Of a stretch of DNA of 64,000 nt, positions 1 to 64,000 are shown piece by piece; positions within the stretch are counted from its first letter, which is position 1; each line of letters starts with the position of its first letter. The stretch is from the NCBI RefSeq assembly GCF_000220985.1, contig NZ_AFRW01000122.1:1-64000 (forward strand), in the 5' to 3' direction. Under the pieces are notes generated by a model. That model did no database searches. It had not been told where the DNA came from and worked only from the letters and a program-made list of their open reading frames with translations. This stretch comes from Nesterenkonia sp. F (GTDB lineage: Bacteria > Actinomycetota > Actinomycetes > Actinomycetales > Micrococcaceae). A program made the position numbers and the translations under genes.

Positions 1-351
1 ATGGATCTGGGCGACGAGCTCGCCGACGCGCTGGGCTCCGGCGCCGCCCGCACGCGGACGGCGGCCATCGTGCTGGCGGTGCTGCTGGCCGCCGCGGCGG
101 TCGCCGTCGCCGGACCGATCTCCTTCGTCGCACTGACCGCCCCGCACATCGCCCGACGGCTGACCCGCGCGCCGGGGCCGAATCTCGCCGTCTCCGCGCT
201 GGTGGGGGCGATGATCCTGGTCTCGGCCGATCTGGCCGCCCAGCAGCTGCCGTTCCTCGACGGCCTGCCCGTCGGCATCGTCACCGCCGGCGTCGGCGGC
301 GTCTATCTGGGCCATCTGCTGATCGTGGAATGGAGGAGGGCCAGTGCCTGA
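1..351 (+). CDS. FecCD-family ferric-siderophore ABC permease (3' part only)
   Basis: This is the C-terminal part of a membrane permease that imports ferric siderophores; the gene begins left of the window. The visible 116 residues carry the family signature of a hydrophobic helix followed by GPISFVALTAPHIARRL, and then the LPVGIVTAGVGG loop and last helix typical of FecCD/BtuC permeases, which are normally about 330-350 residues. The ATG at position 1 is probably internal. Its stop overlaps the GTG start of the ATPase gene by 8 bp, so the two are translated from one mRNA. The fold is clear; the siderophore is unknown. Confidence 0.85.
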   Translation: MDLGDELADALGSGAARTRTAAIVLAVLLAAAAVAVAGPISFVALTAPHIARRLTRAPGPNLAVSALVGAMILVSADLAAQQLPFLDGLPVGIVTAGVGGVYLGHLLIVEWRRASA

Positions 352-1201
352 GTTCATCGAGAGTGCGCCCCGGCGCCTCGACGGCGACGACGACCGCCCG
401 ACGGAGCCCGCCGGGGGACCGCCGGCGTCGTTGCGCGCGGCGTCGCTGACCGTCGGCTACGGCGCGCGCCCGGTCCTGGAGGATCTCAGCCTGGCGGTCC
501 CGGACGGGCGGGTGACCGCCGTCGTCGGGCCCAACGGCTGCGGCAAGTCGACGCTGCTGAAGACGCTGGCGCGGACGCTGACTCCGCGCTCCGGCGAGGT
601 GCTGCTCGACGGCACGCCGCTGACCCGCTGGAAGTCCCGGCGCATCGCCCGCCGGGTGGCGATGCTGCCGCAGTCGCCGGTGGTGCCCGACGGCGTGACG
701 GTGCGCGGGCTGGTGGCGCGCGGCCGACATCCGTACCACTCGGCGCTGCGCCAGTGGGTCGCCGGCGACGACGAGGCGATCGCCGCCGCCATGGAGGCCA
801 CCGGCATCGCGGAGTTCGCCGACTCTCCGGTCGTCGAACTCTCCGGCGGGCAGCGGCAGCGCGGCTGGATCGCGATGGTCCTGGCCCAGGACACCGAGCA
901 TGTGCTGCTCGACGAGCCCACGTCGTTCCTGGACCTCGCCCACCAGGTGGAGGTGCTGCGGCTCTGTCGCGCCATCCGCGAGCAGGGCAGGACTGTGGTC
1001 GCGGTGCTGCACGACCTCGATCAGGCCGCCCGCTGGGCCGACCACGTGGTGGTCCTCGACGGCGGCCGGATCGCCGCCGCCGGTCCGCCCGAGGAGATCA
1101 TCACCGCCGAGCTGGTGGCCGAGGTCTTCGGGCTGGCCTGCCAGATCACCCGCGACCCGCAGTCGGGCACGCCGAAGGTGGTGCCGCTGGCCGACGGGTG
1201 A
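344..1201 (+). CDS. Ferric-siderophore ABC transporter ATP-binding protein
   Basis: This is the cytoplasmic ATPase (285 aa) that powers the adjacent FecCD permease. It shows Walker A GPNGCGKST (residues 62-70), Q-loop Q110, signature LSGGQ (166-170), Walker B VLLDEP (187-192) and the switch His H223, all intact. The N-terminus has about 30 extra acidic, proline-rich residues before the ABC domain. The start is GTG 344 because GGAGGAGGG lies just upstream and the overlap with the permease stop implies coupling. It is a FepC/FecE-type protein; cobalamin or haem transport is an alternative. A second, independent siderophore system lies at 3476-7619. Confidence 0.9.
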   Translation: MPEFIESAPRRLDGDDDRPTEPAGGPPASLRAASLTVGYGARPVLEDLSLAVPDGRVTAVVGPNGCGKSTLLKTLARTLTPRSGEVLLDGTPLTRWKSRRIARRVAMLPQSPVVPDGVTVRGLVARGRHPYHSALRQWVAGDDEAIAAAMEATGIAEFADSPVVELSGGQRQRGWIAMVLAQDTEHVLLDEPTSFLDLAHQVEVLRLCRAIREQGRTVVAVLHDLDQAARWADHVVVLDGGRIAAAGPPEEIITAELVAEVFGLACQITRDPQSGTPKVVPLADG

Positions 1202-1206
1202 CATGT

Positions 1207-1220
1207 CCGGAGCGCTCCGG
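1207..1220 (+). terminator. Palindrome after siderophore ABC operon, possible terminator
   Basis: A perfect 14-bp palindrome, CCGGAGCGCTCCGG, begins 5 bp after the ATPase stop codon. It can form a short hairpin but has no T tract, so factor-independent termination is uncertain. Confidence 0.35.
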
Positions 1221-1279
1221 CCAGGAGGAGGGAGTCGGCTCGGCCGGCGCCTACCTGGAGTGCAGTACGTGATCTTCGC

Positions 1280-1299
1280 CACACAAATCGATTGATGTG
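1280..1299. promoter_or_regulatory. Palindromic operator candidate upstream of pckG
   Basis: The 20-bp site CACACAAATCGATTGATGTG fits CACA-NN-AATCGATT-NN-TGTG and is symmetrical apart from the two N positions in each half. It is AT-rich compared with its surroundings. It lies about 60-75 bp upstream of the probable pckG transcription start, a position suited to an activator. The regulator is unknown. Confidence 0.4.
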
Positions 1300-1343
1300 C
1301 TGTCACGCGGCATCACCCGCTGAAGCGGAGGGGCGCGGAGCAT

Positions 1344-1349
1344 TACAGT
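1344..1349 (+). promoter_or_regulatory. Probable -10 box of pckG
   Basis: TACAGT matches the TANNNT pattern seen before many genes in this window. A start near 1356 would give a leader of about 140 nt before pckG. No convincing -35 box is visible. Confidence 0.4.
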
Positions 1350-1496
1350 ATGAGCACCTGCTGGATCACAGATGTGGGGCTCGGCGGACACGACGGCGTG
1401 TCCGGCGGGCGGCTCCGACTCACCGGCGAGACGGAGAGGGTCCGCCCTGCATCGCGGTGATCGAGCGGCGCCCGCAGAACCCGACGGAGGGAAACA

Positions 1497-3344
1497 ATGG
1501 TCGCCACCGTTGCAATGACGCCCGGTGCTGACATCGTCGCGGAGTCACCGACGACGCACACAGCCCTGAACGAATTCGTCAGCCAGATCGCGGAGCTGAC
1601 GACCCCCGACCGCATCCACTGGGTGGACGGCGGGGAGGCCGAGAATCGACGGCTCACCGACGAGCTCGTCGCCGCCGGCACCCTGACCCGGCTCACCAGT
1701 CCGGAGTTCCCGAACTCCTACGCCGCCTTCTCCGACCCCTCCGACGTCGCCCGCGTGGAGGAGTGCACCTTCATCTGCTCCGAGCGCGAGGAGGACGCCG
1801 GCTTCACCAACAACTGGCGCGACCCTGAGGAGATGCGCCGGACGCTGAGCGGCCTGTTCTCCGGATCGATGGCCGGGCGGACGATGTACGTCATCCCCTT
1901 CGTCATGGGTCCGCTGGACGCCGCGGATCCGAAGTTCGGCGTCGAGATCACCGACTCCGCCTACGTGGTGGTCTCGATGCGCATCATGACGCGCATCGGC
2001 GCGCGGCCGCTGGCGCGGATGCAGGAGCTCGACGCCGAGTTCGTCCCTGCCGTGCACTCGGTCGGGGCCCCGCTGGCCCCGGGCGAGGAGGACGTCGCCT
2101 GGCCGTGCCACGATGACAAGCACATCGTCCACTTCCCGGAGACTCGCGAGATCTGGTCCTTCGGCTCCGGCTACGGCGGCAACGCGCTGCTGGGCAAGAA
2201 GTGCTTCGCGCTGCGCATCGCCTCGGTGATGGGGCGCGACGAGGGCTGGCTGGCCGAGCATATGCTCATCCTCAAGCTCACCAGTCCCGAGGGGCGCACG
2301 CACTACATCTCCGGCGCCTTCCCCTCAGCCTGCGGCAAGACCAACCTGGCGCTGATCGATCCGACGCTGGACGGCTGGACCGCCGAGACCCTCGGCGACG
2401 ACATCACCTGGATCCGCCCCGGCGACGACGGCGAGCTGCGCGCGATCAATCCCGAGACCGGATACTTCGGCGTCGCCCCGGGCACCGGCTGGCACACCAA
2501 CGCCAATGCCATGCGGGCGATCGCGAAGGGCAACTCCATCTTCACCAACTGCGCGCTGACCGACGACGGCGGCGTCTGGTGGGAGGGTCTGACCCAGGAA
2601 CCGCCGGCGCATCTGATCGATTGGAAGGGCGAGGACTGGACGCCCGACGCCGATCGGCCGGCCGCGCACCCGAACGCGCGGTTCTGCACGCCGATCGAGC
2701 AGACCGACATGCTGGCCGAGGAGTTCCACGCCCCGGAGGGGGTGACGCTGGACGCGATCCTCTTCGGCGGCCGGCGCAAGACCACGATCCCGCTGGTCAC
2801 CGAGGCCCGCGACTGGACCCACGGCATCTTCTTCGGCGCGACGCTGTCCTCGGAGACCACCGCCGCCGCGGCCGGCGAGATCGGCCGCGTGCGGCGCGAC
2901 CCGATGGCGATGCTGCCGTTCATCGGCTACGACGCCGGCGACTACCTGAAGCACTGGATCGAGGTCTCCGGCACCGCCGACCCGGAGAAGCTGCCCGGGA
3001 TCTTCCTGGTCAACTGGTTCCGTCGCGGCCGGGACGGAAAGATCGCCTGGCCGGGCTTCGCGGAGAACACGCGCGTGCTGACCTGGATCATCGCGCGGCT
3101 CGAGGGTCGTGCCGAGGCGCGGGAGACGCCGATCGGGCTCACTCCGACCCCGGAGTCGCTCCAGCTCGAGGGTCTGGACATCTCCGACGAGGCCCTCGAG
3201 GACTCGCTGCGCGTCGACCCCGACGAGTGGAGGGCCGAGCTCGACGACATCGAGGCCTGGTTCGACCGCTTCGGCGACTCGATGCCGCAGCCGATCCTCG
3301 ACGAGCTGGACCAGCTGCGCCGTCGCGTGGAGGCGGCCGGCTGA
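1497..3344 (+). CDS. pckG: Phosphoenolpyruvate carboxykinase (GTP)
   Basis: It converts oxaloacetate plus GTP to phosphoenolpyruvate, GDP and CO2, the first committed step of gluconeogenesis, in the cytoplasm. The 615-aa length is normal for the GTP-dependent family. The nucleotide-binding P-loop FPSACGKTN is present, with the reactive cysteine at about residue 279, as are [15 protein letters not shown] and the TLGDDITWI metal/substrate region. The ATG at 1497 follows GGAGGG by five bases. The gene is monocistronic, with a 295-bp upstream region holding a palindrome and a -10 box and a hairpin behind it. Assignment is very secure. Confidence 0.98.
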
Positions 3345-3387
3345 TCCGGACGTCCCCAGCCCTCTCGGCGGTTCCGTCGGAGCGGCG

Positions 3388-3421
3388 GTCGGCCCCCGTC
3401 GCCCGAGCGGCGGGGGCCGAC
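3388..3421 (+). terminator. Hairpin terminator after pckG
   Basis: GTCGGCCCCCG (3388-3398) pairs perfectly with CGGGGGCCGAC (3411-3421) across a 12-nt loop, 43 bp after the pckG stop. There is no T run. Confidence 0.6.
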
Positions 3422-3430
3422 TGGCGTCCG

Positions 3431-3469
3431 AGGCAAGGTGAGGCGCGCCTGCCTTTTATTAGGTAAGAT
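3431..3469 (+). promoter_or_regulatory. Promoter with iron-box-like sequence before siderophore operon
   Basis: AAGGTGAGGCGCGCCTGC (from 3435) and TTAGGTAAG (3459-3467) resemble half-sites of the DtxR/IdeR iron box (TTAGGTTAG and its complement). TAAGAT (3464-3469) is a -10 box placed 6 nt before the GTG start at 3476, so the mRNA is probably leaderless and the second half-site overlaps the -10. Matches are partial, so iron control is inferred from the match together with the genes it precedes. Confidence 0.45.
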
Positions 3470-3475
3470 GCCCGT

Positions 3476-4354
3476 GTGCGAAATTCATCGGATCAGGCTC
3501 GAAACACTCCGCTCCGCGGCCGCGGCGTCTCGGTGGCCTACGGCGCCCGTCGCGTGGTGCACGACGTCGACGTCGCGCTGCGCCCCGGCGGCGTCACCGC
3601 GCTGATCGGCCCCAACGGCAGCGGCAAGACCACGCTGCTGCGCGGGCTCTGCCGGCTGTCCGACGCCGAGGGGGAGATCAGCCTCGACGACGTCGACGCC
3701 GCCTCCTACTCGCCGCGCGCCTTCGCCCGGCGGCTCACCGTCCTGGCCCAGCAGCGCCCGACGCCGACCGGACTGACCGTCGCCGACGTCGTCGGCTTTG
3801 GCCGCCATCCGCACCGCCGGCGCCTCTCCCGCGTCGACCCCGGCGGGACCGAGGCCGTCGAGCGCGCCATGGCGCTGGCCGGCCTGGAGGAGCTGGCGCA
3901 CCAGCCGGTCGCCGAGCTCTCCGGCGGCCAGCTGCAGCGCGTCTGGCTGGCGGCCTGCCTGGCCCAGCAGACCGACGTGCTGCTGCTGGACGAGCCGACC
4001 ACCTTCCTGGATCTGAAGCACCAGATGAGCCTGCTGGACCTCATCCGCGACCTCGCCGATGACCATGGGCTGACCATCGGGGTGGTCCTCCACGACCTCG
4101 AGCAGGCCGCAGACATCGCCGACCACGTCGTGCTGCTCTCCGAGGGCGAGGTGGTCGCCTCCGGGGAACCGGCGGAGGTGATGACCTCCGAACGGCTCAG
4201 CCGCGTCTACGACGTGCCGGTCGACGTCGTCGAGATGCCCGACGGGGCGCTGACGGTGCGTGCCCGCCGCACCGGTCGCCGCGCCGGCGCCGCGGCGGCC
4301 CACGCTGACGTCGCCCGCGTCGCCGGCCAGGATGCGCTCGCCGTGCCCGCCTGA
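3476..4354 (+). CDS. Ferric-siderophore ABC transporter ATP-binding protein
   Basis: This 292-aa ATPase is the first gene of a complete siderophore uptake operon. Walker A GPNGSGKTT lies at about 45-53, signature LSGGQ at 148-152, Walker B LLLDEP at about 169-174 and the switch His at 206. The tail after residue about 265 is Arg/Ala-rich and not part of the ABC fold. The GTG start has no Shine-Dalgarno sequence and sits 6 nt after a TAAGAT -10 box, as expected for a leaderless transcript. The lipoprotein gene follows after 80 bp. It is a paralogue of the ATPase at 344-1201. Confidence 0.9.
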   Translation: MRNSSDQARNTPLRGRGVSVAYGARRVVHDVDVALRPGGVTALIGPNGSGKTTLLRGLCRLSDAEGEISLDDVDAASYSPRAFARRLTVLAQQRPTPTGLTVADVVGFGRHPHRRRLSRVDPGGTEAVERAMALAGLEELAHQPVAELSGGQLQRVWLAACLAQQTDVLLLDEPTTFLDLKHQMSLLDLIRDLADDHGLTIGVVLHDLEQAADIADHVVLLSEGEVVASGEPAEVMTSERLSRVYDVPVDVVEMPDGALTVRARRTGRRAGAAAAHADVARVAGQDALAVPA

Positions 4355-4434
4355 TCCGCTCCACCTCCCTCCGTTCCACCTCCGCGGGCCGGCACCAGGC
4401 CCGTCCGTCCATCCCCGACAGAAGGAATCCCTCG

Positions 4435-5472
4435 ATGCCCTCCACCGTCCTCCGCTCCGCCGCGCCGGTCCGGCTGCTCTCGCTGGCCGCCGTCGGCGCC
4501 CTGTCGCTGACCGCCTGCGGCACCACCGACGTCGGCGGCTCCGACGAGGAGTCCTCCGGCGACGCCGGCCCCATCACCGTCACCGACCACGCCGGCGAGG
4601 AGGTCACCCTCGAGGAGCCCGCCGACCGCGTGGTCACCCTCGAGTGGGCGCAGACCGAGGACGTCGCGACGCTCGGCGGCGAGCAGGTGGGCATCGCCGA
4701 CGCCGAGACCTTCGCGCAGTGGAACTCCGCCGTGGAGCTGCCCGAGGACGCCGTCGACGTCGGCTCCCGCCAGGAGCCCAGCCTGGAGGCGATCGGCCAG
4801 GCGAACCCGGACCTGATCCTGGGCTCGGCGAACTCGGTGCCGCAGGACCAGATCGAGGACCTCGAGGAGATCGCCCCGGTGGTCCTGCTGACCTCCGCGG
4901 ACACCTCCGATCCGCTGGGCACGATGGAGGAGAACTTCCGCATCATCGCCGAGCTGCTCGGAGCCGAGGAGCAGGCCGACGAGGTCTGGGGCGAGTACGA
5001 GCAGACGCTGGAGGACGCCCGGTCCACGCTGACCGAGGCCGGCGCCGAGGGGACCCCGTTCACCGTCTCCTACGCCAGTGTGGAGGGCAACACCGCCACC
5101 TTCCGCATGCACGGCTCGGGCGCGCAGGTCCAGGCCCTCGGCGAGGAGATCGGGCTGACCACCGCCTGGGAGGAGGCCGGCGACGAGATCTGGGGCATCA
5201 GCGAGTCCGACGTCGAGGGGCTCAGCGCGCTGCCGGAGGACACGGTGTTCTACCGCTGGCTCGGCACCGAGGAGTCGGACGATGCGCTGGAATCGCTGGA
5301 GGACAACAGCGCCTGGACCTCGCTGGGCTTCGTCGAGCATGACGCCGTCGAGCAGCTGCGCGGCATGTGGGTCTACGGCGGGCCGGCCTCCTCGCAGCAG
5401 ATCGTCGAGCACCTGGCCGAGACCGCCGCGGCGCACGCTGAGGAGAACGCTGAGGAGAACGCCGGCGCATGA
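4435..5472 (+). CDS. Ferric-siderophore ABC transporter substrate-binding lipoprotein
   Basis: This is an extracytoplasmic lipid-anchored receptor that hands ferric siderophore to the permease. The signal peptide ends in lipobox LTAC (residues 25-28), giving a lipid-modified Cys28. The mature part has an acidic linker and then a FepB/FatB-like periplasmic-binding fold (345 aa in all), with the usual phrases VTDHAGEEVTLEEPADRVV and EAIGQANPDLIL. The ATG 4435 follows GAAGGA. The last 15 residues contain a short Ala-Glu-Glu-Asn repeat. The stop overlaps the permease start as ATGA. Ligand specificity cannot be read from the sequence. Confidence 0.9.
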   Translation: MPSTVLRSAAPVRLLSLAAVGALSLTACGTTDVGGSDEESSGDAGPITVTDHAGEEVTLEEPADRVVTLEWAQTEDVATLGGEQVGIADAETFAQWNSAVELPEDAVDVGSRQEPSLEAIGQANPDLILGSANSVPQDQIEDLEEIAPVVLLTSADTSDPLGTMEENFRIIAELLGAEEQADEVWGEYEQTLEDARSTLTEAGAEGTPFTVSYASVEGNTATFRMHGSGAQVQALGEEIGLTTAWEEAGDEIWGISESDVEGLSALPEDTVFYRWLGTEESDDALESLEDNSAWTSLGFVEHDAVEQLRGMWVYGGPASSQQIVEHLAETAAAHAEENAEENAGA

Positions 5473-7619
5473 GCCTGCCCGGCACCGGCACGGCGTCGTC
5501 TCCTGTCCTCGACGACGACGGGGCTGACGCCCCGCCGCGCCGCGACGCTCCGGCGCGGGCCCGGGCGGCGGCGACGGCCGCACTGGTCCTCGGCGCCGCC
5601 GTGCTGGTCGTGCTGGCCGCCGTGCACCTGACCCAGGGGACCTCCGCGGCGACGCCGGCCCAGCTGCTCTCCGCGGTCTTCTCCGATCCCGCGGCCGCCG
5701 AGGACCCCACTCGGCAGCTGCTGCGCGGCATCGCGCTGGACTCGCGGCTGCCCCGACTGGTCGGCGGGCTGGTCGTCGGCGCGGCCCTGGGCGCGGCCGG
5801 CTGCGCGCTGCAGGCGATGACCCGCAACCCGCTGGCCTCGCCGGACACGTTGGCCGTCAACGCCGGCGCCCATCTGGCGCTCACCGTCGCGGCGGCCTTC
5901 GGGCTCTCGCTGCCGATGCTCAGCTCCGCGGCGCTGGCCTTCCTCGGCGGACTGGCCGCCGCCGGGGCGGTGCTGCTGCTCGCCGGCTTCTCCGAGCAGG
6001 CCCCGATCCGCCTGGTGCTGGCCGGCACCGTCGTCGCACTGGGGATGAGCTCGGTGACCGCGGCGCTGATGATGCTCTACTCCCAGTCCACCCAGGGGCT
6101 CTTCCTCTGGGGCGCGGGGACGCTGAATCTGGCCGGCATGGACGGGCTGCTGCCGCTGCTGCCGGTCATCGGAGTCGCGACGCTGGGTCTGCTGCTCCTG
6201 TCGCGCAGCACCGACATGCTCGGTCTGGGCTCCGACGCCGCGCAGAGCCTGGGCGTGCGCGTCGCACGGCTGCGGGCGCTGCTGCTGGTGCTCTCGGTGG
6301 TGCTGGCGGCCGCGGCCGTGACCATGGTGGGCCCGCTGGGCTTCGTGGGACTCTGCGCCCCGGCGATCGTCCGGCTGCTGGCCGGCCGGCTCGCTCGGTT
6401 CGGCCGCTTCACCTGGGCCGTGGTCGGCTCCGCGCTGCTCGGCGCGCTCATCGTGCTCGCCGCCGACGTCGGCGTCCGGGCGCTGGCGGACTGGGCGGGG
6501 GAGGGCACCCTGGGAGTGTCCATCCCCACCGGCGTGGTGACCTCGCTGCTCGGCGCGGTCTTCCTCATCGTGCTCGCCCTGCGCATGCCGTCGACCGGCG
6601 GCGGGCAGGAGATCAGCGCCATCGCGCTGCCCACCGGCGTGGGGCTGCGGCGCCGAGTGCTGATGCTCGTCTCCGCCGCGGCCCTGGTGATCGTGCTCGC
6701 CGGCGCCGGGATGCTGCTGGGGGACTGGTGGTTGAGACTCGGCGATCTGCAGCTGTGGCTCTCCGGAGAGGCCGCCCGGGCCATCGAGCTCTCGCTGGAC
6801 TTCCGCGCGCCCCGCGTGGGCGCGGCGCTGCTGGCCGGCGGGGCGCTGGCCCTGGCCGGCGCGCTGGTGCAGACGGTCACGCGCAACCCGCTGGCCGAGC
6901 CCGGGATCCTCGGCGTGGCCGCTTCCGGCGGCGCCGGCGCGGTGCTGGCGCTGATCGTCCTCGGCACCGGGACCTGGTCGATGTCGGCCGGGGCGACGGC
7001 CGGCTCGCTGGCCGCCGGGGCGGTGGTCTTCCTGCTCGCCGGCCGGCGGCGCAGCTCTCCGCAGCAGGTCGTCCTCGTCGGCATCGGGCTGATGACCGCC
7101 GCGCAGGCGCTCACCCAGCTGATGATCTCCTCGGCGATGCCGCATCAGCAGGCGATGGCCATCGCCTTCCTGGGCGGATCGACCTTCGGGGCCGGCGGCG
7201 ACGATCTGGTGCCGATCCTGGTGATGCTGCTCGCCGCGGTGCCGGTGGTCTGGCTGCTGCGCCGGGACCTGGACCTGATCTCGCTGGACGACCACACTCC
7301 GCAGGTGCTCGGCGTGCGCACCGCCCGGGTGCGCTCGACGGCGCTGCTGCTGGCGGTGCTGCTCTCGGCGACGGCGGTGATCGGCGTCGGGGTGATCAGC
7401 TTCGTCGGGCTGGCCGCCCCGCATATGGCGCGGATGCTCGTGGGCCGCGACCACCGGTGGTTCGTCCCGCTGTCGGTGCTGCTCGGAGCGGCGCTGGTCT
7501 CGCTCTCGGACACCTTCGGACGTACGGTCATCGCGCCCGACCAGCTGCCGGCCGGACTGGTGGTCGCCGTCCTCGGCCCGCCGTATCTGCTCTGGCTGCT
7601 GCGCCGTCGCACTCCGTGA
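5469..7619 (+). CDS. Fused double FecCD permease for ferric siderophore (FhuB-like)
   Basis: At 716 aa this is twice the length of a normal FecCD permease and contains two complete copies, about residues 30-355 and 385-710. The GPLGFVGLCAP motif in the first half corresponds to VISFVGLAAPHMARML in the second. TRNPLASPDTLAVNAG in the first half corresponds to TRNPLAEPGILGVAAS in the second. A single chain therefore supplies both membrane halves of the importer, as in FhuB. Start ATG 5469 overlaps the lipoprotein stop (ATGA), indicating coupled translation. It converges with the MFS gene, only 16 bp away. Confidence 0.92.
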   Translation: MSLPGTGTASSPVLDDDGADAPPRRDAPARARAAATAALVLGAAVLVVLAAVHLTQGTSAATPAQLLSAVFSDPAAAEDPTRQLLRGIALDSRLPRLVGGLVVGAALGAAGCALQAMTRNPLASPDTLAVNAGAHLALTVAAAFGLSLPMLSSAALAFLGGLAAAGAVLLLAGFSEQAPIRLVLAGTVVALGMSSVTAALMMLYSQSTQGLFLWGAGTLNLAGMDGLLPLLPVIGVATLGLLLLSRSTDMLGLGSDAAQSLGVRVARLRALLLVLSVVLAAAAVTMVGPLGFVGLCAPAIVRLLAGRLARFGRFTWAVVGSALLGALIVLAADVGVRALADWAGEGTLGVSIPTGVVTSLLGAVFLIVLALRMPSTGGGQEISAIALPTGVGLRRRVLMLVSAAALVIVLAGAGMLLGDWWLRLGDLQLWLSGEAARAIELSLDFRAPRVGAALLAGGALALAGALVQTVTRNPLAEPGILGVAASGGAGAVLALIVLGTGTWSMSAGATAGSLAAGAVVFLLAGRRRSSPQQVVLVGIGLMTAAQALTQLMISSAMPHQQAMAIAFLGGSTFGAGGDDLVPILVMLLAAVPVVWLLRRDLDLISLDDHTPQVLGVRTARVRSTALLLAVLLSATAVIGVGVISFVGLAAPHMARMLVGRDHRWFVPLSVLLGAALVSLSDTFGRTVIAPDQLPAGLVVAVLGPPYLLWLLRRRTP

Positions 7620-7635
7620 GCGCCCGACCGCGTGC

Positions 7636-9178
7636 TCAGCTGAAGAGCTTCAGGGCGCTGCCCGCAGTCTGCAGCACGCCGTAGACCAGCGGCAGACCGA
7701 CGATCGTCCAGGGCAGCCAGAGCGGCACCGGCGGGGCGCCGGCGGGCGTGACGGTCGGTGCCGTCGGCCGGCCCGCCTGTCCGGTCGGCGCCGCCGTCGT
7801 GGGGTGCTCCGTCGGGTCGACGTGGTGGCGCGTGTGCACCGCGCGGACCAGCAGATTCGCCAGCAGTCCGACGACGAGCAGGCCGACCATGGCGAACAGC
7901 GCCGGGCGATAGTCGGCGGCGACGAGGTTCCCCCGGTTCGCCGCGGGCGTCGAGGAAGCTGTTGATGATCAGCGGGCCGACGACGCCGGCGGCGGACCAG
8001 GCGGTGAGCAGCCGGCCGTGGATCGCCCCGACCTCCAGCGTGCCGAAGAGATCGCGCAGGTAGGCGGGGATCGTGGCGAAGCCGCCGCCGTAGAAGCTGA
8101 TGATGACTCCGGCCAGCACCACGAACAGGATCACCGAGAGCTGACCCTGGGCGGCGAGGAGCGTGTAGAGCAGCACGCCGCCGCCCAGATAGATGAGGTA
8201 GGTGACCTTGCGTCCGACGACGTCGGAGGTCGAGGACCATACGAAGCGTCCGAGCATGTTCATCAGGCTCAGCAGGCCCACGAACCCGGCCGCGGCGGCC
8301 GCGGAGATCGCGGTGGTTCCGTCGGCGCGGAAGAAGTCCCGGATCATCGGCGAGGCCTGCTCCAGGATGCCGATGCCGGCGGTGACGTTGCAGAACAGCA
8401 GGATCCACAGCAGCCAGAACTGCGGGGTGCGCACGGCGGTGTTCGCGCGGACGTCGCCGTCGGTGACCAGAGCGCGCGCCGAGGAGCGGGAGGGGTCGTG
8501 ACCGGCCGGCGCCCAGCCCGGCGCCGGCACGCGGACCAGCCAGGCGCCGAAGAGCATGACGGCCAGATACACCGCCCCGAGAGTCAGGAAGAGGCCTCCG
8601 ACGGCCGAGCCCGAGTACGTGGCGGCGTCGGCCGGGGCCGTGTCGTAGAGGTCCAGCAGGGCCGAGGAGAGCGGGCCGGCGATCATCGCGCCGCCGCCGA
8701 AGCCCATGATCGCCATCCCGGTGGCCAGACCGGGGCGGTCGGGGAACCACTTCATCAGCGTGGAGACCGGCGAGATGTAGCCGATGCCCAGGCCGACGCC
8801 GCCGATCACCCCGTAGCCCAGGTAGACCAGCCACAGCTGGGAGGTGTAGATCCCGGCCGCACCGACGAAGAAGCCGGTCGCCCAGCAGACGGCGGCGACC
8901 AGCATCGCCCGGCGCGGGCCGTTGCGATCCACCCAGGTGCCGAACAGCGCCGCCGAGAGGCCGAGCACGACGATCGCGATCGAGAAGATCACGCCGACGG
9001 CGGTCAGGCTGGTGTCGAAGTGGGCCACCAGGGCGGTCTTGTAGACGCTGGTCGCATAGACCTGGCCGATGCACAGATGGATGGCCAGCGCCGCGGGCGG
9101 GATCAGCCAGCGGTTGAACCCCGGTTCGGCAGTGATGCGCTGCAGCGGCGCGGACCGTTCGGCCAGACCCACGGACAT
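7636..9178 (-). pseudogene. OFA-type MFS transporter, single-base frameshift
   Basis: This reads as a 12-helix major facilitator of the oxalate/formate antiporter family: IGQVYATSVYKTALVAHF in the first helix, then WVDRNGPRR in the loop. The frame is open from ATG 9178 to about 7935 and then runs into unrelated sequence. The expected C-terminus (PALFAMVGLLVVGLLANLLV) continues in another frame down to the stop at 7636. The switch falls in a run of five C on the plus strand (7930-7934). Removing one C gives a continuous frame of about 513 residues, the usual size. This is either a real pseudogene, a phase-variable tract, or an assembly error. Confidence 0.8.
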
Positions 9179-9195
9179 GAGACCCCCCTGACGAT

Positions 9196-9253
9196 GTGTG
9201 GTGCGCCACACGGACTGGGCGCGATATTACGCTGACGCACGAGGAGCTGTCGA
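9196..9253 (-). promoter_or_regulatory. Promoter and palindromic operator of the MFS gene
   Basis: On the minus strand TCGACA (9253-9248, five of six matches to TTGACA) is followed by an 18-bp spacer and TAATAT (9229-9224). A palindrome GTGTGG-TGCG-CCACAC (9196-9211) sits just after the expected start point near 9217, where a bound repressor would block the polymerase. Confidence 0.6.
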
Positions 9254-9409
9254 TCAGCCGGCGAGGCGGGCGGGAGGACGGGCTCCCGGACGAGGCGCGG
9301 CCGGGAGCCGTTGCTCCGGCACGGATTCGCCGCCGAGACTGACGACGAGTGCCGCGCCGAGGGTCGCGGCCTGGGCATGCTCGCACCGCCGCAGAGAGGG
9401 AGAAGAACG

Positions 9410-10141
9410 ATGCGCAGCGAACTCTTCGCAGAATCCAACTACGAGGTCGAGGCCCCCGGGACGTTCGTCCGGCAGAACTCGAAGATGATGAAGATCGAGC
9501 TCTCCCAGGGCAGCGTCAAGGCGCTGGCCGGGTCGATGGTCGCCTACCAGGGCGGCGTGCAGTTCGAGCACCAGGGCACCGGCGGCTTCGGCAAGTGGCT
9601 GAAGCAGAAGGTGACCGGTGAAGGGCTGCCGCTGATGCGCATCGGCGGCACCGGGGAGATCTTCCTGGCGAACAACGGCGCCGACGTGCACATCATCGAC
9701 CTGGAGGGCGAGTCGATCTCCATCAACGGTCAGAACATCCTGGCCTTCAGCGACACGCTGCAGGACGACATCCAGATGGTCCGCGGCGCCGGCATGGCCT
9801 CCGGCGGGCTGTTCAACACCACGCTGACCGGCCACGGGCAGGTCGCCATCTGCACCGACGGCCCGCCGCTGCTGCTGACCACCGGCGAGGCCGACACCTA
9901 CGTCGATCCCGACGCCGCCGTGTGCTGGTCGGCCGGGCTGAGCATCCAGGTCAAGGCCGACATCGGGATGAAGGCGCTGATCGGCCGCACCTCCGGCGAG
10001 GAGTTCCAGCTGGGCTTCGGCGGCCAGGGCTTCGTGATCGTCCAGCCCAGCGAGAACATGCGCTTCGGCGGTCCGCAGGACGGTGGGCAGGAGCCCGGTC
10101 AGGAGAGCCCGCTGGGCGGACTGGGCAACATCTTCCGCTGA
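9410..10141 (+). CDS. AIM24 / TIGR00266-family protein
   Basis: A 243-aa soluble beta-rich protein of the AIM24 family, once named for similarity to the TRAP RNA-binding fold; its biochemical role in bacteria is not established. Family features visible are MVAYQGGVQFE near the N-terminus, the glycine-rich middle and LSIQVKADIGMKALIGRTSGEEFQLGF-type ending, quoted here only in part (GMKALIGRTSGEEF). A Gly/Gln-rich tail follows. The longer upstream frame is rejected: ATG 9410 follows AGAGGGAGAAG. The gene converges with the phosphomannomutase gene with no base between the two stop codons. Confidence 0.8.
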   Translation: MRSELFAESNYEVEAPGTFVRQNSKMMKIELSQGSVKALAGSMVAYQGGVQFEHQGTGGFGKWLKQKVTGEGLPLMRIGGTGEIFLANNGADVHIIDLEGESISINGQNILAFSDTLQDDIQMVRGAGMASGGLFNTTLTGHGQVAICTDGPPLLLTTGEADTYVDPDAAVCWSAGLSIQVKADIGMKALIGRTSGEEFQLGFGGQGFVIVQPSENMRFGGPQDGGQEPGQESPLGGLGNIFR

Positions 10142-11557
10142 TCAGCCCTGTCGGACCAGCTCCAGGACCTCGTCGCGGATCTGCTCCATCGCCCGGGCGG
10201 TGTGGCCCTCGCCGTTGAACCGCAGGAACGGCTCGGTGTTCGACGGCCGCAGGTTGAACCACCAGGTGCCGTCGGCCGCGCGGACGGTGAGGCCGTCGAG
10301 CCGGGAGATCTCGACGTCGCGGTCGGCGAAGGCGGCCTCGACGCGTGCGGCGGCGGCCTGCTTGTCCTGCACCTGGGAGTTGATCTCTCCCGAGGCGACG
10401 TAGGGGCTGTACTCGGCGGCCAGCTCGGAGAGCGGCCGGGACTGCTCGCCGAGCGCGGCGAGGACGTGCATCGCCGCCAGCATGCCGGTGTCGGCGTTGA
10501 AGAACTCGCGGAAGTAGTAGTGCGCGGAGTGCTCGCCGCCGAAGATCGCCTGCTCGGCGGCCATCACGGCCTTGATGTAGGAGTGGCCCACGCGAGTCTC
10601 CACCGCTCGGCCGCCCTCGCGCTCGACCAGCTCGGGCACTGCGCGGGAGGTGATCAGATTGTGGATGATCGTCGGGGACTCCTCGCCCTCGGCACGGGCC
10701 CGGACGATCTCCCGGCGGGCGACCAGCGCGGTCACCGCCGACGGCGGGACCGGCTCGCCGCGCTCGTCGACGACGAAGCAGCGGTCGGCGTCGCCGTCGA
10801 AGGCCAGGCCGAGGTCGGCGCCGTGCTGGCGGACAGCGGTCTGCAGGTCGCGCAGGTTCTCCGGCTCCAGCGGGTTGGCCGGGTGGTTGGGGAAGGTGCC
10901 GTCGAGCTCGAAGAACAGCGGCACGATGCGCAGGGGCAGCGCCTCCAGGTGCTCGTCGCCGAGCACCGCCGGAGTGGTCAGCCCGGACATCCCGTTGGCG
11001 GCGTCGACGACGACGGTCAGCTCGCGGGAGCCGGAGAGGTCGACCAGGCTGCGCAGATAGCGGGCGTAGTCGGCCAGCAGCTCGGCCTGCTCGACCGGAC
11101 CGGGCCGGTCGACCTCCGGGATCTCTCCGCCCGCGTCGAGGCGGTCCAGGTGCGCCTGTGCGGCGTCGCGGATCTCGGTCAGCCCGGTCTCGGCGGAGAG
11201 CGGCACGGCCCCGGCCTTCGACATCTTCATCCCGTTGTACTCCGCCGGATTGTGGCTGGCGGTGAAGACCACGCCGGCGGCGTCGCGCTGGCCGGAGGCG
11301 AAGTAGAGCATGTCCGTCGAGATCCGGCCCAGCTGGGTGACATGCGCGCCGCGGGCCGCCGCCCCGGCGGTGAAGGCCTCGGCGAACTCCGCGGAGGAGG
11401 GGCGCATGTCGCCGCCGACCAGCACCTCGCGGCCGGCGAGGTCGAGGACGTCGACGAAGGCGGCGCCGACGGCGCGCACCGACTCGGCGGTGATGGTCTC
11501 GCCCACGAGCCCGCGGACGTCGTAGGCCTTGAAGGAGGATGACAGATCGATGCTCAC
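10142..11557 (-). CDS. manB: Phosphomannomutase/phosphoglucomutase
   Basis: It interconverts hexose 6- and 1-phosphates, supplying mannose 1-phosphate or glucose 1-phosphate for cell-envelope polysaccharides. The 471-aa protein has all alpha-D-phosphohexomutase blocks: KAYDVRG at the start, TASHNPAEYNGMK with the phosphorylated Ser at 101, the metal loop DGDADR, and the C-terminal RPSNTEPFLR phosphate-binding loop. The start is GTG 11557, preceded by GAAGG. The longer upstream frame lacks family similarity. Whether mannose or glucose phosphate is preferred cannot be decided. Confidence 0.92.
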   Translation of the reverse strand: MSIDLSSSFKAYDVRGLVGETITAESVRAVGAAFVDVLDLAGREVLVGGDMRPSSAEFAEAFTAGAAARGAHVTQLGRISTDMLYFASGQRDAAGVVFTASHNPAEYNGMKMSKAGAVPLSAETGLTEIRDAAQAHLDRLDAGGEIPEVDRPGPVEQAELLADYARYLRSLVDLSGSRELTVVVDAANGMSGLTTPAVLGDEHLEALPLRIVPLFFELDGTFPNHPANPLEPENLRDLQTAVRQHGADLGLAFDGDADRCFVVDERGEPVPPSAVTALVARREIVRARAEGEESPTIIHNLITSRAVPELVEREGGRAVETRVGHSYIKAVMAAEQAIFGGEHSAHYYFREFFNADTGMLAAMHVLAALGEQSRPLSELAAEYSPYVASGEINSQVQDKQAAAARVEAAFADRDVEISRLDGLTVRAADGTWWFNLRPSNTEPFLRFNGEGHTARAMEQIRDEVLELVRQG

Positions 11558-11659
11558 GCCTTCATCGTAAGTCAGGCGCGGGGCCGGTGCGGCGGCGGAC
11601 ACCCGGAGGCGGCTGTGACGGCGCAGACACCGTCGGGATGCGTGCCCTAGACTGGCCGC

Positions 11660-12688
11660 GTGGAAATCATCGGAGTGATCGTTCTGGCCGTCCTGCTGGT
11701 GCTCGGCGTGCGCGTGCTCCTGGCTCGTCAGGGGCAGCGGCTCAACCGGCGGATCGAGGACGCGGTGACCCCGAAGAACGCCCGCACCGCCGCGCTGGCG
11801 CTGACCGACGAGCAGCACCGCGAGGTCTACCGCGCCATCGCCGCCGACGACGGACGCCGTGCGCTCGCGACCTTCAAGCAGGCGACCGGCGCCGGAGTGC
11901 GGGACTGCATCATCGCGGTGCAGGCGCTGCACCGCTACCCGCAGCGGACTCCTTCCGAGCTGCGGCTGGAGGATGAGCTCGCGGGCGTCTCCGACGGTCC
12001 CGAGGTCCGCGAGGAGCTCGTCGAGGACGCCATCGACGAGGTGCGCGACCAGCCCGAGGACCAGGCGCCCGACGGATCAGGCGACCCGTCCGACGACGCC
12101 GGGACGGACGCCGAGACCACCGGGACCCGGAACCGGCGCCGCGATCAGGACGACGGCGACCCGGTGGCCGAGGCTGACCCCTACACCGGGCGCATCCTCG
12201 GCCCCAACGAGGCCGGCATCCCCGACATCCCCGGCGGAGAGCGGGAGGATGACGACGCCGCCGCGCCGGACGAGGACCGGACCGAGGCGGCCGCCGAGTC
12301 CGGCGCCGAGACGGCTGATCGCCCGGAGGCAGAGGTCGACTCCGGCGCCGCCGACGGCGAGACCGCCGATGATCCGGAGGTCGAGGAGAAGGCCCGTCGG
12401 CTGCTGGCCGAGTCGGAGTTCTCCCTGGACGAGGAGCTGACCGTTCCGGAGGAGTGGACTCGGCAGGACGCCCAGGAGGAGCCGGCCGGATTCCACCTGG
12501 AGGTCCAGCGCGAGGGCGAGAAGATCACCCTCTCCCACGAGGACCTCGAGCCGTGGGTCCATGACCAGCTCTACGCGCTGCTGCGTGACGACCACGTCAC
12601 CGAGGCGGCCCAGCTGCTCTCCGAGCACTCGCCGCTGACCGAGGATGAGGCGCACAAGTTCCTGGTGGTCTTCAAGAACCAGGGCTGA
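11660..12688 (+). CDS. Single-pass membrane protein with repeated helical domain, function unknown
   Basis: This is a 342-aa protein I do not recognise by name. Residues about 2-22 form one transmembrane helix. A first helical module follows (EQHREVYRAIAADDGRRALA through GVRDCIIAVQALH). A long, very acidic linker rich in Asp, Glu, Ala and Pro (about 100-260) comes next. The C-terminal module (VHDQLYALLRDDHVTEAAQL then DEAHKFLVVFK) resembles the first, suggesting an internal repeat. The GTG start lies 6 nt after a TAGACT -10 box (11648-11653) and has no Shine-Dalgarno sequence, so the mRNA is probably leaderless. Confidence 0.7.
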   Translation: MEIIGVIVLAVLLVLGVRVLLARQGQRLNRRIEDAVTPKNARTAALALTDEQHREVYRAIAADDGRRALATFKQATGAGVRDCIIAVQALHRYPQRTPSELRLEDELAGVSDGPEVREELVEDAIDEVRDQPEDQAPDGSGDPSDDAGTDAETTGTRNRRRDQDDGDPVAEADPYTGRILGPNEAGIPDIPGGEREDDDAAAPDEDRTEAAAESGAETADRPEAEVDSGAADGETADDPEVEEKARRLLAESEFSLDEELTVPEEWTRQDAQEEPAGFHLEVQREGEKITLSHEDLEPWVHDQLYALLRDDHVTEAAQLLSEHSPLTEDEAHKFLVVFKNQG

Positions 12689-12800
12689 ACGGGCCGCGAC
12701 TGACGGCCTGGACCGTGATCCCGAGCCGCGTCCGCGACCGTCCGACGGGCCGCGCCGCGCAGGGCGACCCGGCTGTCGCCGGCCGCCGTCGGACCGCCGA

Positions 12801-13748
12801 TCACTGCTGCGGAAGCTGCTCCTGCAGGTCCTCGAACTGCTGCTGCCAGTCCTCGGGCAGCTGGTCCAGCTGCTCACGGAGCTGATCGAGCTGCTCCTGG
12901 TCGATCTCGCCGTCCTCGAGCCGCTGCTCGAGCTCCTCGGAGAGCTCGCTCGGGAACTCGCTGGGCAGCTCCGAGGGCAGGTCGCTGGGGAACTCGGAGG
13001 GCAGATCGCTGGGGAGCTCGCTCGGCAGGTCCCCGGTGTCGCCCTGGTCGGTGTCCTGCTGATCCTGCGCGTCGTCGTCCTCGTCGAGGCCGAAGTCCTC
13101 CTCGATCTGCTGATAGTCGTCGAAGAACGTCATCATCGACGACGCGACCATGATCGTCATGACCAGCGCGATGATCGTGCCCAGGGCGCCGGTGATCACA
13201 CCGCCGATGCCCAGTCCGCGGCCGCGGCGCTTCACCGCGGCGATGATGCCGACGATGATCGCCGCCGGTCCGAGCAGCAGGCTGAGGAGCCCGACGAACG
13301 GGATGAACGAGAGCACCAGCGCGATGATGCCGAGCACCAGGGCGGTGACGCCCATGCCGGTGCGCTGCTGCGGCCCGCCGCCCCAGGCGGACGGACTCGG
13401 CTGGCCGGCGCCGGGCGGGTAGCTGCCGGGCGGTTGAGCGCCTCCGTAGCCGCCGCCATGGCCGCCGCCGTATGTGCCGGCCGCCTCCTGCGGGGGATGG
13501 CCGGTCTGGCTCGTCGCGCCCCAGCCGGCCTGCGGGTCGTGCGGGTCGTGCGGGGCCGGATAGGCCGGCCCGGGCCGGCCGGCGTCGGCGGAGGCGGGTC
13601 CCTGTGCGTCGGCTGGCGGCTGCGGTGCGGCGGGAGCGTCGGCGTCGCGGCCGCGGTCCGGCCGGGCGCTGGCGCCGAAGGTCTCCTCGCCGTCGTGCGG
13701 GTCCTCGGGGTGCTCCGGGTGCTGGCGTCCCTGCGGGGTGTCGGTCAT
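12801..13748 (-). CDS. DUF4190-type membrane protein with PSEL repeat tail
   Basis: This 315-aa protein has a Pro/Gly/Ala-rich disordered N-terminus (about 120 residues). Two hydrophobic segments follow (GMGVTALVLGIIALVLSFIP, then a second pair near GIGGVITGALGTIIALVM), as in DUF4190 proteins. The C-terminus is highly acidic, with seven four-residue P-S-(E/D)-(L/F) repeats, and ends in a Gln/Glu-rich helical stretch. The ATG follows AGGAGG. It is probably a membrane-anchored surface or scaffold protein; no function is known. Confidence 0.7.
   Translation of the reverse strand: MTDTPQGRQHPEHPEDPHDGEETFGASARPDRGRDADAPAAPQPPADAQGPASADAGRPGPAYPAPHDPHDPQAGWGATSQTGHPPQEAAGTYGGGHGGGYGGAQPPGSYPPGAGQPSPSAWGGGPQQRTGMGVTALVLGIIALVLSFIPFVGLLSLLLGPAAIIVGIIAAVKRRGRGLGIGGVITGALGTIIALVMTIMVASSMMTFFDDYQQIEEDFGLDEDDDAQDQQDTDQGDTGDLPSELPSDLPSEFPSDLPSELPSEFPSELSEELEQRLEDGEIDQEQLDQLREQLDQLPEDWQQQFEDLQEQLPQQ
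12943..13029 (-). repeat. Short tandem repeat coding PSEL/PSDL/PSEF units
   Basis: About seven 12-bp units encode P-S-(E/D)-(L/F) within the DUF4190-type gene. Copy number in such tracts often varies by slippage. Confidence 0.7.
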
Positions 13749-13842
13749 CGGGTCCTCCTGAGATCGGGCTCGTGCCGGGTTCTCGAGCGTCGACTCCAGT
13801 CTGCCAGCACCGACGGTCGCGGACCCGCGGTCCCCGCCCGGC

Positions 13843-14130
13843 TCAGAAGTCCCGCGCGGTCTCCGCGCCCCGCGCGCCGACCCTGACCAGGTGGATGCGG
13901 CGGGTCAGGCGGATCACCGGCCGGATGAGCAGCTGGATGCTGCCGATGAGGAACAGCCACGTCCCGGCGACGGTGGTGCTGGTGAAGAAGAACAACACGC
14001 TGCCGATGGTGAACCAGACGGCGATGAGGATGTCGTTGACGATGCTCAGGACCTCGTAGCGGCCCCGGATCACCAGTTCCTCATGGCCGATGTGCAGCGT
14101 CAGCGGCTGGGATGTCGCGCGATCGGTCAT
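13843..14130 (-). CDS. YrhK-like small membrane protein
   Basis: A 95-aa protein with two transmembrane helices and the phrase LVIRGRYEVLSIVNDILIAV, which resembles the YrhK domain; its function is unknown. ATG 14130 is preceded 6 nt upstream by TAGCCT on the same strand (14142-14137) with no Shine-Dalgarno, so it is probably translated from a leaderless mRNA. Confidence 0.65.
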   Translation of the reverse strand: MTDRATSQPLTLHIGHEELVIRGRYEVLSIVNDILIAVWFTIGSVLFFFTSTTVAGTWLFLIGSIQLLIRPVIRLTRRIHLVRVGARGAETARDF

Positions 14131-14211
14131 ACGGCCAGGCTAGCCGCGCGTTGCCGAGACGGGGAGGGGCGGGACCGGCTGATGGGGCGGAACCCGGTCC
14201 GCCGCGCCGTC

Positions 14212-14273
14212 TGCACACCTGATGTGCCACGGCGGTGGTCTCTGCGGCCGGTCTCCGTCACACCAGGTGTGCA
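14212..14273. repeat. Spaced perfect inverted repeat downstream of tRNA-Ser
   Basis: TGCACACCTG (14212-14221) and CAGGTGTGCA (14264-14273) are perfect inverted copies 42 bp apart, in a gene-free stretch between tRNA-Ser and the YrhK-like gene. It could be a long-loop hairpin or two operator half-sites; I cannot tell which. Confidence 0.45.
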
Positions 14274-14307
14274 ACGGGAGGCGGGCCGGACAGGGGGCCA
14301 CGCCGCA

Positions 14308-14339
14308 GTGCCGGGCCGCCTGTCGGGGCGACCCGGCAC
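14308..14339 (-). terminator. Hairpin after tRNA-Ser
   Basis: GTGCCGGG (14308-14315) pairs with CCCGGCAC (14332-14339) about 10 bp past the tRNA 3' end. It is a likely processing or termination hairpin for the minus-strand tRNA transcript, without a T run. Confidence 0.45.
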
Positions 14340-14348
14340 GTCACAGAG

Positions 14349-14436
14349 CGGAGCGCGTGGGATTCGAACCCACGGGACGGGGTCGCCGCCCACCGGTTTT
14401 CAAGACCGGCTCCTTCGGCCGCTCGGACAGCGCTCC
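14349..14436 (-). tRNA. tRNA-Ser (anticodon UGA)
   Basis: The minus strand folds as an 88-nt class II tRNA. The acceptor stem is GGAGCGC/GCGCTCC with discriminator G, the anticodon loop is CTTGAAA with anticodon TGA, a long variable arm is present, and the T loop is GGTTCGAATCC. CCA is not encoded. Confidence 0.95.
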
Positions 14437-14562
14437 TGGGCAGAGCTTCGGGCTGTGACCACGGCCGCTGAGCGTGCCGCGCAGATGTGAAACTCTGGGG
14501 GAAGACTATACGGGAGACCGCGTCCCGGCATCGAGTCCGGGCCGGAGTGGAGGAGCGTGAGC

Positions 14563-15549
14563 ATGCGAGCTGTCGAGTACGCCGAGGCCGGTGGGCCCGA
14601 AGTGATCCGCCTCGCCGAGGTCGAGGACCCGGTCCCCGCCGCCGGCGAGCTGCTGATCGAGGTCGCCGCCGCGGGGCTGAACCGCGCCGACCTCGCCCAG
14701 CGCGAGGGGAACTACCCGCCGCCGGCCGGCGCCTCTCTCATCCCCGGCCTCGAAGTCTCCGGCACAGTGGTCTCCGTCGGAGCGGGCAGCTCCGGTGCGG
14801 TCGGCGAGATGGTCGGCCAGCAGGTCGTCGCGCTGCTGGCCGGCGGCGGCTACGCCGAGAAGGTCGTCGTCGACGCCCGCCATGTGCTGCCGGTGCCCGA
14901 CGGCGTGGACCTGGTCGACGCCGCCGGACTGATCGAGGTCGCCGCCACCGTGTACTCCACGCTGCGCGAGGAGGCCGGCGTCCGGCCCGGCGACACCGCC
15001 CTGATCCACGGCGGCACCGGCGGCATCGGCAGCTTCGCGCTGCAGTTCCTCCACGCGCTGGGCGTCACCGTGATCACCACTGTCGGCGGAGCGGATAAGG
15101 CCGAGGCGGCGAGGGCCCTGGGCGCCGACCACGTCATCGACCACCGGGCCGAGGACTTCGCCGCACGCATCGGCGAGCTCACCGGCGGCCGCGGCGTCGA
15201 CGTCATCCTCGACCTCATCGGGGCGAAATACCTGGAGAAGAACCTGACCAGCCTCGCCGTCGACGGCCGGCTGGTGATCATCGGACTGCAGGGCGGACGC
15301 CGCGCCGAGGCCGACCTGGGTCTGATGCTGGGACGCCGGCTGCGGATCATCGCCGCGACGCTGCGCTCCCGCGACGCCGGGACCAAGGCGCGCTTCGTCG
15401 CCGGCGTCGGCGAGGAGGTCTGGCCGCTGATCGAGTCCGGCGAGGTCCGCGTGCAGACCGATGCGGTCTTCTCCGTCGACGACGCCGCCGCGGCCCACCG
15501 TCATCTGGAGTCGGGCGGCCACCTGGGCAAGGTGCTGCTGCGCTTCTGA
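14563..15549 (+). CDS. NAD(P)H:quinone oxidoreductase, zinc-free MDR family
   Basis: A 328-aa medium-chain reductase of the quinone oxidoreductase/PIG3 type that probably reduces quinones or enals with NADPH. It has the N-terminal GroES-like part with GLNRADLAQREGNYPPP, the dinucleotide motif HGGTGGIGSFALQ at about 150, and HVIDHRAEDF. The catalytic-zinc ligands of alcohol dehydrogenases are absent. GTG 14557 is only one base from GGAGGAG, so ATG 14563, seven bases downstream of AGGAG, is preferred. The physiological substrate is unknown. Confidence 0.88.
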   Translation: MRAVEYAEAGGPEVIRLAEVEDPVPAAGELLIEVAAAGLNRADLAQREGNYPPPAGASLIPGLEVSGTVVSVGAGSSGAVGEMVGQQVVALLAGGGYAEKVVVDARHVLPVPDGVDLVDAAGLIEVAATVYSTLREEAGVRPGDTALIHGGTGGIGSFALQFLHALGVTVITTVGGADKAEAARALGADHVIDHRAEDFAARIGELTGGRGVDVILDLIGAKYLEKNLTSLAVDGRLVIIGLQGGRRAEADLGLMLGRRLRIIAATLRSRDAGTKARFVAGVGEEVWPLIESGEVRVQTDAVFSVDDAAAAHRHLESGGHLGKVLLRF

Positions 15550-15591
15550 GTGCCGAGACGGCGAGGCACCGGCCGATCGAGGCGGCTCGGA

Positions 15592-15597
15592 TAGACT
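15592..15597 (+). promoter_or_regulatory. Probable -10 box TAGACT
   Basis: TAGACT lies 56 bp before the start of the next gene and matches the -10 form repeated through this window. Here a leader with a GGAGGT ribosome-binding site follows. Confidence 0.5.
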
Positions 15598-15653
15598 CGT
15601 CGCGTCGCCGAGCCTCGGCGTCGCCCGCGGAACGATCCACAGCTGGAGGTGGG

Positions 15654-16085
15654 ATGAAGCTGCTGTCTCGGCGCCGTCAGGCGCGCCGGCTGGAGAAGGA
15701 GCTCGGCCGCGGGCTCTGGCGCCAGGCCCACGACCGCTTCGTGCGCGGCCTCGATCGGTACCACCAGATCGTCGAGGGCGTCGACGACGACGCAGCGCAC
15801 AACGAGCTGGTCCGTCTCGGCGACGAGCTCGCGGAGGCCCTGCCGACCCTGCGTGCATGCTGCGCCACCGCCCAGCGTCGCTGGCCGGCCGCCGAGATGC
15901 GCATCCCCGGCGGTGCGGCGCAGCTGCACTCTGAGCTCTCTCGGGCGGCGAACCATCTGGCCACCACGGCTGAAGCCGCGGCCATGGTCCGGCTGGGCAG
16001 CGCCGAGGTCGTCGCCGTGCGACGTCGTGCCGACCGGGTGCTCGAATGTGTGGAGCAGGCCCGCGAGCTCACCGCCGAGGCCTGA
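15654..16085 (+). CDS. Small helical cytoplasmic protein, unknown function
   Basis: A 143-aa, Arg/Ala/Glu-rich protein predicted to be almost wholly alpha-helical, without membrane segments or recognised domain. It begins MKLLSRRRQARRLEKELGRG. A GGAGGTGGG ribosome-binding site precedes ATG 15654, and a TAGACT -10 box lies upstream, so it is a real gene. It converges with the next gene with 38 bp between them. Confidence 0.6.
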   Translation: MKLLSRRRQARRLEKELGRGLWRQAHDRFVRGLDRYHQIVEGVDDDAAHNELVRLGDELAEALPTLRACCATAQRRWPAAEMRIPGGAAQLHSELSRAANHLATTAEAAAMVRLGSAEVVAVRRRADRVLECVEQARELTAEA

Positions 16086-16123
16086 AGATCAAGGGGTGTC
16101 CGGACTCCCGCCGACCCTGCCGC

Positions 16124-16450
16124 TCAGCTGCGACGATGCCCCGCCCTGCTGAACCGGATCGCGACCAGCGGCGTCCACACGGCGCCGAGGAGCACCGAGC
16201 CGAAGATGGCGGCGATCAGGAACCACGCCGCGGTGAAGGGCCATTGCGGGCCGTCGGCGTCCAGGGACGAGACGTTGTAGCCGAGAATCTGTCCGAAGAT
16301 GGTCAGGTAGGCCATCAGGATCACCAGTGCGGCGAACGCTCCCGCAGTGACGAGGAACGGCAGGTACTGCAGGAACTGTTGGCCGCGGGTCGGCGGCCGC
16401 GGATTCCGAGAGGCCCCGAATTCCGGCGTCGAGGGCGGTCCGGCCGTCAT
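16124..16450 (-). CDS. Small two-helix membrane protein
   Basis: A 108-aa protein with a disordered Pro-rich N-terminus (about 25 residues) and two transmembrane helices (LPFLVTAGAFAALVILMAYL and WFLIAAIFGSVLLGAVWTPL). ATG 16450 is preceded by AGGAGG. No family is recognised. Confidence 0.65.
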   Translation of the reverse strand: MTAGPPSTPEFGASRNPRPPTRGQQFLQYLPFLVTAGAFAALVILMAYLTIFGQILGYNVSSLDADGPQWPFTAAWFLIAAIFGSVLLGAVWTPLVAIRFSRAGHRRS

Positions 16451-16548
16451 CGCAGCCTCCTGCGCATCGGGTTTGCACGGTCACGGTCCACGCTAGGAGC
16501 TGTCGGCGGCGCTGAGAATCCTGGGGCGGCCCGCGGTCAGTGCCGCGG

Positions 16549-16989
16549 TCAGTGCCGCGGGATGAGCCCGGCGCGCTCGCGGGCGAGATCGACCATCGAG
16601 ACCCGGTCCAGCGCCTCGACCTCGTCAGGCGTGTGCCAGCCGACGTCGTCGGTGGAGCCGTCCTGCTCGATCTGCAGCGAGCCGCCGACGATGCGGGCGG
16701 TGTAGATGATGCGCAGCGCCTGCAGCGGGACGCCCTCGCGGGCCGGGTCTCCGCGGCGGTCACCGGGGATGACCTGCGAGTCGACGGCCAGCACGCCGGT
16801 CAGCTCGACGTCGTAGCCGGTCTCCTCTCGGACTTCGCGGACTGCGGCGTCGTCAGGATGCTCGCCGGGCTCGACGCCGCCGCCCGGCAGCGTCCATCCG
16901 CCGCCCAGGGTCTCGTGGTGCCAGTGGGGCAGCAGCATCCGTCCGGCGTCGTCGGTGATGACCGCGTAGGCGGCAGGTCTGATGTCCAC
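16549..16989 (-). CDS. Nudix hydrolase
   Basis: A 146-aa Nudix hydrolase of undetermined substrate, probably cleaving a nucleoside diphosphate derivative. The Nudix box runs GGGVEPGEHPDDAAVREV then REETGYD, with every Glu of the GX5EX7REUXEEXGU pattern. The start is GTG 16989, which lies 7 nt after TACAGT (17002-16997) without a Shine-Dalgarno, so it is probably leaderless. The stop lies within a 12-bp tandem duplication that repeats the stop context. It diverges from the pentapeptide gene with only 37 bp between start codons. Confidence 0.88.
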   Translation of the reverse strand: MDIRPAAYAVITDDAGRMLLPHWHHETLGGGWTLPGGGVEPGEHPDDAAVREVREETGYDVELTGVLAVDSQVIPGDRRGDPAREGVPLQALRIIYTARIVGGSLQIEQDGSTDDVGWHTPDEVEALDRVSMVDLARERAGLIPRH

Positions 16990-17026
16990 GCCGGGCACTG
17001 TAGCACCGGGCGGTAGGCTCGCGGTC
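16990..17026. promoter_or_regulatory. Compact divergent promoter for two leaderless genes
   Basis: The 37 bp between the Nudix GTG and the pentapeptide ATG hold two outward -10 boxes, TACAGT (minus, 17002-16997) and TAGGCT (plus, 17014-17019). Each is 7 nt from its start codon. Only 11 bp separate the boxes, so each -35 region would fall on the other promoter or inside the opposite gene. Confidence 0.55.
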
Positions 17027-17698
17027 ATGAGCTCGGCAGCGCACGACGACACTCCCGCACCGCCGCAGATCGACCTGGTCGAACCGCGTGAGCTGGCTGT
17101 CGGTGACGTCGACCAGCTCGCCCGTCTCGGCCAGGCCGAGGGGCTGCGCTTCGCCGGCGGGACGCTGGCCGACGTCGATCTGGCCGGTGGCAGCATCGTG
17201 GAGTGCCGCCTCGACGGAGTGACGTTCGACGGCGTCGACCTCACCGGCGCGACGGTGGCCGAGTCGGTGATCACCGGGCTGGGCGCGGCGCATCTCGACG
17301 CCCGCCGCACCACCTGGCGGGACGTGGAGATCGCGGATAGCCGGATCGGCGCGGCCGAGCTCTACGACGCCGGACTCGACGGGGTGCGGATCAGCACGAG
17401 CAAGCTGGATCTGGTCAATCTGCGCGGTGCCCGGATCGCCGACGTCGACCTCGTCGACACTCATCTTGTCGAGCTCGATCTGGGCGGAGCCGAGGTGACG
17501 CGTCTGCGGCTGCGCGGATGCCGGGTGGACACGCTGGATCTGACCGACGCGCGGCTGGCCGACGTCGACCTGCGCGGTGCGCGGCTGAGCCGGATCGTCG
17601 GGCTGGACCGGATCGGCGGGGCGGTGATCAGCCCCGAGCAGCTGGTCGAGCTCGCCGGGTCCTTCGCCGCGCAGCTGGGCGTGCGCGTGGTGGAGTGA
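17027..17698 (+). CDS. Pentapeptide-repeat protein
   Basis: A 223-aa protein whose body consists of A(D/N)LXX-like pentapeptides: TLADVDLAGG, TFDGVDLTGATV, NLRGARIADVDL, and LTDARLADVDLRGARL. It should form a right-handed quadrilateral beta-helix. Relatives such as MfpA/Qnr mimic DNA and bind gyrase, but most have no known role. The ATG follows TAGGCT by 7 nt with no Shine-Dalgarno (probably leaderless). It shares its promoter region with the Nudix gene. Confidence 0.85.
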   Translation: MSSAAHDDTPAPPQIDLVEPRELAVGDVDQLARLGQAEGLRFAGGTLADVDLAGGSIVECRLDGVTFDGVDLTGATVAESVITGLGAAHLDARRTTWRDVEIADSRIGAAELYDAGLDGVRISTSKLDLVNLRGARIADVDLVDTHLVELDLGGAEVTRLRLRGCRVDTLDLTDARLADVDLRGARLSRIVGLDRIGGAVISPEQLVELAGSFAAQLGVRVVE

Positions 17699-17740
17699 GG
17701 CGCGCGTCCACGGTCAGCGCACTTGTCGCTCGCCTGCCGG

Positions 17741-18232
17741 TCAGGAGTCGTGGCGCCGGTAGACCGGGCCCAGCTTCTCGTCGGGGTCGAGGCGTTCGAG
17801 CATGGCCTCGGTGATCTCGCCGAGCTGGTCGAGCTGCTCGTCGGTCAGCGCATCGATGACGTGATGCCGGACGGTCTCCACGTGGCCGGGTGCGGCCTCG
17901 CGGACGGCCTGCCAGCCGCTCTCGGTGAGTCGCGCGTAGGTGGCGCGCGCGTCGTCGGCGCCGTGGTGGCGCTCCACCAGCTCGCGGCCTTCCAGGCGGC
18001 TGACCACGTGGGACAGGCGGGGGAGCGTGGCATTGGTCTGCGCGGCCAGCTCGCTCATCCGCAGCGACCGCTCCGGCGACTCGGAGAGCATGGCCAGCAC
18101 GTAGTACTCGAAGTGGGTCAGCCCCGAGTCCCTTCGCAGCTGGGCGTCGAGGATCCCGGGCAGCAGCTCCAGCACGGCGGTCAGCCGCACCCAGGTGGCC
18201 AGCTGCCGCGAATCCAACCATCGATCGTCCAC
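17741..18232 (-). CDS. MarR-family transcriptional regulator
   Basis: A 163-aa winged-helix regulator. The DNA-binding part is about residues 45-105, with LRMSELAAQTNATLPRLSHV as helix-turn-helix and HHGADDARATYARLTESG as the wing; helical dimerisation segments flank it. It is divergent from doxX, and two matching palindromes cover the shared promoter region. It very probably represses both itself and doxX until a ligand, often a phenolic or oxidant in this family, binds. The GTG start has GGAGAG upstream. Confidence 0.9.
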   Translation of the reverse strand: MDDRWLDSRQLATWVRLTAVLELLPGILDAQLRRDSGLTHFEYYVLAMLSESPERSLRMSELAAQTNATLPRLSHVVSRLEGRELVERHHGADDARATYARLTESGWQAVREAAPGHVETVRHHVIDALTDEQLDQLGEITEAMLERLDPDEKLGPVYRRHDS

Positions 18233-18254
18233 ACCACGATTCTCTCCGATGACG

Positions 18255-18297
18255 GTTGTCGGAACAACCTCACCCTGTCTAGGGTTGTTCCGACAAC
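18255..18297. promoter_or_regulatory. Double MarR operator over divergent marR/doxX promoters
   Basis: Two 14-bp palindromes of form GTTGT-NNNN-ACAAC lie 28 bp apart centre to centre. Each arm (18255-18269, 18283-18297) is also the exact inverse of the other over 15 bp. The doxX promoter, TTGTCG (18256-18261), 18 bp, TAGGGT (18280-18285), lies across both. A mirror promoter for marR, TTGTCG with an 18-bp spacer and TGAGGT, runs the other way. A bound dimer on each site would block both. Confidence 0.85.
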
Positions 18298-18360
18298 TTT
18301 CCGGGGCGTCTCTGGTCCATGCCCGGCCCCGGAACCGCCGATGAAAGGAATCCCCGCCCG

Positions 18361-18819
18361 ATGCGTCTCCTCGTCAATCCCTCGTCCGCCTCGCCGATGC
18401 TCGCCGACCTGGGCCTGCTGATCGCCCGCGTGGTGCTCGGCGTCGTCCTCATCGCCCACGGCTGGCAGAAGTTCCATGAGTGGACCGTCGCCGGCACGGC
18501 CGAGTCCTTCGCCGGCATGGGCGTGCCGATGGCATCGGCGGCCGCCGCCGTCGCGACCTGGGTGGAGCTGATCGGCGGGGCGATGCTCGTCGTCGGGCTG
18601 CTGACCCGGCTGGCCGCGCTCTGCGCCGCCGTCGTGATGCTCGGCGCGGCGATCTTCGTCCACCTGCCGAATGGACTCTTCGTCGACCAGGGCGGTGCGG
18701 AGCTGGTTCTGGCGCTCTTCGCCGGGCTGGTGCTGCTCGTCGTCCGCGGCGGCGGCCGGGTCGGCCTCGACGCCGCGCTCTCCCGCGGCGGCGCGCGTCA
18801 GCCGGTCGCGGCCCGCTGA
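18361..18819 (+). CDS. DoxX-family membrane protein
   Basis: A 152-aa protein with four transmembrane helices and the DoxX hallmarks LLIARVVLGVVLIAHGWQKF and ATWVELIGGAMLVVGLLTRL. DoxX proteins act in membrane redox or thiol stress in some actinobacteria, but their chemistry is unsettled. ATG 18361 follows GAAAGGA. It is controlled by the divergent MarR protein, to judge from the operators at 18255-18297. The final Arg/Gly-rich tail is cytoplasmic. Confidence 0.88.
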   Translation: MRLLVNPSSASPMLADLGLLIARVVLGVVLIAHGWQKFHEWTVAGTAESFAGMGVPMASAAAAVATWVELIGGAMLVVGLLTRLAALCAAVVMLGAAIFVHLPNGLFVDQGGAELVLALFAGLVLLVVRGGGRVGLDAALSRGGARQPVAAR

Positions 18820-18886
18820 ACACCCGGTCCGCGGCGGGGGCGACGTCGGCGACGCCGAGCCGTCGCGGGCTGTGCCGGGCCGGCGG

Positions 18887-19320
18887 TCAGTCGAGGCGGA
18901 AGACTCCGAGTTGCATCGCCTCAGGCGTGCCGGTGCCGTGGGCGACGAACAGCCGCTCGTTCATCCAGGACAGGTCCGGGTCGGCCGTGGTGAACCGCGT
19001 CTGGAGGCGGAAATGGATCCGCTCCGGAGGGACCGGCTCTCCTTCGACGATCGCCCGGATGTCCTCCGCCCGGCCGACGCGGATTCCGGTGTTCCGGACC
19101 CCGATCTGTGCGCCGTCGTCCGTCTCCAGGGAGTAGGGGCGTCCAGCTCGGTCAGAGCCGACGAGGCGAGACGCTTGTCGTCGGCGCCGATCGGCAGCAT
19201 GCGCCCGCTGCACGCCGGTCCGGTGACCGTGCCGCCGAGGATGGGCATCATGCGGCGGTGTCCAGTCGGGGCCGGGCCGAGGTCCACCGGCTCTCCGACC
19301 TCGATCCCGATCTGCATCAC
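18887..19320 (-). pseudogene. DUF3237-family protein, single-base frameshift
   Basis: The N-terminal half (EVGEPVDLGPAPTGHRR, PILGGTVTGP, GADDKRL) is in one frame. The C-terminal half (YSLETDDGAQIGVRN, TTADPDLSWMNERLFVA) is in another. Together they give a normal DUF3237 protein of about 144 residues. The switch is at a run of four G on the plus strand (19136-19139), where one base appears to be missing. Family-like sequence (LRSALQPPPLTF) upstream of ATG 19320 suggests that the original start was further out. Function of the family is unknown. Confidence 0.65.
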
Positions 19321-19323
19321 GAA

Positions 19324-19640
19324 AGTCAGGGGTGGGGGCTGCAGGGCGCTCCTCAGCTCGTCTGGTCGACGAACCCGGAGGGCAGTTCGCCGAGTGCGAC
19401 CGAGGCTGCCGTCTCATCGTCGCCCCGTCCTGCTCGACGGCTCCGGGTGCCGCCACGCTCTCCTCTGCGGCGCGCTGACGCTGAGCGTCCCGGATGGTCG
19501 ATGCCGCCGCTTGCGCCGAAGCGGTGATCCGTGAGCTGTCCGTCAGGGCGGGGATCCGAATCTGAACGAAAAAAATCAGCGTCGGTCCAATCCGCTCGAG
19601 GCATTGCGACGAACACCACACGCGAGCACGCTCGCAGTGG
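19324..19640. other. Gene-free or decayed stretch
   Basis: No frame here has coding character or a ribosome-binding site. The part next to the DUF3237 gene still encodes family-like residues in frame but no start codon, which suggests decay. From about 19560 the sequence becomes AT-richer, including a run of seven A, as expected for the promoter region of the following secreted protein. Confidence 0.4.
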
Positions 19641-19665
19641 TCGGCATGAAAGATACTCATGCCGA
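19641..19665 (+). promoter_or_regulatory. Inverted repeat upstream of CHRD-sortase pair
   Basis: TCGGCATGA and TCATGCCGA are perfect 9-bp inverted copies separated by 7 bp (AAGATAC). GATACT (19652-19657) could serve as a -10 box inside it. The site ends 32 bp before the ATG and may be an operator or an mRNA leader hairpin. Confidence 0.5.
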
Positions 19666-19697
19666 TTCCCGACCGCAATGATGAGGAGAAATCCGCA

Positions 19698-20480
19698 ATG
19701 CGCAAATCAGCTTTCTTCGCAGTTCCGGCCCTGGCGATGGCGGGCCTCGCCATGAGCGCCGCGCCGGCGATGGCCGACACTGCCGAACAGGAGTCCTGGT
19801 CGGTGCAGACCTCGCTGTCCGAGGTCAACGGCAGCGGCACCTCGGGTGAGGCCATGATCGACATCCACGGCAACGAGGCCACCGTGTCGATGAACGTCGC
19901 CGGTGCCGCCGAGACGTTCCAGGACGGCCCCTTCCCGCATGCCCAGCACATCCACATCAGCGGCCAGGGCATGTGCCCGACCATGGACGCCGACGAGGAC
20001 GGCGACGGGGTGGTCAGCACTCCGGAGGGCCAGCCCTCCTACGGGGCCATCGGCACCTCGCTGACCCTGGAGGGCGACACCAGCGCGGACTCCGCGCTGG
20101 CCGTCGAGCGCTACCCCGGCGGTGCTGAGTACACCTACGAGCGCACCTTCGAGCTCAACGACGACACGTTGGCCTCCATCGAGGACGGCAGTGCCGTCGT
20201 CGTGGTCCACGGCGTGAACCCGGAGCTGCTCTCGAGCGAGGCGCAGGAGAAGATGAGCCCGCTGAACGAGGACCTGCCGCTGGCTGCCACGGCTCCGGCC
20301 GCCTGCGGCACGCTGACCGCCTCGCAGATGGAGGAGATGCCTGAGGGCGGTGCCGACACCGGTTCGCCGGTGAACACCGATGAAGGCTCGACCATGGCGC
20401 TGGCCGGTGCCGGCGCGCTGGGCCTCGCCGCAGTCGGCGGCGGAGCCTGGGCTCTGCACCGCCGCTCGGTCCGCTCCTGA
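19698..20480 (+). CDS. Secreted CHRD-like protein with C-terminal anchor, probable sortase substrate
   Basis: This 260-aa protein has a signal peptide cleaved after about Ala26 (SAAPAMA). A beta-rich domain resembling CHRD follows (SGEAMIDIHGNEATVSMNV, then HAQHIHISGQG). The tail has a Gly/Thr-rich linker (GGADTGSPVNTDEG), a hydrophobic helix and basic HRRSVRS. That tail has the layout of a sortase sorting signal but no LPXTG. The class F sortase gene follows after 31 bp. ATG 19698 follows GAGGAGA by 8 nt. CHRD proteins of actinobacteria are often found beside class F sortases; the function of the domain is not known. Confidence 0.75.
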   Translation: MRKSAFFAVPALAMAGLAMSAAPAMADTAEQESWSVQTSLSEVNGSGTSGEAMIDIHGNEATVSMNVAGAAETFQDGPFPHAQHIHISGQGMCPTMDADEDGDGVVSTPEGQPSYGAIGTSLTLEGDTSADSALAVERYPGGAEYTYERTFELNDDTLASIEDGSAVVVVHGVNPELLSSEAQEKMSPLNEDLPLAATAPAACGTLTASQMEEMPEGGADTGSPVNTDEGSTMALAGAGALGLAAVGGGAWALHRRSVRS

Positions 20481-20511
20481 TCTCCGGTGACCAGACAGGA
20501 CGATCGGTATC

Positions 20512-21234
20512 ATGAGTGATGTTGTCACCGCGTCCCGCCGCGCAGGCCTTGTCGTCTGCGCGGCGGGCGCCGTCCTGCTCCTCGGCGCCTGCTCATCGTC
20601 GACCGGGATCGAGTACTCGGATCCGGTGAGCTCGTCCCCCTCGGCTGCAGAATCCTCGGAGTCCTCGCCGTCCGCACCGTCGGCCGGAGCCTCCGACGGG
20701 GCCGGCTCGAGCACATCGGCGAACCCATCGAGCCCGGCCGACACCCCGAGCCCGAGCGACGCCCCGGCTCCCGAGGCGATGGACGCCTCTGAGCCCGCGA
20801 CGATCGCGATCCCCGGGCTCGACGTGACCTCCGAGGTCATGGAGCTGGGTCTGCAGGAGAACGGCGTCATCGAGGTTCCGCCGTATGGGGGCGGATCGCC
20901 GGCCGGATGGTTCACCCGCAGTCCGACACCCGGCGAGCGCGGCCCGTCGGTCATCCTGGGGCATCGGAATGCCTATGAGGGTGGTCCCGGGATCTTCGCG
21001 GAGCTGCCGAGCATGGAGGTCGGCGACAGCGTCGAGATCACTCGCGACGACGGGTCCACCGCGCGTTTCACCGTCTACCGCACCGAGCAGTTCTCCCAGG
21101 AGAACTTCCCGACGCTGGAGGTCTACGGCAACACCGCGGGCCCGGAGCTGCGCCTGATCACCTGCGACGGGCTCAACGAGGAGACCGGAGCGCTCGAGGA
21201 CAACTTCATCGCCTACGCGAAGCTGCAGCCCTGA
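20512..21234 (+). CDS. Class F sortase, lipoprotein form
   Basis: This is a transpeptidase or peptidase of the sortase fold, 240 aa, lying outside the membrane. Lipobox LGAC (24-27) predicts a lipid anchor, followed by about 70 residues of Ser/Pro-rich spacer. The sortase domain occupies 95-240, with His151 in VILGHRNA and Cys218 in LITCDG. No arginine follows the cysteine in the last 22 residues, although sortases normally place a catalytic Arg there, so activity should be checked. It most likely processes the neighbouring CHRD-like protein. Confidence 0.85.
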   Translation: MSDVVTASRRAGLVVCAAGAVLLLGACSSSTGIEYSDPVSSSPSAAESSESSPSAPSAGASDGAGSSTSANPSSPADTPSPSDAPAPEAMDASEPATIAIPGLDVTSEVMELGLQENGVIEVPPYGGGSPAGWFTRSPTPGERGPSVILGHRNAYEGGPGIFAELPSMEVGDSVEITRDDGSTARFTVYRTEQFSQENFPTLEVYGNTAGPELRLITCDGLNEETGALEDNFIAYAKLQP

Positions 21235-21279
21235 GATGTGGTCGTGTCGAGGACGCCGCGTCGTCGACACCCTGCGAGA

Positions 21280-21831
21280 TCAGTTCGTGCGGTCGGCGAA
21301 CTCGTCCGGCAGGTCCCCCGGAGCGACGGAGACCACCGTCTCGTCGTCGGCTCCGACGTATTCGAAGAGGGTGATCCGGGCGAACTCCGGGACGACGAAG
21401 ATCGGGTAGGTCGGTCCGGCGTCGCGGAAGGCTCGCATCTCCTCCAGGTGATCGTTCTGGTACAGCACGGTCTTCGACCCGTCCTGCTCGATCCACTGCG
21501 GGAAGAAGATGGTGCCGTGGAGGCGGCGCTTGCCGGGCAGGACGTTGACCACGACCGACGTGCCGGTCGGTTCGTTCCAGGAGACCTTGAAGACATCGTC
21601 GTCGAGCTGGACCAGGTCGATCTCCTGGTCCTTGACCCAGCGGCCGCCGACCATGCCGCTGTGGATCCGGTAGTCGATGGTCGTGGCGTTCTTGACGTAC
21701 ATCTCGTACTGCCAGCCGTTCGCGTAGGTGTAGATGAACCGGTGGCCGACCAGGCCGGAGAGGTCCTGCGGCGGAACGGGGTGCTCGACGGTGGTCTCAG
21801 CGGCTCCATTGCTGTGGTCTGTCATGTCCAT
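21280..21831 (-). CDS. padC: Phenolic acid decarboxylase
   Basis: It removes CO2 from p-coumaric, ferulic or caffeic acid to give vinyl phenols, detoxifying plant phenolic acids in the cytoplasm. The family is easily recognised from [55 protein letters not shown] and [10 protein letters not shown], within 183 aa. ATG 21831 lies 7 nt after CAGACT with no clear Shine-Dalgarno, possibly leaderless. Usual PadR partners are not visible in the window. Confidence 0.95.
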
Positions 21832-22010
21832 GGCAGTCAGTCTGCCACTCTGGACCAGGTCTGTCGCATGATCACCCGCAGTTCATGGGCGCAGCTTGCC
21901 CGACACATGTTCCACGTGCTTCCGTGGTGAACGCGCCGGATGTCGAGAACCTCGATGTCGGTCTGCACCGGGTGTTCGACTGTGCCGGCACGCCGACAGG
22001 AGGATCAACC

Positions 22011-22214
22011 ATGCGGAATCTCGTGAGTGGACTGGCGCTGGGCTTCGCCCTCGGCCTGCTGCTGAGCTCGGCGGCGAGTGCACTGGACGGCGAAGGGATG
22101 CCCTGGGTCGAGCTGTCCCTCGCGGCGGTGCTCCTGGGAGGGATCGTGGCCGAGGTTCTGCGAGTCCGTCGAGCCGAGGCGCAGGAGCGGGCGAAAGCTT
22201 CCCTCGACGCGTGA
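22011..22214 (+). CDS. Small membrane protein, 67 aa
   Basis: Start ATG 22011 follows GGAGG by 7 nt, which selects it over longer frames. The protein has two hydrophobic helices (GLALGFALGLLLSSAASAL, then VELSLAAVLLGGIVAEVL) and a charged tail. It precedes the acetyltransferase gene by 19 bp and is probably cotranscribed. No family is recognised. Confidence 0.55.
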   Translation: MRNLVSGLALGFALGLLLSSAASALDGEGMPWVELSLAAVLLGGIVAEVLRVRRAEAQERAKASLDA

Positions 22215-22233
22215 ATCCGGAATGGAGGCGTGT

Positions 22234-22779
22234 GTGACCGTCGAAGCGGTGCACCATGCTGCGTTGACGGCGCCGGACATGGAAAGGGTTCGAGGACTGT
22301 TCGACGACGAGTACCGGTCGAACCTCGGGCCCTGGAACCCCGACCAGCCGTACGGCTATGCGCCGCATGATGTGCACGTTGTCGCTCGGCACGGTGAGGA
22401 CGCCGTGGGGCATGTCGGGTGGGCACGTCGTGTCATCGATGTCGGGGGTGCGGAGGTGGTGATCGCAGGCGTCGGCGGCGTGCTGGTCTCCTGCTCCTGG
22501 CGGGGTCGGCGACTGGGGGAGCGACTCATGTCTGCCGCCGCACAGTCGATGCAGGCTGCGCAGGACATCGATTTCGGGTATCTCGGCTGCCATGAAGGTG
22601 TCGTGCCGTTCTACACCGCGTGCGGGTGGCGGCGGATCACCGCGGTCGAGCACTTCATCGGTCGGGATGGGGCCCCTGCGGTGGAGGAGGCGGAGGCGCC
22701 GTTGTTGGTTCTGCCGATCCGCCGACCCGTCGAGGAATGGCCGGGCGGTGAGATCGATCTGCGCGGTCGAGCATGGTGA
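22234..22779 (+). CDS. GNAT acetyltransferase, AAC(2')/NodA-like
   Basis: A 181-aa GCN5-related acyltransferase. The acetyl-CoA loop is in GVGGVLVSCSWRGRRLGERL, with the R-G-R-R-L-G turn. The phrases GHVGWARRVIDVGG and GYLGCHEGVVPFYTACGW match aminoglycoside 2'-N-acetyltransferases and NodA-like proteins. The actual acceptor is unknown, and resistance should not be assumed. GTG 22234 is five bases after GGAGG; ATG 22222 overlaps that site and is less likely. The last 40 residues diverge from the family. Confidence 0.75.
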   Translation: MTVEAVHHAALTAPDMERVRGLFDDEYRSNLGPWNPDQPYGYAPHDVHVVARHGEDAVGHVGWARRVIDVGGAEVVIAGVGGVLVSCSWRGRRLGERLMSAAAQSMQAAQDIDFGYLGCHEGVVPFYTACGWRRITAVEHFIGRDGAPAVEEAEAPLLVLPIRRPVEEWPGGEIDLRGRAW

Positions 22780-22799
22780 GCACCGGACGCCGACCGCGT

Positions 22800-22834
22800 C
22801 CTGGTGAGCCCTTCGGGCGAAGCGGCCCACCAGG
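22800..22834. terminator. Hairpin between convergent genes
   Basis: CCTGGTG (22800-22806) and CACCAGG (22828-22834) are inverted, with an inner GCCC-TTC-GGGC stem. It lies between convergent genes and could serve both. There is no T run. Confidence 0.4.
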
Positions 22835-22855
22835 GACGGCCGAGACGTCGGGCCC

Positions 22856-24043
22856 TCAGGCGAAGGCGCTGAGCCCGGTGACGGACTTGCCGACGATCAG
22901 GGTGTTCATCTCCCGCGATCCCTCGAAGGAGTAGATGGCCTCCGCGTCGGCGAAGAACTTGGCGACTTCGTAGTCGAGCACGATGCCGTTGCCGCCGAAG
23001 AGCTCCCGAGCCCAGGAGACGACCTCGCGCATCCGCGTGGTGGCGAAGGCCTTGGCCAGCGCGGCCTGCTCGGCGCTGCCCCCTCCGTCGGCGACCAGCT
23101 CGTTGAGCCGCACCACGACGCCGAACATCGCGGTGACGTTGCCCAGCATCTTCACCAGCAGATCCTGGATCATCTGGAAGCCGCCGATGGGCTTGCCGAA
23201 CTGTTCGCGCTGGGTGGCGTACTCGCGGGCGAGCTCGTAGGCGCGCACTGCGACGCCGAGCGCCTGCCAGGCCACGCCGCCGCGGGTGGAGGCCAGCACC
23301 TTGGCCGTATCCCGGAAGCTGTTGATGCCCTGCAGGCGGTCGGCCTCCGGCACTCGAACCTCGCTCAGCGTGATGTCGGCGTTCTGCACCGTGCGCAGTG
23401 CGATCTTGCCCTCGATCTTGGTCGCCTCGAAGCCCGCGGCGGGCGTCTCGACGACGAAGCCCTTCACCTGGCCGTCGGCCTCGTCGCGGGCCCACACCAC
23501 GACCCGATCGGCGAAGGTGCCGTTGCCGATCCAACGCTTGGCCCCGTTGAGCACCCACTCGTCGCCCTCACGGCGCGCCGTGGTGCGCATGCCGCCGGCG
23601 ACGTCGGAGCCGCCGTCCGGCTCGGTGAGGGCGAATGCGCCGATGCTGGACATGTCGACCATGTCCGGCATCCACCGGTCGCGCTGCCCCTGGTCGCCGC
23701 CGTTGTAGATCGAGCCCATTGCGAGCCCGGTGTGGACCCCGGAGAACACCGCCAGCGACGGGTCGATGCGGTTCAGCTCCAGGCTCAGGAACCCGGTGAA
23801 CAGGGGGCTGCGCGTCACGCCGTCGCCGTACTCGGGGAACTGGTAGCCGGCCAGTCGCAGCGAGGCGAACTTCTCGACCGCGGCGAACGGGAACTCGGCG
23901 GTGTCCCAGGCCTGATTCGCCAGCGGCTTGATCTCGCGCTCGAGGAACTCGCGGATCTCGGCGAGTTCGGCGCGCTCGGAGTCGGGCAGCTTCTCGGCGT
24001 ATCCGAAGAAGTCGGGGGTGGTCTGGACGGGCTTGGGCATCAT
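22856..24043 (-). CDS. Acyl-CoA dehydrogenase, glutaryl-CoA-dehydrogenase-like
   Basis: This FAD enzyme (395 aa) introduces a double bond into, and perhaps decarboxylates, an acyl-CoA. It is the last gene of a five-gene operon. It has the N-terminal helical part, the TEPDGGSDVAGGM and KRWIGNGTFAD flavin/substrate blocks, and the C-terminal RELFGGNGIVLDYEVAKFF and YSFEGSREMN, where Glu is the expected catalytic base. The closest known relatives by motif are glutaryl-CoA dehydrogenases. Two adjacent ATGs exist; 24043 overlaps the previous stop (ATGA), while 24040 has better spacing from AGGAG. Confidence 0.88.
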   Translation of the reverse strand: MMPKPVQTTPDFFGYAEKLPDSERAELAEIREFLEREIKPLANQAWDTAEFPFAAVEKFASLRLAGYQFPEYGDGVTRSPLFTGFLSLELNRIDPSLAVFSGVHTGLAMGSIYNGGDQGQRDRWMPDMVDMSSIGAFALTEPDGGSDVAGGMRTTARREGDEWVLNGAKRWIGNGTFADRVVVWARDEADGQVKGFVVETPAAGFEATKIEGKIALRTVQNADITLSEVRVPEADRLQGINSFRDTAKVLASTRGGVAWQALGVAVRAYELAREYATQREQFGKPIGGFQMIQDLLVKMLGNVTAMFGVVVRLNELVADGGGSAEQAALAKAFATTRMREVVSWARELFGGNGIVLDYEVAKFFADAEAIYSFEGSREMNTLIVGKSVTGLSAFA

Positions 24044-24981
24044 GTCTCCTCGGTGTTCAGAACGTGGTTGATGGCGTGGTGCCGGCGATCGCGCCGACGG
24101 GCGCGGGCGGCGTAGGCGGATTCGCCGCTGCCATAGGCGGCTTCGGTCTGATCGATGATCTCGGCGACGGCCTCGTCCGTGAGCTCCGGCGAGCCCAGCT
24201 GGTCCCATTGCCGGGCCATGCCCGCTCCGAGATGGTTCATCATGTGGCGGATGCCGCCGGGCCCGCCGCCGAGGTGGAAGCTCTCGAACGGCCCGATCGT
24301 CGCGTAGCGGCCGCCCAGCGAGGCCTTCATGACGGTGTCGAGCTCCTCGGCGGAGACGACGCCCTGCAGGACCAAGGAGATCGCTTCGCGCATCACCGCG
24401 CTCTGCAGCCGGTTGGCGACGAACCCGGGGACCTCCCGGTGCAGCCGCACCGGCGTCCGGCCCAGCCGTGCGTAGAACTCCTGCGCCGCGACGACGACAT
24501 GCTCGGCCGTCCGATCGCCGGGGACGAGCTCGACCAGCGGCACGACCTGCGGCGGGTTGAACGGGTGGGCGACGAGCAGCCGGGCGGCGACGTCGTCGGG
24601 CAGCCGCGCCGCGACGTCGCTGGGCACCAGGCCGGAGCTCGAGGAGGCGAGCACGGCCGCGGCGGGGGCGCGCTCGGCGATCTCGGCGACGAGCTGCTGC
24701 TTGGCCTCCAGCCGCTCGGGGCCGTTCTCCTGGATGAGATCGGCTCCTCCGACGGCTTCGGCGAGGCTGTCGGTGGCGGTGATCCGTGCCCGGAGGTCCT
24801 CGACGTCGGCGCCGGGGAGCGAGTCCGCGAGCATCGGCAGCGCCTCGTCGAGGGCCTCGTCGAGATCGGGGCGGGGGTCGGTGACGCGCACCGCGAGCCC
24901 GTCGGCGGCGAAGAGCGCCGCCCAGGCCAGCCCGATGGTGCCGGCGCCGACGACCGCCGTCTGCGTCCAGGGCTGAGTCAT
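24040..24981 (-). CDS. 3-hydroxyacyl-CoA (or L-carnitine-type) dehydrogenase
   Basis: An NAD-dependent dehydrogenase of 313 aa that oxidises a 3-hydroxy group. The Rossmann motif VVGAGTIGLAWAALFAADGL is at residues 10-29. ENGPERLEAK, the catalytic VAHPFNPPQVVPLVELV (His) and VPGFVANRLQSAVMREAISL follow. The motifs fit both 3-hydroxybutyryl-CoA dehydrogenases and L-carnitine/lambda-crystallin-type enzymes acting on free hydroxyacids. Both junctions with its neighbours are ATGA overlaps. The basic last 25 residues are a tail of low conservation. Confidence 0.85.
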   Translation of the reverse strand: MTQPWTQTAVVGAGTIGLAWAALFAADGLAVRVTDPRPDLDEALDEALPMLADSLPGADVEDLRARITATDSLAEAVGGADLIQENGPERLEAKQQLVAEIAERAPAAAVLASSSSGLVPSDVAARLPDDVAARLLVAHPFNPPQVVPLVELVPGDRTAEHVVVAAQEFYARLGRTPVRLHREVPGFVANRLQSAVMREAISLVLQGVVSAEELDTVMKASLGGRYATIGPFESFHLGGGPGGIRHMMNHLGAGMARQWDQLGSPELTDEAVAEIIDQTEAAYGSGESAYAARARRRDRRHHAINHVLNTEET

Positions 24982-25718
24982 GAATCCTCCAGGTAGTCGT
25001 GGACCACCTCGGCGCCGCCGAGGGCTAGGTCGGTGAGGATGTGGCTGGCCGAGACGATCCCTCGCACCGGCAGGTCGGCCAACGGCGCCAGGGCGTGCTC
25101 GAACAGCTGCAGGCGCGCCGGGCCGGTGTATGCCTGCTTGACGGTGATGTCGGTGATCCGGGTGCGGATCAGCTCGGCGATCCGCGGACGCTGGTCATAT
25201 CCGGGAACGATCTTGACCATGAACGTGGGCTGGGTGAGGTCGGCCTCGGCCTCAGCCGGATCCCGAGAATGATGCTTATAGCCCATCGTCGCCGTGGCGA
25301 CGCGCTCGCCGCCGGAGTCCAGGGTGCCGATCAGCGCGCCGGAGTCGACGCGCAGCTCCGGCCGGCCCATCACCTTCGGGTAGGCGCTGGCCTCCCGGCC
25401 GGCCGCCGTCGCCGCGAAGCTGTCGAGGTGCATCGCGTGCAGGTACTCGCCCCGCTCCTCGCCGAGGCGGACCGGGATGACCTGTCCCGCCTCGACGTAG
25501 GGTCCGAAGGAGGTGGCGTCGCCCATCTTCATGACTTCGAAGCGGACCAGAGGCTCGTCGATCGTCAGCGGCTCGGGGACCACGGCGCGCAGGGCCTCGG
25601 GATCGGTGCGATAGACGATGGTCAGGTACTCGCGGTCGGTGAACCGTGCGACGGCGGGCGCGAACGCCGGTGCCGACAGCGGCGTGGTGGGGTGCTGCAG
25701 CAGTTCGGCGCGGTTCAT
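24978..25718 (-). CDS. Acetoacetate decarboxylase family protein
   Basis: A 246-aa protein of the acetoacetate decarboxylase fold. The visible family features are EYLTIVYRTDPEALRAVVPEPL, GEYLHAMHLDSFAATAAGRE, and YPKVMGRPEL with the lysine at the expected Schiff-base position. This suggests decarboxylation of a 3-oxo acid, but the superfamily also includes hydratases and aldolases. It is embedded between hydratase and dehydrogenase genes with ATGA overlaps on both sides, so its substrate is an intermediate of that pathway. Confidence 0.82.
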   Translation of the reverse strand: MNRAELLQHPTTPLSAPAFAPAVARFTDREYLTIVYRTDPEALRAVVPEPLTIDEPLVRFEVMKMGDATSFGPYVEAGQVIPVRLGEERGEYLHAMHLDSFAATAAGREASAYPKVMGRPELRVDSGALIGTLDSGGERVATATMGYKHHSRDPAEAEADLTQPTFMVKIVPGYDQRPRIAELIRTRITDITVKQAYTGPARLQLFEHALAPLADLPVRGIVSASHILTDLALGGAEVVHDYLEDS

Positions 25719-26497
25719 CGGCCCACCCACTGCGGCGCGCGCTTCTCGGCGAAGGCGCGGGCGCCCTCGGCGAAGTCCTCCGACCGGGACAGCTCGGCGA
25801 GCACCTCGCGCTGAGCGGCGAAGGCCTCCGGCTCCGGCAGCCGGTCGGCGGAGCGCACGACCTGCTTCACCCCGGCGAGGGCCAGCGGCGCGTTCGCCGC
25901 GACCTCCTCGGCGAGCTCCAGGGCACCGGCCAGCGCCTCGCCGTCGGGGGTGACCGCATTGATCAGACCCAGCGAGCTGGCGCGGTCGGCCTCGACGCTC
26001 CGTCCGGTCAGCAGCAGCTCCATCGCGAGGTGGTGCGGAATGCGTCGGGGCAGACGGACGGCGCCGCCGCCTCCGGCGAGGAAGCCGCGCCTGACCTCGG
26101 GCAGGGCGAAGGTCGCTCCGGAGGCGGCGACGACCAGGTCGCAGGCCAGCGCCAGCTCGAACCCGCCGCCCAGTGCGTGTCCTTCGACGGCGGCGATCAG
26201 CGGCTTGGCGGTGTCGTGCTCGACGAGCCCGCCGAAGCCGCGGCCCTCCACGGAGGGGGACTCTCCGCGGGCGGCGGCCTTGAGGTCCATGCCGGCGCTG
26301 AAGGTGCCCGCAGCTCCGGTGAGCACGCCGACGCGCAGATCGTCGTCGGCGGTCAGCTCGTCGACGGCGGCCGCGAGGCCGCGCGCGACCTCGGCGTCGA
26401 CGGCATTGCGGGCCTGGGGCCGGTCTATGGTGATGATCAGGATGCCGTCCCGGGCCTCGGTGAGCACCGGGCTGTCGGCAGTGGTCGTGGTGGTCAT
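25715..26497 (-). CDS. Enoyl-CoA hydratase/isomerase family protein
   Basis: A 260-aa crotonase-fold enzyme that adds water to a 2-enoyl-CoA. RPQARNAVDAEV, the oxyanion-hole turn GTFSAGMDLKA and the second loop EGHALGGGFELALACDL are intact. LPEVRRGFLAGGGGAVRLPR carries the usual Glu position. The nearest functional types are crotonobetainyl-CoA or short-chain enoyl-CoA hydratases. Coupled by ATGA overlaps to both neighbours. Confidence 0.88.
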   Translation of the reverse strand: MTTTTTADSPVLTEARDGILIITIDRPQARNAVDAEVARGLAAAVDELTADDDLRVGVLTGAAGTFSAGMDLKAAARGESPSVEGRGFGGLVEHDTAKPLIAAVEGHALGGGFELALACDLVVAASGATFALPEVRRGFLAGGGGAVRLPRRIPHHLAMELLLTGRSVEADRASSLGLINAVTPDGEALAGALELAEEVAANAPLALAGVKQVVRSADRLPEPEAFAAQREVLAELSRSEDFAEGARAFAEKRAPQWVGR

Positions 26498-27681
26498 GCT
26501 GCGCCTCCTTCGAGGGTGTGGTCTGCGATCTCGTCGAGCACGGCGTCGGTGTCCTGACCGGGCTGCGGCGGGTGCAGGCGGATGGTGGCCGGCGTCGCCG
26601 AGAACCTGAAGGGCACGCCGATCCGGCGGTAGCTGCCCTCGGTGGGGTGTTCGGCGAGGTCGAGGAGATGGCCGTCCTGGACATAGGGGTCCTCGGCGGC
26701 CTCGTCGAGCTTCAGCACCGGGCCGACCGGGATGGACTTCTCGCTGCAGACGCGGATCCACTCGGCGGTGGTCAGCGCCGGGGTGACCGACTCGATGAGG
26801 GCGGCGAGATCGGCGCCGTGCGCCGTGGCATCGACGAAGTCGCCGGCGATGCGCGGATCCTCGGCGAGGTCGGGGCGCCCGGCGGCGAGGAAGACGTCGC
26901 GGAAGTTCTGCGGCGTGTACGGCATGATCATCGCCTGGCCGTCCTTCGTCGGGCGGGCGCGGTGACCGGCGTTCATCGAGAGGGTGAAGCCGGTCACGCC
27001 CATGGCGGGCTCGTAGGTCCGGCCCTGCAGATGCTCGACGAGGTTGAAGGCGAGCATCGTGTCGGTCATGGGCACTTCGACCAGCTGGCCCTGCCCCGTG
27101 GCGCGCTGGTGGACCAGAGCGGCGAGAGCCGAGTACGCGATGGTCAGGGCGGAGACTTTGTCCCCGAAGATGCTGGGGAGCACGGCCGGCCGGCCGATGT
27201 CTCCGGCGCGCTGGGCGAGATCGACCAGTCCCGAGGCCGCCTGGACGGTCTCGTCGTAGGCCGCGAGGTCTGCGCGGTCGGAGTCGGGGCGGAAGCCCTG
27301 CGCGTGGGCGTAGATGAGATGGGGGTTGTCCTCGGCCAGGCTGTCGTAGTCCAGGCCGAGCCGCCGGAGCGCCTTGATGCGCATGTTGGTGATGAGGATG
27401 TCGGCGCCGGCGATGAGCTCGCGCGCCCGTGCGGCGCCGTCGTCGTCCTTGAGGTCCAGGGCGACGCTGCGCTTATTGCGATTGACGTTCATCGCCAGCG
27501 GCGTCATGCCCGGGGTCCGGTGGATCGTGCCGAAGCGCACGGTGTCCTTGGGCGACTCGATCTTGATCACGTCGGCACCGAGGTCGCCGAGGATCTGGGC
27601 CGCGTACGGGCCCATCACCACAGTGGCCATATCGATGACGCGGACGCCGGCGAGAGGGCCGGTCTGTGCGGAGGTCGTCAT
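26494..27681 (-). CDS. CaiB/BaiF family CoA-transferase
   Basis: A class III CoA-transferase of 395 aa that activates a carboxylic acid by taking CoA from another acyl-CoA; it is the first gene of the operon. GVRVIDMATVVMGPYAAQIL and LGDLGADVIKIESP open the protein, and QGFRPDSDRADLAAYDETVQ contains the catalytic Asp region. ATG 27681 is chosen because AGGAG lies seven bases upstream, whereas the ATG at 27687 touches it. The operon order (activation, hydration, decarboxylation, dehydrogenations) suggests breakdown of an unsaturated or hydroxy acid. Confidence 0.9.
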   Translation of the reverse strand: MTTSAQTGPLAGVRVIDMATVVMGPYAAQILGDLGADVIKIESPKDTVRFGTIHRTPGMTPLAMNVNRNKRSVALDLKDDDGAARARELIAGADILITNMRIKALRRLGLDYDSLAEDNPHLIYAHAQGFRPDSDRADLAAYDETVQAASGLVDLAQRAGDIGRPAVLPSIFGDKVSALTIAYSALAALVHQRATGQGQLVEVPMTDTMLAFNLVEHLQGRTYEPAMGVTGFTLSMNAGHRARPTKDGQAMIMPYTPQNFRDVFLAAGRPDLAEDPRIAGDFVDATAHGADLAALIESVTPALTTAEWIRVCSEKSIPVGPVLKLDEAAEDPYVQDGHLLDLAEHPTEGSYRRIGVPFRFSATPATIRLHPPQPGQDTDAVLDEIADHTLEGGAA

Positions 27682-27831
27682 GCACATCTCCTGATGTCGG
27701 GAGGGATCTCCGAGCGACTCGATGAGCACGTGGGCAGAGACGCTGCGGCTCGTCGGAGGGAACGCGTGCCCTGCACGGGGCCCGAGCGGGGAGCCGGCCT
27801 GCTGTTCATCGATCCGTCGGCTTCATTGATC

Positions 27832-27870
27832 AGCCTAGACAATCGGGATAGAGCCACCAACGTTTTGGTG
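27832..27870 (-). promoter_or_regulatory. Promoter and operator of the acyl-CoA operon
   Basis: On the minus strand TTGGTG (27860-27855), a 17-bp spacer and TAGGCT (27837-27832) form a promoter. Its -35 is one arm of the palindrome CACCAA-CGTT-TTGGTG (27855-27870). A regulator bound there would contact or exclude polymerase. The transcribed leader is about 145 nt. The LysR protein encoded just upstream is the obvious candidate, though the site is not a classic T-N11-A. Confidence 0.65.
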
Positions 27871-27881
27871 AAACCGAATAG

Positions 27882-27912
27882 AGAAAAACGGCGTGACTGG
27901 ACTGGTCACGCC
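27882..27912 (-). terminator. Rho-independent terminator of the LysR gene
   Basis: On the minus strand GGCGTGAC and GTCACGCC form a perfect 8-bp stem with a 7-nt loop, followed by GTTTTTCTC. It separates the lysR gene from the operon promoter. It is the one classical T-tailed terminator in the window. Confidence 0.88.
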
Positions 27913-28038
27913 GTGGGGAGGAGCGAGACGGGGGAGGGGTATCCGGGATGCGCAGTCGACGGCGGAGCGCGGAGACCCCCCCCGGCGATCACTGCGTTCA
28001 GGCGGATCGCGCCGTGCGGCACGGTCCCGTCGCGGTGT

Positions 28039-28947
28039 TCAGCGGGAGAGGTCGGAGAGTGCCCGACGTGTCGCGTCGATCAGCTCGCGGAGGCCGGGCT
28101 GCTCGTCGAGGCGGTCGTTCCGCCAGATCAGTCCCGTCTGGAGGGTGGCCGGAAGATCGTCGATGGGCAGGACGACGATGTGATCGTTGCGCATCGTGTG
28201 CATGCCGCTGCCCGGATCGAGCATCGAGATGGTGAAGGTGTCGCCGTTCGCGACGACGTCGACGGCGCCGGCGTAGTCGCCCGATTCCAGGCGCACGCGG
28301 CGATGGATGCCGGCGGCCGTCAGCCGAGTCTCCACCTCGTCCCAGTAGTCGGGGAGCATGTGGGCCGGCGGCCGGGCGTAGGTGAATCCGGTCAGCTCAT
28401 GGAGCGACACCGAGGTGCGGTCGGCGAATTCCACGGCCGGGAGCACCGCGCCCAGCGGCTCGCGCAGCAGCTCGGCGACGCCGATGCCCTCGGCGTGGAC
28501 GGGCAGGCGGACCAGTGCCATGGTGAGCTCGCCGCGCTGGACTCCGCCGAGCAGCTCGCGGCTGCCGCCCGGCCAGCGTTTGAGGTCGAGATGCGGTGCG
28601 CAGGCCCGGTCGAAGGCGGTGAGCCGGTCACGCAGGCAGGTGTGGAGTCCCGGCGGAATGCCGAGATAGACCGCGCGCCGTCCCCGGCTGGTGGCCTCCC
28701 GCAGGCGCCAGGGGATGTCGTCGAACCGGCCGAGGACGTCGCGGGCGATCGGCAGCAGCGACGACCCGGCCTCGGTGAGGCCGACGTGGTGCGAGTCGCG
28801 CTCGAACAGCGTGGTGCCGAGCTCGCGCTCGAGGTCGCGCACCCGTTGGCTCAGCGGTGAAGTGGCCATATGGAGACTGCGGGCGGCCCCGGAGAAGCTC
28901 AGATGGTCGGCGACTGCCACGAAGTAGCGCAGGTGGTGGACCTCCAT
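28039..28947 (-). CDS. LysR-family transcriptional regulator
   Basis: A 302-aa LysR regulator. The N-terminal winged helix is clear (HHLRYFVAVADHLSFSGAAR, then LHMATSPLSQRVRDLERELG and LFERDSHHVGLTEAG), followed by an effector-binding domain. It is on the same strand as, and just upstream of, the acyl-CoA operon but has its own terminator, so the two are separate units. It probably senses the pathway substrate. ATG 28947 is the first codon consistent with the family N-terminus. Confidence 0.9.
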   Translation of the reverse strand: MEVHHLRYFVAVADHLSFSGAARSLHMATSPLSQRVRDLERELGTTLFERDSHHVGLTEAGSSLLPIARDVLGRFDDIPWRLREATSRGRRAVYLGIPPGLHTCLRDRLTAFDRACAPHLDLKRWPGGSRELLGGVQRGELTMALVRLPVHAEGIGVAELLREPLGAVLPAVEFADRTSVSLHELTGFTYARPPAHMLPDYWDEVETRLTAAGIHRRVRLESGDYAGAVDVVANGDTFTISMLDPGSGMHTMRNDHIVVLPIDDLPATLQTGLIWRNDRLDEQPGLRELIDATRRALSDLSR

Positions 28948-29150
28948 CGCGCCACAGCGTACGCCGGTGACCTGGTGCTCCGCTGAGTGCGCCGCGGACA
29001 CGTCGGCCGCCGCATCGGCCGGTGAATCTCCGGCAAGATGACCGGCCGGCTGCTGGGACGCATCTTCCACTGACGCGAGACTCGACCGTGCGGTCTGTGC
29101 GATGGTGACGTGTGCGCACACTGCCATGGACGCCGTGGGGAGGGGAGCGA

Positions 29151-29402
29151 GTGCTGAGCGACGATGGCCGTGCCCTGCTGCTGCGGGCTGCCGAGCTGGT
29201 GGTGATGACCCAGTTCGGCTCGACGTCCATGCTGCAGCGGAAGCTCGACGTCAGCTACACCGATGCCGCGTGGCTCATGGAGACCATGGAATCTCATGGG
29301 GTGGTCGGGCGCGTCCAGGAACCCAGACCTCGTGAGGTGATGGTCCCTGTCGACGAGCTCGCGAGCACGCTCGACCGCCTCAAACGTGATGGGGGCGCGT
29401 GA
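29151..29402 (+). CDS. Free-standing FtsK-gamma-like winged-helix protein
   Basis: An 83-aa protein that matches only the C-terminal gamma domain of the FtsK/SpoIIIE translocase: LLLRAAELVVMTQFGSTSML, QRKLDVSYTDAAWLMETME, SHGVVG, then PREVMVP. In FtsK this winged helix reads polarity sequences in DNA. Here the motor is absent, and the recognition helix reads YTDAAWLMETME where FtsK typically has YNRAARIIEQME, so the usual contacts are lost. GTG 29151 follows GGGGAGGGG. It is likely a small DNA-binding or regulatory protein; role unknown. Confidence 0.75.
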   Translation: MLSDDGRALLLRAAELVVMTQFGSTSMLQRKLDVSYTDAAWLMETMESHGVVGRVQEPRPREVMVPVDELASTLDRLKRDGGA

Positions 29403-29475
29403 CTGCCGATGCCTCGCCGCCTGACGTCCGGCGAGCGGCTCGACGTGCCAGGTGTACGTACCTCGGACAGAGATA

Positions 29476-29513
29476 AGGCCGGCTGATCAGGAAGCGTCCT
29501 GGTCAGCCGGCCT
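29476..29513. terminator. Strong 17-bp hairpin between FtsK-gamma gene and tRNA-Thr
   Basis: The arms 29476-29492 and 29497-29513 are inverted with one mismatch (a G-U pair in one direction) and a 4-nt loop. It lies between convergent transcripts and can end both. Confidence 0.7.
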
Positions 29514-29518
29514 GTCGG

Positions 29519-29590
29519 AGCCGCCTATCGGATTCGAACCGATGACCTATTCATTACGAGTGAATCGCTCTACCCCTGAGCTAAGGCGGC
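29519..29590 (-). tRNA. tRNA-Thr (anticodon CGU)
   Basis: A 72-nt cloverleaf on the minus strand. The acceptor stem is GCCGCCT/AGGCGGC, the D arm holds TAGCTCAGGGGTAGAGC, the anticodon loop is CTCGTAA with CGT, and the T loop is GGTTCGAATCC. CCA is not encoded. Confidence 0.95.
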
Positions 29591-29715
29591 CTGTGCGTTC
29601 CGGCCCGTTGAGCGCCGCACGCGCGATCCACCAGTGTACTGGGACGCTCTGAGGTGGTCAAAACGACGCTCGACCGTGCCCTGGGCCGCCGCGCGTCTGT
29701 CGGCGAGCCTCGGGG

Positions 29716-31692
29716 TCAGGCCCTGCTGTCGCCGGGGCGCGGCAGGCGCCGTCGTCCGCCGTCGGAGCCTGTCGCCGCCTGTGACGACGACCGCGACGCC
29801 GAGCCGGCGCCGGTGCGCTCACCGGGCTTGCGCTGCGGCAGGAACGTCATCATCAGCGCCTCCATCGCCAGCTGCGGCGGCACGTTCTGTCCGATCCGCC
29901 TGCGGGCGGCGCCGATCGCGTCCAGACAGCCCAGTGCCTGCTCGGCGGTCATCGTGTCGGCGTGCCGGGTGAGGTCATCGCGCATGTGCTCGTTGATCAG
30001 CTCGACCTCGGCGCCGAGCTGCAGGCTCAGCAGGTCCCGGAAGACCGCGGTCAGGTCGATCAGCGAACGGTCCAGCGCATCGGCGACCGCCCGCTTCGAC
30101 CGTCGGGTGTGGTCCTCCTCGAGCCGCTTGAACTGGCTGCGCAGCTTCGGCGGGATCTTCTCCTCCGGATCCAGGCCGAGCGATCGGCGCAGCGCGGACT
30201 GCTCGGCCTCCAGCCGCGCCGAAGACTCCGCCTCGGCATCGGCCTGGTTCATCTCCACCAGCTTCGCCGCGGCCTGGACGGCGTCGGAGGAGGTGCGCAC
30301 GCGCAGCGGCAGCGAGACCACGTCCTCGCGGCGCCGTCGGACCTCGGCGTCCTGGGCCAGGCGTCGGGCGACGCCCACATGATTCTGCGCCACCCGTGCG
30401 GCGAAGTGCGCCTGCTCGGCGTCGAGCCCGTCTCGGGCGACCAGCAGCGCGGCCACCGCGTCCGACGGCGGGATGCGCAGGTTCGCGTGCCGGCAGCGCG
30501 AGCGGATGGTCACCAGCACGTCGGCCGGGCTCGGTGCGCAGAGGATCCAGATGGTGTGCGGCGGCGGCTCCTCGATGGCCTTGAGCAGCACGTTGGTCGC
30601 CCGCTCGGTCATCCGGTCGGCGTCCTCGACGACGATCACCCGCCAGCGTCCGCCCTGCGGTCGGTCCTGGGCGGCGGTGATGAGTTCACGGACGTCCTCG
30701 ATCCGGTAGCTGACACTCTCGGTGGAGACGACCTTCACCGACGGATGGGAGGAGCCGGTGATCAGTCGACAGGTCCGGCAGGTGCCGCAGCCGCGTCCCT
30801 CCGGATCGGAGACTTCGCAGTTCAGCGCCGCGGCGAAGGCCCGCGCGGCGTTGGAACGTCCGGAGCCGGGCGGGCCGGTGAACAGCCAGGCGTGTGCCGG
30901 AGTCTGCGAGCCGGCCGCAGTGCGCAGCTGCTCGACGACGGCCTGCTGGCCGACCAGCTCGCCGAAGACGCCGGCGGCGGGGTCTTCGGCGACCGGCGCG
31001 TCGGCGGTCGTCGCGGCGGGGGAGGGACGGGCAGTCATGGGGAGGTCCTGGGTGGTGGACAGCAGGGCGGCGACGTGCTCGCGCACGCTGCGGTGCAGGG
31101 TCTCGGGGTCGACGGCGGCGTCGAGGACCGCGTAGCGGTGCGGCGCGGCCGCGGCGCGGTCCCGGAACGCCGCGCGCAGTCGGGCGTGGAAGTCCTCGGA
31201 GGATGACTCGATCCGGTCGCCGTCGTCGGCGTCGCGGGCGCTCCGACGTGCCCGGGAGACCTCGGCGTCGACGTCGAGCAGGAGCGTCAGGTCCGGCTGC
31301 AGTCCGGCGGTGGCCCACTCGTTGAGCGTGGCGATCTCCTCGGCGCCGAGCTCGCGGCCGACGCCCTGGTACGCCACCGAGGAGTCGATGTAGCGGTCGC
31401 AGAGCACCACTGTGCCCGCCTCCAGGGCCGGGACGATCCGCTGGGTGACGTGCGCCGAGCGGGAGGCGGCGAAGATCAGCGCCTCGGTGCGCGGGTCGAT
31501 CTCCCCGCGGCCGTGCTCGAGCACCATCCGGCGCAGCTCCTCGCCGACGACGGTGCCGCCCGGCTCCCGCGTGCGGTCCACCGGCACGCCACGTTCCTCC
31601 AGCCAGGCCTGCAGCAGGTCCAGCTGAGTGGTCTTCCCGGCGCCGTCGCCGCCCTCGACGACGATGAACACGCCCCGCTCATGTCCAGTCAC
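29716..31692 (-). CDS. tmk-holB: Thymidylate kinase fused in frame to DNA polymerase III delta' subunit
   Basis: One 658-codon frame holds two proteins. Residues 1-215 are dTMP kinase (Walker A GGDGAGKT 14-21, DRY 99-101, TREPGG at 41), making dTDP. From about 240 the chain is the clamp-loader subunit delta' (P-loop GPPGSGRS 273-280 with Arg for Lys, four zinc-ligand Cys 292-308, SRC motif, C-terminal collar). No stop lies between. ATG 31038 (Met219, preceded by AGGA) could give a separate HolB by internal initiation. GTG 31692 is 6 nt after TAGGCT with no Shine-Dalgarno, probably leaderless. Elsewhere tmk and holB are usually adjacent but separate. Confidence 0.9.
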   Translation of the reverse strand: MTGHERGVFIVVEGGDGAGKTTQLDLLQAWLEERGVPVDRTREPGGTVVGEELRRMVLEHGRGEIDPRTEALIFAASRSAHVTQRIVPALEAGTVVLCDRYIDSSVAYQGVGRELGAEEIATLNEWATAGLQPDLTLLLDVDAEVSRARRSARDADDGDRIESSSEDFHARLRAAFRDRAAAAPHRYAVLDAAVDPETLHRSVREHVAALLSTTQDLPMTARPSPAATTADAPVAEDPAAGVFGELVGQQAVVEQLRTAAGSQTPAHAWLFTGPPGSGRSNAARAFAAALNCEVSDPEGRGCGTCRTCRLITGSSHPSVKVVSTESVSYRIEDVRELITAAQDRPQGGRWRVIVVEDADRMTERATNVLLKAIEEPPPHTIWILCAPSPADVLVTIRSRCRHANLRIPPSDAVAALLVARDGLDAEQAHFAARVAQNHVGVARRLAQDAEVRRRREDVVSLPLRVRTSSDAVQAAAKLVEMNQADAEAESSARLEAEQSALRRSLGLDPEEKIPPKLRSQFKRLEEDHTRRSKRAVADALDRSLIDLTAVFRDLLSLQLGAEVELINEHMRDDLTRHADTMTAEQALGCLDAIGAARRRIGQNVPPQLAMEALMMTFLPQRKPGERTGAGSASRSSSQAATGSDGGRRRLPRPGDSRA

Positions 31693-31827
31693 GCCCTCAG
31701 CCTATCGGCCCGACGAGGCAGCACCCACCGACCGGCGACGCCCGGCGGACCGTGCTCGGCGTCTCACACTGCGGGCATGACCGTCCTCCCCGGCGCGGCC
31801 CGGCGGAGCTGGACTAGGGTGGCCGAC
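31693..31827. promoter_or_regulatory. Divergent promoters of tmk-holB and trans-sulfuration gene
   Basis: TAGGCT on the minus strand (31704-31699) is 6 nt before the tmk GTG. TAGGGT on the plus strand (31815-31820) is 7 nt before the GTG at 31828. Both genes appear leaderless. Confidence 0.55.
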
Positions 31828-33192
31828 GTGGAGAACGCCTCGAACAGCTCGCCGATGAACAGCCAGCACCCGCACCGCCCGACGTCCGACGCCGCCGAGC
31901 ATGCGGTCGCCGGCCATCACCCGCACACCTACGTGGTCTCGGCCGGCCGCGGCGGCCCCGACGGCGACCCGCATACCCCGGGCGCCTCCGGCGTGCCGGT
32001 CAACGCCCCGGTCGACTTCTCCTCGACCTACAGCTACCGGCCCGACGACGACGGCGGACGCGTCTATGCCCGCGAGGGCATGCCGGCGTGGGAGCCGCTG
32101 GAGGAGCTGCTGGCCCACCTGGAGGGCGGCACGCGCAGCACATGGAGCGGCGAAGGCTTCGTCGCCACCGAGCAGCAGACTGCGCTTCAGGTGCCGCCGG
32201 CGCTGCTCTTCGGCTCCGGCATGGCCGCCATCGCCGCCGTGGTGCACCTGCTGCCCATCGGCGGGCACATCATCCTGCCGCGGCACAGCTACAACGGCAC
32301 CTCCGCGCTGGTGGACGAGCTCGCCGCCGAGGGACGGCTGACCGCCCATCGGGTCGACATCGCCGACACCGAGGCGGTGCAGACCACGCTGGCCGACGTC
32401 GCCACCCTCGCCCAGGCGCAACAGGCTCCGGTGATGCTCTGGGCCGAGTCGCCGACGAACCCGATGCTCGAGGTCGCCGACCTGCCCGCGCTGCTGGCCG
32501 AAGCCCGACGGCGCGGGGTGCTGACCGCCGTCGACAACACCTTCGCCACGCCGCTGCGCCAGCGGCCGCTGCAGCACGGCGCCGACGTCGTGGTGCACTC
32601 GGTGACGAAGTTCCTGGCCGGCCACTCCGATCTGGTGATGGGCGCGGTGGTGGCGGCCGACCCGCAGCTGCGCGAGCGGCTGCGACGCCGCCGCAGCCTC
32701 CACGGCGCCGTCCCCGGCCCGATGGAGGTCTTCCTCGCCCTGCGCGGCGTCCGCACGCTGGCCGTCCGGCTCGACGCCGCCGAGGCCAACGCCGCCGAGC
32801 TGGCCACCCGGCTGGAGCAGCTGGCCGCCTCCGGCGAGACGCGGCTGCAGTCGGTGAGCTACCCCGGGCTCGCCTCGCACCCGCAGCATGAGCGGGCGGC
32901 ACGGCAGCTGAGCGGCTTCGGCGCGATCATCGCGCTGCACCTGCCCGACGTCACCGCCGCCGATGCGGTGCTCTCCGCCCTGCGGGTCTGGACGCCGGCC
33001 ACCAGCCTGGGCGGGGTGGAGTCGCTGGCCGAGCGGCGCCGTCGCCACGGCGGCGAGCCGGACACGGTGCCCGAGGGGCTGATCCGACTGTCGGTGGGCA
33101 TCGAGCATGTCGACGATCTGCACGCCGATCTGGTCCAGGCTCTGCGGCTGGCCGGCGGCGTCCGCCCGGACATTGCCACCGAGACCCGGTAG
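31828..33192 (+). CDS. Cystathionine gamma-synthase/lyase family PLP enzyme
   Basis: A 454-aa trans-sulfuration enzyme. The pyridoxal phosphate lysine is in [52 protein letters not shown] and the C-terminal [13 protein letters not shown] are also typical. It makes or breaks cystathionine (or cleaves methionine); the motifs do not settle which. About 45 N-terminal residues (His/Pro-rich) are unrelated to the fold, and Met10 is an alternative start. GTG 31828 is preceded by TAGGGT at 7 nt and lacks a Shine-Dalgarno. Confidence 0.85.
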
Positions 33193-33202
33193 CATCGAGA
33201 GC

Positions 33203-33529
33203 ATGAACGCCACCTACGCCCTCAGCGGGATCTGGTATGCCGTCCTCCTCGCGGAGCGGTGGATCTTCCTCGCCTTCGCCGTGGTCTGCCTGGTGGTCGC
33301 GCTCATCGCGCTGGCCAAGTGTCTGCCGAAGAACGCCCAGCGCTTCGACATCGCGTTCAAGCGCACCAAAGGCTTCTGGCTGGGCATGACCGGCGGCGCC
33401 TCGGCGCTCTGCCTGATCGGCGCCTATTCGCAGGCCTTCGGCGGCCCCTTCGGCTTCCTCTTCCCGGTGATCGGCGCCTGCATGGCCGCCGTCTACCTGG
33501 CCGACGTCAACCCGGACGTCTCCGAATAG
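33203..33529 (+). CDS. DUF2516-family membrane protein
   Basis: A 108-aa actinobacterial membrane protein with three hydrophobic helices and KCLPKNAQRFDIAFKRTKGF between the first two, typical of DUF2516. Function unknown. The -10 box TAGCAT (33190-33195) overlaps the stop codon of the preceding gene, and ATG 33203 follows 7 nt later with no Shine-Dalgarno, so it probably has its own leaderless transcript. Confidence 0.8.
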   Translation: MNATYALSGIWYAVLLAERWIFLAFAVVCLVVALIALAKCLPKNAQRFDIAFKRTKGFWLGMTGGASALCLIGAYSQAFGGPFGFLFPVIGACMAAVYLADVNPDVSE

Positions 33530-33607
33530 CCGGCCCCCCGGACCGCACGCCCACCCCCCCCGGACCGCACACCCGGACCGTACACACTGAAAGGACCTCG
33601 CCGTCAG

Positions 33608-34354
33608 ATGAGCTATGACCTCATTCTGCTCCGCCATGGGCAGAGCGACTGGAACGAGAAGAACCTCTTCACCGGGTGGGTGGACGTCCCGCTCACCGAG
33701 AAGGGCCGCACCGAGGCCGCCCGCGGCGGCGAGCTGCTGGCCGAGCACGACCTGCTGCCCGACGTCGTCCACACCTCGCTGCTGCAGCGGGCGATCACCA
33801 CAGCTCACCTGGCGCTGGAGACCGCCGACCGGCTGTGGATCCCGGTGACGCGCGACTGGCGGCTCAACGAGCGCCACTACGGCGCGCTGCAGGGCAAGGA
33901 CAAGGCCCAGACCCTGGAGACCTACGGCGAGGACCAGTTCATGACCTGGCGCCGCTCCTACGACACCCCGCCGCCGGAGCTGGACGCCGACGACGAGTAC
34001 TCGCAGGTCGGCGACCCGCGGTACGCCGACCTCGGCGACGCCGTGCCGCGCACCGAGTGCCTGAAGGACGTCGTCGAGCGTTTCCTGCCCTACTGGGAGT
34101 CTTCGGTGATCCCGGATCTGAAGGCCGGCAAGAAGGTCCTGCTGGCCGCGCACGGCAACTCGCTGCGCGCGCTGGTGAAGTACCTCGACGGCGTCAGCGA
34201 CGAGGACATCGCCGGGCTGAACATCCCCACCGGCATCCCGCTGCACTACCGGCTGGACGAGAACTTCGCCCCGCTCAACCCCGGCGGCACCTATCTGGAC
34301 CCGGAGGCGGCGAAGGACGCCATCCAGGCGGTGGCGAACCAGGGCAAGAAATAG
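33608..34354 (+). CDS. gpmA: 2,3-bisphosphoglycerate-dependent phosphoglycerate mutase
   Basis: It interconverts 3- and 2-phosphoglycerate in glycolysis and gluconeogenesis. The 248-aa protein opens with [20 protein letters not shown], where His is phosphorylated. It also has [16 protein letters not shown] and [16 protein letters not shown] with the second active-site His. ATG 33608 follows AAAGGA at a rather long spacing of about 12 nt. The upstream gap (33535-33590) contains three short repeats around CCGGACCG. The gpmA-phoU-senX3-regX3 order is conserved in actinobacteria. Confidence 0.97.
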
Positions 34355-34378
34355 CGGCCCGCAGCCACTGAGCACGCA

Positions 34379-34448
34379 TCGAGCGGGGGATCTCTCGCCG
34401 TCCGGTGCCGGCCAGACCGGCCGGGACGGCGAGAGATCCCCCGCTCGA
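34379..34448. repeat. 25-bp perfect inverted repeat between gpmA and phoU
   Basis: Arms 34379-34403 and 34424-34448 are exact inverted copies. The 20-bp spacer itself holds an inner GCCGG/CCGGC stem. Outside the arms, GCACG and CGTGC extend the pairing after a small bulge. It sits between convergent genes, so it may be a two-way terminator, but it is far longer than the 8-17-bp hairpins found at other gene ends here and could be a repetitive palindromic element. Confidence 0.85.
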
Positions 34449-34479
34449 CGTGCATGAGGCTGGGGGAGGAGTGCTCAGC

Positions 34480-35136
34480 TCACTCGGCGGCCTTCGCGTC
34501 CCATTCGCCGGTGACCAGATAGGCCACCTTGTTCGACACCGCCACCGCGTGGTCGCCGTACCGCTCGAAGTAGCGGCTGGCCAGCGTGCAGTCGGCGGTG
34601 GTGGCAGCCGAGGCGTCCCAGTCGTCCTCGGCGATGAGGGTGAAGATCGACCGGTGCAGCTCGTTGATCTGCTCGTTGATGTCGGTGACCTCTCGAGCGA
34701 CGGCCAGGTCGCGGGTCTCCAGCAGCTCGGTGACCTTCCGGCCGGCCGTCACCGAATGCTCGGCCATCCGTGAGAAGACCGGCTTCAGGTCGTCGGGGGC
34801 GACGTGGTCCGGGAAGCGCAGCCGCACCAGCTGCGCGATGTGTCGGGCGAGGTCGCCCATGCGCTCCAGCGAGGCGCTCATCCGCAGCGCGCCGACGATC
34901 ATCCGCAGGTCCGAGGCCACCGGCCCCTGCAGGGCGAGCAGGTCGATGGCGTGCTCGTCGAGATCGTTCTGCAGCGCATCGATGCGCTGATCGGCGGCGA
35001 TGACCTCATCGGCCAGCTGGACGTCGGCGTCCTCGAACGCCCGGCGCGCCTTGTCCATCGCCTCGGCCGCCAGCGTGGAGATCCGGATCAGCTCGTCCCC
35101 GAGCTTCTGGAGGTCTTCCTGAAAGAGCGTGCGCAC
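34480..35136 (-). CDS. phoU: Phosphate-signalling protein PhoU
   Basis: A 218-aa all-helical regulator that links phosphate-transport status to the SenX3-type kinase. It has two PhoU repeats, each with the metal-binding signature: LRMIVGALRMSASLERMGDL in the first, and LASRYFERYGDHAVAVSNKV in the second. GTG 35136 is preceded by AAAGGA. Its promoter carries an adjacent PHO box, so it is probably induced under phosphate limitation. It diverges from senX3. Confidence 0.95.
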   Translation of the reverse strand: MRTLFQEDLQKLGDELIRISTLAAEAMDKARRAFEDADVQLADEVIAADQRIDALQNDLDEHAIDLLALQGPVASDLRMIVGALRMSASLERMGDLARHIAQLVRLRFPDHVAPDDLKPVFSRMAEHSVTAGRKVTELLETRDLAVAREVTDINEQINELHRSIFTLIAEDDWDASAATTADCTLASRYFERYGDHAVAVSNKVAYLVTGEWDAKAAE

Positions 35137-35202
35137 GTGACCGGAGTCCTTTCGTCGAGTCGCGCCGGGAGGCGTCGGTGTCCTGCGGGGCATGCGGCCG
35201 GC

Positions 35203-35239
35203 CCCGCGGGGCGTCGGCTCGGCCGTGGCGCCCCGCGGG
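35203..35239 (-). other. Hairpin in the phoU 5' leader
   Basis: CCCGCGGGGCG (35203-35213) and CGCCCCGCGGG (35229-35239) form a perfect 11-bp stem within the roughly 145-nt leader expected for phoU mRNA. Whether it regulates is unknown. Confidence 0.4.
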
Positions 35240-35283
35240 CGGACCCGGTGCCGCGTCCATCCCCGACGAACCAGGTTCGCCCA

Positions 35284-35339
35284 GCGATGTGAACGCGGAA
35301 CGGGGGTCCAGTCAACCACCAGGTGAACGATTGTTGAAC
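35284..35339 (-). promoter_or_regulatory. PHO box and promoter of phoU
   Basis: On the minus strand two head-to-tail 11-bp units, GTTCAACAATC (35339-35329) and GTTCACCTGGT (35328-35318), match the actinobacterial PHO box. They end 2 bp before a -35 box TTGACT (35315-35310). After 17 bp comes TCACAT (35292-35287) as a weak -10. A further GTTCACATCGC unit lies at 35294-35284. This is a textbook activator arrangement for RegX3/PhoP. Confidence 0.8.
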
Positions 35340-35399
35340 CCCGGTGACGGAAGGGGACTCACGGCGACGAATGCATGAACACATGCCTAAGGTGGACCC

Positions 35400-36716
35400 G
35401 TGGACCCCGTCATCATCGCCATCCTCGCCGGACTCGCCGGTCTCGCCCTCGGCGTGGCCGGGATGCACGCGTTCCGCGTGAGCGAACGGCAGCGCGTCGC
35501 CGGGATCGACGTCGACGAGCCGTCCATGCCGCCCGGGGCCACCGAGGTTCTCGCCTCGCTGGGGCTGGCCTACCTCGTCGTCGACACCGTCGACGGCGTC
35601 GTCCGCGCCAATCCGGCCGCCTACGCCTTCGGCCTGGTCCGCGGCCACACCGTGGTCCACCATGAGCTGTTGGGGATGACCGCCCGGGTGCGCGCCGACG
35701 GGGTGATCATCGACGAGGACCGCGAGCTGCCCCGCGGGCTCCAGGGCGAGTCCAGCATCGTGGTGCATCTGCGCGTGGCTCCGCTGGGCGAGGAGTACAT
35801 CCTGATCCTGGCCGACGACCGCACCGAGTTCGTCCGCACCCAGGCGATGCGCAACGACTTCGTCGCCAACGTCTCCCACGAGCTGAAGACTCCGGTCGGG
35901 GCGATCTCGCTGCTGACCGAGACGCTGGAGGACGCCGCCGACGACGAGGCCGCCGTCCGTCGCTTCGCCCAGCGGCTGCACCGCGAGTCCGACCGGCTCT
36001 CCGAGCTGGTCCAGGACATCATCGACTTCTCCCGCGTCCAGGGTGAGAACGTGCTGCGCGCCGAATCCGCCGTGGATCTCCAGGAGGTGATCTCCGACGC
36101 CGTCGACCGCACCCGGCTGCCGGCCGAGGCCAAGGGGATCGACCTGCGCGTCGGCGGGTCGGCGCCGCGTCCGGTCCACGGCGACCACGACCAGCTGACC
36201 ATGGCCTTCCGGAATCTCATCGACAACGCGGTGCGCTACTCGCCGGAGAAGACCCGGGTGGGTGTCGGACTGACCTCGCGCGACGGCATCGTCCAGGTGA
36301 CGATCACCGACCAGGGGGCGGGGATCGCCGCCGACGAGCAGGAGCGCGTCTTCGAACGCTTCTACCGGGTCGACGCCGCGCGCTCGCGGGAGACCGGCGG
36401 CACCGGCCTGGGGCTGAGCATCGTCAAGCACGTCTTCGCCAATCACGGCGGCGACGTCTCGCTGTGGTCCCAGCCGGGGAAGGGGTCGACCTTCACCGTG
36501 CGGCTGCCCGAGCGGGACTCCAGCCTGGACACCGGCGGGATGCCGACGCCGCTGCCGCCGGCGACGTCGGCGTCTGAGGACGCGGACGGGCCCGACGAGT
36601 CCGACGAGCCCGAGGCGGCGCAGCACGACGCAGAGCAGACCAGTGGAGAGCAGCGGGGCGGGCAGGCCGGAGGAGCCTCGGCCGGACGCGCCGCCGATGA
36701 AGGAGGAACAGCGTGA
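35400..36716 (+). CDS. senX3: Two-component sensor histidine kinase SenX3
   Basis: A phosphate-responsive sensor kinase, 438 aa. One membrane helix (3-23) is followed by a PAS-like segment (about 45-140) and the phospho-acceptor block FVANVSHELKTPVG with His160. The ATPase domain has N, D/G1 and G2 boxes (FRNLIDNAVRYSP, DQGAGI, GGTGLGLSIVK). A disordered acidic tail of about 65 residues extends beyond the usual end. GTG 35400 lies 6 nt after TAAGGT, with no Shine-Dalgarno. Its stop overlaps regX3. Confidence 0.93.
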   Translation: MDPVIIAILAGLAGLALGVAGMHAFRVSERQRVAGIDVDEPSMPPGATEVLASLGLAYLVVDTVDGVVRANPAAYAFGLVRGHTVVHHELLGMTARVRADGVIIDEDRELPRGLQGESSIVVHLRVAPLGEEYILILADDRTEFVRTQAMRNDFVANVSHELKTPVGAISLLTETLEDAADDEAAVRRFAQRLHRESDRLSELVQDIIDFSRVQGENVLRAESAVDLQEVISDAVDRTRLPAEAKGIDLRVGGSAPRPVHGDHDQLTMAFRNLIDNAVRYSPEKTRVGVGLTSRDGIVQVTITDQGAGIAADEQERVFERFYRVDAARSRETGGTGLGLSIVKHVFANHGGDVSLWSQPGKGSTFTVRLPERDSSLDTGGMPTPLPPATSASEDADGPDESDEPEAAQHDAEQTSGEQRGGQAGGASAGRAADEGGTA

Positions 36717-37393
36717 CCAGGATTCTCATCGTCGAAGACGAGGCCTCGTTCTCTGAGGCCCTGTCATACACTCTTCAGAAAGAGGGGTATGACGTCTCCG
36801 TCGCCGACGACGGGTTCCAGGCGGTGGACCTGTTCGACCAGGAGGGCCCCGACCTGGTGCTGCTCGACCTGATGCTGCCGGGGCAGCCGGGCACCGAGGT
36901 CTGCCGGCAGATCCGGCAGCGTTCCAACGTGCCGGTCATCATGCTCACCGCCAAGGACGACGAGGTCGACAAGGTCGTCGGGCTCGAGCTCGGCGCGGAC
37001 GACTACGTCACCAAGCCCTACTCCTCCCGCGAGCTGCTGGCCCGGGTGCGTGCGGTGCTGCGGCGCCACGTCGACCCCGAGGTCGAGGACACCTCGATCG
37101 TCTCGGCCGGGCCGGTGCGCATGGACGTGGAGCGGCACAGCGTCGCGGTCGGCCAGGAGGAGATCGGCCTGCCGCTGAAGGAGTTCGAGCTGCTGGAGAT
37201 GCTGCTGCGCAACTCCGGCCGGGTGCTCACCCGCGGCCAGCTGATCGACCGCGTCTGGGGCTCGGACTACGTCGGCGACACGAAGACGCTCGACGTGCAC
37301 GTCAAGCGGCTGCGCGCCAAGCTGGAACCGGACCCCTCGCAGCCGCAGCACCTGATCACCGTGCGGGGGCTGGGGTACAAGTTCGAGGGCTGA
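36713..37393 (+). CDS. regX3: Two-component response regulator RegX3
   Basis: An OmpR/PhoB-class DNA-binding regulator of 226 aa, phosphorylated by SenX3 and controlling phosphate-starvation genes. In the receiver domain Asp52 is the phospho-acceptor, with acidic D9/E10 and K in DDYVTKPYS. The winged-helix output domain ends TLDVHVKRLRAKLE and TVRGLGYKFEG. GTG 36713 overlaps the senX3 stop (GTGA). PHO boxes at 35318 and 48896 are its probable targets. Confidence 0.95.
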   Translation: MTRILIVEDEASFSEALSYTLQKEGYDVSVADDGFQAVDLFDQEGPDLVLLDLMLPGQPGTEVCRQIRQRSNVPVIMLTAKDDEVDKVVGLELGADDYVTKPYSSRELLARVRAVLRRHVDPEVEDTSIVSAGPVRMDVERHSVAVGQEEIGLPLKEFELLEMLLRNSGRVLTRGQLIDRVWGSDYVGDTKTLDVHVKRLRAKLEPDPSQPQHLITVRGLGYKFEG

Positions 37394-37400
37394 GTCCCGA

Positions 37401-37406
37401 TAGACT
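37401..37406 (+). promoter_or_regulatory. Probable -10 box of purH
   Basis: TAGACT lies 42 bp before purH, just after the regX3 stop, giving purH its own promoter with a roughly 35-nt leader. Confidence 0.5.
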
Positions 37407-37447
37407 GGTCGCGAGCCCCACCCGCGCGACGGAGAGAAGGAGTGTGC

Positions 37448-39118
37448 GTGAGCAGCGTGCCCGAGCCCACTGAGAAGTCCGACAACCCCTCCGCCGCGGA
37501 ACGGCGGCCCGTGCGCCGTGCCCTGCTCTCGGTGTTCGACAAGACCGGCCTGGAGGACCTGGCCCGCGGTCTGCATGAGGCCGGCGTCGAGCTGGTCTCG
37601 ACCGGGTCGACGGCGAGCCGCATCGCCGCCGCCGGCCTGCCGGTCACCGAGGTCGCCGAGGTCACCGGGTTCCCCGAGTGCCTCGACGGTCGGGTGAAGA
37701 CGCTGCATCCGCGGGTGCACGCCGGCATCCTCGCCGACCGGACCCGCGAGGACCATCGCGAGCAGCTCGAGGAGCTGGACATCGCGCCCTTCGACCTGGT
37801 CGTGGTCAACCTCTATCCCTTCGCCGAGACCGTCGCCGCCGGCGGCACCGAGGCCGAGATCATCGAGAAGATCGACATCGGCGGCCCGTCGATGGTGCGC
37901 GCCGCGGCGAAGAACCACGCCTCGGTGGCCGTCGTCGTCGACCCGCTGCGCTATGCCGAGGCCGTCGCCGCCGTCCGCGAGGGCGGCTTCACGCTGGCCA
38001 CCCGCCGGCGGCTGGCCGCGCTGGCGTTCGCGCACACCGCGGCCTACGACACCGCCGTCGCCCGCTGGACCTCGCAGCAGTTCGACGACGACTTCGACGT
38101 CGCCGCGCTGCCCGAGCCGCCGCTGACCCGTCAGGACAAGGCGCTGAAGTTCCCGCCGCACGCGGGTCTGGCCCTGGAGCGCACCGCCTCGCTGCGCTAC
38201 GGGGAGAACGCCCACCAGCCGGCGGCGCTCTACGCCGAGCGGCATGCCGCCCCGGGGCTGGCCCAGGCTCGCACGCTGCACGGCAAGGCGATGAGCTACA
38301 ACAACTACGTCGACGCCGACGCCGCGGTGCGCACCGCCTTCGACTTCGCCGCTCCGGCGGTGGCGATCATCAAGCACGCCAACCCCTGCGGAGTGGCGGC
38401 CGCCGAGACCATCGCCGAGGCCCATCGCGCCGCTCATGCCTGCGACCCGCTCTCGGCCTTCGGCGGCGTCGTGGCGGCGAACCGTGAAGTGACCGCGGAG
38501 ATGGCCACCACCATCTCCGAGATCTTCACCGAAGTCGTCGTCGCACCGTCCTTCGAGGACGAGGCGCTGGAGATCCTGACGGCGAAGAAGAACATCCGGC
38601 TGCTGCAGCTGCCCGAGGGGCACCGCCGCGACACCGTCGAATACACCCAGATCTCCGGCGGCATGCTGCTGCAGGCCTCCGATGCGCTGGACGCCGAGGG
38701 CGACGTCGTCGGCAGCTGGACGCTGGCCGCCGGCCGGCCGGCCGACGCCGCGACGATGGCTGATCTCGAGTTCGCCTGGCGCGCCGTGCGCGCGGTGAAG
38801 TCCAACGCCATCCTGCTGGCCGACGGCGGCGCCTCGGTGGGCATCGGCATGGGCCAGGTCAACCGGCTCGACTCCTGCCACCTGGCGGTGCAGCGGGCCA
38901 ACACGCTGGCCGGCGACGGGGTGGACCGGGCGCGCGGATCGGTGGCGGCCTCCGACGCGTTCTTCCCGTTCGCCGACGGGCTGCAGACGCTGATCGCCGC
39001 CGGAGTCCGTGCGGTGGTCCAGCCCGGCGGCTCCAAGCGGGACGAGGAGGTCGTCTCCGCCGCCGAGGAAGCCGGGCTGACCATGTACTTCACCGGCGCG
39101 CGCCACTTCTACCATTGA
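37448..39118 (+). CDS. purH: Bifunctional AICAR transformylase/IMP cyclohydrolase
   Basis: It catalyses the last two steps of IMP synthesis. The N-terminal cyclohydrolase domain (to about 220) has [38 protein letters not shown] and [17 protein letters not shown]. The transformylase domain has [35 protein letters not shown] and [11 protein letters not shown]. The length, 556 aa, is normal. GTG 37448 is preferred to GTG 37442 because the GAAGGAG site ends directly at 37441. It needs 10-formyl-THF, the product of the FolD pathway encoded at 52886. Confidence 0.97.
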
Positions 39119-39192
39119 TCCGCCGCGCGGCCGCCGGCCGCGACGGGCCCTCGATCAACAGGTGCGAACACCCTCGGAAGGGGTGATGGTCA

Positions 39193-40527
39193 GTGTCGGA
39201 GCAGCTGGACGGGCTCACCGAGATGGTCCGCGACGAGCGGCTCACCGAGCTGCGCCGCGCGCTGGAGGAGCACGCGGTCGGAGACATCGTCGACTTCCTC
39301 GAGCGGCTCGGCGTCCGGGAGCGGGCTGTGGCCTTCCGGCTGCTGCCCAAGGATCAGGCGGTCGACGTCTTCGACATGCTCGACCAGGCGCTGCAGCATG
39401 AGATCATCGAGGGCCTGAAGGACGTCGACGTCGCGCTGTTCTTCGACGCGCTCGACCCGGACGACCGCGTCCGGCTGATGGACGAGATGCCGGCCTCGGT
39501 GGCGCGGAAGATGATGCGCCATCTGGATCCGCGCGAGCGCAGCCTGACGAACATCGTGCTGGGGTACCCCTCCGGCACGATCGGACGCCAGATGAGTCCG
39601 GAGTTCGTCGCCGTCCCCGAGCATTGGACGGTCGGGCAGGCGCTGGAGAAGGTCCGCCGGGCCGGCGCCGATGCGGAGACGCTCTACACGCTGCCGGTGG
39701 TGGATCGTCAGCGGCTGCTCAAGGGCGTGGTCTCGCTGCGCGTGCTGGTCTCGGCCGAGGAGGACCAGGCGGTCGAGGACCTGATGACCGAGGTCGACTC
39801 GGTCGACGCCGACCTGCCGGCCGAGGACGCCGCGCGCCTCTGCGCCGACCGCAAGCACCTGGCGATGCCGGTCACCGACTCCGAGCATCGGGTGGTCGGG
39901 ATCTTCACCGTCGACGACGCGCTGGACATCCTCGAGCGGGCCGAGTCCGAGGACGCCGCCCGCCACGGCGGCGCCGAGCCGCTGCACCGGCCGTATCTTT
40001 CCACTCCGGTGCTGCGCATCATGCGCACCCGCGTGGTGTGGCTCTTCGTGCTGGCGATCGGCGGCACGCTGACGGTGCAGGTGCTCGACATCTTCGAGGC
40101 CACGCTCTCGCAGCTGGTGGTGCTGAGCCTGTTCGTGCCGCTGCTGATCGGCATCGGCGGCAACACCGGCAACCAGGCGGCCACCACCGTCACCCGCGCG
40201 CTGGCGCTGGGCGACGTGAGCACGCGCGACGTGCTGAAGGTGGCCTGGCGCGAGCTGCGGGTCGGGGCCACGCTGGGTTCGACGCTGGGCGTGCTGGGGC
40301 TGCTCGGCGTCGGGTTCGCCTACGGCTGGGACATCGGCGCGGTCATCGGTCTGACGCTGGTGGTGCTCTGCACGCTGGCCGCCTCGGCCGGCGGCCTGAT
40401 GCCGCTGCTGGGCAAGAAGCTCGGCGCCGATCCTGCGGTCTTCGCCAATCCGTTCATCTCCACCTTCGTCGACGCCTCCGGGCTGGTCGTCTACTTCCTC
40501 ATCGCCCGCGCGGTGCTGGGGATCTGA
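39193..40527 (+). CDS. mgtE: Magnesium transporter MgtE
   Basis: A 444-aa Mg2+ channel. It has the cytoplasmic N-terminal helical domain (about 1-130), a CBS pair (130-260) acting as Mg2+ gate, and five transmembrane helices from about 280. The pore signature is in PLLIGIGGNTGNQAATTVTR, and the last helices carry NPFISTFVDASGLVVYF. GTG 39193 is the family-consistent start, with GAAGGGG upstream. The 74-bp upstream gap is too short for a known Mg riboswitch. Confidence 0.95.
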   Translation: MSEQLDGLTEMVRDERLTELRRALEEHAVGDIVDFLERLGVRERAVAFRLLPKDQAVDVFDMLDQALQHEIIEGLKDVDVALFFDALDPDDRVRLMDEMPASVARKMMRHLDPRERSLTNIVLGYPSGTIGRQMSPEFVAVPEHWTVGQALEKVRRAGADAETLYTLPVVDRQRLLKGVVSLRVLVSAEEDQAVEDLMTEVDSVDADLPAEDAARLCADRKHLAMPVTDSEHRVVGIFTVDDALDILERAESEDAARHGGAEPLHRPYLSTPVLRIMRTRVVWLFVLAIGGTLTVQVLDIFEATLSQLVVLSLFVPLLIGIGGNTGNQAATTVTRALALGDVSTRDVLKVAWRELRVGATLGSTLGVLGLLGVGFAYGWDIGAVIGLTLVVLCTLAASAGGLMPLLGKKLGADPAVFANPFISTFVDASGLVVYFLIARAVLGI

Positions 40528-40610
40528 CCCGTCCGACCCGGCGCCGGAGCGTGGGAGACCGCGCCCGACGAGGCTGCCGACACCGGCGTCGAGCCGTCGC
40601 CGACCTCCGG

Positions 40611-40616
40611 TAGATT
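40611..40616 (+). promoter_or_regulatory. Probable -10 box of icd
   Basis: TAGATT lies 152 bp upstream of icd and implies a leader of about 145 nt. No known riboswitch was recognised in the leader, which is GC-rich. Confidence 0.45.
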
Positions 40617-40767
40617 GGGCACTGTTCCGCGAGCGGACTGCTCCGATCGAGCCCGGTCCCGTCCGGGTCCGGACGGTGCGGCGCTCGTCGAGTCGGCAGG
40701 CCCGCGCGCCGCCGGCCCCGACACCTGCTGATCCCGACCACAGACCCCGAGGGAGACGTTCCTGCCG

Positions 40768-42987
<2,220 letters not shown>

Positions 42988-43027
42988 TCTCCGGGCGTCC
43001 GACCGTCTCCGACGGCGACCCCTCATC

Positions 43028-43059
43028 ACGGGCCGGCTCCCCGCGGGGAGCCGGCCCGT
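43028..43059 (+). terminator. 32-bp perfect palindrome after icd
   Basis: The sequence is self-complementary over all 32 bp, centred on CCCGCGGG, 40 bp after the icd stop. The hairpin is very stable; CTCATCTCG follows instead of a T run. Confidence 0.75.
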
Positions 43060-43137
43060 CCTCATCTCGTAGGATGGTGGTCCGGAGCACGCCGGTGCGC
43101 TGACGCGCCGGTCCATCGTCGACGCATCGGAGGGGCC

Positions 43138-44055
43138 GTGACTTCCCGGATCCATCTCACCCACACAGCACCGGAGCCGCTGGTCGAGGGGCTGACGGCC
43201 CAGGGGGCCGAGATCGTCGGAGCCGACGAGCGGCCCACGGGGGTGATCGTCACCGGGATGTTCGCCGAGCTGGATCTGGACCGGCTGCTCCGGGACAACC
43301 CGCAGGCGGAGTGGGTGCAGCTGCCCAGCGCGGGCATCGAGGCCTATGCCCCGACGATGGCGCGCTTCCCCGAGCGGATCTGGACCTCGGCGAAGGGCGC
43401 CTATGCCGAACCGGTCGGCGAACACGGGCTGCTGCTGACCCTGGCGGCGCTGCGGCGGCTGACCGAGCGGGCCCGCGCACGGACCTGGGGCGAGGCGCAC
43501 GGCGAGTCCCTGCACGGACTGCGCTGCGTCGTCGTCGGGGCCGGGGGAGTGGCCGCCGAGATGGTCCGGCTCTACAAGGCCTTCCGCACCCATGTCACCG
43601 TGGTGCGGCGCAGCTCCACCCCGCTCGACGGAGCGGACAGGACCGTGAGCTTCGATCAGCTGGACGAGGCGCTCGAGGGCGCCGACGTGCTGGGCCTCGC
43701 CGCCGCGGTCACCCCGGAGACCGAGCGGATGATCGGGGCCGAGCAGCTCGATCGGCTCGCCGAGTCCGCCGTGGTCGTCAACGTCGGCCGCGGCCGGCTG
43801 ATCGACCAGGACGCGCTGGTCGCCGCGCTGCGTGCCGGACGGCTCGGCGGCGCGGGCCTGGACGTCACGGATCCGGAGCCGCTGCCCGACGGCCATCCGC
43901 TCTGGGACCTGGAGAACTGCCTGATCACCCCGCACACCGCCGACACGCCGGAGATGGTGGCGCCGCTGCTGCGCGAGCGGGTGCTGGCCAACCACCGACG
44001 GCTGCGCGACGGCGAGGAGCCGATCGGCGTGGCCAGCCCCGAGCGGGGGTACTGA
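43138..44055 (+). CDS. D-isomer-specific 2-hydroxyacid dehydrogenase
   Basis: A 305-aa NAD(P)-linked reductase of 2-oxo acids. The catalytic Arg is in VVNVGRGRLID, Glu in DVTDPEPLPDGHPLW and His in LITPHTADTPE. The coenzyme loop VVGAGGVAAEMVRLY lacks the standard third Gly pattern but is close to GXGXXG. The substrate (glyoxylate/hydroxypyruvate or other) is unknown. GTG 43138 follows GGAGGGG closely, and a TAGGAT -10 box lies about 60 bp upstream. Confidence 0.87.
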   Translation: MTSRIHLTHTAPEPLVEGLTAQGAEIVGADERPTGVIVTGMFAELDLDRLLRDNPQAEWVQLPSAGIEAYAPTMARFPERIWTSAKGAYAEPVGEHGLLLTLAALRRLTERARARTWGEAHGESLHGLRCVVVGAGGVAAEMVRLYKAFRTHVTVVRRSSTPLDGADRTVSFDQLDEALEGADVLGLAAAVTPETERMIGAEQLDRLAESAVVVNVGRGRLIDQDALVAALRAGRLGGAGLDVTDPEPLPDGHPLWDLENCLITPHTADTPEMVAPLLRERVLANHRRLRDGEEPIGVASPERGY

Positions 44056-44160
44056 GCAGACGACCGCCGCGCGCCGCGGCACGCGCGGCGCGCCGAGGCC
44101 CGAGGAGAGGGCTCGACGAGGCAGCTCGACGAGGAGCTGCCCAGGAGAGGAGAAGCAGAG

Positions 44161-44694
44161 ATGGCCCATGTGCTGACGATCGACGGGCGGACCCCGAGCA
44201 TCGGCGACGGGGTGTTCCTGGCCCCGAGCGCCGCGGTCACCGGAGACGTGACCCTGGCGGACGGCGCCTCGGCCTTCTACGGCACCTCGCTGCGCGGCGA
44301 CTCCGCCCCGATCCGCGTCGGGGCCGGGAGCAACGTCCAGGACGGCGCGGTGCTGCACGCCGACGCCGGCTTTCCCTGCACGCTCGGCGAGTCGGTGTCG
44401 GTCGGACACGGCGCCGTGGTGCACGGATGCACCGTCGGCGACGGGTCGCTGATCGGGATGGGCGCGACGGTGATGAACGGCGCGGTGGTCGGCGAGCAGT
44501 CGCTGGTCGCCGCCGGGGCTGTGGTGCTCGAGGGCACCGAGGTCCCGCCGCGCTCGCTGGTCGCCGGCGTGCCGGGCAAGGTCCGCCGCGAGCTGACCGA
44601 CGACGAGGTCGCCGGCCTGGCCCGCAACGCCGAGACCTACCACCGGCTCCGCGACGCGCACCGGGCGGCGACGGGCGACGGCGACCGGGACTGA
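44161..44694 (+). CDS. Gamma-carbonic-anhydrase-like left-handed beta-helix protein
   Basis: A 177-aa trimeric beta-helix protein of the gamma-CA/PaaY group. Hexapeptide turns run through SIGDGVFLAPSAAVTGDV. The zinc-binding histidines expected for the family are in VLHADAG, VGHGAVVHGC. Asn and Gln positions in GSNVQDGAVL are kept. It could be a carbonic anhydrase or an acyltransferase-like scaffold; activity is not certain. ATG 44161 follows GAGAGGAGAAG. Confidence 0.85.
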   Translation: MAHVLTIDGRTPSIGDGVFLAPSAAVTGDVTLADGASAFYGTSLRGDSAPIRVGAGSNVQDGAVLHADAGFPCTLGESVSVGHGAVVHGCTVGDGSLIGMGATVMNGAVVGEQSLVAAGAVVLEGTEVPPRSLVAGVPGKVRRELTDDEVAGLARNAETYHRLRDAHRAATGDGDRD

Positions 44695-44850
44695 GCCGCC
44701 GGCGGGGTCGGCGTCGTGGTCCCCGGGAGCGTCCCGCACGGCCTGTGGAGAACGGTTTGCTCCGGTTCGCGCGATCGGGAACGATCATCGGGAGCGTCCA
44801 TCAGGGACGCGTCTGACATCCGCCGATGACTCACCTCTGGAGGGGACCCG

Positions 44851-45660
44851 ATGACCGAGAAGAGCACGACGTCGACGAAGATCGCGCCGCGGACGACGGC
44901 GGCCGGCCTGGCCGGCCTCGCGCTGCTGGCGCTGACCGCGTGCGGAGGCGGGGGAGAGGAGCCCGCCGCCGCGGAGAGCGAGAGCCCGGAGGTGCCGCCG
45001 GCGCCGGAGTACACCGAGATCGAGTCCGACGTCTGGGACACCATGCTCGCCGCCGAGTCGGTGACGATCGAGGCGGACATGCCGGCGGGGCTCATGGACC
45101 AGCAGGCCGCCGAGGGCGACCGCACGATCCAGGAATATGCCGGGGCGATGGACGGCAGCGCGTCGACGTTCCGCCAGGAGAGCGGCGACGTGACCACCGA
45201 GATGCGTCTCGTCGACGGGTCGGCGTACGTGCCGGGCGAGGTGGAGCTCGCCTCGATCGAGCGGCAGTCCGGAGGGAGCATCTCGGCGTCGGACTACGCG
45301 GAGGACTTCGAGGGCAGGTGGATCGACTACTCCGACCAGGTCGATCCCTCCGGTGCCTCGCCGGAGTCGTTCCTCATCGGCCTGCGGTCCTCGATGGAGG
45401 GACAGTCCGGCGCCGAGGCCCTGGACTCGGCGGCCGAGACCCGTGACGGCGAGGACGTGTGGGTCTACACCGCCGGCGAGGAGCTGGAGATCGTCGTGCG
45501 CGCCGGCGACGAGCCGGTCCTGCTCGGCTTCGAGGGCGAGCAGGAGGGGTCGTCGCTGTCGGTGCAGTTCGCCGCCTGGAATGCCTCGGAGGGGCCGGAG
45601 GCTCCGGCGGCCGAGGACGTGATGACCATCCAGGAGGCCACTCAGATCGTGACCGGGTGA
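44851..45660 (+). CDS. LppX/LprG-like lipoprotein
   Basis: A 269-aa secreted lipoprotein. The signal peptide ends LALTAC-type (LLALTACGGGG; Cys at about residue 31), and an acidic linker follows. The mature domain resembles the actinobacterial LppX_LprAFG fold, which holds a hydrophobic cavity for lipid transport: MRLVDGSAYVPG, GRWIDYSDQ. The ATG follows GGAGGGG. A shorter relative lies just downstream. Confidence 0.75.
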   Translation: MTEKSTTSTKIAPRTTAAGLAGLALLALTACGGGGEEPAAAESESPEVPPAPEYTEIESDVWDTMLAAESVTIEADMPAGLMDQQAAEGDRTIQEYAGAMDGSASTFRQESGDVTTEMRLVDGSAYVPGEVELASIERQSGGSISASDYAEDFEGRWIDYSDQVDPSGASPESFLIGLRSSMEGQSGAEALDSAAETRDGEDVWVYTAGEELEIVVRAGDEPVLLGFEGEQEGSSLSVQFAAWNASEGPEAPAAEDVMTIQEATQIVTG

Positions 45661-45744
45661 TCGGCGCCTCTGTCGATCATCGCCCGCACCACGTCTGAGG
45701 AAGGGCCTCTGATCCGCCGACGTGTCCTCGTCGTCGCCCCGTTC

Positions 45745-46123
45745 GTGACCTGCCGCGTCCCCGGGCTGGTCGTCGCGTCCGTGCGCCTGCGTCGTCGGCC
45801 TGCTCCTCGCCGTGCTGCCGCTGGCCCGCTGCGGCGCCGGGGAAGGCTGCGCGCTCGGGGCGGGATCGTCCTCCCGCCGGTCGAGCGACGGCACGGTGAA
45901 CAGCGACGTCAGGCTGGTCGACGGCTCCTACGACGAGCCGGCCGAGGGGCCGCTGCGCGATCTCTCCTGCATCATGCCGGACGCGGAGCTCCCCGCAGGC
46001 GTCGGCGAGGAGACCGCGGGGAGATGGGTCGAGCGGACCGACCTATACGCCGTCGAGGAGCGCACCACGGAGGTCTTCCTCGATGACCTGCCTGCGGCGC
46101 TCGGAGAGCTCCTCGAAGGCTGA
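45745..46123 (+). pseudogene. Decayed paralogue of the LppX-like lipoprotein
   Basis: Residues VRLVDGSYDEP and GRWVERTDLY match the gene upstream, and a lipoprotein signal (GLLLAVLPLARCGAGEG) is present. However, the signal has no start codon in its own frame, the start-like GTG 45745 is in a different frame, and about half of the domain is missing. It is most likely a degenerate tandem duplicate; translation from GTG 45812 is an alternative. Confidence 0.45.
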
Positions 46124-46356
46124 GCCGCGTCGCCGGCGGTCAGGATCCGGTCAGACGACGTCGACCAGGTGGAGAGCCCCTCGACATGTCGTGGGAGCTT
46201 GCACAGAGTTCCGCCGCACACCCGGTCGCGGGCTTCCCCCGGGACCCGGTCCATGGCCAACATGGCGGTGGGTCGTCCGACCGGACGGTATCCAGGATCG
46301 TCCGCGGGATCGTCCGCGGGGCCTCCGCGGAGGCATGACGATGGAGGTGCAGACGT

Positions 46357-46545
46357 ATGACCGGCATCGATGCGAGCCGGATCGTGTCCGCCGCCGGCGC
46401 CCTGGGCGTGGCGTCGATGGCCGTCTTCGGCACGACGGCCTGGGACGAGCCGCCCCGGCAGTCGGCCGAGTCGACTGTGACCGACGACGCCGACGACGCC
46501 GACGACGCCGTCGAGGTCCTGGACGACGAGGAGCTCGACGGCTGA
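46357..46545 (+). CDS. Small acidic exported or membrane-bound protein
   Basis: A 62-aa protein with a hydrophobic segment (AAGALGVASMAVFGTTA) and a strongly acidic tail built on a DDA repeat. ATG 46357 follows GGAGG by about 10 nt. It is not recognised as any family. The 233 bp before it hold nothing I can identify. Confidence 0.45.
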   Translation: MTGIDASRIVSAAGALGVASMAVFGTTAWDEPPRQSAESTVTDDADDADDAVEVLDDEELDG

Positions 46546-46603
46546 CGCCGCCGCGAACCTCTGGAGTTCCCCTCCCACGGGCTCCCTGTACGAGCTCCCC
46601 ACG

Positions 46604-46655
46604 ACGACGGCCCCTCGTCCGACCCGGCGGAACCGGGCGGGCGAGGGGCCGTCGT
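46604..46655. terminator. 14-bp hairpin between convergent small gene and katA
   Basis: ACGACGGCCCCTCG (46604-46617) pairs perfectly with 46642-46655, with an inner CCCGG/CCGGG stem. It lies 32 bp past the katA stop. Confidence 0.7.
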
Positions 46656-46686
46656 GGTGCGCGGCGGAGCCGCTGCGCGGGGAGGC

Positions 46687-48153
46687 TCAGCCGTTCTTCA
46701 CGGCGTCCTCGATGCGCTGGCCGATCTCCGCGTCGACGTTCTTCCAGTACTGGAAGGCGTTGGAGAGCACCGGCTCCTTCACGCCGTCGGACAGCGCGCC
46801 GGAGACGGTCTCGACCAGGCGGTCGCGCTGGGCGTCGTCGAAGACCTCACGCACCAGGATGCCCGGCTGGCTGAAGTCGTCGTCGTCGGCGCGCAGCGTG
46901 TAGGCCTGGCGGACCAGCTCGCCGTCGGTCTCCCAGCCGTTGTCGACCGGGCCCTGCTCGTCGGACCAGGTCGAGCCCTCCACCGTGTTCGGGGCGTAGA
47001 CCGGCTTGGTGCCGGAGTGGTCGAACCACATGTTGCCCTCGAAGTTGTAGGTGTGGACCTCGTTCTTCGGCCGGTTGACCGGCAGCTGCTGGAAGTTGGT
47101 GCCGATGCGGTACCGGTGGGCGTCCGCGTAGGCGAAGTTGCGGCCCAGCAGCATCTTGTCCGGGGAGTTGCCCGTGCCCGGGACCATGTTCGCCGGCGAG
47201 AAGGCGGCCTGCTCGATCTCGGCGAAGAAGTTCTGCGGGTTCCGGTTCAGGGTCAGCGTGCCGACCTTGATGCGCGGGTAGTCCTTCTGCGGCCAGATCT
47301 TGGTCAGGTCGAAGGGGTTGATCCGGTAGGTCTTGGCGTCCTCGTACGGCATGACCTGCACGTAGAGGGTCCAGGACGGGTGGTTGCCCTTCTCGATGTT
47401 CTCGAAGAGATCGCGGCGGTGGAAGTCCGCGTCGGCGCCGGCCAGACGCTCGGCCTCCTCGTTGGACAGGCCCTCGACGCCCTCGTCGTTGATGAAGTGG
47501 TACTTCACCCAGAAGCGCTCGCCGTCGGCGTTGGTCCACTGGTAGGTGTGCGAGCCGTAGCCGTTCATCAGGCGCCAGGAGGCCGGCAGGCCGCGGTCGC
47601 CCATGACGTAGGTGACCTGGTGGGCCGACTCCGGGTTCTGCGTCCAGAAGTCCCACTGCATGTGGTTGTCACGCAGGCCCGAGTCCGGCAGACGCTTCTG
47701 CGAGCGGATGAAGTGCGGGAACTTCATGGGGTCGCGGACGAAGAAGATCGGCGTGTTGTTGCCGACCAGGTCGAAGTTCCCCTCCTCGGTGTAGAACTTC
47801 AGCGCGAAGCCGCGCACGTCCCGCCAGGTGTCGGGGGAGCCCAGCTCGCCGGCGACGGTGGAGAAGCGCAGCAGCGTCTCGGTCTTCCTGCCGGGCTGGA
47901 AGAGGTCGGCCTTGGTGTACTGCGAGACGTCCTCGGTCACCTCGAAGGTGCCGAAGGCGCCGGCGCCCTTGGCGTGCGGGCGGCGCTCCGGGACGTTCAT
48001 CCGGTTGAAGTGCGCCAGGGTCTCGACCAGGTGGTGGTCGTGTAGCAGCAGCGGACCGTCGGGGCCGACGCTCAGCGAGTTGCGGTCGCTGACCGCGGGG
48101 ATGCCGGCCTGGGTCGTCGACCCGGTGCCGTGCGAGGTGGAGTCGGTGCTCAT
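46687..48153 (-). CDS. katA: Monofunctional haem catalase
   Basis: It destroys hydrogen peroxide. It is a 488-aa clade-3-size catalase. The distal His is in [12 protein letters not shown], Asn in [11 protein letters not shown], and the proximal haem Tyr in [16 protein letters not shown], with NADPH-binding type residues conserved. ATG 48153 is favoured over GTG 48156 because of spacing from AAAGGGA. It follows the fur gene by 48 bp on the same strand, so both are probably on one mRNA and derepressed by peroxide or metal change. Confidence 0.97.
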
Positions 48154-48201
48154 CACACGTCCCTTTCTTCTCTACTCGGGTGGATCCTCGGGTGGACGGG
48201 G

Positions 48202-48732
48202 TCAGCGGGAGGCCCCGGAGACCGGCGCGCCGGCCTCCGTCTCGCCCGGGTGCGCCGTGCCCCTGCGTCGCGTCGTGCCGCCGCCCCCGGCGTCGCTCGG
48301 ACCCGCCGCGGAGGCGCAGTCGTCGCAGATCCCGCGGAAGACGACGTCGGCCACCTCGATGGTCATGCCCAGGCCGTCCGGCGGCGTGAGGCACGGAGCC
48401 TCGCCATGGAGGCACTCGACATCCTCGATCCGCCCGCAGACGGTGCAGATGGCGTGGTGGTGGTTGTCGTCGGCGCGGGTCTCGTAGCAGGCCGGGGATC
48501 CCGGCGGGTCGACACGGCGCAGCAGCTCGGCGGCGGTGAGGTCGTGCAGCACGGTGTAGACCGACTGCACGCTGATCTCGGGAAGGCGCTCGGTGACTGC
48601 CGAGTGGATGGCCTCCGCCGGGTGGTGCGGCAGGCTCGCGACGGCGTCGAGCACGGCCAGGCGCTGCCGGGTGACGCGCAGTCCGCGGTCACGCAGCAGA
48701 CTGCGCCAGTCCGTCTCGGTCGTCGAGCTCAT
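48202..48732 (-). CDS. Fur-family regulator of the catalase
   Basis: A 176-aa metal-dependent repressor. The helix-turn-helix is ISVQSVYTVLHDLTAAELL (53-71). The metal/His patch is DDNHHHAICTVC, with structural zinc pairs CTVC (96-99) and CDDC (136-139). Its position before katA mirrors furA-katG and perR-kat units, so peroxide sensing is more likely than iron uptake control. It has a disordered Gly/Thr tail. ATG 48732 is 7 nt after CACACT without Shine-Dalgarno, probably leaderless. Confidence 0.92.
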   Translation of the reverse strand: MSSTTETDWRSLLRDRGLRVTRQRLAVLDAVASLPHHPAEAIHSAVTERLPEISVQSVYTVLHDLTAAELLRRVDPPGSPACYETRADDNHHHAICTVCGRIEDVECLHGEAPCLTPPDGLGMTIEVADVVFRGICDDCASAAGPSDAGGGGTTRRRGTAHPGETEAGAPVSGASR

Positions 48733-48739
48733 GGCATCC

Positions 48740-48771
48740 AGTGTGCCGCAGATCTGAGTCATTCACAATAA
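48740..48771 (-). promoter_or_regulatory. fur-katA promoter with Fur/PerR-like box
   Basis: On the minus strand TTGTGA (48768-48763), 17 bp and CACACT (48745-48740) form the promoter. TTATTGTGAATGACT (48771-48757), an AT-rich island resembling Fur/PerR boxes, covers the -35. This suggests autoregulation. Confidence 0.65.
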
Positions 48772-48895
48772 AGCTCGGTGCAGTCCTCGGAGCGAGGGGG
48801 CGGCTGTGCGGAGTGCGGCACCGCTCGGACAGGGTCGTCTCGCGTGACGGGGGTTTAGCGAACGTTGCCGTGATGTTTTGGAACTGTCGTGAGGA

Positions 48896-48917
48896 GTTCT
48901 CCCGCCGTTCATGCTCC
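48896..48917 (+). promoter_or_regulatory. PHO box upstream of phoX
   Basis: Two direct 11-bp units, GTTCTCCCGCC and GTTCATGCTCC, match the PHO-box pattern. A weak -35 (TTCATG, 48908-48913) with a -10 CATGGT (48931-48936) overlaps it. The site is about 150 bp before the phoX start. Confidence 0.65.
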
Positions 48918-49068
48918 GGTGGCGTCGGGGCATGGTCGGACTGTCACGGTGATCTGCGGCATCACTCCGGAAGGCCAGGTCAGCCGCACGACGGCGCTCT
49001 GCGCCGGCGGTGCTCCGGCCCGGCGGGCGTTCCGGACCAGCCCATGACACCCCTGAAAGGACCCCTGA

Positions 49069-51186
49069 GTGCCAGTTCGCGAGATGCTTCCGATGCTCGA
49101 CCACGTCCGTGGCAAGCGCAGCGCCGTCACCTGTGCGCTGAAGTGCGACAACATCTGCTCCCGCCCCGCCTGCAACACCTCGGACAACGACTACTTCCGC
49201 GACGTCGCCTCCTCGGCGCTGTCCCGCCGGCAGATGCTCGGCGCCGGGGCCGCCGGCGCGCTGGCCCTCGCCGTCGGTGCGGCCTCCGACGTCGCCGGTG
49301 CCCAGCCCGCCGCCGCGAAGTCCTGGGGAGCCTCGAAGCTCACGTTCACGCCGATCGAGCCGGTGCACCACGCCGTCGACGGCCTCATCGTGCCGGAGGG
49401 CTACACCTGGGAGCCGATCGTCCGCTGGGGCGACGGGCTCTTCCCGGACTCGCCGTCCTTCGACCCGGAGAACCAGAGCGCCGACTCCCAGGCGAAGCAG
49501 TTCGGGTACAACAACGACTACCTGGAGATCCAGGAGGTGCCGGGCAGCAACGGCCGGCGCGCGCTGCTCTTCGCCAACCACGAGTACACCAACGAGAACA
49601 TCATGTTCCCGGACTCGACCGACGAGGCCACCCGCCGGGCCGTGGGCATGGCCGCCCACGGCATGACTGCCGTGGAGGTCACCCGGAAGAACCGCAACGA
49701 CGCCTGGAGCGTCGACGTCGAGGGTGCGCGCAACCGGCGCTTCACCATGGACACCGAGTACACCTTCGACGGCCCGCTGCGCGGCTCGCAGCTGCTGGCC
49801 ACCGACGACGACCCCGAGGGCACCACGGTGCGTGGCACGATCAACAACTGCGCCGGCGGACTGACCCCCTGGGGCACCATGCTCTCCGGCGAGGAGAACT
49901 TCCACGGCTACTTCGTCTCCGACGGGACCTCGGAGGCCGACCGCCGCTACGGCATCACCGCCGAGCCGACCGCCCGCGGCTGGGAGATCGACGAGCCGCG
50001 CTTCGACACCCGCAACCCCGGGCACGAGCACGAGAAGAACAAATTCGGCTGGATCGTCGAGGTCGACCCGTGGGACCCGGAGTCCACCCCGGTCAAACAC
50101 ACCAGTCTGGGCCGCTTCAACCACGAGGGCGCGACGGTCATCATCGCCGACGACGGCCGTGCGGTGGCCTACTCCGGCGACGACGCCCGCTTCGAGTACC
50201 TCTACAAGTTCGTCTCCCGCGACGCCTACGTCGAGGACGACCGCGAGCACAACAAGACTCTGCTCTCCGAGGGTGACCTCTACGTGGCGCGGTTCACCGG
50301 CGGCTCGCCGGCCGGCGAGATCGACGGCTCCGGCGAGGTGCCCTCCGACGGCGCCTTCGACGGCGGCGGCACCTGGCTGCCGCTGATCGTCGACGGCGAG
50401 TCCCAGGTCTCCGGCTTCAGCGTCGAGGAGGTCCTGGTCCACACCCGGCTGGCCGCCGACGCGGTCGGGGCGACGAAGATGGACCGCCCCGAGGATGTGG
50501 AGCCGAACCCGGTCACCGGCACGGTCTACATGGCCTGCACGAACAACTCCAACCGCGCCGCGGCGGGATACCCGGGCGTCGACGAGCCGAACCCGCGGGC
50601 GAAGAACCGCGACGGGCACGTCGTCGAGATCACCGAGCAGGGCGATCAGACCTCGACGCGCTTCGGCTGGACGCTGCTGCTGGTCTGCGGCGATCCCGCG
50701 CAGGGCGATGCGACCTACTTCTCCGGCTTCCCGGCCGACCAGGTCTCGCCGATCTCCTGCCCGGACAACGTCGCCTTCGATTCGGTGGGGAACCTGTGGA
50801 TCTCCACCGACGGCATGCCCGGCATGGGGTACTGCGACGGTCTGTTCAAGGTCCAGCTGGAGGGTCGGGACCGCGGGCTGGTCGAACAGTTCCTCTCGGT
50901 GCCGGCCGGCGCGGAGACCTGCGGCCCGGTCATCCGCGACACCCAGCGCACCGCCTTCGTCGCCGTCCAGCACCCGGGCGAGGACGGCAGCTGGCAGGCT
51001 CCGCAGTCCTACTTCCCGGACTACGTGGACTCCGACGGCGACGGCCGGTTCGCCCTGCCGCGCCCGTCGGTCGTCCAGGTCCTGAAGGGCAGGCCCAAGC
51101 GCGGCACAGCCGACCGCCGGCAGCGTCAGCTGATCGGTGATGCCCACTCGGGCGGCTCGCTCCGTCGGGGCCCGGCCCTGGGCTGA
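49069..51186 (+). CDS. phoX: PhoX-family alkaline phosphatase (Tat-exported)
   Basis: A secreted Ca/Fe phosphatase that frees phosphate from organic esters; 705 aa. The N-terminus has a four-Cys segment (22-35) common to this DUF839 group. The Tat motif SRRQML (52-57) and a hydrophobic stretch follow. WGDGLFPD, NHEYTNENIMFP, NCAGGLTPWGTMLSGEENFHG and RFNHEGATV are typical PhoX blocks. GTG 49069 follows AAAGGA by seven bases. With a PHO box upstream, it should be induced through SenX3-RegX3. Confidence 0.93.
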   Translation: MPVREMLPMLDHVRGKRSAVTCALKCDNICSRPACNTSDNDYFRDVASSALSRRQMLGAGAAGALALAVGAASDVAGAQPAAAKSWGASKLTFTPIEPVHHAVDGLIVPEGYTWEPIVRWGDGLFPDSPSFDPENQSADSQAKQFGYNNDYLEIQEVPGSNGRRALLFANHEYTNENIMFPDSTDEATRRAVGMAAHGMTAVEVTRKNRNDAWSVDVEGARNRRFTMDTEYTFDGPLRGSQLLATDDDPEGTTVRGTINNCAGGLTPWGTMLSGEENFHGYFVSDGTSEADRRYGITAEPTARGWEIDEPRFDTRNPGHEHEKNKFGWIVEVDPWDPESTPVKHTSLGRFNHEGATVIIADDGRAVAYSGDDARFEYLYKFVSRDAYVEDDREHNKTLLSEGDLYVARFTGGSPAGEIDGSGEVPSDGAFDGGGTWLPLIVDGESQVSGFSVEEVLVHTRLAADAVGATKMDRPEDVEPNPVTGTVYMACTNNSNRAAAGYPGVDEPNPRAKNRDGHVVEITEQGDQTSTRFGWTLLLVCGDPAQGDATYFSGFPADQVSPISCPDNVAFDSVGNLWISTDGMPGMGYCDGLFKVQLEGRDRGLVEQFLSVPAGAETCGPVIRDTQRTAFVAVQHPGEDGSWQAPQSYFPDYVDSDGDGRFALPRPSVVQVLKGRPKRGTADRRQRQLIGDAHSGGSLRRGPALG

Positions 51187-51566
51187 GCCGGACCTGTACG
51201 GTGCTTCGGTGCTCCCGCGCTTCGGCGACCTGGCGCGGCGGATGACGGAGCCGCACGGCATGACGACGGCGTCCCGGTGTACTCTGCCTGCAGGGCGGCG
51301 CTCGCCGGGCCGCGGTCGCGTCGTGGTGACGGGGCACGACATCTCCGGCCGCGACGAAGCGTCCAGCATGTGAGGCTCGGCGAGCTCCAGCGGTAGGCGG
51401 GCGGCATCGGCGTTAGACTGTCTGCGGACTGCGGCACCATGCATGGGCAGCATGCCCACCGGCGTGGATCCGGGAGCGGGCCCGGCGCGGCCTCGGCGAG
51501 GCGCGCGGACGTCCGCGGCGTCGTGCCGCCGTCGCCCCCGAACATCCCAGCGAGGAGACCGCGTCG
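51187..51566 (+). other. Upstream region and long leader of glyA
   Basis: No gene is visible. TAGACT (51414-51419) is a -10 box, giving a leader of about 140 nt for glyA. The leader has several GC-rich hairpins, including the palindrome GCGGACGTCCGC. I do not recognise a known riboswitch class in it. Confidence 0.45.
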
Positions 51567-52886
51567 ATGACTGCAGCCGAGCCCACCCTCAACGTCAACA
51601 CCGCGCCCCTGTCCGACGTCGACCCGGAGATCGCCCAGGCGATCGACGCCGAGCTCGGACGCCAGCGCGGGACCCTGGAGATGATCGCCTCCGAGAACTT
51701 CGTGCCGCGGGCGGTCCTCGAGGCTCAGGGATCGGTGCTGACCAACAAGTACGCCGAGGGATACCCGGGACGCCGGTACTACGGCGGCTGCGAGTTCGTC
51801 GACGTCGCCGAGAACCTGGCCATCGACCGGGTCAAGGAGCTCTTCGGTGCCGAGTACGCCAACGTCCAGCCGCACGCCGGCGCCCAGGCCAACGTCGCGG
51901 TGATGACCGCCTTCCTCAAGCCCGGCGACAAGCTGATGGGCCTCTCGCTGGCCCACGGCGGCCACCTGACCCACGGCATGAAGCTGAACTATTCGGGCAA
52001 GTTCCACGAGGTCGCCGCCTATGAGGTCGATGCCTCCACCGGCATGATCGACATGGACACGGTCCGCGAGCAGGCGCTGGCCGAGCGTCCCGACATGATC
52101 GTCGCCGGCTGGTCTGCCTACCCGCGGCAGCTCGACTTCGCCGCCTTCCGCGAGATCGCCGACGAGGTCGGAGCGATCCTCTGGGTGGACATGGCCCACT
52201 TCGCCGGACTCGTCGCCGCCGGCCTGCACCCGAACCCGGTGCCCTACGCCGACGTGGTGACCTCCACGGTGCACAAGACGCTGGCCGGGCCGCGCTCGGG
52301 CCTGATCCTGGCGAAGGAGGAGCATGCCAAGAAGCTCAACTCCGCCGTCTTCCCGGGTCAGCAGGGCGGACCGCTGATGCACGCGATCGCCGCGAAGGCC
52401 ATCGCCTTCAAGATCGCCGGCTCCGAGGACTTCAAGCAGCGCCAGCAGCGCACCGTCGACGGCGCGAAGATGCTGGCCGAGCGGCTGGTCGCCGACGACG
52501 TCACCGCCCACGGGGTCTCGGTGCTCACCGGCGGCACCGACGTGCACCTGGTCCTGGTCGACCTGCGCGAGTCCTCGCTGGACGGCAAACAGGCCGAAGA
52601 CCTGCTCCACTCGGTCGGCATCACCGTCAATCGCAATGCGGTCCCGAACGACCCGCGTCCGCCGATGGTCACCTCCGGGCTGCGCATCGGCACTCCGGCG
52701 CTGGCCTCCCGCGGCTTCGGCGACGCCGAGTTCCGCGAGGTCGCCGAGATCATCGCCGACGTGCTCAAGACCGGCGCCGAGCACGCCGAGGAGGGTGTTC
52801 CGGCCGCCGAGCTGTCGGCGCTGCGCACCCGCGTGGAGCAGCTGGCCGCCGACTTCCCGCTGTACGAGGGTCTGGAGGAGTGGTGA
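51567..52886 (+). CDS. glyA: Serine hydroxymethyltransferase
   Basis: A PLP enzyme that converts serine and THF to glycine and 5,10-methylene-THF. It is 439 aa with [11 protein letters not shown]-type start ([12 protein letters not shown]), [31 protein letters not shown], the PLP lysine in [13 protein letters not shown], and [14 protein letters not shown] 51567 follows GAGGAG. It overlaps folD by one base (TGATG), so serine-derived one-carbon units feed the next enzyme. Confidence 0.97.
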
Positions 52887-53785
52887 TGGCCGAGCAGATC
52901 ACACAGACCGCGCAGGTGCTGGACGGCCGCGCCACGGCGAAGGCGCTGAAGGACGAACTGACCGAGCGGGTCGCCGCGCTCAAGGAGCGCGGCGTCGTCC
53001 CTGGACTCGGCACAGTTCTTGTCGGGGCCGACCCGGCGTCGCAGACGTACGTGGCCGGCAAGCATCGCGACTGCGCCGAAGTGGGCATCCACTCCATCCA
53101 GCGCGAGCTCGACGGCGACATCTCCGAGGAGGAGCTGCTCGCCGAGATCGCCACGCTCAACGCCGACGACGCCTGCACCGGCTACATCGTCCAGCTGCCG
53201 CTGCCGGGCCACATCGACACCCAGCGCGTGCTGGAGGCGATCGACCCGGACAAGGACGCGGACGGGCTGCACCCGACGAACCTCGGGCGCCTGGTGGCCT
53301 CGGTGCGCGGCGAGCTGCAGTCTCCGCCGCCGTGCACGCCCAAGGGGTGCCTGGACCTGCTCGAGCGCCACGGCCTCGACCTCGACGGCAAGCACGTGGT
53401 CGTCCTCGGCCGCGGGGTGACCATCGGCCGGCCGATCGGCCTGCTGCTCACCCGTCGCGAGGTCAACGCCACGGTCACGCTGTGCCACACCGGAACCCGC
53501 GACGTGGAGACGCATCTGGCCCAGGCCGACGTCGTCGTCGCCGCGGCCGGGGTGAAACACATGGTCGATCCGCAGGTGCTCAAGCCCGGGGTGATCGTGC
53601 TCGACGTCGGGGTGACCCGGGAGGAGGACCCGGAGACCGGCAAGGCGAAGATCTACGGCGACGTCGCCCCCGGCATCGAGGATGTGGCCTCCTGGTACTC
53701 GCCGAATCCCGGAGGAGTGGGCCCGATGACCCGCGCGGAGCTTCTGGCCAACGTGGTCGAGTCCGCCGAACGGCAGGCCGGCTGA
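52886..53785 (+). CDS. folD: Methylenetetrahydrofolate dehydrogenase/cyclohydrolase
   Basis: It converts 5,10-methylene-THF to 10-formyl-THF with NADP, supplying PurH. The 299-aa protein has [17 protein letters not shown] with catalytic Lys, [39 protein letters not shown] and [20 protein letters not shown] 52886 is five bases after GGAGGAG. The stop codon is immediately followed by the first base of the 102-bp repeat. Confidence 0.97.
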
Positions 53786-53887
53786 GGCGCTGAGCGCTCT
53801 CCGTCATCGAGTGGCGGCTCTCAGCGGCATCTGACATCGCGACACGGCGTGTCGGAGGGAGGACCGTGCTGGGAGCCGCCACCCGAT
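53786..53887. repeat. 102-bp structured repeat, copy A
   Basis: This copy is about 90% identical over 102 bp, without gaps, to 54961-55062. It starts GGCGCTGAGCGCTC and contains a 20-bp outer stem (53806-53825 with 53868-53887, near-perfect) and an inner perfect hairpin CGACAC-GGC-GTGTCG (53840-53854). Both stems are kept in the other copy. It starts directly after the folD stop codon. Confidence 0.9.
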
Positions 53888-54023
53888 CTATGCGGAGAGG
53901 GGCGCGCGGGGCGCCCGTTCGGCTCCTGCACATCCCGGGGGATGCGCACGACGACGCGCCGTGCCGTCCCCAGGGCCTGCTCGTCGCCCTCGCGCAGGGC
54001 GCGTCGTCGGGTCTGCTGGAGCC

Positions 54024-54968
54024 ATGGAGTTCCCGCTGCATGACCGACGCCGCCGACTGCCGTCCACTGTGCCGCCCGGCGGACATACCGCCCGAGACCT
54101 GCATGACGACGCCCTCGACGCCGGGGATATCCGGCATGCCGTCGGATACGGCACGCTCGCGCCCCTCGGCCGCGGCATCTACGCCGCCGGCGACGTCGAC
54201 GGGGCCGCGGCTCTGCTCGAGGTCCTCACCGACGAGCGGTGCGCGGCCAGCCATGGGACGGCGGCCGCGCTGCTCGGGCTCCCTGAGCACGAGCTCGGAC
54301 TCCCGGTCCACCTGACGACGCCGACGGCCGGCTTCCGCGTCCAGCGTCCCGAGGTCGTCCCGCACCGGTCGGAGGTTCCCGAGGACCAGATCGTCGAGCG
54401 TGCGGGGATCCGCTGCACGAGTCCGGCGCGGACCTGGGTGGATCTGGCGCAGACGCTGCCGCCGCTGGCCGCCCTGGTGCTGGCCGATCAGATCCTGCGG
54501 CCGCCGCGACGGGAGTTCGGCGAGGTCGGCGAGCCACTCGCAGGTCCCGAGGAGCTGCATGAGGTCGTGGCCCGGCGCCGGGGATCCCGCGGCATCCGAC
54601 GGATCCGGCATGTCGCCGAGCTGGCCCGGGTCGGGGCCGACTCGCCGCGGGAGACGGCGCTGCGATACGCCGTGCACCGAGCCGGACTTCCCGAGCCGCG
54701 GGTCAACCCGCGGATCGGTGACGAGCCGGGGTGGTCGTTCCAGCCGGACCTGGCCTTCGACGCCTTCCGCGTCGCCGTCCAGTATGAAGGGACTGCGGTC
54801 CACTCGAGGTCCGACCAGGTGCTCCGCGACGTCCGCCGGGCCGAGATCGCCGCGGCGCTGGGCTGGCTGGAGGTCCGCATCACCAAGGATCACAGCGTCG
54901 ACGCGTGGCGCCCGGCGATCCGCAAGATCGTCCAGGCGCTGCTCTCCCGCGGGTGGACCGGGCGCTGA
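54024..54968 (+). CDS. AbiEi-like winged helix plus PD-(D/E)XK/DUF559-like nuclease domain protein
   Basis: A 314-aa protein. The N-terminus resembles the AbiEi antitoxin-type helix-turn-helix (HTARDLHDDALDAGDIRHAV, then LAPLGRGIYAAGD). The middle is the linker region usual in such proteins. The C-terminus resembles DUF559/Vsr-like nucleases: PDLAFDAFRVAVQYEG with Asp242/246 and Glu255 as acidic residues, then RRAEIAAALGWLEVRITKD. The start is uncertain: ATG 54024 has a poorly spaced GGAG, and GTG 53961 is an alternative. It is bracketed by two copies of a structured repeat, and its last 8 bases are part of copy B. Substrate and partner unknown. Confidence 0.7.
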   Translation: MEFPLHDRRRRLPSTVPPGGHTARDLHDDALDAGDIRHAVGYGTLAPLGRGIYAAGDVDGAAALLEVLTDERCAASHGTAAALLGLPEHELGLPVHLTTPTAGFRVQRPEVVPHRSEVPEDQIVERAGIRCTSPARTWVDLAQTLPPLAALVLADQILRPPRREFGEVGEPLAGPEELHEVVARRRGSRGIRRIRHVAELARVGADSPRETALRYAVHRAGLPEPRVNPRIGDEPGWSFQPDLAFDAFRVAVQYEGTAVHSRSDQVLRDVRRAEIAAALGWLEVRITKDHSVDAWRPAIRKIVQALLSRGWTGR

Positions 54969-55062
54969 GCGCTCACCGTCATCGACTGGCGGCTCCCAGC
55001 GGCATCTGATCTCGCGACACGGCGTGTCGCAGGGTGGATCGTGCTGGGAGTCGCCACTCGAT
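54961..55062. repeat. 102-bp structured repeat, copy B
   Basis: This is the second copy, in the same orientation. Its outer stem is 54981-55000 with 55043-55062 (two mismatches), and its inner hairpin is 55015-55029 (identical). It supplies the stop codon (TGA 54966-54968) of the nuclease-like gene. A run of 11 G follows at 55068. Confidence 0.9.
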
Positions 55063-55067
55063 GCACT

Positions 55068-55078
55068 GGGGGGGGGGG
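55068..55078 (+). other. Run of 11 G
   Basis: This is the longest homopolymer seen in the window, 5 bp after repeat copy B. It is non-coding. Length may vary in cells or be misread in sequencing. Confidence 0.85.
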
Positions 55079-55121
55079 ATCTGCCCAGGGCGGAGAAGCT
55101 CCCCGGCGACCGCGTCGCCGC

Positions 55122-56918
55122 TCACCGCAGGAAGAGCCGGCGCATCCGCCACGTCGCCACGCTCAGCCCGACGACGACCATCACCAGGTAGTACCCGATG
55201 TGCACCAGGGTCATCGCATCGCCGGTGCGGAAGGCGATGTCGCGCATCAGCTCGACGCCGTGCCAGAGCGGCATCGCCTGCACCAGCGCCTGCACGCCGA
55301 CGGGGTAGACGTCGATGGGGAAGAGGGTGGCGGAGAAGAGGAACATCGGCATCAGCACCATCATCATCCAGTCCATCTGCTGGAACCGGGTGAAGAACGA
55401 GGTCACCGCCATGCCGACAGATGCGAAGCCCAGCGCGATGAACAGCGCGGTGACCCACATCAGCACCGCCGAGGCGCCGTCGATCAGCCCGGCGCCGACG
55501 AGCACCGCCAGGAATCCGACCGAGTAGATGGCCCCGCGGAAGAGCGCCAGGCCGATCTCGCCGAGGGCGACGTCGACCGGTCCGAGCGAGGTGGCCATCA
55601 TCGTGCGGAAGAGCTTGGTGATCTTCAGCTTGAAGAACACGTTCCAGGTGGAGTCGAAGATCGCTCCGTTCATCGCCGAGACGGCCAGCAGCGCCGGGGC
55701 GATGAAGGCCGCGTAGCTGATGGTGCCGTCCTGCCCGACGCCGGCCTGCTCGGCCTCGATGCCCGAGATCATCGGGCCGATGCCCAGCCCGAACGAGGTC
55801 AGGAAGAGGATCGGCTCGAGGAAGCCGGAGACGAACAGCACTCCGCGGTTGTTCCGGATCGCCGAGAGCCCGCGGGCGAAGACGGCCCGGATGTTGCCCG
55901 AGTACCAGCCGGCTCCCGCTCCCGTGCGGAACTGGGCGACCGGCGCCGGACCCACCGGCCCGTCGTCGTCGCGCAGTTCGGCGACTCGGGCCTCGCGGCG
56001 GGCGTCGGCCCGGGCGCCGGGGGTGCGGCCGCGCCACTCGGCGAGTCCCAGCCGGCGGGTGAACACGTGCACCGTCGCCCACCAGGCCAGCAGCGTGACC
56101 GCCGCCAGGAAGCCCAGATGCGTCGCGATCATCGCCGGCGAGGTGGGCTGGCCGAAGCTCAGCACCCGGCCGAGCTCGTTGGCGTGCCAGATCGGTGAGA
56201 TCCAGCCGATCGCCTGCAGCGGACCCGGCAGGTTCTCCAGCGGATAGAACGTCCCCGAGAACAGGAACAGCGGCATGATCACGAACCGCTGGATCAGCGC
56301 GCCGTGGCCCTTCTCCTCGCGCAGCGTGGAGATGTAGGCCATGATCGGCACGCCCAGCGCCAGCCCGCCGAGCGTGGCGGTGAGGACCTGCAGCCAGACC
56401 AGCGGCGACGTCGTCGCGCCGACGAGCACCAGCACCCCGGTGAAGACTGCGGAATGGAAGAGGAAGCGCACCGAGACCGCGAGGATGTGGCCGCCGGCGA
56501 TCTGTCCCGGCGTCAGCGGTGTGGCCTGGGCGCCATAGTAGAGTCGGCGCCAGGTGAAGCCCTCCAGCACGGGGAAGGCGAACTCGATGCCGGCGGTCAT
56601 CGCCACCGTGGCCGCGAGCACCCCGGGTCCGATGTACATCAGATACGACTCCGCGCCGAGATCCGCGACGGCGGAGGCGTCGCCCACCAGCAGACCCAGC
56701 CCCAGGCCCATGGCCAGGATGTACATCACCGGTTCGGCGACGGAGCTGGTCACGATGACCCCGGCGTAGGCGCGCATGCTGCGCAGCGTGCGCTCAGCCT
56801 GATGCAGGGCGCCGGTGCGGCGGGTGCGACGGGCCAGCCGATCCTTGTCAGCGGCCGGGGAGCCGGGCGCGGCCGCACCGGAGATCCGGTCGGAGTCCTC
56901 GCGGACGGTGTCAGTCAA
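55122..56918 (-). CDS. Fused double ABC-2 permease (DrrB/NodJ-like)
   Basis: The membrane part of an exporter, 598 aa, made of two tandem ABC-2 permeases (about 40-290 and 340-598), each with six helices. YLMYIGPGVLAATVAMTAGI in the first half corresponds to SYAAFIAPALLAVSAMNGAI in the second, and LFSGTFYPLENLP to LFSATLFPIDVYP. A hydrophilic linker joins them. One chain would replace the usual dimer. It overlaps the ATPase gene by 8 bp. Exported substrate unknown (drug, lipid or polysaccharide). Confidence 0.88.
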   Translation of the reverse strand: MTDTVREDSDRISGAAAPGSPAADKDRLARRTRRTGALHQAERTLRSMRAYAGVIVTSSVAEPVMYILAMGLGLGLLVGDASAVADLGAESYLMYIGPGVLAATVAMTAGIEFAFPVLEGFTWRRLYYGAQATPLTPGQIAGGHILAVSVRFLFHSAVFTGVLVLVGATTSPLVWLQVLTATLGGLALGVPIMAYISTLREEKGHGALIQRFVIMPLFLFSGTFYPLENLPGPLQAIGWISPIWHANELGRVLSFGQPTSPAMIATHLGFLAAVTLLAWWATVHVFTRRLGLAEWRGRTPGARADARREARVAELRDDDGPVGPAPVAQFRTGAGAGWYSGNIRAVFARGLSAIRNNRGVLFVSGFLEPILFLTSFGLGIGPMISGIEAEQAGVGQDGTISYAAFIAPALLAVSAMNGAIFDSTWNVFFKLKITKLFRTMMATSLGPVDVALGEIGLALFRGAIYSVGFLAVLVGAGLIDGASAVLMWVTALFIALGFASVGMAVTSFFTRFQQMDWMMMVLMPMFLFSATLFPIDVYPVGVQALVQAMPLWHGVELMRDIAFRTGDAMTLVHIGYYLVMVVVGLSVATWRMRRLFLR

Positions 56919-57951
56919 CGAGGCTCCTCCCGGTCAGCCGCAGGAAGACGTCCTCGAGCGAGGAGCGGCGCACCAGCGAGGTCATCGGGCGCAGCCCGGC
57001 GGTGTGGACGGCCTCCAGCGCGGACTCTGCGGCGTCGGCGTAGACCAGCAGGCGATCGGGCAGGACCTCGACGCGGCTGTAGCCCAGCTGTTCGGCGCGC
57101 GGGGCGAGCAGCGTGTCCAGCTGCTCGGCGAGCTCGGCGTTGCGGTCCATCCCGAAGCGCAGCTCCAGCACCTCGCGGGTGGCATGGGCGCGGATGAGCT
57201 CAGAGGGGCTGCCCTCGGCCATGATGAGGCCGTGGTCGACGACGATGAGTCGATCGCAGAGCTGCTCGGCCTCGTCCATGTGGTGGGTGGTCAGCACCAG
57301 CGTGGTGCCCCGCTCCTTCAGCCGGAAGAGCCGGTCCCACAGGATGTGCCGGGCCTGCGGGTCGAGGCCGGTGGTCGGCTCGTCGAGCAGCAGGATCTCC
57401 GGGTCGTTGACCAGGGCGCGGGCGATGGTCAGCCGCCGCTTCATCCCGCCGGAGAGATCCTCCACCCGGGCGCCGGCCTTGGCGGTGAGCTGGGCGAACT
57501 CGAGCAGCTCGACAGTCTTGGCGCGCAGCCAGCGCCGGGGCAGGCCGAAATAGCGGCCATACATGATGATGTTCTCCCGGACGCTGAGCTCCTCGTCCAG
57601 GTTGTCCTGCTGCGGGATCACGCCGAGCCGGGCGCGCACCGCCGGACCCTGCCGTTCGGGGTCCAGGCCGGCGACCCGCATCGTGCCGGAGGTGCGGGCG
57701 GCGACGGCGGCGATCATCCGCATCGCCGTCGACTTGCCGGCGCCGTTCGGGCCCAGCAGTCCGAAGGACTCGCCGCGGGCGACGCTGAAGTCGATCCCGT
57801 CGACGGCGGTGAAGTCGCCGTACTGTTTGGTCAACGCCGTCGCGACGATCGCCGCGTCCTCGGCGCCGCCGGATCCGCCGGCTGTCCCGGCGGCGGCCGC
57901 GGGGCGCGGACCGGCTGCGGACGCACCGGCGGTGCGGAGAGGATGAGGCAT
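56911..57951 (-). CDS. ABC exporter ATP-binding protein (DrrA/NodI-like)
   Basis: A 346-aa ATPase driving the fused permease. An Ala/Gly-rich 35-residue N-terminus is followed by TKQYGDFTAVDGIDF, Walker A GPNGAGKST, signature LSGGMKRRL, Walker B ILLLDEPTTGLD, and H in LTTHHMDEAEQL. A C-terminal domain of about 90 residues is typical of the DrrA group. ATG 57951 is 7 nt after TAGACT (57964-57959), with no Shine-Dalgarno, so probably leaderless. Confidence 0.9.
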   Translation of the reverse strand: MPHPLRTAGASAAGPRPAAAAGTAGGSGGAEDAAIVATALTKQYGDFTAVDGIDFSVARGESFGLLGPNGAGKSTAMRMIAAVAARTSGTMRVAGLDPERQGPAVRARLGVIPQQDNLDEELSVRENIIMYGRYFGLPRRWLRAKTVELLEFAQLTAKAGARVEDLSGGMKRRLTIARALVNDPEILLLDEPTTGLDPQARHILWDRLFRLKERGTTLVLTTHHMDEAEQLCDRLIVVDHGLIMAEGSPSELIRAHATREVLELRFGMDRNAELAEQLDTLLAPRAEQLGYSRVEVLPDRLLVYADAAESALEAVHTAGLRPMTSLVRRSSLEDVFLRLTGRSLVD

Positions 57952-58090
57952 GCCCGGCAGTCTACGGCGGCGACGACGCTGTGACCAGGGTCATGGCACA
58001 GGATTCCCGGCCGCGAGTCGCCTGTTCAGGCCCGTTCCCGCCGCCGGCGGCGGTGGGAGAGATCATCCTCAGGGGCGATGGATTCGAGCG

Positions 58091-58110
58091 CCTCATCCGG
58101 CAGGATGAGG
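58091..58110 (+). promoter_or_regulatory. Palindromic operator candidate before MacB-type ABC genes
   Basis: CCTCATCC-GGCA-GGATGAGG is a perfect 8-bp inverted repeat 60 bp upstream of the ATPase start. A half-like CATCCTCAG occurs about 25 bp earlier. It is a likely repressor site; the regulator is not in the window. Confidence 0.5.
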
Positions 58111-58169
58111 GGTGGATCGTGCTCCGCGCTCGCGGAGCCCTCGGCACGTTCACGAAAGGACGCCCCACC

Positions 58170-59282
58170 ATGTCCGTTCCAGTTCTCGAGACGGAGAACC
58201 TGGTGAAGGTCTACGGGCGCGGAGCAGCACGCTTCGACGCCTTGAAGGGCTTGACATTCGAGATCCACGACGGCGAGTCCGTCGCGGTGGTCGGGAAGTC
58301 AGGCTCGGGCAAGTCGACCCTCATGCACCTGCTCGCCCTGCTCGACCGTCCGACCGCCGGCGTCGTCGCCCTCGGCGGGGAGCCGGTATCGGAGTTGAAG
58401 CCGCGGCGCGTCTCACAGCTGCGCAACGCCTCGTTCGGCTTCGTCTTCCAACAGTTCTTCCTCAATGCCAACCAGTCGGTGCTGGAGAACGTCACGCTGC
58501 CGCTGAAGATCACCGGGATGTCGCGCGGAGAGCGGAACCGGCGCGGCATGGAGGTGCTCGAGCAGCTGGAGATCGCCGACAAGGCCAAGAACAAGGCCAA
58601 GGACCTCTCCGGCGGGCAGAAGCAGCGCGTCTGCATCGCTCGCGCCCTGGTGAACCGCCCGTCGGTGATCTTCGCCGACGAGCCCACCGGCAACCTCGAC
58701 TCGACCACCAGCGAGATCGTCGAGGACATCCTGTTCAACCTCCACCGCGACCACGGCATCACGCTGGTCGTCGTCACCCACGACGAGGATCTGGCCGCTC
58801 GCTGCGAGCGGCGGCTGAAGATGCAGGACGGCGAGATCGTCGCCGAGGAGCATGGCGTGCTCGCCGACCGGCACGTCGACACCACCTACGACCCGGACCA
58901 GCTCGGCGTCGACCCCGACGAGCCGCGCGGGCGGAGCCGCTCCGCGGCCGCGCAGGCCGCCGAGGACGTCGCGGCCCGCGACGAGGCGGCGGACGAGGAG
59001 CACGATGAGGACGGCTCGCCGCTGCGCCGGGGCCGCCGTCGGGCCTCCCGGGCCCGGGACCGTGCTCGGGACACCTTCCGCGACCGCGTGCGGGGCCGGT
59101 CCCGCGCCGAGGAGACCTCCGCCGAGGACTCCGACGAGCCGGAGGGGTCCGAGACCACGGATGCCACGGACGCCGCGGACGCCGCCGAGACCGGCGGCGC
59201 CGCCGAGGACGACCAGCCGGCCGGCGAGACGTCGCAGACCCGACGCCGCGGCCGTGACGCAGACGAGGAGGGAACGGCATGA
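58170..59282 (+). CDS. MacB/LolD-type ABC ATPase with charged C-terminal extension
   Basis: Residues 1-235 are a normal MacB-class ATPase: Walker A GKSGSGKST, FVFQQFFLNANQSVLENV, signature LSGGQKQR, Walker B IFADEPTGNLD, H in VVVTHDEDLA. The remaining 135 residues are a low-complexity Asp/Glu/Arg/Ala tail unlike the family. Such pairs work as mechanotransmitters or export peptides and lipids. ATG 58170 follows GAAAGGA. The stop overlaps the permease ATG (ATGA). Confidence 0.9.
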   Translation: MSVPVLETENLVKVYGRGAARFDALKGLTFEIHDGESVAVVGKSGSGKSTLMHLLALLDRPTAGVVALGGEPVSELKPRRVSQLRNASFGFVFQQFFLNANQSVLENVTLPLKITGMSRGERNRRGMEVLEQLEIADKAKNKAKDLSGGQKQRVCIARALVNRPSVIFADEPTGNLDSTTSEIVEDILFNLHRDHGITLVVVTHDEDLAARCERRLKMQDGEIVAEEHGVLADRHVDTTYDPDQLGVDPDEPRGRSRSAAAQAAEDVAARDEAADEEHDEDGSPLRRGRRRASRARDRARDTFRDRVRGRSRAEETSAEDSDEPEGSETTDATDAADAAETGGAAEDDQPAGETSQTRRRGRDADEEGTA

Positions 59283-60586
59283 GGGCCGTCGACGTCGCCG
59301 GGACCGCATTGTCCAACACCATGCGGTCCAAGATGCGCACCTTCCTGACGGTGATCGCCATCGTCATCGGTGCCTTCACGCTGACCCTGACCTCCGGCAT
59401 CGGCGCCGGCATCAACCGCTACGTCGACGACATGGTCGCCGGCTTCGGCGACTCCGACGAGATGTATGTGATGCCCGGCGCCGACCAGCAGGCGATGGGC
59501 GGGGGCCAGACCGGGCCCCAGGAGTACGAAGCCGACCAGAGCGGCGGAGCCTCCGGCAGCTTCGGGCAGTCGATGCTCAGCGAGGGGGACATCGAGACCA
59601 TCTCCGAGCTCGACGGCGTCACCGCGGTCGACCCGGTCGTCTTCGTCTCTCCGGAGTACCTCGAGATCTCCGACGGCACTCAGTACACGCTGGACGGACT
59701 CGGCGTGCCGGCCGACGCCCCGGCGATGGAGCTCGCCGCCGGTGAGACGCCGGACCCTGAGGCCGACGAGATCACCGTGCCGCAGACCTGGCTGACCGCC
59801 TTCGACGAGGATGCCGAGGACGCCGAGGACGCCGACCCGCAGGCGGCGATCGGCGAGACCGTCGAGATCGGCGTGCGCGACATGGCTCAGGAGGTCCAGT
59901 CTGTGGAGGCCACCGTCGTCGGCGTCTCCGAGGAGGACCTCGCCGGCGTCGGCAGTTCGCCGATGCCCTCGCAGACGCTGCACGAGGAGCTCCACGAGCT
60001 GCAGAGCTCCGGTCTCGAGGTCGAGCAGGAGGAGAGCTACGCCCAGGCGGTGATCCAGGTCGAGGACCTCGCAGCCCAGGAGGACGAGCTGAAGTCCGAG
60101 CTCGCCGACGAGGGGCTGATGGGGATGACCCTGGACGACATGCTCGGCGTGGTCCGCGGGATCATCAACACCGTCACCTGGGTGCTCAGCGGCTTCGCGC
60201 TCATCGCGCTGCTGGCGGCCAGCTTCGGCATCGTCAACACGCTGCTGATGTCGGTGCAGGAGCGCACCCGCGAGATCGGTCTGATGAAGGCGCTCGGGAT
60301 GAGCCGCGGACGGGTCTTCGGCCTGTTCTCCATGGAGGCGGTGATGATCGGGGTGATGGGCTCGGTGATCGGCGTCGGCCTCGGCGCGGGCGTCGGGTTG
60401 GCGGCCAACGCCGCGCTGGTCAGCGGTCCGCTCAGCAACGTCGCGGGGCTGACGCTCTTCGCCCTGGATCCGGGCGCGCTGATCGCCATCATCGCGCTGA
60501 TCCTGGTCATCGCCTTCCTCGCCGGCACGCTGCCGGCGGCACGGGCGGCGCAGAAGAACCCGATCGACGCCCTGCGCTACGAGTGA
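59279..60586 (+). CDS. MacB-like FtsX-family ABC permease
   Basis: A 435-aa permease with four transmembrane helices: one at the N-terminus (TFLTVIAIVIGAFTLTLTSG), then a large extracellular acidic domain (about 50-290), then three at the C-terminus with the FtsX block (LLMSVQERTREIGLMKALGM). It partners the ATPase upstream by ATGA overlap. The extracellular domain is rich in Asp/Glu/Gln and contains a DAED repeat. Substrate unknown. Confidence 0.92.
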   Translation: MRAVDVAGTALSNTMRSKMRTFLTVIAIVIGAFTLTLTSGIGAGINRYVDDMVAGFGDSDEMYVMPGADQQAMGGGQTGPQEYEADQSGGASGSFGQSMLSEGDIETISELDGVTAVDPVVFVSPEYLEISDGTQYTLDGLGVPADAPAMELAAGETPDPEADEITVPQTWLTAFDEDAEDAEDADPQAAIGETVEIGVRDMAQEVQSVEATVVGVSEEDLAGVGSSPMPSQTLHEELHELQSSGLEVEQEESYAQAVIQVEDLAAQEDELKSELADEGLMGMTLDDMLGVVRGIINTVTWVLSGFALIALLAASFGIVNTLLMSVQERTREIGLMKALGMSRGRVFGLFSMEAVMIGVMGSVIGVGLGAGVGLAANAALVSGPLSNVAGLTLFALDPGALIAIIALILVIAFLAGTLPAARAAQKNPIDALRYE

Positions 60587-60610
60587 CCACGCGGCGTCGC
60601 CGGTGAACAC

Positions 60611-60655
60611 GGCGCGACGGCGCCCGGGCCGAGGCGGTCCGGGCGCCGTCGCGCC
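60611..60655 (+). terminator. 17-bp perfect hairpin after the ABC permease gene
   Basis: Arms 60611-60627 and 60639-60655 are exact inverted copies with an 11-nt loop, 25 bp after the stop. Confidence 0.75.
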
Positions 60656-60763
60656 TCGACGTCTCACCCGAGTCTCGGTCCCGTCGGACGCGCCGACGTC
60701 GAACCTGGTGGTCAGCCCGGGCCGGCGGGTAGATTCGAGACAGCACAATCTGGAGGAGGAACC

Positions 60764-61339
60764 ATGACACAGCCGCCTGAGGACGGGCCGCAGCAGGGCC
60801 CGCGATTCGGCACCGACCCCTACGACCCGTCCGCCGTCGGCGGACCGATGGCCGAGCCGAAGCAGTTCGGCCGACTCAAGCAGCTCACGCTGCTCAGTCT
60901 CGCGATCTTCGTGGTCAGCATGCTGCTGAGTCTGATCCCGTCGCTCAGCGGCAGCATGCGTGAGCAGACGGTGGACACCTACGAGTCCATGGGCATGGGG
61001 TACTCTGCGGAGGAGCTCCAGCAGATGGCGGACATCGCCGTCGGCGTCAGCCTCTTCGGCGTGGGTATCGGGCTGATCGTGGGCGTCGGCGTCTACCTGC
61101 TGGTGTACTTCGGCCTGGCCAAACGGAAGAACTGGGCGCGTATCGTCGGCCTGATCTTCGCGGTGCTCGGCACGATCGGGATGCTGATCTCCGGCGTCGG
61201 CGGGTTGACGACGCCGTCGGCCATCAACATCATCTCCTCGCTGTTCGCGCTGGCCGGTGCCGTGGTGGCGGTTCTGTGGATCATGGCCGCGGTCAAGGCT
61301 CCTGTGAAGCAGTACCTGACCCAGAGCTCCTCATCCTGA
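60764..61339 (+). CDS. Four-helix membrane protein, unknown function
   Basis: A 191-aa protein with a Pro/Gly-rich cytoplasmic N-terminus of about 40 residues and four transmembrane helices. A short helical segment (ESMGMGYSAEELQQMADIAV) lies between the first two. ATG 60764 follows GGAGGAGGA, and a TAGATT -10 box (60730-60735) lies 28 bp upstream. It resembles general actinobacterial small membrane proteins but no named family is certain. Confidence 0.65.
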   Translation: MTQPPEDGPQQGPRFGTDPYDPSAVGGPMAEPKQFGRLKQLTLLSLAIFVVSMLLSLIPSLSGSMREQTVDTYESMGMGYSAEELQQMADIAVGVSLFGVGIGLIVGVGVYLLVYFGLAKRKNWARIVGLIFAVLGTIGMLISGVGGLTTPSAINIISSLFALAGAVVAVLWIMAAVKAPVKQYLTQSSSS

Positions 61340-61381
61340 GACGTTCCGGCTGACCTCCGCAGAGGAGGCGTCGGGCATGAC

Positions 61382-61416
61382 GAGGGCCCGTCCACCGCGC
61401 TGGTGGGCGGGCCCTC
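61382..61416. terminator. 15-bp hairpin terminator
   Basis: Arms 61382-61396 and 61402-61416 pair with one mismatch that is G-U in RNA. It lies between convergent genes. Confidence 0.7.
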
Positions 61417-61457
61417 ATCGTCCCGAGCATGCTCTCCGAGGGGCGGAGGTTCGACGT

Positions 61458-62480
61458 TCACCGCCAGCCGAGCCCCGGGGCGACGTGTGTGATGATCGAC
61501 TCCAGCAGGTGGGCGTTGTATTCGACGCCGAGCTGGTTCGGCACGGTGATCAGTAGCGTGTCGGCCTCGGCGATGGCCTCGTCGCGGGCGAGCTCCTCGA
61601 TGAGCTGGTCCGGCTCGCCGATGTAGGAGCGGCCGAAGATCGCCCGGGTGGTCTCGTCGAGCATCCCCACCTGGTCCTGCGAGTCCCGCTGGCCCAGGAA
61701 GTAGGCCCGGTCGCGCTGGTCGGTCAGCGCGATGATCGATCGCGAGACCGACACCCGCGGGCTGAAGCCATGCTCATGGGCGTCCCATTCCTCGCGGAAG
61801 GCGCGAATCTGCTCGGCCTGCTGGACGTGGAAGGGTTGGCCGGTCTCGTCGTCCTTGAGCGTCGAGCTCATCAGGTTCATCCCCCGGGCGGCGGCCCAGC
61901 GGGCGGTGGCGTCGGAGCCGGCGCCCCACCAGATGCGCTCGCGCAGCCCGGGGGAGTGCGGCTCGAGGCGCAGCAGTCCCGGCGGATTGGGGAACATCGG
62001 CCGCGGGTTCGGCTCGGCGAATCCCTCGCCCTTGAGCAGGCGCAGCGTCTCGAGCGTGTGCCGGCGGGCCATGTCGGCGTCGGTCTCTCCCTCGGTCGGG
62101 CGGAAGCCGAAGTGCCGCCAGCCGTCGACGACCTGCTCGGGCGCCCCGCGGGAGAGGCCCAGCTGCAGTCGCCCGTCGCTGATCAGGTCCGCCGCACCGG
62201 CGTCCTCGGCGAAGTAGGCGGGGTTCTCATAGCGCATGTCGATCACGCCGGTGCCCAGTTCGATGCGTTCGGTGCGCGCGCCGGCCGCGGCCAGCAGCGG
62301 GAATGGAGAGGCGAGCTGGCGGGCGAAGTGGTGGACGCGGAAGGCGGCCTGGTCGACGCCGAGCTCTTCGGCGGCGACGGCGAGCTCCACCGACTGCTGC
62401 AGCGCCTCCTTCGCCGACCGCGTGCCCGAGTGCGGCGAGGGGGTCCAATGGCCGAAGGAGAGGAAGCCGAGAGTCTTCAC
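61458..62480 (-). CDS. Luciferase-like flavin monooxygenase
   Basis: A 340-aa member of the bacterial luciferase/LLM class that uses reduced flavin, or F420 in some relatives. Visible blocks are KTLGFLSFGHW, AFRVHHFARQLASPFPLLAA, RIELGTGVIDMRYENP, and DGRLQLGLSRGAPE. Such enzymes oxidise many substrates and the one here is unknown. GTG 62480 is the family-like start but has no visible ribosome-binding site, so the true start may be upstream. It is divergent from the aldehyde dehydrogenase gene. Confidence 0.82.
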   Translation of the reverse strand: MKTLGFLSFGHWTPSPHSGTRSAKEALQQSVELAVAAEELGVDQAAFRVHHFARQLASPFPLLAAAGARTERIELGTGVIDMRYENPAYFAEDAGAADLISDGRLQLGLSRGAPEQVVDGWRHFGFRPTEGETDADMARRHTLETLRLLKGEGFAEPNPRPMFPNPPGLLRLEPHSPGLRERIWWGAGSDATARWAAARGMNLMSSTLKDDETGQPFHVQQAEQIRAFREEWDAHEHGFSPRVSVSRSIIALTDQRDRAYFLGQRDSQDQVGMLDETTRAIFGRSYIGEPDQLIEELARDEAIAEADTLLITVPNQLGVEYNAHLLESIITHVAPGLGWR

Positions 62481-62604
62481 ATCGGCGACAACCGGAGAGC
62501 CCTCTCGGCTATTCCGCCGTCCGGAGGGCGCGATGCAGCCGCGAGGCCCAGCTCGAGGCGACATCCGAGATGGCGACGTGTTGCGGATCACGTGAGGTGG
62601 ACCC

Positions 62605-62625
62605 TAAAATGAACAATAATCATTT
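62605..62625 (+). promoter_or_regulatory. Operator-promoter before aldehyde dehydrogenase
   Basis: AAATGA and TCATTT (62607-62612, 62620-62625) are inverted 7 bp apart in a strikingly AT-rich island. TAAAAT (62605-62610) serves as -10 box for the gene at 62652. A repressor bound here would cover the -10 and start site, and might also affect the divergent monooxygenase. Confidence 0.6.
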
Positions 62626-62651
62626 AGTCGAGAGGCGATCAGGAGGCCCTC

Positions 62652-64000
62652 ATGGGTGAGCGGTTGAAGAACTTCGTCGACGGAGAGTTCGTCGAGGTCG
62701 GTGGTTCCGGCGAGATGCCGGTGGTGCACCCGAGCACCGGGGAGCAGGTCGCAGTCTCGCCGGTCTCCGGATCCTCCGAGGTCGATGCGGCGTTCGCCGC
62801 CGCGGAGCGGGCCTTCGCGGGCTGGTCGCAGTCGACTCCGGGGTATCGGCAGCGGTGTCTGCTGCAGCTGGCGGACGTGGTCGAGGCGCAGGCCGACCGG
62901 CTCGTCGAGGCGCAGCATCGCAACACCGGCCAGCCGAAAGCGATCATCGCGGAGGAGGAGGTCGCCGCGGGGGCGGACCAGTTCCGCTTCTTCGCCGGGG
63001 CCGCCCGTCTTCTCGAGGGGCGCGGTGCCGGCGAGTACATGGAGGGGTTCACCTCCTATGTGCGCCGGGAGCCGCTGGGCGTCGTCGCTCAGGTCGCACC
63101 GTGGAACTTCCCGCTGATGATGGCGGTGTGGAAGCTGGGGCCGGCGCTGGCGGCGGGCAACACCGTGGTGCTCAAGCCCTCGGAGACGACGCCGGAGTCG
63201 ACACTCGTGCTGGCCGAGCTGATCGCCGAGATCTTCCCGGCCGGGGTGGTGAACGTCGTCCTCGGCGACGGGTCCACCGGTGAGCTGATGAGTCGGCATC
63301 CCGCGGCGGCGATGGTCGCTCTGACCGGCTCGGTGCGGGCGGGGCGGGCCGTCGGGACCGCCGCCGGCGAGGAGCTGAAGCGTTCGCATCTGGAACTGGG
63401 CGGCAAGGCGCCGGCAGTGGTCTTCGCCGATGCGGATCTGGCCGACACCGCGAAGCAGCTGGTGGAGTTCGGCACCTTCAATGCCGGGCAGGACTGCACG
63501 GCGGTGACGCGTGTGCTGGTCGAGGAGTCGGTCCACGACGAGCTGGTCGAGCATCTGGTCGCCGCCGCCGAGGCGACGGTCACCGGTCGCGCCGACGAGT
63601 CGCAGAACGACTTCGGCCCGCTCAACAACGCCCGGCACTTCGCGGCAGTGCGGGATCGGGTCGCCGCTGTTCCGGAGCATGCCACAGTGCGTACTGGTGG
63701 TCGGCCGGTGGAGGGTTCGACGGGATTCTTCTACGAGCCGACCGTCATCACCGGGGTGTCGCAGCAGGATGCGCTGGTCCAGGAGGAGACTTTCGGGCCG
63801 GTGCTGACCGTGCAGTCCTTCTCCGACGAGCAGGAGGCCCTGCGGCTGGCCAACGGGGTCGACTATGCGCTGGCCTCCAGCGTGTGGACGGCCGATCACT
63901 CCCGGGCGATGCGCGTCTCGCGCGCGCTGGACTTCGGTGCGGTGTGGGTGAACACGCATCTGCTGCTGGTCGCGGAGATGCCCCACGGCGGATTCAAGGC
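62652..64000 (+). CDS. Aldehyde dehydrogenase, gamma-aminobutyraldehyde type (3' end outside window)
   Basis: An NAD(P)-dependent aldehyde dehydrogenase, 449 residues visible of about 475. The frame is open to the window edge. Catalytic Glu is in HLELGGKAP and Cys in FNAGQDCTAV; Asn in VAPWNFPLMM and EETFGPVLTVQSF are intact. The GQDCTA form is typical of aminobutyraldehyde and betaine aldehyde dehydrogenases, suggesting polyamine (putrescine) breakdown, though this is inferred. ATG 62652 is five bases after AGGAGG. Confidence 0.9.
   Translation, partial: MGERLKNFVDGEFVEVGGSGEMPVVHPSTGEQVAVSPVSGSSEVDAAFAAAERAFAGWSQSTPGYRQRCLLQLADVVEAQADRLVEAQHRNTGQPKAIIAEEEVAAGADQFRFFAGAARLLEGRGAGEYMEGFTSYVRREPLGVVAQVAPWNFPLMMAVWKLGPALAAGNTVVLKPSETTPESTLVLAELIAEIFPAGVVNVVLGDGSTGELMSRHPAAAMVALTGSVRAGRAVGTAAGEELKRSHLELGGKAPAVVFADADLADTAKQLVEFGTFNAGQDCTAVTRVLVEESVHDELVEHLVAAAEATVTGRADESQNDFGPLNNARHFAAVRDRVAAVPEHATVRTGGRPVEGSTGFFYEPTVITGVSQQDALVQEETFGPVLTVQSFSDEQEALRLANGVDYALASSVWTADHSRAMRVSRALDFGAVWVNTHLLLVAEMPHGGFK

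Follow-up and report, generated by a model that had tools for sequence, protein, structure and literature searches.

The AbiEi-EDxHD nuclease gene found downstream of folD in Nesterenkonia sp. F lies between two copies of a palindromic element, and related genes in many lineages appear to be bracketed likewise, each by its own palindrome type, an arrangement well supported by the sequences compared. On balance, the data probably reflect a REPIN-like palindrome population with a dedicated homing-type nuclease, which would drive conversion and recombination at the elements of that population. The overall picture looks like that of a self-spreading repeat system. The stretch analysed, hereafter the window, comprises 64,000 nucleotides (contig NZ_AFRW01000122.1, positions 1 to 64,000). 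Genomes compared are designated by G codes, G000 being the window genome, contigs by C codes and loci by L codes. An earlier, sequence-only reading of the window had described the repeats and the gene between them. Beyond that description, the arrangement is general, the palindrome differs from nuclease to nuclease, and other genes are bracketed too.

The two repeats (53786-53887 and 54961-55062) are 102 bp each, lie on the same strand and are identical at 92/102 positions, with 10 mismatches, in agreement with the roughly 90% identity and common orientation reported earlier. Among 80-mer direct repeats spaced by up to 3 kb in the window they rank first (72/80), the runner-up, located elsewhere, reaching 58/80. 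Compared with dinucleotide shuffles, copies A and B fold with z-scores of -4.0 and -5.2 on the + strand and of -3.5 and -4.1 on the - strand. The placement given earlier agrees with the coordinates: copy A begins directly 3' of the folD stop codon (53783-53785), and the start of copy B holds the final codons of the nuclease gene, whose stop occupies 54966-54968. The repeat and its structure are thus real, but the 102 bp had been taken for one element, and this had to be abandoned: in the alignment of the genomic copies, those outside the pair match the last ~83 bp alone (about 53805-53887 and 54980-55062). This dispersed element is a palindrome formed by CATCGAGTGGCGGCTCCCAGCGGCATCT, a centre with a small hairpin, and AGATGCCGCTGGGAGCCGCCACTCGATG. 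The ~19 bp preceding it in the repeat are an additional flank that copies A and B share with each other but not with the remaining copies. To note, a similar GCGCTGAGCGC stretch stands 3' of folD in the close relative G008, where the element is absent. The neighbouring genes are presumed to be folD and an ABC permease gene, and both have homologue matches in relatives. The coordinates of the features are collected in Table 1.

Table 1. Elements, nuclease gene and candidate active-site codons in the window
Feature	Position	Strand	Remark
Palindromic element, copy A	53805..53887	+	3' of folD, 137 bp before the nuclease start codon
Palindromic element, copy B	54980..55062	+	11 bp past the nuclease stop
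Extra shared flank before copy A	53786..53804	+	18/19 positions identical to 54961-54979; outside the dispersed element
Extra shared flank before copy B	54961..54979	+	contains the last nuclease codons and the stop
Nuclease gene (314 aa; AbiEi-like and EDxHD/Vsr-like nuclease domain)	54024..54968	+	
AbiEi-antitoxin-like part, residues 13-202	54060..54629	+	alignment to 6y8q, Z 11.1
EDxHD/Vsr-like nuclease domain, residues 207-311	54642..54956	+	alignment to 3r3p, Z 12.3
Codon of E210 (E of the EDxHD-like set)	54651..54653	+	
Codon of D242	54747..54749	+	
Codon of H260	54801..54803	+	
Codon of D269	54828..54830	+	

The best start of the nuclease gene is the ATG at 54024. The structure model of its product, made with 17 relatives, has a mean pLDDT of 90.3 and a pTM of 0.84. 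Residues ~13-202 match the AbiEi structure 6y8q (Foldseek E 2.6e-5) and, more loosely, Rv2827c. Since the PADLOC AbiEi models also match the window protein (E 3.8e-12), as they do 18/18 family members, the AbiEi-like domain recognised earlier holds. Foldseek matches the nuclease part to 3r3p_B, the catalytic domain of I-Bth0305I (E 4.1e-3), and the VIA Z-scores for residues ~205-312 are 12.3 with 3r3p (96 aligned residues, 2.9 Å), 11.4 with NGO0050 (3hrl) and 10.5 with Vsr (1cw0). The previous DUF559 label for this domain was rejected: Pfam points to an MTES_1575-like domain (19.5 bits for the window protein, under the cut-off of 38.2) and the fold is EDxHD/Vsr-like. Pfam finds MTES_1575 in 17/18 members and, besides this and the AbiEi families, a single DUF7889 and nothing else; the NCBIfam scan of the window protein gave no match. 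D242, H260 and D269 are present in 79/79 aligned relatives, an alignment from which L155 and L161 were dropped owing to internal stops. E210 is also found in 79/79, a count obtained by construction as this residue lies within the search peptide. The spacing of the four residues is that of the EDxHD set, and the modelled domain is predicted to be a homing-endonuclease-like EDxHD/Vsr fold with the E, D, H, D set. The protein would presumably cleave DNA. No AbiEii toxin gene stands beside the nuclease gene, whose neighbours are folD upstream and the convergent ABC-transporter permease gene downstream. An HUH/Y1 tyrosine transposase domain is absent from the Pfam scan of the 18 members, and the fold is AbiEi plus Vsr-like.

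A homologue of the nuclease is present in 50/58 related genomes. All four full-length members found in the window genome (C17, C106, C22 and C77) lie between matched palindromes, whose sequence differs from one member to the next, and a fifth family match is a 62-residue fragment. In G003, G009 and G008, the nuclease occupies other sites, again between two palindrome copies of different arm sequence (CGAGTGGCCACGAATC in G003 and G009, CGAGTGGCCGCCGGTGACG in G008). Neither glyA, folD nor the ABC permease gene was seen adjoining the nuclease in the best 20 homologue loci. A wider survey covered 80 loci, mostly from Micrococcaceae and also from Jiangella, Actinomadura, Brachybacterium and one Sporosarcina, 75 of which have enough flank. 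The flanks compared for exact 15-mers, on either strand, were the 800 bp upstream and the 350 bp downstream of the gene. The two flanks share a 15-mer in 35/75 homologues versus 0/68 control genes (30 folD, 20 ccsB, 18 DUF4235), and palindromes sharing a 10-mer stand on both sides in 25/75 versus 0/68. The corresponding Fisher p values are 2e-12 and 1e-8, the loci being treated as independent, which they are not. Among 20 other ORFs from the same loci, none has a shared 15-mer and none a matched palindrome pair. Forty of the 75 homologues lack a common 15-mer and 33 lack a common 13-mer; some of those failing the test may have decayed, or may never have been bracketed. A palindrome finder (score 14) applied to 20 Nesterenkonia loci detected palindromes on both flanks in 7, on one flank in 9 and on neither in 4.

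The 15-mer match occurs within a locus in 35/73 cases, whereas the upstream flank of one locus matches the downstream flank of another in 72/5256. Sorted by protein identity, the between-locus matches amount to 22/5064 below 50%, 4/58 at 50-60%, 10/40 at 60-70%, 12/34 at 70-80% and 24/60 at 80% or more. This climb with protein identity indicates that each palindrome type goes with its own protein. The palindromes might instead be regulatory, acting as operators for the AbiEi-like domain (autoregulation) or as gene-end terminators, with the nuclease domain serving another purpose. AbiEi antitoxins regulate their own operons, and the downstream element often lies at or just past the stop codon, as such a role would have it. 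Against it, copies stand at many unrelated sites, the stems ending at 53887 and 55062 are followed by no T run, and operators leave unexplained the pairs of sites with an element or with element-gene-element presented below. A regulatory role is thus unlikely.

The window-type element was searched in its own genome, a 2.81 Mb draft of 138 contigs that is 93% complete. Ten copies were found, one of which is cut by a contig start, together with four half copies at contig ends. Five window-type copies are located at contig ends (C61:4-31, C9:27545-27572, C4:2-41, C47:4904-4932 and C111:1-80), four of them halved, suggesting that the assembly breaks within palindromes. As the genes flanking the copies of C47 and C61 are adjacent in G003 and G009, one element probably joins these two contigs. 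The foot of the window type is CATCGAG and that of another type TTGAG; the GTAG (or CGTC) tag is absent from both. At two Arthrobacter loci, L137 and L139, the palindrome ends carry GTAG, a tag known from REP elements. No target-site duplication was seen among the aligned window-type copies, and the one site compared with an element-free relative is not clean. The window contains a second palindrome type at 34379-34448 (CATCGAGCGGGGGATCTCTCGCCGTCC...), ~70% like the C106 type, and other strong palindromes at 18255-18297, 46600-46659 and 60611-60655, which probably represent common terminators or repeats unrelated to the element.

Genome-wide searches with six palindrome types revealed, for each of them, copies beyond the nuclease-flanking pair. 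The G012 type occurs in at least 9/58 genomes; its exact palindrome pattern yields 12/9/5/5 copies in four genomes and the reversed control pattern 0/0/0/0. The G003 type is restricted to G003 and G009, with 14 places in each, while the C106 type has 8 places in the window genome. The Sporosarcina type has 12 places in its own genome and none in three others. The G008 type occupies 4 places in G008, 4 in the window genome and none in 6 other genomes. Its copies in G000 (C40:19560, C86:2991, C4:11828 and C3:48157) form an orphan population, the cognate nuclease having not been found in that genome. Over the 202 kb of own-genome sequence covered, 3 further copies of the C77 type are present and no further copy of the C22 type.

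Pairing was assessed in 32 elements of the G012 type (3/35 were dropped for their length), which were picked by their ends, a choice that in itself makes the five outermost pairs invariant. Their 21 arm pairs are kept at 92.6%, versus 39-51% when the arms are slid. The cells changed on both sides number 16, for a shuffle mean of 9.1 (2 of 500 shuffles), and the arm pairs with changes on both sides number 4, which is not above shuffles (mean 3.5). The paired arm changes and the strong predicted hairpin recall a structured RNA with a protein partner, one of the three interpretations given by the sequence-only reading. However, both strands of the repeat fold, the arms are also direct DNA palindromes, copies occur at many sites in either orientation, and an Rfam scan of 53000-56000 on both strands returned no family at threshold, with a single sub-threshold chance match. 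A structured RNA is therefore highly improbable.

The nuclease locus common to genomes with the G012 type retains the gene in G011, G012, G016, G018 and G027, while the G021 nuclease is apparently altered at its C-terminus. Only remnants of it are left in G022 (L251), G023 (L252) and G019 (L253), which have kept the dispersed copies and at least one of the two flanking elements; the nuclease is thus dispensable. This decay bears on the idea of a defence cassette, also put forward earlier, in which a solitary AbiEi-nuclease would act on foreign DNA, or as an addiction module, and the chromosomal palindromes would mark self or restrain the nuclease. The AbiEi models matching the whole set of 18 members do come from a defence library, but nothing positive was found past the AbiEi-like domain, and the lack of an adjoining AbiEii gene adds to the decay in making a defence function very unlikely. 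The plasmid collection gave 6 records with partial matches (28-43% identity) and the phage collection 1 record, so that the collections searched do not point to carriage by plasmids or phages.

Comparison of equivalent sites between genomes illustrates the behavior of the nuclease unit. Downstream of the gene that we take to be DUF4235-like, G008 has element-nuclease-element versus one element of the same type (94%) in G000, and the left and right homologies overlap within the element only. A lone element of another type is found there in G009, and at the score used no palindrome is detected in 15/18 genomes. The lone G000 element may be a loss scar instead of the ancestral state; as the sequences stand, gain and loss seem equally possible. 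At the folD site, where the window carries element-nuclease-element, both G003 and G009 show a single element, of their own type, 11-20 bp past folD, and G008 has no element and a different gene instead of the nuclease unit. The G008 gene (L254 3512-4835), starting MAISDFPRHP... and lying between folD and the ABC-transporter genes, is presumably deaminase-like. Vertical inheritance of the nuclease unit at folD was rejected, the unit being absent there in G008. At a third site, presumably ccsB-like, the nuclease stands between two elements in G003 and G009; G002 has a single element, of another type, G020 and G021 weak palindromes, and G000 and G008 none. Three further sites (contig ends C61/C47; C3; C4) carry different types in G000 and G003 between the same flanking genes, two of them also in G009. 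Positions therefore persist while the type varies. Of the earlier interpretations, the transposase-free mobile or recombinogenic unit is the one that stands: the repeat is dispersed and not local only, the unit is missing from folD in G008 and present at other loci in relatives, so that empty sites exist, and G000 and G008 provide a pair of sites with the element alone and with the bracketed nuclease.

Genes other than the nuclease also reside between elements. At one site, a lone element in G012 and G027 corresponds to three unrelated cargos, each between two elements, in G018 (an alcohol dehydrogenase), G021 (a 183-aa protein) and G011 (a 707-aa secreted-type protein). Near folD, G012 has element-TfoX_N gene-element versus a single element in G018 and G021; G011 and G016 also have one element there, with the flank rearranged. 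A third site harbors element-TetR/MDMPI genes-element in G012 versus one element in G021, G027 and G023. As most relatives carry a lone element, cargo gain is the simpler reading at the TfoX_N and TetR/MDMPI sites. An APH-family phosphotransferase gene lies between two elements in G003 (L257 8876-9835) and G009 (L259 3462-4421). Lone elements do not reliably resemble the outer halves of the filled pair more than the inner ones: they do so in 7/9 comparisons, which are not independent, with 1 tie and 1 lower, and these sequences lean weakly toward a crossover inside the element. Tandem repeats of ~18-25 bp, composed of the element right end and flank, occur beside single elements (L262 about 12245-12290; L279 upstream of 2875) and are perhaps footprints of repeated breakage and repair.

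An element-gene-element arrangement can also come from ordinary recombination between repeats. The elements might accordingly be passive REP-like repeats spread by something else, with RecA-type recombination bracketing genes and the nuclease uninvolved, its position being historical. The bracketing of other genes, the survival of elements in genomes with nuclease remnants and the four orphan G008-type copies of the window genome all fit such passive repeats. They would leave unexplained the matched flanks (35/75 versus 0/68), the palindrome type following the protein and the conservation of the active-site residues, and we regard them as unlikely.

In the mechanism favored here, that of a nuclease dedicated to its palindromes, the AbiEi-type domain would recognise the element arms, and the EDxHD domain would nick or cut at the palindrome, either as a duplex or as an extruded hairpin. 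When the break is repaired from another element copy, the copies would become homogeneous and new arm sequences would spread. Such repair might sometimes deposit at the element site a gene together with a second element, the nuclease gene itself being one such cargo, gained within the element. More tentatively, and with less likelihood than the dedicated nuclease itself, the whole may constitute a gene-exchange platform: a homing-type AbiEi-EDxHD nuclease would homogenise docking palindromes genome-wide, and these would gain and drop single-gene cassettes, including the nuclease's own gene. Several such systems, told apart by their arms, would coexist per genome in Actinomycetota and at least one Bacillota member.

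Several known systems share part of these features. Integron gene cassettes are single genes bounded by palindromic sites, with varied cargos at one site, which is also the case here; unlike them, the present sites are genome-wide, the unit has no tyrosine integrase, and palindromes stand on both sides of each cargo. MITEs are short dispersed palindromes like the present elements, from which they seem to differ in that no target-site duplication was seen at the copies aligned here and no DDE transposase belongs to the unit. The closest analogue is the REPtron, an association of REP/REPIN palindromes with a RAYT (TnpA-REP). In the excerpts available of PMC3116915, PMC3733652 and PMC8266576, the palindromes of REPtrons are dispersed and mostly intergenic, a single-copy endonuclease gene is bracketed by its own type, several types exist per genome, and enzyme and palindrome co-diverge. 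As far as these excerpts go, the present system likewise has dispersed, mostly intergenic palindromes, a single-copy endonuclease gene flanked by palindromes of its own type, more than one type within a genome and co-divergence of enzyme and palindrome. It differs by its AbiEi and EDxHD/Vsr enzyme, that of REPtrons being an HUH Y1, by its single long hairpin of ~70-83 bp without a GTAG foot, and by other genes found as element-gene-element. With the HUH transposase and, in the window type, the GTAG foot missing, the system was not placed in REP/RAYT. Membership of that family proper would account for the same anatomy, the dispersed palindromes and the bracketing by a matched type, but it is refuted for the protein, given its AbiEi plus EDxHD/Vsr fold, and the foot is CATCGAG, leaving it next to no likelihood.

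I-Bth0305I, an EDxHD homing endonuclease, forms a dimer on a target nearly 60 bp long according to the portion consulted of PMC3943268. The window protein resembles it in the fold of the catalytic domain and the E, D, H, D set, and the ~60-bp target is comparable to the ~70-83 bp palindrome. Like a homing endonuclease gene, the nuclease gene appears to be located in its presumed target, with a lone target at the orthologous site (G008 vs G000, DUF4235 site). Unlike I-Bth0305I as described in that portion, it comes with no intron or intein, a target dispersed over the genome, two complete copies flanking the gene and an AbiEi-like DNA-binding part. Compared with the AbiE type IV toxin-antitoxin (PDB 6y8q; PMC3985639, in excerpt), the N-terminal two thirds of the protein are AbiEi-like, but there is no AbiEii partner gene and a nuclease domain is fused. 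No description of an AbiEi/EDxHD-palindrome pairing was found in the open-licence PMC literature, represented mostly by titles and the start of abstracts. The enzyme class and the cargo behavior set the system apart from the REPtron; the anatomy alone would make it a variant.

Among bacterial palindrome populations, the known case with a dedicated enzyme is REP/RAYT, and the excerpts available of the REP/RAYT literature still call the spread of such repeats unresolved. If the mechanism proposed here is true, it would represent a second, non-homologous case, a homing-type nuclease replacing the HUH transposase, and such partnerships would have arisen more than once. It would also provide a function for the widespread solitary AbiEi-nuclease genes and a transposase-free route of single-gene gain. 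The specificity of each enzyme for its palindrome is open to direct test, as one genome holds four enzymes and four palindrome types.
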